A stretch of DNA of 38,372 nucleotides, taken from assembly GCA_031259965.1 (NCBI GenBank), contig JAIRKT010000007.1, forward strand, positions 1-38,372, in the 5' to 3' direction. The notes beneath the pieces were generated by a model, which was not told the DNA's origin, did no database searches, and saw nothing but the letters and a program-made list of their open reading frames with translations. Source of the stretch: Christensenellaceae bacterium (GTDB lineage: Bacteria > Bacillota > Clostridia > Christensenellales > DTU072). Of this stretch, positions 1 through 38,372 are shown piece after piece; position 1 is the stretch's first letter; every line of letters begins with the position of its first letter. A program made the position numbers and the translations under genes.

Positions 1-496
1 ACGACTCTATCAGTTTTAGTTTTTTATAGAATCTGTTTTTACAGTGTGGTGGGGTAAGGAACATTGTTTGCATGTAATTAATGCCTCATCAAAAATTAAT
101 TAATTAATATTATATCAAAATTAGCAATTAAATGTCAACATATACTGGCAAAATAACTAATATTAAATATGATTTAAATTTTAAAATACTAAAAAAAAAA
201 TTAATCTCTATTGATTAATTTTTTCTGGGATGTAAATTTAGGTTTCTGGTTGTCCCCTTAAATATTTTTTTCTATTGTTTAACTATTAAAATGTTTTGAA
301 TAATTTGAATAATTAAGTATAATAAGAGGTGTTAACTTTATTTATGATTTTATGCTAATTTTGTTAAAAATGCGTTCATTGCATGCAACATCTATATAAA
401 TCATTAAATTAAATTTAGCTTAACTTGAATTGTCTAATGATAAAACTATATCATTTTTTTAAGTTAATTTGAAAAGGAGTAACTAAATAATAACAT
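1..496. other. Gene-free AT-rich stretch upstream of the NYN gene
   Basis: No convincing coding region is seen on either strand. The segment holds an AT-rich hairpin at 195-224: 12-bp arms around a 6-base loop, A-rich before and T-rich after. It could act as a weak bidirectional terminator, but only one base pair is G-C. A candidate promoter for the NYN gene lies at 425-454. The first 60 bases may be the tail of a transcription unit outside the window. Confidence 0.5.
425..454 (+). promoter_or_regulatory. Candidate sigma-A promoter of the NYN gene
   Basis: TTGAAT at 425-430 and TATCAT at 449-454 are separated by 18 bases, about 40 bases before the start codon. In DNA this AT-rich such matches also arise by chance, so the call is moderate. 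Confidence 0.35.
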
Positions 497-1372
497 ATGC
501 GTCAAACGGCAATTTTAATTGATGGTGACAATATCAATCCAAGTAATATCGATATAATATTGAAATCTATCTGTAATGACCTTAATTCTAATCCAGTTTT
601 CAAAGGTGTTTATGGTGATTTTTCTAAACCTCTCCCAAAAAAGTGGTTAGAAATTTCAAAAACCTATTCTTTAAGTATTCGTCATGAATCTGCATTAAAA
701 GGAAAAAATAGTACTGACATCGCATTGGTAATAGATGCAATGGATTTTTTGTATACAAAACCAAATATTGAAGCATTTTGTTTGGTTACTAGCGACAAGG
801 ATTTTATACGCCTAATAGACAGATTGAGAATTGATGGGAAATTCGTAATCGGAGCATTTGAAGAAAAAGCATGTATGGAATTGCAAAATTCATATGATTA
901 TTGTATCCATCTCCCAATCAATACTCAACCAACTGCAACAAAAACTGCTACTAAAAACACTCAAAAGAAAAATCCTAATCTCACAAAAAAAGTTGAAGAG
1001 AAGGCTGTAAAAACCACTCCACCCCAAAAAAAAGAAGCTAAAAGCAGTCCGCCACCAACTAAAAATGTACTTTCTAATACATCTAATAAATCCAAACCCA
1101 CCACACCTGCAAATGTTTCTGAGCCTATTAATAATGCAGTTAAGAGCCAAAAAACCAAACAAAGCATTGATTATCCAAAAACCATTATCATTACTCATAT
1201 GAGAAACTTGCTCGATAGCATCCCAAATAAAACATTAACATTTTCTAATGCAATTAGCAAATTGAATGAGGTGTTGCCTGGTCTTAAACCACAAAAATCT
1301 AAAAATTATGAAGAGAACTTTTATTTGTCAGGACCATCTAATGCAAGACGAATCTCTTTAATATTCCAATGA
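497..1372 (+). CDS. NYN-domain (LabA/DUF88-like) protein with disordered linker and possible LOTUS-like C-terminus
   Basis: The N-terminal 140 residues match the NYN/PIN-like nuclease fold. They open with ILIDGDN (D9, D11, N12), continue with STDIALVIDAMD (D74, D80, D83) and reach SDKDF (D100, D102). These acidic positions form the metal site in the family, whose members act on RNA. Residues about 141-226 are a Lys/Thr/Pro/Ser-rich low-complexity linker. The last 65 residues form a small compact region, with a helix near ITHMRNLLDSIP, that resembles the OST-HTH/LOTUS domain often fused to NYN domains; that assignment is tentative. The start follows an AAGGAG (474-479) with a long 17-base gap. 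The gene stands alone. A role in RNA turnover or processing is inferred from the family only. Confidence 0.85.
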   Translation: MRQTAILIDGDNINPSNIDIILKSICNDLNSNPVFKGVYGDFSKPLPKKWLEISKTYSLSIRHESALKGKNSTDIALVIDAMDFLYTKPNIEAFCLVTSDKDFIRLIDRLRIDGKFVIGAFEEKACMELQNSYDYCIHLPINTQPTATKTATKNTQKKNPNLTKKVEEKAVKTTPPQKKEAKSSPPPTKNVLSNTSNKSKPTTPANVSEPINNAVKSQKTKQSIDYPKTIIITHMRNLLDSIPNKTLTFSNAISKLNEVLPGLKPQKSKNYEENFYLSGPSNARRISLIFQ

Positions 1373-1396
1373 AAAACTTGCAATACTATGGTGGTT

Positions 1397-1996
1397 TTAA
1401 TTTTTAAAAATTAAACCTATTGTTTTAAATATTATTTTGATATCATACCAAAAACTCTGTTTTTCTATATATACTAAATTAATTTCCAATTTCTTCGGCA
1501 TTATTTCAGTTATATATTTTTCCTCTGGGTTTTCTGAATCACTTAATAAACTATTTTCATTCCTGTAAATTATAGAGGCTGGATCGGTTATTCCTGGCTT
1601 AACACTTAACACCTTTCTTTGCTGCTCATTATATAATGAAACATATTTTGCAACCTCAGGTCGTGGGCCTACGAGACTCATATTCCCTATTAGCACGTTA
1701 AATAATTGTGGTAATTCATCAATTTTAGCTTTTCTTAAAAACCTGCCCACCTTTGTTATTCTTTTATCATCACCTGTTGTTATCAACTGCCCTTTTCCTG
1801 AATTTGCAATCATCGTTCTAAATTTGATAATTTTAAATTCGGATTCATTTTTGCCTATTCTTGTTTGACAATAAAAAACTCCACCATGTGAAGTTGTTTT
1901 AATTAATATCGCCACTATCATAAAAGGAATAAGTAAAACTAATAATCCAAGAAATGACGCTACTATATCAAATAATCGTTTAAATATGAAATACAT
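1397..1996 (-). CDS. Bacterial sugar transferase (polyprenyl-phosphate phosphoglycosyl-1-phosphate transferase, small PglC-like type)
   Basis: This enzyme class moves a sugar-1-phosphate from a nucleotide sugar to undecaprenyl phosphate at the inner face of the membrane. It is the first step of many surface glycan or glycoprotein pathways. At 199 residues it is the minimal monotopic form. Residues 8-32 are a hydrophobic re-entrant helix, KFRTM lies at 58-62, the catalytic Asp-Glu pair is D93-E94 in KIDELPQLFN, and the family signature SLVGPRPE lies at 107-114. The start ATG follows an AAAGGAA-type RBS. No glycosyltransferases or flippase lie nearby, so it is an orphan. The divergent neighbour encodes a collagen-like surface protein, a class often glycosylated; a link between them is only conjecture. 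Confidence 0.93.
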   Translation of the reverse strand: MYFIFKRLFDIVASFLGLLVLLIPFMIVAILIKTTSHGGVFYCQTRIGKNESEFKIIKFRTMIANSGKGQLITTGDDKRITKVGRFLRKAKIDELPQLFNVLIGNMSLVGPRPEVAKYVSLYNEQQRKVLSVKPGITDPASIIYRNENSLLSDSENPEEKYITEIMPKKLEINLVYIEKQSFWYDIKIIFKTIGLIFKN

Positions 1997-2419
1997 TTAA
2001 AATTCCTTTCGTTTATTCAACTAATATCAATTATTATATTCACATAAGTACATATTGTCAAAAAATAACAATTTAAATACTCTAAATTTCAGTCGATTAG
2101 CCTTTTAAAACAAATCATAATAACTCATTATCTATTGCCTAGCTGTTTTAACTTTGTTTTTTATGATAAGCACAACAAGCAACCTATAATGTTTTAAGTA
2201 AACAAATAATGTAATTGTATAAAAAGCCACTTAAATGCAATTGCAAAAATTTAAACATTTAAAAATTAGATCAAGAGTCTATCAACATTAGCTATATAAC
2301 TAGAAGATAGCTTTCAAAATGTCACTATTTTTGTAGCTTTTGAATATTAATAAAATATAGTGTGTCGATTATTTAAAATCAATTATATCACACTAAATTT
2401 AATTTATCTGGAAATAATT
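1997..2419. other. Divergent intergenic region between sugar transferase and collagen-like gene
   Basis: This holds the minus-strand promoter at 2033-2061. No obvious sigma-A promoter is seen for the collagen-like gene. Just before it lies an imperfect dyad with AGTGTG/CACACT outer arms (about 2358-2394), which could be an operator or part of the leader. A sporulation sigma factor would be expected for an exosporium gene, but no clear -35/-10 for one was identified. Confidence 0.4.
2033..2061 (-). promoter_or_regulatory. Consensus sigma-A promoter of the sugar transferase gene
   Basis: On the minus strand, TTGACA (2056-2061) and TATAAT (2033-2038) are both perfect and separated by exactly 17 bases. 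Transcription would start near 2026, giving a leader of about 30 bases. Confidence 0.8.
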
Positions 2420-3748
2420 ATGAGCATTTTTGACAATCAAAATTCAAATTCAAACTCCAAAATATCAAGGCAATGCGTTAACAAAGGGGCATATTACTGT
2501 TATTTCATGTCTACACCTGTTGATATAAATAATCTGAAAGGTCCTCCTGGCAAACAAGGGCCACAAGGCGACAAGGGAGACCCTGGGATTCAAGGTCCAA
2601 AAGGAGACACAGGAGTGGTTGGTCCACAGGGCACTAAAGGTGATCCCGGGCCAGTTGGGCCAGTTGGCCCGCAGGGACCACAAGGTGAAAGAGGCCTGAC
2701 AGGGGCACAAGGGCTCAAAGGTGACGCAGGACCTCAAGGTCCTAAAGGTGATCCGGGACCAATAGGAGCACAAGGCTTGACAGGGGCACAGGGAGCACCT
2801 GGCTCTACAGGATTGCAGGGGATTCAGGGCCCAGCTGGCATAAATGGTCAGGATGGCACAGGCGTAAGTATTTTAGGATCATATCCTTCTGTTTCCGACC
2901 TAACCACAGCACATCCGACAGGCACGCGTGGCGATTCATATATGGTTGCAGATGATTTATATGTATGGAGTACTAACACTAATGCTTGGGAAAATGTTGG
3001 TAGCATACGTGGTCCACAGGGCATTCAAGGCCCTCAAGGGGTAGCTGGTACTACTGGTGCCAAAGGGGATCCTGGTCCAGCAGGGCCACAAGGCCCTCAG
3101 GGCGAAAAGGGAGATACTGGCGCACAAGGCAACATAGGGCCTCAAGGTCCAAAGGGCGATATTGGAAGTCAAGGGCCACAAGGGGCGCAAGGACCAAAAG
3201 GTGATCCAGGCACTATTCAAACCCTTGAAACACAATTTATAATTCCCTTTTCGGGGCCAAAAGGTGTCACTTTGTCAACAAACGCAAATGGAGCACCTAT
3301 TAATGGATCCTTACTCGGCTTTGGAAGTGATTCTAGTGTCGTTACTTTAAACTCAGCACAGACAATTATGTTATCTGACAACCAATATGCATTTACACTT
3401 CCATTTAATTGTACAATAAACAACATATATATGACTGTAACTAATAAAAACACACTAACATATCCAGCAGGAATTACAGTTTATCCATTTGTTGAACTTT
3501 TCATTGCACCAGAGGGAACTAACACATTTACTGCAATACCATATACAAGCACAATGGCAAATGGTGGTTACAAAGATATCACTGTAGCAGGAGTAAACAG
3601 ATCAGCTTCAAAAACTAATCTTAACATAAAATTAGCAGCTGGAACGCGGCTTTTAATAGTTGGACTAATTCAAATTACGGGGGCAACCACAACTCGCGCT
3701 TATTCATACTACTTCTCAGGTGGGCTATCTATGCAACAAGCATTGTAA
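2420..3748 (+). CDS. Collagen-like (Gly-X-Y) surface protein with BclB/exosporium-type C-terminal domain
   Basis: With the ATG at 2420 the protein has 442 residues. An in-frame GTG at 2360 is possible, but the extra 20 residues look unnatural. After a short Asn/Ser-rich leader come about 36 Gly-X-Y triplets (residues 41-148), rich in GPQGPKGD types. A non-collagen insert (149-197, with [14 protein letters not shown]) follows, then about 22 more triplets (198-265). The C-terminal 175 residues begin [14 protein letters not shown] and include LLGFGSD, a [17 protein letters not shown]-type strand and [10 protein letters not shown]. This pattern matches the BclB C-terminal (exosporium) domain that caps collagen-like trimers on Bacillus/Clostridium spores. 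A spore-coat or exosporium filament role is inferred. GC content is high only in the repeats, because of Gly/Pro codons. Confidence 0.85.
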
Positions 3749-3761
3749 CTTTTAATATTTC

Positions 3762-3798
3762 AATAAGCGCGTTATAAAACGCGCTTATTTTTGTTTTT
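3762..3798 (+). terminator. Rho-independent terminator after the collagen-like gene
   Basis: A perfect 12-bp stem (AATAAGCGCGTT at 3762-3773 with its complement at 3778-3789) closes a 4-base loop and is followed by a T-rich run. Confidence 0.9.
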
Positions 3799-4002
3799 AA
3801 CTATCATTATTCGTTTTAGTAATTTATAGTACTCTAATTATTACAATCAAACATATGCACATGTAAGAATATGCATTTATCTGCATCTTAATAAATCTAC
3901 ATATGTTCCCATGAACATATGAATACATGTTTCCAAAATCCCAGCTTTTTCTATAACGACAAAATATCTATTTCAAATAATACAAAAGCCTAATATCCTG
4001 AG

Positions 4003-7000
4003 TTAAACTAAATTGCCATCAGCATTTGATTTAGAATCATCATTTTCATTTTCGTTTTGGTTTTTCAACACCTCTTCCTCTTTTGACTTATTTCTTTTGG
4101 GACGCAATCTATATAAAAAGAAATTGGTTTTTTTAGCAAGTAATGCTATTATCATTAATATTACAATTGCTGGGATTATTGCCAAAAAAACAATTAATAT
4201 GCCATTTTCCCAATCGTCAGTAATTGGTTCTTTGTGAATTCTTAATATTATTGGTTTTTCTGCACTTTTATCATACTTGTATCCTGCATAATACAAATTC
4301 TCACCATCGTAGGAAAGTCTTCCAAAAGTAGGACTTTTCATGCTATTCAAACTTTCATTCAAAATATATGCAATGGGAACTGTACTATCGTATAGATATT
4401 CCGCATACCTGCTTCCAATTGTGCCTAAACTAACATAGAGAGTGCCAACACCCAGTTTATGAACACCATCAGTAGGTTTTAAGTTTTCAATTTTGTTACC
4501 AGCTGCGTCCAAATAATAACTTTCACTATACGCACGATCATTACCTTGCAAAACTAAGCTCACATTATTATTTGCAAAAATCGTATGCAATTGACGTCTA
4601 ACGCCTATGGTTTCATTATCACTGTTATGCACACCCATTGAATAAATGCTACGACTCATTATGACAACTTTGTATGCTTTTTCCGTAGTCGACAAATTCT
4701 CTTTGAGCCATGTCTCCTGCCCAGAATTTAATATATTTCTAACAGAAATATCATTGGTGTTTATAACTACAAAATGCACATTTCCATAATCAAAACTATA
4801 ATAAACACCTCTACCTTGCAACTGGTTTTGATTATTATTAGTTTCAATTTGATAATGCAATTGCATGGTATTATACGAAGAGACATCTGCTAAATCAGAA
4901 ACCGACCATTGTTCTTTAACTCCATCGATTGAATGCACATAATTGTATTGTTCATTAGAGCCCGCAGCAGGAGCCATTGTAGTATTGCGCCATATATCAC
5001 TCATTCCATCAAGAAAATATTCATATTCATTAATATTTCTGCCATCATTTGTAGAGTTGCCTGCGTTCACAACAAAATCATATCCACCATCAAAAACATT
5101 TTTTATATTACCAATAATTTGTGACACATCTGTAAACATCTTAGAAGAGAAACCTGCTATATCGCTGATTAACAAGGCGTTAAATGGTGCATTGTTTCCA
5201 GCATCTGTTTTAAATGAACCTTCAACCCAAAATCCATGTATGCTAGAACCTGCCATATAAGTATAGCTTGTGCCAGGTTTTAAATTCGTTAGCGAAACGG
5301 TGTGCCTCGCTAATTCTGTTTCAGAGTATGTAGCAACAATACCTAAACTCACAGAAGGTGCATAAACACCCTTTATAGAAGTACTCCCGTTTGCAATTTC
5401 ATATTCGGTGTCCTGATTTGAATTAGTTTCCTTATATTTTACAACCGAGTCGGTTATGTTTTTATCAGTAAACCAAACAAAATTCTTAGTAGATGTAGCA
5501 TCAGCTCCAAAAGTGATCGTTAACATGCTTGGCAGCCGTCCATTTGCCATCGTGGCATCTACTTCAAATATTTCACCAATATATGTCACTTTCCCACTGA
5601 TGCGATATAATTGTTTCTCATTAAATCCGCCGTCTGGTGTTTCATCAAAATTTAGTGTTTTAATTGTATCAATCAACAACTCGCTTAATCCCATGTATAC
5701 ACTATCAGCAAAATATGTGTTTATGGCATAACTAATATACGCAGATAGTGATTTTGTTCTGATATCAAATAAATCGTTGATTTCTGCGCCTGCAAATTTA
5801 ATTACAATTGCTACTAAACTCTCCAAATATATAGAGTCCATTTGCACATCTGTGCCGGCAAAAGCAGAAAGAGTAGTCTCTATGTCATGAATTTCGGATG
5901 TCTCCATTCCTTTAGCTAAATTTAATGGCGTGGTCATCAGCCCATTAATAATTCTAAGCATGCCTGTGTTTTCATCGCGTCGTTTGCCATACAGCAAATA
6001 TTCCATAAAAGTTTTTAGAACAGTACCTTCTTCAATTATTTCTATGCTTTTTAATAAATTTTCACTGGCATTTTCCTCGTTAGAATCAACACCACCTATA
6101 TAATTTAAATATGAATCCATTAAAAACGCTGCTAATGTTGTTCTTTCGTTGGGATTTATGCGTATAGATAAAATATCGTTAATTAATGCTGTAAAATATA
6201 CGGCAAGTTTTTCTGCTCTTTTTGTTTTTTCTGACACCGATGAGTAATCAATTAATACAACATCTTCTAAATAATCAATAATGTTTTCTGTAAACAATTT
6301 AGCATAAGGAGACAATGCTTCAAGATTGGCACCTTTAAAAATATTATCTATCCATTTATATAAATCATTTAACATGTCGCTGTTTATATATGTATAAACA
6401 TAGGAGCTTAACATGTTTCTAAAAATCTTTGTCGCTGCAAACTCACTGACATCGCTGCATGAATAAATAAGTCTTCCATCATTATTTATGTTTACTCTAA
6501 TGTAATTTTCAACGCCACCAATGTTTATATATTCACTCCCCGCGGCCATAGATATATAACCGTCTTCTATAAGCTGTGTAAATTCAACTTCACCTATTAA
6601 GCGAATATCTGAATAATAATTTTCTGCATATTTGTTTTGAACCATCCCACTTTCAATTGTAACATATCTAACTCCACCTTTGTAGCCTGTTATGTTCGTC
6701 GTCGTTGCTTCTATCAACATTTTTCCATTAAATGAAATATAAGAGTTTATATCATTAACGCCGGCGTGTCCACTAAAAACATAACGCATATCAATATTTG
6801 CTAGATATTCCAAGGTGTCTTTTGAATTATATAAGACAGATCCTGATATCAATGAATCAATTTCGCTTTCACCCAAATGTTCCATTACATTGTGATGAAA
6901 CACACCAAAAATCTTTTTTTCTGTCGTTTGTTCCAATTCTATTACACTATCTAACAAAGCCTTTGAAGCTGGATCTAAACGACCGCCACCGTCATTTAAA

Positions 7001-7803
7001 AAATCATCTGCACAGAAAAAAATGCGGCCCTCCGATGTGCGTGCTACATAAGTCAATTCCCCTTCATCATAATCAGTTGCATCTATTTTGCTTTGGAATT
7101 GATATTTAAAAGTTATTCTTCCACTATTGTTGCTATTAGTAATCCACGAATATTCTTCTAATTCAAAAGCATTTTCAGGGATGTTTATTCCATCTATGGA
7201 ATTATACAACTTTAATAATTCAACATTTGAAAGCTTGGGATAGCCGAGGCCAGCATATAACCCTGCAAATTCTTTTCTTGTTATGGATGTTACAAACTCT
7301 GCTTCTCCATTTTTATCATATCTGGAAGCGCGTTTGTTATATATGTCATTTGAACCTGGTATAACAAATATTTGAAAATTTGGTTTGTTTATTCTAACTG
7401 CATTTTGCAATTTTCTTAAAAGATTGGACACTTCAATATGGGCCAATGCTTCACCATTTCGTGTTAAATTTCCAGTTACAACTAAATAATTAGGATTAAA
7501 TTGTGCTATTTGATCAAGCGCCGCTTTAATTATAACACTGCTCTCCATAAAAATAGTTGTTCCTGTTAACAACTCAGTTCTGTATGTTGTTCCTGCAAAA
7601 TCACTAGCATAACAATAGGATAATGGATAATAACCTAGATCGGAAATATGCCCTATAACGATCTCTGTACCATTAGTAAATCTCATTGTTGATTCCGATG
7701 GATCAACAACTGCATTTACACCCTGCAAAGACATGCATATAGTTAATATTAAAAAAACTATAACAACGATTAAAATCGCTGTTACTCGATTTTTATTTAT
7801 CAT
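4003..7803 (-). CDS. Membrane-anchored protein with two degenerate calcineurin-like phosphoesterase domains
   Basis: The frame runs from a TTG at 7827, but the ATG at 7803 (residue 9 of the 1274-residue reading) is the likelier start. Numbers below use the longer reading. A hydrophobic segment (14-34) anchors the N-terminus. Residues 55-360 follow a calcineurin-like phosphoesterase layout, and an alpha-helical spacer follows. An Fn3-like domain (764-876) then precedes a second, purple-acid-phosphatase-like domain (884-1180). A TM helix (1208-1231) and a charged K/E/N/D tail close the protein, so the bulk should be extracellular. Metal motifs are altered in both domains. The first reads ISDLG, TGNLTR, GSND and GHAG where DxH, GDxxD, GNHD and GHxH are expected. 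The second reads SDIA, AGNSTN, GSNE, MSRSIYS and QGNDR. It is therefore probably not a standard metal-dependent phosphatase. A sigma-A promoter lies upstream. Confidence 0.8.
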   Translation of the reverse strand: MINKNRVTAILIVVIVFLILTICMSLQGVNAVVDPSESTMRFTNGTEIVIGHISDLGYYPLSYCYASDFAGTTYRTELLTGTTIFMESSVIIKAALDQIAQFNPNYLVVTGNLTRNGEALAHIEVSNLLRKLQNAVRINKPNFQIFVIPGSNDIYNKRASRYDKNGEAEFVTSITRKEFAGLYAGLGYPKLSNVELLKLYNSIDGINIPENAFELEEYSWITNSNNSGRITFKYQFQSKIDATDYDEGELTYVARTSEGRIFFCADDFLNDGGGRLDPASKALLDSVIELEQTTEKKIFGVFHHNVMEHLGESEIDSLISGSVLYNSKDTLEYLANIDMRYVFSGHAGVNDINSYISFNGKMLIEATTTNITGYKGGVRYVTIESGMVQNKYAENYYSDIRLIGEVEFTQLIEDGYISMAAGSEYINIGGVENYIRVNINNDGRLIYSCSDVSEFAATKIFRNMLSSYVYTYINSDMLNDLYKWIDNIFKGANLEALSPYAKLFTENIIDYLEDVVLIDYSSVSEKTKRAEKLAVYFTALINDILSIRINPNERTTLAAFLMDSYLNYIGGVDSNEENASENLLKSIEIIEEGTVLKTFMEYLLYGKRRDENTGMLRIINGLMTTPLNLAKGMETSEIHDIETTLSAFAGTDVQMDSIYLESLVAIVIKFAGAEINDLFDIRTKSLSAYISYAINTYFADSVYMGLSELLIDTIKTLNFDETPDGGFNEKQLYRISGKVTYIGEIFEVDATMANGRLPSMLTITFGADATSTKNFVWFTDKNITDSVVKYKETNSNQDTEYEIANGSTSIKGVYAPSVSLGIVATYSETELARHTVSLTNLKPGTSYTYMAGSSIHGFWVEGSFKTDAGNNAPFNALLISDIAGFSSKMFTDVSQIIGNIKNVFDGGYDFVVNAGNSTNDGRNINEYEYFLDGMSDIWRNTTMAPAAGSNEQYNYVHSIDGVKEQWSVSDLADVSSYNTMQLHYQIETNNNQNQLQGRGVYYSFDYGNVHFVVINTNDISVRNILNSGQETWLKENLSTTEKAYKVVIMSRSIYSMGVHNSDNETIGVRRQLHTIFANNNVSLVLQGNDRAYSESYYLDAAGNKIENLKPTDGVHKLGVGTLYVSLGTIGSRYAEYLYDSTVPIAYILNESLNSMKSPTFGRLSYDGENLYYAGYKYDKSAEKPIILRIHKEPITDDWENGILIVFLAIIPAIVILMIIALLAKKTNFFLYRLRPKRNKSKEEEVLKNQNENENDDSKSNADGNLV

Positions 7804-7827
7804 CAATAACAACCAAATAGATTTCAA

Positions 7828-8166
7828 ATCGCGCTTTTGAAAACCAAGTTAAATCATTTTATATATCACAAATTGCGAAAAACCGAAAGTGTTTAGCGCG
7901 ATAAAATTTAGATATCTATATTATACAATATTTACAAAAATAGTCAAGACTAAATTTACATACTAATTAAAAATTCCTTAAATTTTTAATATAATTTATG
8001 GTAGCGAAGAGTTAAAACATGCCTTTTCACTAATTTGTCAGGTTGCAACGCAGAATGCCTTCATAAATGTTACATGTAATACATATCTACACTATATGTT
8101 AATATGGAATTAATGATAAATTCAATTTCGTAAAATTTTTATCAAGGTAGCATGGTAAAATGTAAT
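7828..8166. other. Intergenic region between the two minus-strand genes
   Basis: It contains the promoter at 7920-7947, so the downstream gene need not depend on read-through from the ABC-like gene. No further gene or clear terminator hairpin is visible. Confidence 0.5.
7920..7947 (-). promoter_or_regulatory. Sigma-A promoter of the double phosphoesterase-like gene
   Basis: On the minus strand, TTGACT (7942-7947) and TATAAT (7920-7925) are separated by 16 bases. The predicted leader is roughly 110 bases to the ATG at 7803. Confidence 0.7.
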
Positions 8167-9534
8167 TTAAATTTTATAAACCTTTGCCTTCTTTACACTA
8201 TCGACAATAGTATATGAAGAAGTTAATATCAAAGCTGCCTTATCTGCATAATTAAAATTATTTAAGTATTTTGCCATATGGTTTATGCATTCGCTTGAAA
8301 TGCAAGCTTCTGGCAACGCTAATATTTTTATTTCATTAGAAGATGCGATTAAAGCAACAAGTGCCATCAGTGAACATTCAAATTCATTTGTTAGTGTTGG
8401 TTTTGTAGTAAGAAATTTTTGATGCAGACTAAAAAGAGCTAATGCTTTTTTGAATTCAATATCAGAAATTGTGCCTTTGTAAATACTATGAAGACTTTGC
8501 TGGACTCGCATTAAGTGTTCTTTTATCTGTCCAATTTCGATTATATGCTGGCCTATAGTAGTTCTATATTCATCCCTTCCTATAATTCCAATATCAATAC
8601 CAACGATTCGCACAAATCCATCTACCACTCTAGAATCACTAGGATAATTCTTAAACAGTATTTGTTTTAGTGCTATTAATTTATCTTCTGATTCAGAATA
8701 TATTATAGTAACACTGCCAGGCCGAACTGGAATTTGTAAATCTTTTATTATGTAGAGTGACTCTCTATCCCTTTTAAAAGATAATCCTTTAATTTCAATG
8801 AGATCATTTCCACCAGAGTCGTCATTGCGCACCTTTATGGTATACTTTGACTTCCCCTCATTATCATTTTCATTAACTAAGCTAATTGGTAATTCAGGAT
8901 GTGCCTTGGATCTGTTTAAGTTTTCATTACGCACCGCATAATACTCATCCTTAATAACTTTAATCTCGTCCGGGTTTCGTGTTATCTTCTCATTAACAAT
9001 TGCAAATTCTTCTCTTAAATCATCAAAAACGCCTAATAATATTAATTGTTTGCGCCTAATGCGCTCCTCATTCTTTTTTAAAACCAATAGTTCCTCTTTG
9101 TTTTTTTCTAGTAGTTTTAGCTTGTCTTCCTTTTCAAGAAGTTCGCTTTTTAAGATTTCTTGGTTTTCTTTAGCAGCTAATTCCATTTCTTCAATCTTAA
9201 TATTGAAAATTTCTTCTTGACTTGTGCACCATTTTTCAAATTCATTTTTGTAATTATTTATCTTTTGCTTATATGCGATATTCATTTTAGATCTGAGTAC
9301 TGTTTGTTCTTTAATGTAATTATTTAACGCTTTTTGTCTTTTTAATTCCGCTTTTTTTTCTTTTGAAGACATAACAACAGGCATATCGCGATGCCATGCA
9401 AAAGGCAAATCAAATAACTCCCCAAAAGGGGATAGCGCATGTGCGGTAAATATCTCCTCTTGAGATAACACACTTGTTGGCTCATTTTTTATTGAGTCCT
9501 GATCAAATTGATCATCAACCACATAATCACTCAT
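8167..9534 (-). CDS. Coiled-coil protein with a degenerate ABC-ATPase domain
   Basis: This 455-residue protein has no signal peptide or membrane segment. Residues about 56-165 are strongly charged heptad-like sequence, probably a long coiled coil. From about 245 the sequence follows an ABC-transporter nucleotide-binding domain: IEIKGLSF, then IIKDLQIPVRPGSVTIIYS, as in the A-loop/beta-strand lead-in to a P-loop. The P-loop position reads SESEDKLIAL (280-289), keeping only K285 and losing every glycine and the GKS/T. The signature region (381-387) reads LTNEFEC instead of LSGGQ. The Walker B region (403-412) reads KILALPEACI, with E409 at the catalytic Glu place but no preceding Asp. The H-loop reads LTSSYT. 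ATP hydrolysis is unlikely. It lies upstream of, and on the same strand as, the double phosphoesterase-like gene. The ABC assignment is by motif layout only. Confidence 0.7.
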   Translation of the reverse strand: MSDYVVDDQFDQDSIKNEPTSVLSQEEIFTAHALSPFGELFDLPFAWHRDMPVVMSSKEKKAELKRQKALNNYIKEQTVLRSKMNIAYKQKINNYKNEFEKWCTSQEEIFNIKIEEMELAAKENQEILKSELLEKEDKLKLLEKNKEELLVLKKNEERIRRKQLILLGVFDDLREEFAIVNEKITRNPDEIKVIKDEYYAVRNENLNRSKAHPELPISLVNENDNEGKSKYTIKVRNDDSGGNDLIEIKGLSFKRDRESLYIIKDLQIPVRPGSVTIIYSESEDKLIALKQILFKNYPSDSRVVDGFVRIVGIDIGIIGRDEYRTTIGQHIIEIGQIKEHLMRVQQSLHSIYKGTISDIEFKKALALFSLHQKFLTTKPTLTNEFECSLMALVALIASSNEIKILALPEACISSECINHMAKYLNNFNYADKAALILTSSYTIVDSVKKAKVYKI

Positions 9535-9597
9535 GTCTCAAATTGTTTGAATTAATTTAGCACTGCAAAAACCCAAACTCTCGCTTATTTTTCTGTT

Positions 9598-9626
9598 ATT
9601 ATAACATTACAAATTACAAATTACAA
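9598..9626 (-). promoter_or_regulatory. Candidate promoter of the degenerate ABC-like gene
   Basis: On the minus strand, TTGTAA (9621-9626) and TATAAT (9598-9603) are separated by 17 bases. The -35 overlaps a short tandem repeat of a 7-base AAATTAC unit (9609-9628). The expected leader is about 60 bases. Confidence 0.55.
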
Positions 9627-9658
9627 ATTAATTATTCGAATTACTATTCATTTTTCAT

Positions 9659-9687
9659 TTGACATTTAAAAAAGAAAATGTTATTAT
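9659..9687 (+). promoter_or_regulatory. Sigma-A promoter of the T-box/asnB operon
   Basis: A perfect TTGACA (9659-9664) lies 17 bases before TATTAT (9682-9687). Two further TATAAT hexamers follow at once (9685 and 9691). Transcription would start about 20 bases before the T-box RNA. Confidence 0.75.
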
Positions 9688-9714
9688 AATTATAATTTTA
9701 ATACATTTAAAAGC

Positions 9715-9985
9715 AATGACCGAGACGAGTAATATAATTACTGCAATCACAGAGAGTCGGCGATGGTGCGAATCCGATACTTGCACTTATATGAACAACA
9801 CTCGCGAGCTGCAACCCGAAACTACATTTACTTTAGCGTGTAGGGACGCCGTTATCATCGCGTTAGCATGAATGAGGTTTTTAAACCTTTCTAAAAGTGA
9901 TCGCTTTTGCGATAATTTAGGTGGCACCACGGATTATGTTTCGGCTATTCGTCCTATGTTGATGACGGGTGGCTTTTGTTTTTTA
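9715..9985 (+). promoter_or_regulatory. T-box leader, asparagine-specific (specifier AAC)
   Basis: All T-box landmarks are present. Stem I starts AATGACCGAG, followed by the AGAGAG box at 9751-9756. A TCGG/CCGA-closed arm with the GATGGTGCG element lies at 9757-9777. The specifier region TGAAC-AAC-ACTC puts AAC (Asn) at 9797-9799. The T-box proper AGGTGGCACCACGG is at 9919-9932. A terminator that competes with the antiterminator ends in GACGGGTGGC plus a T-rich run (about 9964-9985). Known mechanism: uncharged tRNA-Asn pairs with the specifier and with the T-box sequence and stabilises the antiterminator. The downstream gene is an asparagine synthetase, so codon and target agree. A short open frame across this region is an artefact of the RNA. 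Confidence 0.96.
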
Positions 9986-10050
9986 CAAACAAGCCCCACC
10001 CTAGATGTACCGAATTTACATCTGTTATTCTAACAATTAGAGGTGCTATT

Positions 10051-11634
10051 ATGTGCTCGATAATGTCTTGTGCTGGTAAATCAATTTCTCTCGAAGAATT
10101 CAATTCCGCACTTAAAACTACTGAATGCAGAGGCCCAGACGCCAGTAAAACTATTGAACTAGATGAAGGTTATATAGGTTTTAATAGGTTGGCTATCATG
10201 GGATTAACGCCTGAGGGTATGCAACCATTTGAATTAAATGGAAACTACGTAGTTTGTAATGGTGAGCTTTATTGTTTTAGATCAAAAAAAGCAGAATTAA
10301 GTCGTAAATATACTTTCAAAAGCGGCAGTGATTGTGAAATAATATTGCCATTATACAATGAAAAGGGTGTGTCTATATTTGCTGAACTTGATGCCGAATT
10401 TGCAATGATTATATATGACGCAAATCTTAAATCATTTTTAGCAGCTCGTGATCCTATCGGTATTAGACCTTTGTTTTATGCGTATAATAAAGCTGGTGAC
10501 ATTATGTTTGCTAGTGAAGCTAAGAATTTAATAGGCTTTTCAACTTCCATCAAGGCATTCCCCCCAGGACATTATTACCTTAATGGCGAGTTTATATGTT
10601 ATACTGATATAGCAGCAAATCATGGTTATGTAAATGATGATTTGGATATGATCTTTGCAAATTTACATACAAAATTAAGAGCTGGTATTGAAAAACGATT
10701 AGATGCTGATGCTCCACTTGGTTTTCTTTTAAGCGGCGGCCTCGATAGCTCCATTGTTTGTGCAGTAGCTGCGGAAATTTTAAAAAAACCAATCAGAACT
10801 TTTGCAGTTGGAATGACTGAAGATGCCATTGATTTGAAATATGCAAAGGAAGTAGCAAATTATATAAGAAGTGATCATACTGAAATTTATATAGATAAAG
10901 ATTTAGTATTATCAAATATTGAAAACGTCATTCGCATCCTTGAAACCTATGATATAACTACTATCCGTGCAAGCATGGGCATGTATCTTATCTGCAAGGC
11001 AATACACGAACAAACTGATGTTCGAGTGCTCTTAACTGGCGAAATTTCAGACGAAATATTTGGGTATAAATACACCGATTTTGCCCCTTCACCTGAGGCC
11101 TTTCAAGAAGAAGCACAGAAACGATTGAGTGAACTCTATATGTATGATGTGCTAAGGGCTGATCGCTGTATATCAGCAAATTCTATAGAAGCGCGAGTTC
11201 CATTTGGTGACATCGATTTTGTTAAATACGTTATGTCTATCAATCCAGCTAAAAAAATTAATGTCTATAATAAGGGTAAATATCTACTGCGTAAGGCATT
11301 TGATAATTCCAAATATCTTCCAGATTCAATATTATATAGGGAGAAAGCCGCATTTTCGGATGCTGTAGGACACTCAATGGTAGACTATATTAAAGAATAT
11401 GCTGAATCTAAATACTCTGATGCTGAATTCGAAGAACGTAGTTCAAAATATGGGTATCACGCAAAACCATTTACGAAGGAATCACTTTTGTACCGCGAGA
11501 TATTTGAAAAATTTTATCCAGGTCAAGCGTCACTCGTAAAAGATTTTTGGATGCCTAACAAAAATTGGGAAAACTGTGATGTCAACGATCCATCGGCCCG
11601 AGTGCTTAAAAACTATGGAGCTAGCGGCAACTAA
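10051..11634 (+). CDS. asnB: Asparagine synthetase (glutamine-hydrolysing)
   Basis: The enzyme makes asparagine from aspartate, ATP and glutamine in the cytoplasm. The start at ATG 10051 is chosen because class II glutamine amidotransferases need Cys right after Met (M-C-S-I). An RBS-like AGAGGTG precedes it, and more upstream starts would lie inside the T-box terminator. The product has 527 residues. The N-terminal glutaminase domain (about 2-190) includes CRGPDAS and ARDPIGIRPLFYA. The synthetase domain carries the PP-loop SGGLDSS (228-234) and SIEARVPF near the C-terminus. Length and order match bacterial AsnB. Expression should rise when charged tRNA-Asn is scarce, through the T-box. The next gene lies 80 bases on, same strand, and is probably co-transcribed. 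Confidence 0.96.
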   Translation: MCSIMSCAGKSISLEEFNSALKTTECRGPDASKTIELDEGYIGFNRLAIMGLTPEGMQPFELNGNYVVCNGELYCFRSKKAELSRKYTFKSGSDCEIILPLYNEKGVSIFAELDAEFAMIIYDANLKSFLAARDPIGIRPLFYAYNKAGDIMFASEAKNLIGFSTSIKAFPPGHYYLNGEFICYTDIAANHGYVNDDLDMIFANLHTKLRAGIEKRLDADAPLGFLLSGGLDSSIVCAVAAEILKKPIRTFAVGMTEDAIDLKYAKEVANYIRSDHTEIYIDKDLVLSNIENVIRILETYDITTIRASMGMYLICKAIHEQTDVRVLLTGEISDEIFGYKYTDFAPSPEAFQEEAQKRLSELYMYDVLRADRCISANSIEARVPFGDIDFVKYVMSINPAKKINVYNKGKYLLRKAFDNSKYLPDSILYREKAAFSDAVGHSMVDYIKEYAESKYSDAEFEERSSKYGYHAKPFTKESLLYREIFEKFYPGQASLVKDFWMPNKNWENCDVNDPSARVLKNYGASGN

Positions 11635-11714
11635 ATTATTCCTAATCTTAAATATTAAATTAAAAACAAACTATCTCAATAAGTGTTACTTTCAATATGT
11701 AAGGAGCAATTGTT

Positions 11715-12641
11715 ATGCCTTCAAATTCATTCCACTACCACTTTGGCAATGTTCTTTATTCTAAAACATCAAGTGCAATACAAAACCAAATTGACGTAGA
11801 CAAACCCGCTTTTTACTTTGGAAATCAGGGTCCTGATATATTGTTTTACATAAAACTTATACGCGGCGTATATAATTCACTAGGAACATCTGTGCACACA
11901 TCATTTAAAACGCAAGAATTCCTCGAGGCCTCAGCTAAATATATCGAACATACTCAAGACAACTCGATTCTCCCATATACATATGGAATGCTATGTCATT
12001 ATGCGCTTGATAAAAACGTACATCCCTTTGTGTATTTTAGAGAAAAAGATAATCCAAAATTTTGTGACAAAAAACTAGAAATGTTTTACCATGTTGATTT
12101 TGAATCGGCTATGGATTTTGTTTGTATTGAAGAATATATGGGATTTGAATCTGCAACTTACGATTCTACCAGACATTTAACAATATCTCAGGAGACCGCT
12201 GTAGAAATTGCTAATTTTTATGAAACAGTTTTTGCACCGATTTACGATCCTACTCTTAATTCGAACGATTTACTTAAGTGTATTAAATACATGCGGCGCG
12301 CACTAAAATTATTTGATGACAAAAAAGGCCGTAAATTAAAATTGTTTAAACTCTTAGAAAAAATTCCTAAATTTCCAGGATATCCTCGTGCCGCACTGCG
12401 TCCCACCACTTTGTACTTAGAACCAGATTATATGAACAGAAATCGCAGCCCCTATCCAGAATACAGAAATCATCCTGAAAAAACTATATGTATCACTGTA
12501 GATGAAATGTTTAACAATGGAATAATTGATGCTTTGAGTTTAGTGGAAGCTTTCTACGATCGCATAACTGCAAATATTCCACTCAATGCAGATTTGTTTA
12601 AAGTTAATTTTGCAGGCGACTTAATTACTAATGAATTTTAA
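11715..12641 (+). CDS. Zinc-dependent phospholipase C-like protein
   Basis: This 308-residue protein resembles the zinc-dependent phospholipase C family widespread in Firmicutes. It shows HYHFGNVLY near the start, FYFGNQGPDILFY (33-45), a His-containing helix GTSVHTSF, and GMLCHYALDKNVHPFVYF. The His and Asp residues in these segments are the usual zinc ligands. There is no signal peptide, so unlike the secreted toxin enzymes this one is probably cytoplasmic; its true substrate is unknown. The start follows a textbook AAGGAG at 11700-11705. It lies 80 bases after asnB with no terminator between, so it is likely under the same T-box, though a functional link to asparagine is not obvious. It ends 12 bases from the convergent PRPP synthetase gene. 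Confidence 0.8.
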   Translation: MPSNSFHYHFGNVLYSKTSSAIQNQIDVDKPAFYFGNQGPDILFYIKLIRGVYNSLGTSVHTSFKTQEFLEASAKYIEHTQDNSILPYTYGMLCHYALDKNVHPFVYFREKDNPKFCDKKLEMFYHVDFESAMDFVCIEEYMGFESATYDSTRHLTISQETAVEIANFYETVFAPIYDPTLNSNDLLKCIKYMRRALKLFDDKKGRKLKLFKLLEKIPKFPGYPRAALRPTTLYLEPDYMNRNRSPYPEYRNHPEKTICITVDEMFNNGIIDALSLVEAFYDRITANIPLNADLFKVNFAGDLITNEF

Positions 12642-12653
12642 ATTTTAACTGGT

Positions 12654-13808
12654 TTATCTACCAATAAGTTCGTGTATTCTGTCCGCAGAGTTTAATAGAG
12701 GTGAGACAGATTTATTTTGATTACATGATGATATTATGTATGCAATGTATTTAGAAAGATCAGCGCATATAAACCATTTTTCATTTTCTAATTCTTCTCT
12801 CAAATAAGTTAGATTAGTGCTTAGTACTGCAGTAAACAAGCCTTCTTTATATGCGTCCCTAAAAACTTTTACGCCCTTTGTGAAAAGCGAATAAGTAGCC
12901 ATTAAGAAAATATTTCGCGCGCCTCTAGCCTTTAAATCCGCACATAAATGAAGCATTGACTCCCCAGTCGCTATAATATCATCTGCTACTATTATGTCCT
13001 TTCCTTTTACATTTTGACCTATAAATTCATGTGCCACTATCGGATTTCGGCCGTCAACTACGTTCGCATAATCACGTCGTTTATAAAACATACCAAGATC
13101 AATTCCTAAAACCGAAGCATAGAAGATGTTTCTGTTCATAGCCCCTTCATCTGGACTAACAACCATAAAATTGTCTTTGTCAATTTGCACATCAGGAAAA
13201 CGAGCTACAAGCGCTTTTAAAATTTGATAGGTTGGGAAAAAATTATCAAAACCCATGAGAGGTACTGCGTTTTGAACTCTAGGGTCGTGAGCATCAAAGG
13301 TTATGAGATCACGCACCCCCATATGAAACAATTCTTGCAACATTTGAGCTGCATCTAGTGATTCCCTGCTATTGCGACGATGCTGTCTGCCTCCATACAA
13401 CACAGGCATTATAACTGTAATTCTTTCTGTTTTTCCACCCGCTGCACTTATTATTCTTTTTAAATCCGCATAATGATCATCTGGGGACATGGCATTTGGA
13501 TGACCAAAAAAATCATATTTTGTATTGTAGTTACCAACATCAACTAGAATATAAATATCATAACCCCTTACACTTTCTTCTATAATACCTTTACCATCTC
13601 CTGTCGAAAATCTCGGACATTGAGTTTCTATAATAAATGTATCTTTCTTGAATCTTGGATACTTGATCCCAACGTCTCTGTTGTACCAAGTAACAAGATA
13701 ATTATCTATTAACTTCCCTAGCTTCTCCGCACCTTTTAAGACAATTAATCCCAGCGGCGCAACAGGCGAGGCATCGTCAAAAACCGTAGTAAAAAATGTT
13801 GGCATCAT
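12654..13808 (-). CDS. prs: Ribose-phosphate pyrophosphokinase (PRPP synthetase), long form
   Basis: It makes phosphoribosyl pyrophosphate from ribose 5-phosphate and ATP, for nucleotide, histidine and tryptophan synthesis. The ATP-side motif YGGRQHRRNSRES and the metal-binding region FDAHDPRVQNAVP are clear, as is SPDEGAMNR. The PRPP loop reads VADDIIATGESM where the classical enzyme has VDDIIDTAGT. At 384 residues it exceeds the usual 310-320. The extra N-terminal sequence and the ATGES-type loop are, from memory, features of a clade seen in clostridia, so this is not necessarily an oddity. The start ATG at 13808 follows AAGGAG with a 6-base gap. The gene appears monocistronic. Confidence 0.92.
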   Translation of the reverse strand: MMPTFFTTVFDDASPVAPLGLIVLKGAEKLGKLIDNYLVTWYNRDVGIKYPRFKKDTFIIETQCPRFSTGDGKGIIEESVRGYDIYILVDVGNYNTKYDFFGHPNAMSPDDHYADLKRIISAAGGKTERITVIMPVLYGGRQHRRNSRESLDAAQMLQELFHMGVRDLITFDAHDPRVQNAVPLMGFDNFFPTYQILKALVARFPDVQIDKDNFMVVSPDEGAMNRNIFYASVLGIDLGMFYKRRDYANVVDGRNPIVAHEFIGQNVKGKDIIVADDIIATGESMLHLCADLKARGARNIFLMATYSLFTKGVKVFRDAYKEGLFTAVLSTNLTYLREELENEKWFICADLSKYIAYIISSCNQNKSVSPLLNSADRIHELIGR

Positions 13809-14712
13809 TTACTGCTCCTTGAACTTTTTATATCGGCAGTTTTAAATCGAAATATCATATTAATTTTCACTCCACGGATCAATTCTTGAATCGTTTTGAA
13901 TCCCTAGATCCCTTAAAACATTATCTCAAACAACTAAAAGCACTGAATAACATTTGTTACAATCAATATTCTATAATATTTAGATTGCCATAAATATCTA
14001 ACAACTTGCTTTCAATACTCAGTCTTTCTACTGATTAATGAATTGCAATTTACAGCGCTACATACCACTGATAAACGTGCGGTTTGCAAAAATTGCGCGC
14101 TTAAAAGACTTCATAACAATCAAATAGATGTTCGGACGCATGAAATAATCATCATCCAAAAGTGCGAGACATTAACATAACCTTTGACTCTTTGCAAAAT
14201 TTATAGTTTGTTAGATGTGCTTATTCACTTTTAAATATTAATAAATTTTATCATTAGGTGTTAAGTGCTCTAATTTATAGATAGATCTTGTTATGTCAAT
14301 AACTATTCTCTATAATATCGTTGCACCCAATTTACCTCATTCTTACACAAATTTGATTTATACATAAATTCCTAATATCTCCGGCTAATAATGTTTTAGC
14401 TGGTTTAATGCCATCTGCAAAGTGGTATGTGCTCGATTTTTGGAAAATGTTTTTTCCAACTTCTTAGATAATACTACTTCGTTTAACTAACTAATAATAT
14501 ATCATACACTCTACTATTTGTCAATTATAATCATCGCATTCAGTCCACGCAAGCAGTGAGTAATTTCCTACTAGAAGACCTGGTTTTAAATCATAACATC
14601 ATTATCATAGTTAGAAACTAATTAAATAATAAATGGTGTTATGAATTATGTTGTGGGTTGTTATAAGAAAAACCAAATTTAAAGCAAAAAAATGATAACT
14701 CTATCAAATTAT
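13809..14712. other. Gene-free 0.9-kb stretch
   Basis: The region is AT-rich with stop codons in all frames. No tRNA, riboswitch core or strong hairpin-plus-T-run was recognised. It holds the leader of the PRPP synthetase gene and the 3' flank of the 58-residue small gene. A small RNA cannot be excluded by eye. Confidence 0.4.
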
Positions 14713-14889
14713 TTAATTACTATTGTTATCTGGAATTTCCTTAACCTGAACTAAATATCTTGAGTCATCTTTAGTCGAAACCATAAACGACGTTGGGTTT
14801 TGACCTTTTGGATAGGTGATTTCAAGCGCATGATCACATTCTAGCATTACTGCTTCACCAAACATTATAGTTACATCTGATAATGTCAT
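14713..14889 (-). CDS. Small conserved-looking protein of 58 residues, unknown function
   Basis: The minus strand encodes a 58-residue acidic protein starting MTLSDVTIMFGEAVMLECDH and ending EIPDNNSN. It has no membrane segment and a single Cys. The alternating hydrophobic pattern (VTIMF, ALEITY, RYLVQVKEI) suggests a small beta-rich fold. A strong GGGGA RBS lies 6-8 bases before the ATG. A well-spaced promoter lies about 40-70 bases upstream. Both signals together make this a real gene although it is short. I do not recognise the family. Its nearest neighbour upstream is the flavoprotein gene, on the same strand but more than 230 bases away and with its own promoter. Confidence 0.7.
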   Translation of the reverse strand: MTLSDVTIMFGEAVMLECDHALEITYPKGQNPTSFMVSTKDDSRYLVQVKEIPDNNSN

Positions 14890-14927
14890 CTCTATTCCCC
14901 CTGGCTAATAATAACTTTCATACTATT

Positions 14928-14956
14928 ATTATATTATTATGTCTTTCAATTGTAAA
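14928..14956 (-). promoter_or_regulatory. Promoter of the 58-residue small gene
   Basis: On the minus strand, TTTACA (14951-14956) and TATAAT (14928-14933) are separated by 17 bases. The leader would be about 32 bases. Confidence 0.7.
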
Positions 14957-15124
14957 GTAAATTGACATAATTTGTCGATAAAAGTGCAATTTGCTTCACA
15001 AAATAAGTAAAATTGTGTAAACCTTCCTTTGCAATTTACACAACAGCACCTTATTTTCTACTACAAAATTCTATTATTTATGCCTTGTGCAAAATATTTC
15101 ACTATTGTGAGTTGCTTTGTTTGG

Positions 15125-16480
15125 TTATTGTTTCTCTACCTTTGCAGGATTAGCCAGTGACTTTATGAAGCAATTCAAATTTTTCTGCCATTTAGCAATA
15201 GCATTTATATCATAAGCCGTTGGTATGGACATGCCTATTTTATAACCCCTATCCATTTTCATTAACAGATAATTGAGTTTCAATAGACTGCTAGGTGACT
15301 TAACTGCTTTTGTTAGTTTTTTAAGTTTTTCTTTTACCGATAAACATATCCTATCACCGCGCGCTACAATTGCTAATTCAGATTCCGACAATAAACCTGA
15401 TTTCACTATCTTTCTAATGTATTTTATATCTAGACCAAGCAACCAACGCTTCAAATAATCAATTGCTATATAATCAGCACCAAACAATTTAAATACTCTA
15501 ACTTGATATTCCCATAGCACTTCTTCATTAAAATCAGAACTCGGCGTTTTATCTATCACATCAGCTAATATAGCTGCAGCCTTTATAGAAGCCGCTATGC
15601 CACTTCCTAACAAAGGTATGGTCATATAGGCGGAATTTCCTATAGCAGCATATCCAGATGTGACCATTTTAAGCGCTGGGTATTTTATTGGAATTTGATA
15701 GGTTTTTCCACCGTTCAATAGTTTGTCACCGAGACATGGATTGTCTTTTTTGATTGCTTCTAGCGCCGCTAAACGATGTTTTTCATTATCAACACCCATT
15801 AATCCTATGAGCACGTCTACAACATCTCCTCTGTCTATGCACCAACTAATACCACACCCGCCTAAATGTTTTATATAAACTTTGTTAGTAAACTTCGAAG
15901 GCTCAACTTCATTCCTTTCATAATATGCTCTATAAGCGTAAAATATTTCTTCACTTGTTATATCATTTGACATATTAAATTCTTGAGGTAGTGAATTTTT
16001 AACAGAAGAAAACAAACCGGCACTATCAATTACCAAATCCGCATAATGATTTGTATCATCTACAACCACCCCTATAACTTTATTATTATCGTCTAGAATA
16101 ACCTTCTCAACATTACTCTTAAATAGAATTTTTGCACCAGACACTTCAGCCTCATCCGCTAATTGTTGAGAAAACAAGCGCCTATCTATTGAATAGTCTA
16201 CATGCTCAGCTGGCTGTGGCACATAGATGTGTATTCCCTCAAAAGGCATGACAAAAGTCCATGGTTTTTTTTCAATAAATTTACTGGATGGCATATTCAC
16301 TAACCCTCTGTCAAAAATGCTCTTTTCAACGTCATCTGACCAGTCATATGCTAAAGCACCATACGGACCTTTCTCAAAAAGTGTCACATCATATTTATTC
16401 TTTAAAGCAAGTTTTTTGGCGATTGCTAGCCCGCCGATCCCAGCACCAACTATAATAATCTTTTTAATTATATTATCCAT
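15125..16480 (-). CDS. Geranylgeranyl-reductase-like FAD-dependent oxidoreductase
   Basis: An N-terminal Rossmann motif IIIVGAGIGGLAIAKKLA (8-25) with the acidic end of strand 2 in VTLFEKG binds FAD. The middle has YSIDRRLFSQQLADEA, matching the substrate-domain entry of the geranylgeranyl reductase/halogenase-like flavoproteins. LGGCGISWCIDRGDVVDVLIGL and SGYAAIGNSAYMTIPLLGSG correspond to the second FAD motif and the family's PxxGxG segment. Length 451 fits. Family members reduce isoprenoid double bonds or hydroxylate substrates; the substrate here cannot be told. No prenyl-lipid genes lie nearby. A promoter is present just upstream, so it is likely a single-gene unit. The RBS is weak. Confidence 0.8.
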   Translation of the reverse strand: MDNIIKKIIIVGAGIGGLAIAKKLALKNKYDVTLFEKGPYGALAYDWSDDVEKSIFDRGLVNMPSSKFIEKKPWTFVMPFEGIHIYVPQPAEHVDYSIDRRLFSQQLADEAEVSGAKILFKSNVEKVILDDNNKVIGVVVDDTNHYADLVIDSAGLFSSVKNSLPQEFNMSNDITSEEIFYAYRAYYERNEVEPSKFTNKVYIKHLGGCGISWCIDRGDVVDVLIGLMGVDNEKHRLAALEAIKKDNPCLGDKLLNGGKTYQIPIKYPALKMVTSGYAAIGNSAYMTIPLLGSGIAASIKAAAILADVIDKTPSSDFNEEVLWEYQVRVFKLFGADYIAIDYLKRWLLGLDIKYIRKIVKSGLLSESELAIVARGDRICLSVKEKLKKLTKAVKSPSSLLKLNYLLMKMDRGYKIGMSIPTAYDINAIAKWQKNLNCFIKSLANPAKVEKQ

Positions 16481-16524
16481 ATTTTTAAACCATCGTAATT
16501 ACTTAATTGTTAAACATTAGATAA

Positions 16525-16553
16525 ATAATATAACAAAAATAGCTGATTGTCAA
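16525..16553 (-). promoter_or_regulatory. Promoter of the flavoprotein gene
   Basis: On the minus strand, TTGACA (16548-16553) and TATTAT (16525-16530) are separated by 17 bases, giving a leader of about 38 bases. Confidence 0.7.
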
Positions 16554-16635
16554 TATTTATCGTTGTTTAAAGTAATTATTGTTCATTGTTATATGCAATT
16601 AGCTTATTAGCTACAATAATTTTTGAAAATTTAAT

Positions 16636-16664
16636 TTGACAGCGTATGTGAAATTTGTTATGAT
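16636..16664 (+). promoter_or_regulatory. Upstream promoter of the Na/Pi transporter gene
   Basis: TTGACA (16636-16641) lies 17 bases before TATGAT (16659-16664), about 285 bases before the start codon. It may work with the second promoter at 16709-16738. Confidence 0.6.
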
Positions 16665-16708
16665 TTTAGCTACTAAAAACCCTTACATTAATAATAATGA
16701 TTTTTTTT

Positions 16709-16738
16709 TTGCAAACTAAATATCTAAAATGATATAAT
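16709..16738 (+). promoter_or_regulatory. Second promoter of the Na/Pi transporter gene
   Basis: TTGCAA (16709-16714) and a perfect TATAAT (16733-16738) are 18 bases apart. This leaves a leader of about 200 bases that contains the hairpin at 16790-16861. Confidence 0.55.
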
Positions 16739-16789
16739 GCATATAAGTGTATAAAGTTTTATTATATGCTGTTTTCTCATCGGATTGTT

Positions 16790-16861
16790 TGCTGCTGCTA
16801 TCCCAAATTTTCATTCTCATAAAAGTCAATCACTCTAATGAGCAACAAGCAGCACGTTTTT
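16790..16861 (+). promoter_or_regulatory. Terminator-like structured leader ahead of the Na/Pi transporter
   Basis: TGCTGCT (16790-16796, or the repeat at 16793-16799) can pair with AGCAGCA (16848-16854). An inner CTCAT/ATGAG helix joins 16816-16820 to 16838-16842, and CGTTTTTGTC follows directly. The layout resembles an attenuator or a small-RNA terminator within the leader. I recognise no known riboswitch. Confidence 0.35.
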
Positions 16862-16948
16862 GTCGAGAATTTATGATTAAAGGACATATTAAGGAGAATT
16901 ACAACTAGTTTAATGCCCTCTGAGGATTAGACATAGTGATCGTTGATA

Positions 16949-18589
16949 ATGAAAATAGTTAAAAGTGTTTTTGAACTTGTGAGTGGCGTAGCTATCTTTA
17001 TGTTTGGTATGAAACTCTTGAGTGAGGGTCTAGAGCATGGTGCTGGCGGTAAAATGAAAAAACTGCTAGGCCGGATATCTAACAATCGCTTTTCTGGTGT
17101 GGCGATAGGTGCTGCAATTACGGCTACAGTCCAAAGTTCATCAGCTACTACAGTAATGGTAGTAGGATTTGCTAATGCTGGCATAATGACTCTATTCCAA
17201 GCAGCTAGCATTATTATAGGTGCAAACATAGGAACAACAGCGACAGGACTACTCGCCGCTTTCTCATCGTTTGATGTGACAATTTATTTTAGCGCATTTG
17301 CACTAATTGGAATATTTTTTGTAATGTTTTCCAAAGTTGATAGATTTAAAACATTGGGACATATACTAAGCGGCTTTGGTTTAATATTCATAGGCCTTGA
17401 AATAATGGGGGCTGCTTTTAATAATGAACAAATGAAAAAAGCAATGATAAATGTTTTTTCAAAAATTCATTTCCCTTTGTTATTAGTATTAATAAGCACC
17501 GCTTTTACCGGCATAATTCAGAGCAGTAGTGCAGTATCTGGAATAGCCATAGCGATGGTGGGCTCCGGGGCATTAGGCCTTGCAGATTCTATGTTTATTA
17601 TAATAGGCGCAAATGTCGGTACATGCGTCACAGCGATAATAGCATCAGCAGGTGCTACCATCAACGCAAAAAGGGCTGCTATTGTGCATTTAATTTTTAA
17701 TATAATAGGCACTGTTATTTTCATTACGATAGTTTGGATTTTTACGGATCCGATTGTTAGAGCACTACAGATTATAAAATTACCACAATTTCAAGTCGCG
17801 GTTTTTCATACAGCATTCAATGTTTTAACCGCAGTCATAGCTCTGCCATTTATGGGAAAATTAGTACAGCTAGCCGAATTAATTCTGCCTTCTAAACAAA
17901 ATCAAATTGATGATAGATTTAAAACTAAATATATCGACGATAGATTAATTTCTACACCCTCGATAGCTATAGAACAGGTAGACAAAGAAATTGAATGGAT
18001 GGCGGAACTTGCTAAAGAAAATTTTAAGATAGCATTTTCTGCTGTGGTTTCAAATTCAGATGCAAATTATCAAACAGTTAAAGATAATGAAGAATCGATA
18101 AACTTTTTAAATAAAGCTATTGCTAAATACCTCATTAAAATATCCGCTACAGCCACATCTGACTCTGACGAACTGCATATTGGCTGTTTGCACCACGTTA
18201 TAAATGACATAGAAAGAATAGGTGATCATGCTGAGAATTTTATAGATTATGCGATTGAAATGAATAAATTAGAAGTAAAATTCACAGACCAGGCAAAAGA
18301 CGAAATCGGCGAAATGTATAATAAGTTAATTTTAATGTATGATGCCTCCGTAGAAGTTTTAAACAAACATAATGAAAAACAACTTAGTGATATCTCAATC
18401 ATGGAGAGCGAAATTGATAAAATGAAAAAACAATATGGGCTAAACCACATACAGCGCCTTAACGCAGGTGCATGTTCTGTAGATTCGGGCCCATATTTCT
18501 ATGCTGTAATATCAGCTATGGAAAGAATTGGTGACCACTTAACAAATATTGCATTCTCTATCAAATCACCCTCCGGATCACAAAATTGA
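16949..18589 (+). CDS. Na+/phosphate cotransporter family protein with PhoU-like C-terminal domain
   Basis: This membrane transporter of the NptA/YjbB type moves phosphate with sodium. It shows the two inverted family repeats, each with a QSSSA signature (residues 62-66 and 191-195), plus IIIGANIGTTATG and IIIGANVGTCVTAI. Eight or so hydrophobic helices span residues 1-310. Residues about 340-546 are helical and PhoU-like, with IERIGDHAENF and ERIGDHLTNIAF, the repeated E/RIGDH motif that binds metal clusters. The ATG at 16949 is preferred to the TTG at 16943; no strong RBS lies just before either. YjbB-type proteins in E. coli can export phosphate, so direction is uncertain. The gene stands alone behind two promoters and a structured leader. 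Confidence 0.92.
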   Translation: MKIVKSVFELVSGVAIFMFGMKLLSEGLEHGAGGKMKKLLGRISNNRFSGVAIGAAITATVQSSSATTVMVVGFANAGIMTLFQAASIIIGANIGTTATGLLAAFSSFDVTIYFSAFALIGIFFVMFSKVDRFKTLGHILSGFGLIFIGLEIMGAAFNNEQMKKAMINVFSKIHFPLLLVLISTAFTGIIQSSSAVSGIAIAMVGSGALGLADSMFIIIGANVGTCVTAIIASAGATINAKRAAIVHLIFNIIGTVIFITIVWIFTDPIVRALQIIKLPQFQVAVFHTAFNVLTAVIALPFMGKLVQLAELILPSKQNQIDDRFKTKYIDDRLISTPSIAIEQVDKEIEWMAELAKENFKIAFSAVVSNSDANYQTVKDNEESINFLNKAIAKYLIKISATATSDSDELHIGCLHHVINDIERIGDHAENFIDYAIEMNKLEVKFTDQAKDEIGEMYNKLILMYDASVEVLNKHNEKQLSDISIMESEIDKMKKQYGLNHIQRLNAGACSVDSGPYFYAVISAMERIGDHLTNIAFSIKSPSGSQN

Positions 18590-18664
18590 TTCCAATAAAA
18601 ATTACTATATGACCCTATGCAAAAGAGCGCAAATCAAGATGCTTTACTTAATGAATATTGGTTT

Positions 18665-18693
18665 TTGACTTGCATTAACTTGCAATATATAAT
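18665..18693 (+). promoter_or_regulatory. Promoter of the hydratase-paaK-iorA-glycosidase operon
   Basis: TTGACT (18665-18670) and TATAAT (18688-18693) are 17 bases apart. A second TATAAT follows at 18701-18706. The leader is about 110 bases. Confidence 0.75.
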
Positions 18694-18810
18694 GATCTAG
18701 TATAATTGATGGTAAGTCACATGAATTGTATATAAATTGCTTACTTAAATGTTAATTCATTTAATTATGCGCGAAATAACTAATTTTAAATAGAAGGAAT
18801 TGACAAAAAC

Positions 18811-21087
18811 ATGATAGACATAAGAAAGTCAGGTGCTTGTTATAACAAAGATGGAACTGTTAGTTCGAGTTCGCTGCCTGATGCATACAAAAAGACTATG
18901 ACCTATAAGATCATTGCCAGGCATAACACTAAAGGAGAAACTTCGAAAAACAATTTGGTCAGATTGAAGGCTGATGCTGTAACATCTCATGACATAACAT
19001 ATGTGGGGATAATACAGACCGCTAAAGCCATCGGCTTAGAGAAATTCCCAATCCCTTATGTGTTAACAAACTGTCATAATAGTCTTTGTGCAGTAGGTGG
19101 AACTATAAATGAAGATGATCATGCATTCGGATTGTCTGCTGCTAAAAAATATGGTGGTATTTTTGTCCCACCTCATTTTGCGGTAATACATACCTACATG
19201 CGTGAATGTTTTGCAGGCCCTGGTAAATTTATTATAGGAAGCGACAGTCATACACGCTACGGAGCGCTTGGAACACTCGCAATTGGGGAAGGCGGCCCTG
19301 AGATAGTTAAACAACTCATAGGACAAACTTATGATATTCAATACCCAGAAGTAGTTGGTATCAGACTAATAGGAAGTCCTATACCAGGGGTAGGCCCTCA
19401 GGATGTTGCATTAGCTATCATACAAGCCACATTCCAAAGCGGCATATTAAAAAACAAGGTTCTCGAGTTTTTTGGACCTGGTGTCGGCAACATCCCCATA
19501 GAGTTTCGAAATGGTATTGATGTAATGACAACTGAAACAACGTGTTTGTCCTCTATATGGGAGACTGACGAAGAAACACACAAATATCTCAATAACCATA
19601 ACCGGCCTTCTGAATATATTAAACTCTCGCCTGAAGATGGGGCTTATTACGATGCTTATATCACAATAGATTTATCTACTATCAGACCAATGATCGCACT
19701 ACCTTTCCATCCATCAAATGTTTTTACAATCGATGAACTAGTAGATGAACCATTTAAAATTTTAAAGACATGCGAAGAAGCAGGCCGCGAGTTGCTGGGG
19801 TTATCAACTTATAAACTAACCGACAAAATAAATGCAGATGGTAAAATTTTAATTAATCAAGCTGTAATAGCAGGTTGTGCTGGAGGCACGTTTGATAATA
19901 TTGTGACAGCATCTCGCATCCTTAAAAATTCTACTATTCAATCTAACATACCACTAAGTGTTTATTGTGGCTCACAACCAATTTATTTAGATTTGCTAAA
20001 GAAAGGAATTTTAAGTGATTTAATAGAATCAGGCGCCATAATAAAAACATCATTTTGCGGCCCTTGTTTTGGCGCTTGTGATGTGCCACAAAATAATGGC
20101 TTATCAATCAGACATACAACCAGAAACTTCCCTTCGCGCGAGGGTTCAAAACCAGGTGATGGGCAGATTGCTTCAGTCTGTCTTATGGATTCGCGTAGTA
20201 TTGCTTGGTCAGTTAGTGTAGGTGGTTACATAGCATCAGCCTGTTATTCTAATTATGATAGTTATATTCCCACATTTCATTTTGATGACACAACTTATAA
20301 ACGCAAAGTATATAATGGTTATATTTCAGAGTCAAACTTAAGCACAAACAAAAAATTTAATAAAAAAATATTAGCTACTGAGGAAGTTGAGTTGGTGTAT
20401 GGACCCAATATTGCGGATTGGCCTATCCAACCCAAATTGCCAGACAATTTAATAATGAAGATTCCTTCTGTTATAAACGATGACATCACCACAACTGATG
20501 AACTCATTCCTTCAGGTGAAACATCATCATATAGATCCAATCCACTAAGATTAGCAGAATTTACTTTAAGCAAAAAAGCGCCTCACTATGTAGCAAATGC
20601 TAAAGCCATTAAAAATGATGAACTCATCCGTCAAACTAGCGGAAATTTACCAAATGAGTATGAATCAGCGGTCAAAAAAGTTGGAGCTCTCTCTGGTAGT
20701 GTTTTGATTGGAAGTGCTTTAGTTGTGAAAAAGCCAGGAGATGGCAGCGCTAGAGAACAAGCAGCATCTTGTCAACGAGTGCTGGGTGGTGTGGCTAACA
20801 TTTCAATTGAATATGCTACAAAAAGATATAGATCAAATTTAATAAACTGGGGCATGTTGCCATTTATACATGATGGAAAATTTGAGTTTAACATTAACGA
20901 TATAATAATTATAAAGGATTTATCAAGCACATTATCTGAAATGAAAACCCCAGCATATGTAGTAAGAGGCGAATCGCTTTTTAAAATCAATCTCTATTTA
21001 GATGATATGACTGCAACCGAGAAAGCAATAATCAAAGCTGGGTGTCTTATAAACTTTAATAAAACAACCCATGGAGGTAGTATTTAA
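18811..21087 (+). CDS. Aconitase-family hydratase (YbhJ-like), substrate unknown
   Basis: A 758-residue member of the aconitase superfamily, which hydrates or dehydrates carboxylic acids with a [4Fe-4S] cluster. The three cluster cysteines are at the canonical places: C356 in AGCAGG, and C416 and C419 in CGPCFGAC. An extra Cys, C423, follows. IIGSDSHTRYGALGTLAIGEGG (around residues 147-168) is the substrate/cluster loop. The C-terminal swivel domain holds DDITTTDELIPSGETSSYRS and GSALVVKKPGDGSAREQAASCQR. The N-terminus IRKSGACYNKDGTVSSSSLP resembles the uncharacterised E. coli hydratase YbhJ rather than AcnA/AcnB or LeuC. It starts the operon, has an AAGGA RBS, and ends one base before the next start. 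Its reaction is not known; the operon partners suggest acyl/aryl acid metabolism. Confidence 0.88.
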   Translation: MIDIRKSGACYNKDGTVSSSSLPDAYKKTMTYKIIARHNTKGETSKNNLVRLKADAVTSHDITYVGIIQTAKAIGLEKFPIPYVLTNCHNSLCAVGGTINEDDHAFGLSAAKKYGGIFVPPHFAVIHTYMRECFAGPGKFIIGSDSHTRYGALGTLAIGEGGPEIVKQLIGQTYDIQYPEVVGIRLIGSPIPGVGPQDVALAIIQATFQSGILKNKVLEFFGPGVGNIPIEFRNGIDVMTTETTCLSSIWETDEETHKYLNNHNRPSEYIKLSPEDGAYYDAYITIDLSTIRPMIALPFHPSNVFTIDELVDEPFKILKTCEEAGRELLGLSTYKLTDKINADGKILINQAVIAGCAGGTFDNIVTASRILKNSTIQSNIPLSVYCGSQPIYLDLLKKGILSDLIESGAIIKTSFCGPCFGACDVPQNNGLSIRHTTRNFPSREGSKPGDGQIASVCLMDSRSIAWSVSVGGYIASACYSNYDSYIPTFHFDDTTYKRKVYNGYISESNLSTNKKFNKKILATEEVELVYGPNIADWPIQPKLPDNLIMKIPSVINDDITTTDELIPSGETSSYRSNPLRLAEFTLSKKAPHYVANAKAIKNDELIRQTSGNLPNEYESAVKKVGALSGSVLIGSALVVKKPGDGSAREQAASCQRVLGGVANISIEYATKRYRSNLINWGMLPFIHDGKFEFNINDIIIIKDLSSTLSEMKTPAYVVRGESLFKINLYLDDMTATEKAIIKAGCLINFNKTTHGGSI
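21073..21078 (+). promoter_or_regulatory. RBS that fixes the paaK start
   Basis: GGAGGT lies inside the end of the hydratase gene, 10 bases before ATG 21089. It falls within the reading frame of a possible earlier ATG (21071), so the later ATG is the real start. Confidence 0.75.
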
Positions 21088-21088
21088 T

Positions 21089-22393
21089 ATGATATACAAC
21101 AAAAAAGAAGAAACTATGCCGCGAGAGGAAATGCGAAAATTACAATTAGAACGTTTCCAAAAAATGGTTAAATTCGCCTATGAAAAGGTTCCCTTTTACA
21201 AAAAGAAGTATGATGATGCAGGATTTGATCCTAATTCTATCAAAACTCTAAATGATATCAAAAAGATTCCTTTTACCGTTAAAGCTGATTTGCGTGACAA
21301 TTATCCCTATGGATTGTTATCAGTGCCTCCGTCAAAGCTGATGCGCATACACGCATCAAGCGGCACAAGTGGTAAACCTACTGTTGTATGCTATACTAAA
21401 GATGATATGCGGGTATGGACAGAGTGTTGTGCGCGTCTCGCGGCATCCGCAGGTGTTAACAAAAATGACATAGTCCAGGTCTCATTCGGTTACGGATTGT
21501 TTACAGGTGCGCTTGGAATGCATCAAGGATGCGAAAAACTGGGTGCTAGCATAATACCAGCTAGTTCTGGAAACACTGAAAGACAAATAATGCTGATGAA
21601 AGACCTCCAAACAACGGTTTTAGTATCAACACCATCATATGCATTGTATATTGGAGAAATGCTCGAAAAACTAGGGTATGATATAAAAGATTTCAAACTT
21701 AGAATAGGGCTCTTCGGCTCAGAATCATCTACTCCTGAAATGCATAACGAAATCAAGAAAAAGTTACATATCTTTACAAACGACAACTATGGACTCTCAG
21801 AGCTAATCGGACCTGGTGTCTCCGGAGAATGTACTGAGAAATGCGGCATGCACATAAATGAGGATCACTTTTATCCAGAGTTGTTAGATTCTGATACTCT
21901 AGAGGATGTGCCTATTGGTTCTTATGGAGAATTAGTTTTAACAACATTAACAAAATTTGGAATGCCTATTATTCGTTATCGAACAAAGGACATAACTAAA
22001 TTAGATGATACGCCATGCAAATGCGGACGTACTAGTGTTCGTATGTCTAAATTAAAGGGACGCTCAGATGATATGTTAATAATTCGTGGTGTTAATGTAT
22101 TCCCTTCACAAATAGAAAGTGTACTTCTAAAAATGGCGGAAGTTGGTGGACAATACGAAATAATAGTAACTCGCGAAAATTATATGGACAAACTCGAAGT
22201 TATAGTTGAAGTAGCAGATGGAAGTTTGTTAACAGATTTACACAAGTTAAATAGTTTAAGAGATAAGATCAAGCATAATTTAAAAACCATACTGCAACTC
22301 GACGTAAATGTAAAACTAGCGGAACCACTATCATTAAAACGCTATGAAGGAAAAAGCAAACGAGTATTTGATAACCGCAATTTAAATAATTAA
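21089..22393 (+). CDS. paaK: Phenylacetate-CoA ligase family (arylacetate/carboxylate-CoA ligase)
   Basis: A 434-residue AMP-forming acyl-adenylating enzyme. It converts a carboxylic acid, typically phenylacetate or another arylacetate, plus CoA and ATP to the CoA thioester. Motifs: the ATP loop SSGTSGKPT (90-98), GLSELIGPGVS, IIRYRTKD and GRSDDMLIIRGVNVFPSQIE, which is the hinge to the mobile C-terminal lid. CKCGRT is a Cys pair often seen in the family. Length is typical of PaaK. It sits between the hydratase (1-base gap) and iorA (13-base gap). PaaK homologues often accompany indolepyruvate oxidoreductase genes in anaerobes, where the pair interconverts arylpyruvates, arylacetyl-CoA and arylacetates. 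The exact acid here is not determined. Confidence 0.93.
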   Translation: MIYNKKEETMPREEMRKLQLERFQKMVKFAYEKVPFYKKKYDDAGFDPNSIKTLNDIKKIPFTVKADLRDNYPYGLLSVPPSKLMRIHASSGTSGKPTVVCYTKDDMRVWTECCARLAASAGVNKNDIVQVSFGYGLFTGALGMHQGCEKLGASIIPASSGNTERQIMLMKDLQTTVLVSTPSYALYIGEMLEKLGYDIKDFKLRIGLFGSESSTPEMHNEIKKKLHIFTNDNYGLSELIGPGVSGECTEKCGMHINEDHFYPELLDSDTLEDVPIGSYGELVLTTLTKFGMPIIRYRTKDITKLDDTPCKCGRTSVRMSKLKGRSDDMLIIRGVNVFPSQIESVLLKMAEVGGQYEIIVTRENYMDKLEVIVEVADGSLLTDLHKLNSLRDKIKHNLKTILQLDVNVKLAEPLSLKRYEGKSKRVFDNRNLNN

Positions 22394-22406
22394 ATTAAGG
22401 ACACAT

Positions 22407-24128
22407 ATGGAAAAGACAGAAAAAAAATTAATGATTTGCAATGAGGCAATTGCACGCGGTGCATATGAAGCTGGCGTAAAAGTTATTTCCTCATATCCAG
22501 GCACACCATCGACGGAAATCACAGAATTTGCGTCAAAATACGCTGAAATCTATACAGAATGGGCACCTAACGAAAAAGTAGCAGTTGAAACTGCTATAGG
22601 CGCCTCAATAGCGGGTGTTAGATCAATGGCCTGCATGAAACATGTGGGTGTAAACGTAGCGGCTGACCCCTTGTTTACATCAGCATATACAGGAATAAAC
22701 GGTGGTTTTGTCATCGTCGTAGCAGATGATCCTGCTATGCACAGTTCGCAAAACGAGCAAGATAGTAGACTTTATGCGACCGCAGCACATGTTCCTATGT
22801 TAGAACCATCAGATAGCAATGAAGGCAAAGAATATCTTAAACATGCTTATGAATTATCAGAAAAATATGATACACCTGTAATGCTTAGGCTCACAACAAG
22901 GGTAGCACATAGTCAAAGTATTGTTGTTGAAAACCCACGGCAAAATGTTCCAGATAAACCTTATGTAAAAAATCCAAACAAATATGTAATGATGCCAGCG
23001 ATGGCTCGCAAAAGGCATGAATACGTCGAGTCTAGAGAAATTAAACTCTCATCAGATGTTGAATTATCCCCATTAACCACCATTGAAATGCGTAGTTTGG
23101 ATTTAGGAATTGTTTGCGCTGGTGGAGTTTACCAGTATGTTAAAGAAGCTACAGACGCCTCTATTTTTAAAACCGCATTTATTAATCCACTGCCTATTGA
23201 ATCTATTAGAGAGTTTTCAAAAACTGTAAAAAAACTCATAGTCGCGGAAGAATTAGAACCATATATAGAAAATTCGCTCAAAGCAGCTGGCATTGAATGT
23301 AGTGGAAAAAGCCTCTTCGGAAGACAAGGTGAATTATCTGTAGCGACTATCAAAAAAAATTTACAGGGTGTCGAACCACCTACAAACGATTATTCAATGC
23401 CCAACAGACCACCTGTTATGTGTGCAGGTTGTCCACACCGTGGTGTCTTTTATGTTCTAAAAAAATTAAATCTCACAGTTTCAGGAGATATTGGTTGTTA
23501 TACACTAGGCGCGGCCCCACCACTAGGTGCTCTGGATTTATGCGTTTGCATGGGTGCATCAATCGGCATGGCACATGGCTTTGACAAGGCTGTAGCTGGC
23601 AGCAGCAAAAAAACAGTATCAGTTATAGGCGATTCCACTTTTGTTCATAGTGGCATAACAGGTGTTATAAATGCTGTGTATAACAAAGGAAATTCCACTA
23701 TTATCATTTTAGATAATTCGATTACTGGAATGACAGGACACCAGCAGAACCCCGCAACTGGTGTGACGCTAAAAGGTGAGACAACACACAAACTAGATTT
23801 ACATGCTTTGGTTTTAGCATGTGGTGTGCAAAATGCACTAGTTGTAGATGCATACGAACTCAAAAAATTAGAAAATATAATAAAGAGTGAACTTTCTAAA
23901 CCAGGTGTTAGTGTTATAATTGCCAAACGGCCTTGTGCATTATTGAATAAAAAATATCCAGCACCTTATCAGATTTTAAAAGAGAAATGCAGAAAATGTA
24001 AGGCCTGCCTCAAAATAGGTTGTCCTGCACTCTTTAACACAGGAAATATTGAAATCTCAAAGGAACATTGTGTTGGATGTGGCGTGTGTGCTGCATTGTG
24101 CTCTTTCGGTGCTATCTGTTCGACATAA
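22407..24128 (+). CDS. iorA: Indolepyruvate:ferredoxin oxidoreductase alpha subunit
   Basis: Oxidatively decarboxylates aromatic 2-oxoacids to arylacyl-CoA, passing electrons to ferredoxin, normally as a heterodimer with IorB. The 573-residue product has the pyrimidine-binding domain (SSYPGTPSTEITEFA, 28-42), a central transketolase-like domain, and the thiamine-diphosphate domain (GDIGCYTLGAAPPLG, then GDSTF and the downstream Asn in LDNSITGMTGHQQNP). Two C-terminal [4Fe-4S] motifs follow: CRKCKACLKIGCP and CVGCGVCAALC (about 528-568). An AAGGA RBS precedes the ATG. No iorB-like gene of about 190 residues is present in the window, so the partner is encoded elsewhere or the enzyme works alone. 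Confidence 0.95.
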   Translation: MEKTEKKLMICNEAIARGAYEAGVKVISSYPGTPSTEITEFASKYAEIYTEWAPNEKVAVETAIGASIAGVRSMACMKHVGVNVAADPLFTSAYTGINGGFVIVVADDPAMHSSQNEQDSRLYATAAHVPMLEPSDSNEGKEYLKHAYELSEKYDTPVMLRLTTRVAHSQSIVVENPRQNVPDKPYVKNPNKYVMMPAMARKRHEYVESREIKLSSDVELSPLTTIEMRSLDLGIVCAGGVYQYVKEATDASIFKTAFINPLPIESIREFSKTVKKLIVAEELEPYIENSLKAAGIECSGKSLFGRQGELSVATIKKNLQGVEPPTNDYSMPNRPPVMCAGCPHRGVFYVLKKLNLTVSGDIGCYTLGAAPPLGALDLCVCMGASIGMAHGFDKAVAGSSKKTVSVIGDSTFVHSGITGVINAVYNKGNSTIIILDNSITGMTGHQQNPATGVTLKGETTHKLDLHALVLACGVQNALVVDAYELKKLENIIKSELSKPGVSVIIAKRPCALLNKKYPAPYQILKEKCRKCKACLKIGCPALFNTGNIEISKEHCVGCGVCAALCSFGAICST

Positions 24129-24171
24129 CTTGCATATCTTGTACCCACTTTATTTTAACTAGGGATTAAAC

Positions 24172-26361
24172 ATGAAATACATAAACCGTGAATATGGATT
24201 TGAAGGTAGACCACCATTTTCAAAAGATTTCTTTGAAACAAGAGAGTCCTTTAATTTGGATGGGACTATATTGTTTACAAAAAAGCCAGCTATCAATTTA
24301 ACTCTCAACGGCTTGGCACCTGTGGGAATCTACGCAACAAGCCCTGGTGGTTCTATATGGAATTTAAAAGTTAGTATTTCAAGAAACAAAAGACAATGCT
24401 CAGATGAAGAATTTTGGAAAATCTGCCAGGATTTTATAGAAAGTGACTCTGACTTCCTGCGAATTCTAAAAAAAGAATTCACAATAAAAGCCACTAAATT
24501 AAACGCAAATTCTGCTGTTATAAAAATTGTTGCACATAAAAAACTCAATATTCAACTTCAATTCTCATCTCTCTTGCCTAATTCAAATATTAAAATAGAC
24601 TCTAATATAGCATCAGTTTTCGCACCATTTAGAGGTGTTACACTTGGTGATTTTAAATTATCTTCTGGCAATCCTATTATTAAGAAGCGATACGAAGTCT
24701 TGGATTATGACAGATTAAACGAAGCGCGCACAAAATTCATAGGTAAAACTATTGCTTTTTCTAAATCTAATGATGCGCTCGAGTGCCTGTCATGTTTAAC
24801 TGATGGGGAAGAACTCTTCGCACTCCTAACTACCGATTCAAATTATAATCTATGTTTATCAAATGAATCAGATTTGAATGAGCTCATAAAATCCGCAGAG
24901 TTAAACTATGATAAGAATAGATTACATGGCGATGGTAATTTTCCTCGCATAGCCAGGACCATAGGCACAATAATATCCCAGCATTTAGTTTATAATCCAT
25001 ACAGGTTAACCAATTATTATGTTAATTCGAGAATAGACCTGCATGATGGTTTTTTTGCCTTCAACTCTACTAAAGCAATGACATCGCTAATATGCGCTTG
25101 TTTGATGGGATTTAATATTGCAATCGACCAAATTGAACAATATTCCCAAGACACAGTAGTGGGCCCTTTGGGAGTATGGATTGCATTTAGCAGAACTCGC
25201 AACAAGCTAATACTAGAGTGCGCCATTCCTAAACTATTAGAAAAATGGGGGATAGACTCTCGCATTATAACTCAAAATATCTATGAAGGATTTAGACTCG
25301 GACATAAAGTACCACCTGTGTTCCAAAGCGAAAATGCGGGAGATATGATCTACGATTTAGAGTTAAACTCATATAAACTAATTGCACTTGATATTATGGA
25401 GCGTATCACGCGTATAATGGCAATGCCAGAAAATCAGGATATTAATCATGTTTTAACAGAATTTAAGTCTAAATTCAAAGAAACCTTTTTCGACAATTCA
25501 CGTGGATTATTCCTCGATAGATTTACAGCCGGCGACTTTTCTATGAACGCTGGTGTTTCATCATTTATTTGTCTAGCAGGTGGTGCAGGCGACGAGCAGA
25601 AAATTGTGGACATGACTATAGTGAATTTAAAAGACACTTCTAAACTAGGCGGCTATCCGTCGATTCCGACAATTTCAAAAGATAACCCTCTATACGGAAA
25701 AAAAACCAAACGCTCCGATGGTTCTATCTCTAATAAATTTGATGATTTTAAGGGAAGCGTTTCATGTTTGTATAACTTTATCACATACCTGGGTTTAACA
25801 CGATTAGGAATTAGTGATATTGCATCTGAACTAGCGGTAAATTCTATACGACTAGGTGATGCTTATTTTGAAAAGTATCGCATTATTCCTGAAATTTTAA
25901 ACCCAAAAATCACACTTGATTCGCTAGCAAAAGAGAATTCTTTAACAGGACACTTAATGGGTATAGTTGGTTTATGTGATCTACTCGATGTTGAATATTT
26001 TAATGATGATTTGCGCCCTACTCTAAGATTTGGCAGTTTCACAAAAGGTGAGCACAAGCTATACGGACAAAAAATTTTCGGACGCAAATTCAATATTGAA
26101 GTCACTAATAAAGGATTAAGGTTGTTTGTGGATGATGAAAATTTGTTCGAAGGTGAAGGCGAAAAATTCATTATTCGTAGTTACAAAGAAAATCCGGATG
26201 GCGCTGAATTTTTCATATATTCAAAAGGGAATTTATCTCTCTCAATAAAACCCGAAATATTTGCTAAAAGGGAGATTGACAAATTTTCTTTTAATATCAA
26301 TATGGGACGATTTAAAGTAATATTAACTAGTACAGGCGTTAAAATTAGACGTGTTTCATAA
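24172..26361 (+). CDS. Glycosidase-like protein of the (alpha/alpha)6-barrel (GH63/MGH1-like) class, tentative
   Basis: A 729-residue protein without signal peptide. Residues 1-200 look like a beta-sandwich. Residues about 255-600 show the periodic hydrophobic helices of (alpha/alpha)6 glycosidases. They include DLHDGFFAFNSTKAMTSL, where D292 would take the acid position of the WD(S/T)xFH segment. Later segments are FDNSRGLFLDRF, GGYPSIP and EILNP followed by SLTGHLMG, echoing the ExxNPxTG end of the GH63/trehalase-like barrel. A beta-rich tail follows. The family assignment is by pattern only. No close relative is recognised, and the usual tryptophans of the active site are missing, so a binding-only role is possible. 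It is the last gene of the operon, 43 bases after iorA, and converges on the next gene with a 2-base gap. Confidence 0.55.
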   Translation: MKYINREYGFEGRPPFSKDFFETRESFNLDGTILFTKKPAINLTLNGLAPVGIYATSPGGSIWNLKVSISRNKRQCSDEEFWKICQDFIESDSDFLRILKKEFTIKATKLNANSAVIKIVAHKKLNIQLQFSSLLPNSNIKIDSNIASVFAPFRGVTLGDFKLSSGNPIIKKRYEVLDYDRLNEARTKFIGKTIAFSKSNDALECLSCLTDGEELFALLTTDSNYNLCLSNESDLNELIKSAELNYDKNRLHGDGNFPRIARTIGTIISQHLVYNPYRLTNYYVNSRIDLHDGFFAFNSTKAMTSLICACLMGFNIAIDQIEQYSQDTVVGPLGVWIAFSRTRNKLILECAIPKLLEKWGIDSRIITQNIYEGFRLGHKVPPVFQSENAGDMIYDLELNSYKLIALDIMERITRIMAMPENQDINHVLTEFKSKFKETFFDNSRGLFLDRFTAGDFSMNAGVSSFICLAGGAGDEQKIVDMTIVNLKDTSKLGGYPSIPTISKDNPLYGKKTKRSDGSISNKFDDFKGSVSCLYNFITYLGLTRLGISDIASELAVNSIRLGDAYFEKYRIIPEILNPKITLDSLAKENSLTGHLMGIVGLCDLLDVEYFNDDLRPTLRFGSFTKGEHKLYGQKIFGRKFNIEVTNKGLRLFVDDENLFEGEGEKFIIRSYKENPDGAEFFIYSKGNLSLSIKPEIFAKREIDKFSFNINMGRFKVILTSTGVKIRRVS

Positions 26362-26363
26362 AA

Positions 26364-26768
26364 CTACTTATTAGCTTTCCTGCTTCTAATATTTACAGAA
26401 ACTATACCTGTAATTGCACCAATTGCAACATCCGATGCAATGTCATAAATTGAAAATGTATTATTTTTTAAACTCCCACCCAAAACTAGAAATACTAATA
26501 TGGATATTAAAGAAAATATGAGCCCAGTAGCGCCACCCTTTAGGACGCCACCACTTTTTTCCCTAAATCCAAAAATAATTCCAAGCGATACCGCCATAAG
26601 TTTAATGATTTGAACCAGTGGATAAATTACCTTTTCACTGAAGCCTATAACCTTTATTAAAATTGAAAGTATCAATGCAAGTATTAAACAAATAACTAAA
26701 GCTAAAAGCGCTCCCTTTACAATGTCGACCATTGTGTTTTTTTTAAATAAAATTGATAGCTTGCTCAT
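26364..26768 (-). CDS. TIGR04086-like small membrane protein
   Basis: A 134-residue protein with about four hydrophobic helices: residues 16-39, 47-67 (including SLGIIFGFREKSGG), 73-95, and a shorter one near 107-125. The order and the GG-containing loop after the second helix match the TIGR04086 family of small membrane proteins common in clostridia and bacilli, whose function is unknown. The start is fixed by AAGGAG (complement of 26774-26779) 5 bases before ATG 26768. A GTG two codons upstream overlaps that RBS and is unlikely. It ends 2 bases from the convergent glycosidase-like gene. Confidence 0.75.
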   Translation of the reverse strand: MSKLSILFKKNTMVDIVKGALLALVICLILALILSILIKVIGFSEKVIYPLVQIIKLMAVSLGIIFGFREKSGGVLKGGATGLIFSLISILVFLVLGGSLKNNTFSIYDIASDVAIGAITGIVSVNIRSRKANK

Positions 26769-27087
26769 TTTCACTCCTTAACGTAATAACTTATTCAGTA
26801 TATATTATATATTAGAGAAGTTGAATTTATGATTGAATTTGACAAATTTGATCACTCTTGAATTCTTGGTGTTCACTATTTGTGTGCAAACAAAAGTGTT
26901 TTTTAAGGGATTTAGATTTATTTTTTGCTGATATTTGTTATATTTGTATTATTCTCTTGAATAAAAGCAGTTAATATGATATTATATTACAATAACTTAA
27001 ATTATTTTGAGTTAATGTATTGATTGTGGCATTCTCAGTTTGTTGAATTTGCTTCTCTTCATAACTCTATATTTTTAGGAAAATAAT
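26769..27087. other. Divergent intergenic region
   Basis: It holds the RBS/leader of the minus-strand membrane gene and the promoter of the lipoprotein (26957-26985). Nothing else was recognised. Confidence 0.5.
26957..26985 (+). promoter_or_regulatory. Candidate promoter of the lipoprotein gene
   Basis: TTGAAT (26957-26962) and TATTAT (26980-26985) are 17 bases apart, about 100 bases before the start codon. Confidence 0.5.
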
Positions 27088-27759
27088 ATGAAAAAGATCT
27101 CAATCTCAATCTTAATTTTGCTCCTGCTAGTCTTAACAGTTATTATTACGGCTTGCGGTGAGTCCAGCAAAAAAACCGAAGCACGCTATGAAGTGGATTC
27201 GATTCAAGTTGTGAATTTTCCTACCTCACTAAATATAGGAGATCCTCTACCACAGTACATCACCCTGCAAGTTATATATAAAGATAAAAGCGGCCCTAAA
27301 GATGGAAATGGCGATTATATAGAACAACAGACACTTAGCCTCACGGAATCTATGATTAAGGGATTTAGCACAGACGTCGCTGGCATATGTGAAGTTGAAA
27401 TTCATTTTGCAAATCTAATGATCCCTGCTTCTTTTGTGGTAAATGACACTATTACAATGGTGGCGCTCGATGCTAAGTCTTGGAAATATGAATATTATCT
27501 AAATGAACCGTTTCAAGAAAATGGTTTGGTACTGATATCATATAAAAGTGGTTCGATCACGAGCACAACGTACAATCCACAGGAAGCTCCTGGTGGATTT
27601 ACCACAGCTAATGCAGGCGACTATAGCATAAAAATTAAACTATTTGATTTTGATGTAACCTATTTTTATACTGTAGTAGATCAAGAGCAACCAACGGAAA
27701 ACCCACCAGATGATCCGCAACAACCATCAGAAGATAATCCAACATCTCCACCAGAGTAA
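27088..27759 (+). CDS. Lipoprotein with two Ig-like beta domains and Pro-rich tail
   Basis: Residues 1-22 form a lipoprotein signal peptide (KK, long Leu/Ile core) with lipobox ITAC and the modified Cys at C23. The mature protein (about 200 residues) has two stretches of bacterial Ig-like pattern. Residues 39-117 run from an IQVVNFPTSLNIGDPLPQ opening to a closing FVVND. Residues 124-195 end in AGDYSIKIKLFDFDVTYFYTV. A Pro/Asp/Gln/Ser tail (196-223) ends in TSPPE. It should sit on the outer face of the membrane. The function is unknown; such domains usually bind or space. The gene stands alone with an AGGAAA RBS and its own candidate promoter. Confidence 0.82.
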   Translation: MKKISISILILLLLVLTVIITACGESSKKTEARYEVDSIQVVNFPTSLNIGDPLPQYITLQVIYKDKSGPKDGNGDYIEQQTLSLTESMIKGFSTDVAGICEVEIHFANLMIPASFVVNDTITMVALDAKSWKYEYYLNEPFQENGLVLISYKSGSITSTTYNPQEAPGGFTTANAGDYSIKIKLFDFDVTYFYTVVDQEQPTENPPDDPQQPSEDNPTSPPE

Positions 27760-28129
27760 TCCTTGTGTTTTTCTTTAAATTTAATTTTATTTATTTCCTT
27801 TATGTGATTGAATATATCTTTTGACATGCCACTAGTTTCTTTCTTTTGCTAATGCGTAAAAGTATTAGTTTGAAGCAAGTTAAAAATGAAATTATATGGA
27901 GTAATTTGCTGCACAATAATTCGCAGATACATGCACCTCAAAAGCCTTATTTTAAGTGAAAGGAGTGGCTATCTAGTTTTTGTTTCATCCGTATGCCTTC
28001 TCTTTTTAATCCTTGTTTTAGTTTTCTAATAACAATGAAGATTTCCATATTCTTGTTAGCAACTCTGGAATTCTATAATATTATCCAACTTTTTACATTG
28101 TATTTAACTATAACCCAATTCAATAAAAC
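27760..28129. other. Intergenic stretch after the lipoprotein gene
   Basis: Between two convergent genes; AT-rich. No gene was found, and no hairpin strong enough to call a terminator. Confidence 0.45.
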
Positions 28130-29269
28130 TTAACTCTCTTTGTTCACTTCTAATATTTCTCTAAAAAGTGTTTTTGCTGCTTCAATTAACTCATTTCTAG
28201 CACATATTCGTAATTCAGATTGGGTTCTGCCTTCTTTTGTGGAGCTCTTATATGCTTTAATGTTATGTTCTTTAAGTATGGATTCATCAACATCCAAACA
28301 TCCACAAATCGCATAAATAGGTAGTGCATGTTTTTTTGCTAGCGTTGCCAGTTTTCCTACTACCTTCCCCGAAAAAGATTGTTTATCTAGTTTGCCTTCG
28401 CCCGTTATAATAATGTCCGCATCTTTCATTGTTTCTTCAAGGCCCGAAATATTAAGAATCATGTCAAATCCTGACATTAAATCTGAATTCAAAAAGGCTT
28501 TGCAACCCATTCCTAATCCGCCAGCAGCACCGCCTCCTTTTAGTTTTGAAAAATTACACCTAAATAGTCCACTTAATAGCCCACAAAAATGTTTCATTCC
28601 AGACTCCAACTTATTAACAATTTCAGAAGTTGTCGCGCCTTTTTGTGGTGAAAACACAACGCTTGCGCCATTTGTTCCATAAGGCAGTGCCTCGACATCA
28701 CACAATGCTATGATATTAACACCATTTAGTTTTTTTTGCAAAGATGATTTTTCGATGTGTTTTATTTTATCAAGAGTGCCACCACGTGGTAAAAATTCAA
28801 AAAATTCATCATCATAAAATTTATACCCTAATGCAGCTGCCATGCCAGCCCCACCATCATTTGTCGAACTCCCGCCCAAGGATAGTGCAATATTACTAAT
28901 TCCCCTATTCAATGCGTCTAAAATCACATCTCCTATTCCATACGACGTGGTTATAAGTGGATCTTTTTTTTCTCCTACTAAGTTTAAACCTATGACAGAG
29001 GCCGATTCAATAAAGGCTAGTGACATGTCTGAAACAAAATACTCAACATCTATGAGATTCATAAAAGGATCATGTGCTTTTGTGATTACAGTCCCACCTT
29101 TTTGATATAGTTTTATACATTCTAATGCTGAATCACCGCCATCTGACAATGGTTTAAAGCAAAATTCACTACTGGGCATAAGCGTTTGCCCAACATCAGT
29201 TAATATTTCAGCCACTTCTAAAGCAGTTAATGTTCCTTTAAAACTATCTGGTGCTATTATTATTTTCAT
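28130..29269 (-). CDS. glxK: Glycerate kinase (type I, GlxK/GarK family)
   Basis: It phosphorylates glycerate with ATP to phosphoglycerate, linking glyoxylate or serine breakdown with glycolysis. At 379 residues it has the standard family length. The family opening IIIAPDSFKGTLTALEVA is intact. Later come PLSDGGDSALE (the ADGGEGT region, slightly altered), GGSSTNDGGAGMAAALG, and the GGGAAGGLGMG and GEGKLDKQSFSGKVVG motifs that form the substrate and ATP sites. A GAGGA stands 12 bases before the ATG. No glyoxylate genes lie nearby and it appears to be a single-gene unit. The symbol is by family; the E. coli paralogues cannot be told apart here. Confidence 0.93.
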   Translation of the reverse strand: MKIIIAPDSFKGTLTALEVAEILTDVGQTLMPSSEFCFKPLSDGGDSALECIKLYQKGGTVITKAHDPFMNLIDVEYFVSDMSLAFIESASVIGLNLVGEKKDPLITTSYGIGDVILDALNRGISNIALSLGGSSTNDGGAGMAAALGYKFYDDEFFEFLPRGGTLDKIKHIEKSSLQKKLNGVNIIALCDVEALPYGTNGASVVFSPQKGATTSEIVNKLESGMKHFCGLLSGLFRCNFSKLKGGGAAGGLGMGCKAFLNSDLMSGFDMILNISGLEETMKDADIIITGEGKLDKQSFSGKVVGKLATLAKKHALPIYAICGCLDVDESILKEHNIKAYKSSTKEGRTQSELRICARNELIEAAKTLFREILEVNKES

Positions 29270-31112
29270 TTATATATTAATCCTCAGTTTTCTTTAATAA
29301 CAAAATTAACAGGCAGAGCTCTTTCAAAATTGCTACTAGCTCATTATTATTGCTCTCTGCTCTTAAATCTAAATTTTGTGAAGCACTTATAGCCCTACCT
29401 AAAAATTATGCTATTACACAATTTTAAACAATTCATCATTCATAATACATAAACACCTCATCTGCTTTCAAAGGAGGCCCTCAATAGAATGTGACCAGCT
29501 TCACTACTTGCAAACAATCCTTCATTGCATTTTCTATTTAAACAACCACTCAATCCGAAAATAGATTAACATTCATTGCCTAGCTACGATTTAGCGGCTC
29601 TTTTATCGTCCATTGTTAGTAAATTCTCATTTTTTATAGCCATCGTTTTTTGCGCTAAAGTCAAACGAATTCTCGCATCAAGCGTAGTTTAAATTTATCC
29701 TTATTATAATCATTGAACACTCTATCGCTCAGTTTGCCAATAATAATCAATATCACTATCTACCAAAACCTTCATCACACAAAAAACTATCATGTTTTCG
29801 GCCACCGTTTGAGCGCATTTAAAACCACCATCTGCATGAAACTTAAAGGCATTCTCTAAGTGTAGCTCTGTTGTACTTTTTTGTAACAGATTCATATTGC
29901 TAATCACGCATTGATTATTAGAAAGTATAGCAAAAACTATGCAATATTGTCAAGTATCGAATAAACTATATCGCAGAAATTTCAAGCCTATGGCAAAACT
30001 TCATTTAAAGCTAATTCTGCTATCAAAAATTGTCTATAAAGATAAAAAGGCGCACGATATAGATAAAGGGTTTAAAAAGCAATATTGTTATTTGCATCGT
30101 TTTTAACTTTCTATTAATCTTAATATCTATGCAAATCAAATTATTAACAAATTAATCGCTACCAACCCAAATAACACCTGTTTAAATATCTTTGTGCATT
30201 TCACAATTCCACTTGTGATAGACAAGCGCGTTTTTTGCAAAAAAATTCTGTAAATTAGCAATATAATCATTAATGAGTGATTTCAAATATGACTTTTTGC
30301 AAATTAGTTGATTTTTTATGCTTTTAAATGTTGCTTTTTTTTAATTAATGTTATATAATATTAACAACGTAATAAATACTACGATTTTCATAGTTTGTTG
30401 TCTGTTAAATGTTAAATTCATTTCGTATTCTTGAAATATTACATTACAAGCTACAAAGAGCAAAAATCTAAAATCGTTACTTAACTAGATTAAAGTTTAT
30501 TAATTACTTCTTAAACATTTTATCTATTAATAACCACAATCACTTTAAAAACTTCCATTAGATAGGAATGTTCATTGAATTCGTTGTTTTATTAATTCAA
30601 TGCTGGCCGTTAAGGTCTTTCATAGTTGTTTATCAAATAAATTTTTTACAGTAACCACAAAGATTTATGATAAGCGACTACAATTTTACAAATCCAAAAT
30701 CCCTTGCTAATCTATGGAAACTTAATCGGAGAAAAATTATAGAGACTTAAAAGACAAACTTTTGTTTTCTGTCGTCTATCAAAAAAGCAGAATTGTAACC
30801 ACTTATTTACGACGCCCTGGTTCAATAAAGTTCTGTTCTTAAAATAGACTAATTCCAAAATTAACTCATTTTAATATTTCAAAATGTTACTCTGTTTTTA
30901 GTGTGCAACCCACGTTACACTAACAACTCAAATTCAACTGCTTTTATACAGACGTGTTTTGAAAATATTAATCTCGCTTAAAATTACTAAAGTGATCTGC
31001 ACAGTCATATTGTTAAATTAAAGATCCTATCTCTAAAATGTTGCAAACAAAATAAGAATTTTAATGCAATATTATACTCAGAGATCTAAGACAAGGAAAG
31101 GTATTTCTAATA
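29270..31112. other. 1.8-kb AT-rich stretch without convincing genes
   Basis: It lies between glycerate kinase (minus) and the MBL-fold gene (plus). Stop codons crowd all frames. Two short protein-like pieces occur on the minus strand: residues coded by 29722-29895, and a start-less run of about 35 codons across roughly 29479-29575. Both could be remnants of decayed genes. No tRNA, rRNA, riboswitch core or CRISPR repeat was seen. A long RNA gene cannot be excluded by eye. Confidence 0.4.
29722..29895 (-). pseudogene. Possible remnant of a C_GCAxxG_C_C-type gene (weak)
   Basis: From the ATG at 29895 the minus strand reads 57 residues, including the segment HADGGFKCAQTVAEN. This is reminiscent of the opening of C_GCAxxG_C_C family proteins, which are about 140 residues long. 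The rest of that family's sequence is absent and there is no RBS. If real, it is a truncated relic; it may equally be chance. Confidence 0.2.
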
Positions 31113-31763
31113 ATGAAAATTGAATGGTTAGGTTTTAGTTCATACAGACTGATCGAAAGTACAGGTTTAAGTATTATTACGGATCCTTATAAATTGGAAA
31201 AAACAGGAGTCGAATTCCCACAAGTAACAGCGGATGCGGTTACTATAAGTCACAAGCAATTTGATGCTTCAGTTGTAAAAAATGGAGTTAATGGAAAACT
31301 CATAATTGAGACCCCTGGGTTTCATGAACTAGATGGAGTTAGATTAAGTGGTTTCCTAAGTTATAGGGATTCAGACAAAGGCAAAGAACGTGGGCGAAAT
31401 ATAGTTTACAAGGTACGAATGGATGGTGTAGAAATTTGTCATTTGGGCGATATTGGTGAAGATTTATCACCTATGTTAGCTGAACTTATAGGAATGACTA
31501 ATATACTTTTCATTCCTCTAGGTGCTGGTAACACGCTAGATCCAAAAACTGCAAAAGAATATGTTGATATGTTAATGCCAGATGTAGTAATTCCTATGCA
31601 ATCAACTAATCGAGGAGGACACAGATTTGACAATAATTCTATGGGTGAATTTATTGATATGTTTGATGAATCTGATGTAGAATACCTAGGTTCTAATGTT
31701 GTAGAATATGACCGTGCCGACTTCGATGGTGATAAAACTAAGGTTCTTATTTTTAAACGCTAA
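31113..31763 (+). CDS. Metallo-beta-lactamase-fold protein lacking most zinc ligands
   Basis: A 216-residue protein aligned by eye with the UlaG-like/Lactamase_B_3 branch: MKIEWLGFSSYRL, ITDPY, VTISH, LSGFLSYRD, RGRNIVYKVRMDGVEICHLGD, IPLGAGNTLD and VVIPM. The zinc motif HxHxDH reads H47-K-Q49-F-D51-A52, so the second and third His are gone. The His expected in IPMH is Q163, and the early GHS(C) reads GFSS. Only H47, D51, H110 and D113 remain. Hydrolase activity of the standard kind is therefore doubtful. The start follows an AAGGAAAGG RBS. The gene has no close neighbours. It could be a folded but non-catalytic protein or use another chemistry. Confidence 0.82.
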   Translation: MKIEWLGFSSYRLIESTGLSIITDPYKLEKTGVEFPQVTADAVTISHKQFDASVVKNGVNGKLIIETPGFHELDGVRLSGFLSYRDSDKGKERGRNIVYKVRMDGVEICHLGDIGEDLSPMLAELIGMTNILFIPLGAGNTLDPKTAKEYVDMLMPDVVIPMQSTNRGGHRFDNNSMGEFIDMFDESDVEYLGSNVVEYDRADFDGDKTKVLIFKR

Positions 31764-32160
31764 TCGTTCTACATATTTTAAGATGGCTCGCGCCTGCATG
31801 CCTTATATATAATATATTAAACCCTATTATGTTACAAAGAACCAAACTCAATCAAAACTTGCGATTTTATAAACCAATAGCAAATCACATAAATAATGTA
31901 ATTTGTCAGTTTAAACTGTTTTTATTAAATCGACATTCTCAATCTATAACTAAGACGCATAATTCGTCTGCGCTGGATTAATAATTAACTAGTACTATTT
32001 TCAACTGGTACTATAACAAACACGCCTTAATTTGCATCTGTTTTGAAATTTACAAATTTTAAAAAAATGCTATCTTAACATTATCAAATATTTTATATCG
32101 ATTAAAGATCGTTATACCAATATTTAAATAAATTTAAATATATAATGGAGACATATATAC
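31764..32160. other. Intergenic region before rho
   Basis: The region carries two short inverted repeats, AGACG/CGTCT near 31952 and TAGTAC/GTACTA near 31990-32014. Their meaning is unknown. A rho leader often carries autoregulatory Rho sites, but none can be seen from sequence alone. No gene was found. Confidence 0.4.
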
Positions 32161-34341
32161 ATGGAAAATATTTCTCGAGATGAACTCGAAAAAATGGGTG
32201 TATGGGTACTACGTGACCTTGCACGCAAGAACGGCTTGAATGCCACAGGCATGAGGAAAGCTGAATTAGTAAACCTAATTTACGAAAAGCAAAATTCTGC
32301 AAATACTTCTTTCTCTAAAAGTCCTGATGCTACAGTAAATGTTGACGCGCCCGAATCACAAAGCGATGATCCGATTAAAAAAAGATCATTAAGACCCTAT
32401 AAACCAGATTTGGAAACAATAATGCCTATTATTACAAGCAATCCAAATACCACACAACCTGAATTCTCAAATTACCAGGTTAATGATCCATTCCTAGGAC
32501 AAAATCTTCTCAAGAACGAAAGTCCACAGGCTCCTCAATTTCAAAAACCTGTAGCGCACAATCCAGCACCCACCCACATCCCACAATCGCATTATGCGCC
32601 ACCTAGTCAACTACCAAGGCAGGAGATGCAACAATCAACTTTTCAACAATCTCCACCACGCCAATTCGCTCCTTATAGTTCACCTCAAAACACGAGACCT
32701 CATTATTCGCCAAATTCTTCAGGTTATAGTCCTGAGCATACACAAATGCCATATAACCAAAATCCACAATCGACACATGAGCGCCCTCATTATCAACAAA
32801 CATTATCATATGGAATTCCTCCTCAACCCAATCAATATCAACGTGAGGCACCACGCAGTTATCAACCAATGGGAAATGCCCCACAACAGAGACCTCCATA
32901 TTCCGCCCCGCCGCAACGCAATCCGATGCAGCAAGCCAGACCTCAACAAAGACCTCCTTATAACAACGATTCGCAGCATCAGTTTTCACAAAACAGAGCA
33001 CCAGGAGGTAGCTCACAACAAAGACCACAATCTAGGCCACCTCAACGCAATCCCATGTCACAATCGATGTCACGAGCACCGCGTGATATGAAAAGTTCGT
33101 CTTATGAGCCAAGACCGCGAATTAACAATGACACAAGAAATTTCATTCAATCTGAAAATCACAATGAAGTTAAACCCACTGAACAATCAACAGAAACACT
33201 AGAATTAAGATCTGGCGTTTTAGAAATATGTCCAGATGGATTTGGTTTTTTAAGAGCCTCTAATTATCAGCAAGGCGAGCGCGATGCATACATCGCAGCG
33301 GTAAAAATTAAAAAATATGGTCTCAGAAAAGGTGATTATGTTGTAGCACAAGTACGAAAAATCACTGACAACAGACCTTGGAATGTTGTTGAAGTAGACT
33401 CTATAAATGGTCAAACACCAGAGGTTGCTGCAACAAGACCAAATTTTGATTCTCTAACTCCTATATTCCCTGATTCGCGATATACCCTAGAACTTCCTAC
33501 ATCAAAAAATGATTATGCTATTCGTGCTATTGATCTTGTAGCACCTATAGGCAAAGGACAAAGAGGTATGATTGTAAGCCCACCTAAAGCTGGAAAAACA
33601 ACACTCCTCAAAAAAATTGCACATAGTATCTCTGCAAACTATCCCGAAGCACATTTGATTGTACTTTTGGTTGATGAACGGCCTGAAGAAGTAACTGATA
33701 TGCAAAGAAGTATCAGCGGTGAAGTGGTATATTCAACATTTGATGAAATGCCTGATCATCACACAAAGGCAGCTGAAATGGTGCTCGAACGCGCAAAGCG
33801 CCTAACCGAATTAGGAAAGGACGTTGTTATTATTATGGATAGTTTGACACGACTAGCGCGTGCATACAACCTAGTAATTACACCTACAGGAAAAACACTA
33901 AGTGGTGGTATTGATCCAGGTTCACTTCACAATCCTAAACGCTTTTTTGGTGCCGCTCGTAACATCGAAAACGGTGGTAGTTTAACAATAATTGCCACAG
34001 CCCTGATAGACACAGGGAGCAGAATGGATGATGTTATATATGAAGAGTTCAAAGGAACTGGTAACATGGAAATTCACCTTGATCGCAAGCTATCTGAAAA
34101 ACGGATTTTTCCTGCTATTGATCTTAACAGAAGTGGCACACGCCGTGAAGAACTTTTATTAGATCAAAAAGAATTAGATGGCATTTGGGCTATCCGAAAA
34201 ATGCTATCTTCAGGTGAAACACAAGAATCAACTGAATCACTACTTAACTATCTAGTTAAGTCAACAAATAATCGTGAATTCATAGACCAACTTACTGTTA
34301 GAGTAAATCAACTCGCAAAAGAAGGGTTTGTAATGCGTTAA
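32161..34341 (+). CDS. rho: Transcription termination factor Rho with a very long disordered insert
   Basis: A hexameric RNA-dependent ATPase/helicase that ends transcription. Of 726 residues, 1-45 form the Rho N-terminal SAP-like domain ([20 protein letters not shown]). Residues about 46-345 are low-complexity, rich in Gln, Pro, Asn, Ser, Tyr and Arg (for example [17 protein letters not shown]), a size far beyond the E. coli protein's linker. Residues 350-430 are the cold-shock-like RNA-binding domain ([18 protein letters not shown]). The ATPase follows, with Walker [10 protein letters not shown] near 472, Walker [16 protein letters not shown], and [21 protein letters not shown]. The RBS is GGAG with a 12-base gap. 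A strong terminator follows. The insert resembles the Q/N-rich segment of clostridial Rho proteins reported to form prion-like assemblies. Confidence 0.96.
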
Positions 34342-34378
34342 ATTAAATAGTTTTTAAAAATTGTTGTTGTTTTGTTCC

Positions 34379-34422
34379 AGAGAATATCCTGGTATAAACA
34401 GGGTATTCTCTATTTTTATTTT
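34379..34422 (+). terminator. Rho-independent terminator after rho
   Basis: An AGAGAATATCCTG arm (34379-34391) pairs with a CAGG-GTATTCTCT arm (34399-34411), with one mismatch, and is followed by ATTTTTATTTT. Confidence 0.9.
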
Positions 34423-34852
34423 AGCTTAGTGATATTTATCTGTATTTCACGGTGTTTACTACAACTACATTTTTTTGCGCGATTGAGCTATAATTCATTA
34501 ATCATTTTATAAAAAGTTATTTTCTTGCTGCTTTTCTTGCAGGTTTTGCAAAATCGTGATATTAATAGTAACATATCTATAAAAGGAATAATTATGTCCC
34601 CGAGTTTTTTAAAAGCAGTTTAATTTTTTTGATATGCTCCACTTTTTTGTGTAAATAATTTGGTAACAATAATTAATTTAATAACTCCTCGCTATACAAA
34701 TTGGGATTTTAAGATACAAGGTCTTTGCCGTGATTGCCATAACAGAAAGCATGGGAAAAGACGAAACATTACGAATTTGCTCGAAAGATTTAACTCAACT
34801 CTGCTTTTAGTATAGAATTAATAAAAATGTTTGGCCTAAGCCAAATTTTACC

Positions 34853-34881
34853 TTGACTCTTGGTTTTATTTTGGGTATAAT
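34853..34881 (+). promoter_or_regulatory. Promoter of the AAA+/DUF4143 gene
   Basis: TTGACT (34853-34858) and TATAAT (34876-34881) are 17 bases apart, about 24 bases before the start and just ahead of a GGGAGG RBS. The leader would be very short. Confidence 0.75.
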
Positions 34882-34904
34882 ATATAAGAAGGGAGGTAAT
34901 CGAC

Positions 34905-36236
34905 ATGAAAGAAAACCTTTTATTTTCGCGGGACACATACCTGCAAACCATTCGAAACGTAATCGGAAGCGAGGACGTAAAGATTATTATTGGAATGCGC
35001 AGAAGCGGTAAAAGCCGTTTTTTGCTATTGTTGCGCAACGATGTCTTAAAAAGGACCGATGCGGAGCATATTATCTATATTAATTTTGAGGATATTGAAT
35101 ACGACAAGCTGAAGGTTTCGGCTACAGCGGCGCACGAGTACATTCTCGACCGCATGAAAGACGATGGAAAATACTATTTGTTTCTTGACGAAATTCAAGA
35201 AGTGACCGAATGGCAGAAGCTCGTCAATTCGCTACGGTTGCGTAATACCGACATATACATTACGGGTTCTAATTCAAAGATTTTTTCTGGCGTGCTTGCC
35301 ACGTATTTAACTGGCCGGTGCTACCCGATGAACATTTATCCGCTTTCGTTTGCGGAGTTTATCGAGTTTAGGAAGCAAAGTGGGCTTTCTAAACTTAAAA
35401 ACGAAATAAAGCCTGGAAGTTCTGATTACGAATATGGGCTGAAGGACGAACTTGCCGAGTATGTCCGCATAGGTGGTTTTCCACTTTTGTCAACGTTCCC
35501 GTATTCACAAAACGATATAAAAACGCTTGTCGAGAGTATTCACAGCACAGCGGTTTTACGCGACGTTATACAGCGAAACGTAATACGCAACACGCAACTG
35601 CTCGAAAAGATAGTGGCGTTTATTTACGATAACATCGGCAGTTTAATTTCCATTACAAATATCGTAAACTACCTAAAAGAGCAAAAGCGAAGCGCGGAAT
35701 ACGAAACGATTGCCAATTATCTTAAAGCGTTAGAGGATGCATATATTGTACAGCGCGCGCAACGCTACGACGTTAAAGGCAAAAAACTGCTCGAAACAAA
35801 CGACAAATACTATATTGCCGACCATTCGTTGCAATACGCCGTCAGAGGAAATCAAATCGATAACTCGTCGGGCGTTTTGGAAAACATTGTGTTTATGGAG
35901 CTTGTTCGCCGCGGATACAAGGTATACGTCGGGAAAATAAATATGGCTGCGTCAAAAAAGAAAAACGAAGACGAGGAAAACAACAAAACGCAAAAAAAGG
36001 CAGTCGACAGAGAAATTGACTTTGTAGCGGAAAAGAACGGTTCAAAGGTTTACGTTCAAGTAACAACAAATTTATTGTCGGAGGATGTTATAGAGCGCGA
36101 GTTTAGGCCGTTAGAAGCAGTGCGCGACCACTACCCAAAATATGTCGTCGTATACGATAGCTTGTTCGTAGGCGGAAACTATAACGGAGTAAAGTGCGTC
36201 ACGCTTAAAGATTTTTTGTTAAAGCAAGAATTGTAA
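34905..36236 (+). CDS. AAA+ ATPase with DUF4143 domain (AAA_14 type)
   Basis: A 443-residue cytoplasmic ATPase of a large, poorly understood family that is patchy in bacteria and often horizontally spread. Walker A is GMRRSGKS (30-37). Walker B LFLDEIQ spans 92-98 with D95/E96, and the ITGSNSKI sensor lies at 119-126. The C-terminal half is DUF4143: RIGGFPLL, ENIVFMELVRRGYKVYVG and VDREIDFVAEKNG, a nuclease-like fold region with the EIDF acid pair. The lead-in is ideal: GGGAGG RBS and a consensus promoter. Its codons are clearly richer in G/C than those of its neighbours, and an IS-like transposase lies next to it, so recent transfer is likely. The function is unknown; roles in mobile DNA or stress have been proposed for relatives. 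Confidence 0.93.
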   Translation: MKENLLFSRDTYLQTIRNVIGSEDVKIIIGMRRSGKSRFLLLLRNDVLKRTDAEHIIYINFEDIEYDKLKVSATAAHEYILDRMKDDGKYYLFLDEIQEVTEWQKLVNSLRLRNTDIYITGSNSKIFSGVLATYLTGRCYPMNIYPLSFAEFIEFRKQSGLSKLKNEIKPGSSDYEYGLKDELAEYVRIGGFPLLSTFPYSQNDIKTLVESIHSTAVLRDVIQRNVIRNTQLLEKIVAFIYDNIGSLISITNIVNYLKEQKRSAEYETIANYLKALEDAYIVQRAQRYDVKGKKLLETNDKYYIADHSLQYAVRGNQIDNSSGVLENIVFMELVRRGYKVYVGKINMAASKKKNEDEENNKTQKKAVDREIDFVAEKNGSKVYVQVTTNLLSEDVIEREFRPLEAVRDHYPKYVVVYDSLFVGGNYNGVKCVTLKDFLLKQEL

Positions 36237-36325
36237 GAGGAAAGCAAAGCCTAACAAAACGAATGACACGACTCCGTTTGAAACCGTGGTTTTGTTTGCT
36301 TTTGCACTTGTGGCGGTTTCACTTC
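36237..36325 (+). terminator. Interrupted inverted repeats after the AAA ATPase gene
   Basis: Just past the stop codon lie two nested dyads: GAGGAA with TTCCTC at the outside, and GAAACCG with CGGTTTC inside. An additional GCAAAGC/GTTTTG...GC pairing is partly possible. The array could act as a terminator or be the border of the transferred segment. Confidence 0.35.
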
Positions 36326-36405
36326 CTCATTCATGTGTTTTGCACTTTTATTTGGACAAACAATTTCCCACCGCATAGCTCTTTGCAGTTTGCTTGCTAA
36401 TGCGA

Positions 36406-38365
36406 CCTAAATTATACCAGATAAATGTCAAAATAATCACAATATATTAGAACTAATCTATTACCAAAAATTTTGTACTTTTTAGTTAATCATTGGCGTA
36501 CTCCTTAATTTTGATTTGCTAAAAAGTTCTCTTAGCTTTTCGGGTGTCCAATTCCTAATATTCAATTGTAGTCTCATTTTTTCTGTTACTTCTTTTATTA
36601 CTTCATCAAAATGATTACATATATAAACATTTTTACCCGCATATCCAATTTTAAGAGAATATAAACTATCTCTTATCCGCTTTGTGGTGAATTTGTTTTC
36701 AAGTTCGATCTCTAATATTCTTGATATTAATAGTCCTACATAGCAAATTAAGAAATGTGCTCTAATATGGATATCCCTTTTTAAGTACATTGGTCTAACA
36801 TCCAATACCGATTTTGTTATTTTGAATGTTTCCTCTGTTTTCCAAAGACCTTTATATAATTCCACTATTTCTTTGGGTGGTAGATTTGTTTCACTAGATA
36901 TGATTGAATAGTAACCGTCAAACTTTTCTTCTTCCTTAATTTTTTCCTCATCAAGATATAAGTGTTTTTTGCACCTTTCCAATATTTCACCAGAACCAGA
37001 TTTGAATTCTATACCTTTTATGTATTTTTTAGCCCCAAAATGTTCTGATGAATCATATTTGCTAGGGTTTTCGATTAAAAAACAGGCTTTTTTGATTGCT
37101 TCACCTCTTTTTATCTTTGAGCGTTTTGCTTGATCTGGACTATAAAAAACAACTTGTAATTCATCAATTTCTGTCACCATCTTTGTTTTATCAGTTTCTA
37201 CGATTGTTATTGTGCGCCTAAATACACGAGATTTTAATTTGAATCCTTTCCGTCCAAACGGCTCATAACCATCCTCTTCTAATATGTATGTTTGGAATTC
37301 CTTATTTGATCCTCGTATCTTCTGAGAGAATATGTATCCATCTCCTCTATCAACTTGAAATTTAATGTTTTTTGATGTATTTAATTCTTTATCTGCTATT
37401 ACAACAATTCTACCTATTTTGTGTTTTCTAGCTATTTCTAATTTTGGTCTAATTGTTAAACTATCATTTGTATTGCCAGGAAATATTTTGTATTTCACAG
37501 GTATACCGTCTTTGCTCATTAAAAGCCCCATCTGAACTATTGGATTTGGCCTTTTCACTTTACTAACACCCTTTTTTCTTAAGTCATCCTCGGCGTCTAT
37601 CTCAAAATAATAATTTGTGGAGTAAAAATAACATACACTTGTGTCTATCTCTTCTAAATACTCTTTAGCCTTGTCAAATAAATATTCCTGCAAATTTTCA
37701 TCTATTAATGTCAATTTGCTAAGCCCACGATAAGCATCATGTAATTCGTAATTAAATCTATCCTTATCTTTTCTTATATTATCATAAAATAAGCGTCTTC
37801 TTTTATACGCACTCATCTTCGATTCGGGTTTCAAAATTTTGGCCATTATTTCGTTTTTAAAAATACTCCAAAGTGGGAATTTAGATCTAAATTTCTGCGT
37901 TGCATTTTTAATGTATTTATCTATATTTAGAGAATTATATATGTACATAAGGGGTGCGTGTCCTATTATGTATTTTTTACCATCCATTTTATCAAGAGAA
38001 TTAGTCTCATTTTTTTTAAGGGTAATAGTATATTCGGCGTTTTCAGCATTTAGTTTGGCATCAGCATCCGCATTCATTTTTTCGACGACTTTTGTGAAAT
38101 GCGCTATAGGATCTTCAAATTGATCTTTATACAAATGTGCATATCCGATTTTTTTCAACTACTTTATATTTTCGTTTTTTAGTTTTAATTTCATAATATG
38201 AATCTATTATGAGCAAATATGCACCTTGCTTTCTGGTGGTAATATTTAGATACATGAGCGTGGTGAAAATTAGAAATATTTGCTGACCTAACCTCAGGAT
38301 TAGGCGATTTTGTGCTATGAAATCCATGGGAATTCTGGGAATTTTTTGCATGCTATGAAATTAGG
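36406..38365 (-). mobile_element. IS1634-like insertion sequence, ends tentative
   Basis: The element is defined by its transposase gene. Candidate imperfect terminal inverted repeats are CCTAAATTATA at 36406-36416 and the complement of TATGAAATTAGG (38354-38365). Together they would give about 1.96 kb, a normal size for the family. No target duplication is evident, so both ends need checking. The right end almost touches the window edge. Confidence 0.4.
36482..38255 (-). pseudogene. IS1634-family DDE transposase, frameshifted near its start
   Basis: The main frame (36482-38158, 558 residues with a TTG at 38158) carries the DDE catalytic residues. They are D172 (EIDTSVCYFYS), D256 (VVIADKELN) and a Glu in WKTEETFKITKS (442/443). 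The typical family segments VQMGLLMSKDGIPVKYKIFP and RAHFLICYVGLLISRILE are also present. The missing N-terminus lies in another frame: from ATG 38255 it reads MYLNITTRKQGAYLL and runs to KYKVVEK. There a run of seven A (complement of 38149-38155) puts it out of frame with IGYAHLYKDQFEDP by one base. Deleting one A, or slippage, restores one frame of about 590 residues. Most likely an inactivated transposase; programmed slippage is possible. There is no clear RBS for the downstream TTG. Confidence 0.8.
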
Positions 38366-38372
38366 ATTTTTT

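Follow-up and report, generated by a model that had tools for sequence, protein, structure and literature searches.

A tandem metallophosphatase of the Christensenellaceae that has probably become a cell-surface pseudophosphatase

The window analysed here is a stretch of 38,372 nucleotides from a Christensenellaceae bacterium. It encodes a large membrane-anchored protein with two phosphoesterase folds in tandem, in both of which the two-metal site is broken. The protein is probably a twice-inactivated cell-surface pseudophosphatase, retained for non-catalytic binding or scaffolding. On the residues present, catalytic inactivity of both domains is well supported. The two folds have been kept, both metal sites have been lost and the protein is still under selection, which points to a role with no need of catalysis; binding or scaffolding is suggested as that role by analogy with VPS29, the polymerase B-subunits and GAP50, discussed below.

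The gene and the parts of its product are as follows.

4003..7803, minus strand: coding sequence of the putative tandem pseudo-metallophosphatase, 1266 residues, from the start MINKNR
7714..7803, minus strand: signal sequence, residues 1-30 (hydropathy peak at 1-33)
6604..7671, minus strand: domain 1, residues 45-400, Lmo2642-like calcineurin phosphoesterase fold with its metal site partly lost (Pfam, profile and model)
5539..6597, minus strand: helical and linker region, residues 403-755 (DSSP of the model)
5206..5538, minus strand: fibronectin-like N-terminal domain of purple acid phosphatase (PAP) type, residues 756-866 (PF16656 and structure alignment)
4237..5205, minus strand: domain 2, residues 867-1189, PAP fold with its metal site lost (profile, model and structure alignment)
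4126..4212, minus strand: C-terminal transmembrane helix, residues about 1197-1231, the coordinates being those of residues ~1198-1226 (hydropathy and model)
4006..4125, minus strand: charged cytoplasmic tail of ~40 residues (hydropathy and comparison of tail lengths)

The list of open reading frames gives a longer form, 4003-7827 on the minus strand, which begins at an upstream TTG and has 1274 residues. Residue numbers used here are those of the 1266-residue form, except for the Pfam positions 766-874, which refer to the 1274-residue form. The AlphaFold2 model is a crop, in which 30 is added to the model residue number to give the protein residue.

Pfam identifies a Metallophos domain (PF00149) in the first half (E 1.3e-8, 36 bits against a cut-off of 21.5) and a Pur_ac_phosph_N domain (PF16656) at residues 766-874 (E 1.4e-8), and the family profile matches Lmo2642 (E 3.1e-37) and several PAPs. 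The model has a mean pLDDT of 82.5 and a pTM of 0.79. In line with the two phosphoesterase-like domains of the original prediction, both halves superpose on phosphoesterase folds using VIA-align: the second half on kidney-bean PAP with Z 34, and the first half, together with its helical module, on Lmo2642 with Z 30.5. Both domains thus have the calcineurin-like superfamily fold, each with a structure Z above 20. In the alignment with 2xmo, which covers model residues 14-710, the alpha-helical part of residues 403-755 matches the Lmo2642 helical domain, and the second half has the PAP architecture of a fibronectin-like N-terminal domain followed by the phosphatase domain. On the basis of the Pfam, profile and structure matches, the protein is an Lmo2642-like phosphodiesterase fused to a PAP-like unit and anchored at its C-terminus.

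Hydropathy analysis shows one C-terminal membrane helix followed by a charged tail; together with the model, this bears out the membrane-anchored ectodomain that was originally proposed. The charged tail of that proposal is also present, and it is ~40 residues long, whereas intact proteins from the same family have a median tail length of 8. However, intact homologues in other families also have long tails, so that tail length is not diagnostic, and its association with the converted clade is a weak trend at most.

The metal sites were aligned with those of intact relatives and of two reference structures (2xmo and 1kbp); the roles of the residues at individual positions are those generally assigned in the superfamily. 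The motifs are listed here in order along the protein.

7459..7476, minus strand: TGNLTR, residues 110-115, domain 1 motif II, bridging Asp replaced by N112
7345..7356, minus strand: GSND, residues 150-153, domain 1 motif III, Asn of GNHD replaced by S151 and catalytic His by N152
6892..6897, minus strand: HH, residues 303-304, domain 1 motif IV, retained
6760..6771, minus strand: GHAG, residues 345-348, domain 1 motif V, second His of GHxH replaced by G348
5047..5064, minus strand: AGNSTN, residues 914-919, domain 2 motif II, bridging Asp replaced by N916
4951..4962, minus strand: GSNE, residues 948-951, domain 2 motif III, GNHE changed to GSNE (S949 and N950)
4639..4659, minus strand: MSRSIYS, residues 1049-1055, domain 2 motif IV, ligand His replaced by S1050
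4534..4548, minus strand: QGNDR, residues 1086-1090, domain 2 motif V, GHDH changed to GNDR (N1088 and R1090)

In domain 1 the changes are H57G, D112N, N151S, H152N (the catalytic His) and H348G, so that four of the seven metal ligands and the catalytic His are gone and no intact two-metal site remains. In domain 2 they are D916N, N949S, H950N (again the catalytic His), H1050S, H1088N and H1090R, leaving D881 as the only survivor; five of six ligands and the catalytic His are lost, there is no Tyr at 919, and the PAP ligand set is therefore absent. All the motifs quoted in the original prediction are found in place, with ligands replaced in both domains. Its description of nearly every ligand as replaced fits domain 2 but overstates the case for domain 1, where D55, H303 and H346, which it omitted, are kept. 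Since these three residues are retained (H346 in three of the four proteins of the clade described below), weak binding of one metal may be possible.

The comparison with the nearest known structures shows the same pattern of a conserved fold and a changed site. Domain 1 and the helical module share the fold of Listeria Lmo2642 (2xmo; 375 aligned residues), and all five motifs align. However, Lmo2642 keeps DxH, GD, GNHD, HHN and GHIH, whereas the residues equivalent to H57, D112, N151, H152 and H348 are replaced here, and its chain of 443 residues has no second phosphatase domain. Similarly, the second half resembles the plant PAPs (1kbp and 2qfp; ~370 aligned residues) in both its fibronectin-like domain and its phosphatase fold, but differs from them in five of the six aligned ligands and in the catalytic His. 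The tyrosine of the plant GDxxY motif is lacking even in intact members of the bacterial tandem family, most of which have D or E at this position.

Homologues are present in 39 of 40 genomes searched from the taxonomic family, and a search across the order gave matches in 76 of 396 genomes. Both two-metal sites are broken in all four members of one clade, consisting of the genome of the window (G000), two others of the same genus (G001 and G002) and one of a sister genus (G003). Among the other full-length relatives across the order, 55 of 56 keep all 16 ligand and catalytic positions, domain 1 having the pattern DHDNHHHH and domain 2 the pattern DDNHHHHH. The substitutions are therefore common to a whole clade, a point that the original prediction proposed to check by a profile search, and with 55 of 56 others intact this is more than chance. 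In a single-gene tree the four converted proteins group together with 100/100 support, without any unusually long branch. At several former ligand positions G003 differs from the genus of the window (G/N, S/E, G/K and S-V-F/Q), as expected if the constraint on the pocket was released early, whereas N112, N152 and N916 are fixed. Two of the clade's members are from public Christensenellaceae MAGs, Pcl387_bin85 (L031, 52% identical) and Roe453_bin112 (L032, 43% identical), while the protein of Hs463_bin76 (L029/L036), a genome with a code of the same kind, has intact sites in those parts of it that are present. MAG codes of the Pcl387_bin85 type are ones that we take to denote termite-gut metagenomes.

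The same changes occur in four independent genomes, which rules out an assembly or sequencing artefact. A second, intact tandem copy that might have taken over the activity was not found in the four clade genomes, which are 85-91% complete. Other phosphoesterases remain in G000-G003, and nine of the ten loci read have intact motifs, so the loss is specific to the tandem gene.

A separate and independent loss is seen in another family, in G240 (L161, G240:C13:7000-12500), where domain 1 is intact and the domain 2 motifs read GRKD, MNKG, SS and GGDH; G175, of the same genus, has all its sites intact. The G240 protein indicates that a metal site can go while the protein persists. In an incomplete sequence from G243 (L189, G243:C2:1500-7500), motif III of domain 2 is GEAE in place of GNHE and the other ligands of domain 2 are intact, which is possibly an early stage of loss. 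Matches to the tandem protein cross two in-frame TGA codons in L150 (G036:C21) and one TAA in L015 (G028:C2), in both cases possibly only at the match ends.

The losses are concentrated where the metals bind. Of the near-invariant columns, 10 of 16 ligand or catalytic ones are changed in all four clade members, against 4 of 71 others (Fisher P 1.5e-6, which is indicative, since alignment columns are phylogenetically non-independent). This concentration rules out scattered chance substitutions. In total 14 near-invariant columns are changed in the clade, whereas the eleven clades or single lineages tested for comparison have 0-4 such changes each. The remainder of the ectodomain is kept under purifying selection: 27% of columns are invariant among the four clade proteins, as they are among four intact relatives, and dN/dS between G000 and G001 is ~0.1 (dN 0.24, dS ~2.5), compared to 0.08-0.16 for intact pairs and 0.14-0.28 with the more distant clade members. 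The dS values are saturated throughout, so these ratios are rough.

Several other readings of these data were considered. The loss of both active sites, and the fact that several former ligand positions are still drifting, could be taken to mean that the gene is decaying toward loss. However, full-length open frames persist in four species at 42-65% identity, and the conservation equal to that of intact relatives, with the low dN/dS, rules decay out as a serious candidate; we regard it as highly improbable. Alternatively, the protein may still be an enzyme, in which domain 1 uses a remodelled one-metal or unorthodox site (D55, D153, H303 and H346) with weak or altered phosphoesterase activity. 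The first three of these residues are invariant in all four proteins and H346 in three, and E332, E365, E744, E828, D973 and H1115 are acidic or histidine residues newly invariant in the clade. On the other hand, no member of the clade retains the bridging Asp, the His of motif I, the Asn and His of motif III or one His of motif V. With H346 also absent from G003, the four proteins do not all share the full set of residues that is left, and among the gained residues E365 replaces an equivalent Asp. A surviving enzyme of this kind is accordingly unlikely.

The pockets might instead serve as a receptor or decoy, binding the ancestral phosphorylated substrate without cleaving it and so shielding or sensing it. 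Both GD motifs have become GN, an isosteric change that keeps the shape of the pocket though not its charge, and N112, N152 and N916 are fixed in all four clade members. However, the contacts made by metal-bound phosphate are lost, and binding should weaken as a result. In addition, position 949 (S/V/F/Q) and position 1088 (N/N/Y/N) vary across the clade, unlike a conserved ligand site in domain 2. We therefore consider a role as phospho-ligand receptor improbable too, and the reading that we prefer is the pseudophosphatase retained for binding or scaffolding.

There are precedents for such a use of the fold. In retromer, VPS29 is a metal-independent rigid scaffold with a phosphoesterase fold, inactive but still able to bind metals (PMC3101248). 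The scaffold role proposed here is by analogy with it, although VPS29 is small, soluble, eukaryotic and single-domain, and has metals bound in its vestigial site. The B-subunits of eukaryotic replicative DNA polymerases contain a calcineurin-like domain that has lost all its catalytic residues and serves as an assembly scaffold (PMC4996933); they share this loss with the present protein, but are nuclear, have an OB domain, are single and lack a membrane anchor. GAP50 of apicomplexans (3tgh; structure Z 22.4) has the PAP fold and anchors a protein complex to the membrane, with one domain rather than two. It is reported to be an active acid phosphatase (PMC8949495), and is thus an anchor and not clearly a pseudoenzyme. 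The window protein has the features of a phosphoesterase-fold pseudoenzyme, in that the fold is kept, catalytic residues are lost and the protein is conserved. Among the papers covered by the literature search, none describes a bacterial pseudo-metallophosphatase of a similar kind.

We propose that the ancestor was a secreted enzyme, anchored by its C-terminus, whose two metallophosphoesterase domains were both active, a form still found intact almost everywhere else in the order, and that the stem lineage of a single small clade lost both two-metal sites. Outside the cell, the inactivated pair of domains, together with the helical module and the fibronectin-like one, would then bind either a partner or a phosphorylated polymer of the surface, and the membrane helix would tether the complex to the envelope. 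The longer charged tail may touch cytoplasmic partners, a suggestion that draws on the weak trend in tail length.

Upstream of the tandem gene and on the same strand lies a second gene.

8167..9534, minus strand: linked gene, 455 residues, with a long coiled coil and an ABC-ATPase fold (PDB profile and structure alignment)

Its product has a helix of ~130 residues followed by the ABC-ATPase fold (PDB profile E 1.8e-9; structure Z ~19). The Walker A motif GxxGxGK(S/T) and the LSGGQ signature are absent in all seven aligned homologues. No signal or membrane segment is evident, and the product is presumably cytoplasmic. Wherever the family has a clear homologue and the contigs permit the check, it adjoins the tandem gene, in six cases of six (G000, G003, G005, G006, G014 and G019), and the genomes with the linked gene include ones with intact tandem phosphatases. 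Neither a homologue nor remnants were found in G001 and G002, so the linked gene is not required for the role of the converted protein. It is conceivable, but rather unlikely, that the products of the two linked genes, both pseudoenzymes, assemble across the membrane into a non-catalytic complex in which the cytoplasmic coiled-coil ABC pseudo-ATPase docks on the tail of the surface protein; this version would again start from a surface enzyme, whose domain 2 could be separately inactivated first, as in G240.

VPS29, the polymerase B-subunits and other known pseudoenzymes with the phosphoesterase fold are eukaryotic and of old origin, which makes their conversion hard to reconstruct. In the present case, by comparison, both metal sites of one protein have disappeared in a bacterial clade, and intact orthologues survive in sister genera. 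The series of both sites intact, one lost (G240) and both lost would provide a testable route from secreted phosphatase to binding protein, and would bear on the order in which the activities disappear. The annotation of the tandem genes in this clade as phosphatases is probably wrong. The converted lineage is presumably one of gut bacteria.

The surroundings of the gene were also inspected. Just upstream of the tandem gene, two relatives from genus g8 with intact sites carry an ABC transporter of the amino-acid type (SBP_bac_3, permease and ATPase; L050:4764-7144 and L055:5031-7456); it is not shared with the clade of the window, and operon context gave no function. A collagen-repeat protein with GXX repeats and a C-terminal globular part is encoded at 2360-3748 on the plus strand, and is syntenic with the pseudophosphatase gene in G001 and G002. 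Finally, a T-box leader (RF00230, 119.7 bits) at 9707-9959 on the plus strand precedes an asparagine synthase gene at 9976-11634, and G001 and G002 have, by eye, a similar leader before their asparagine synthase gene.
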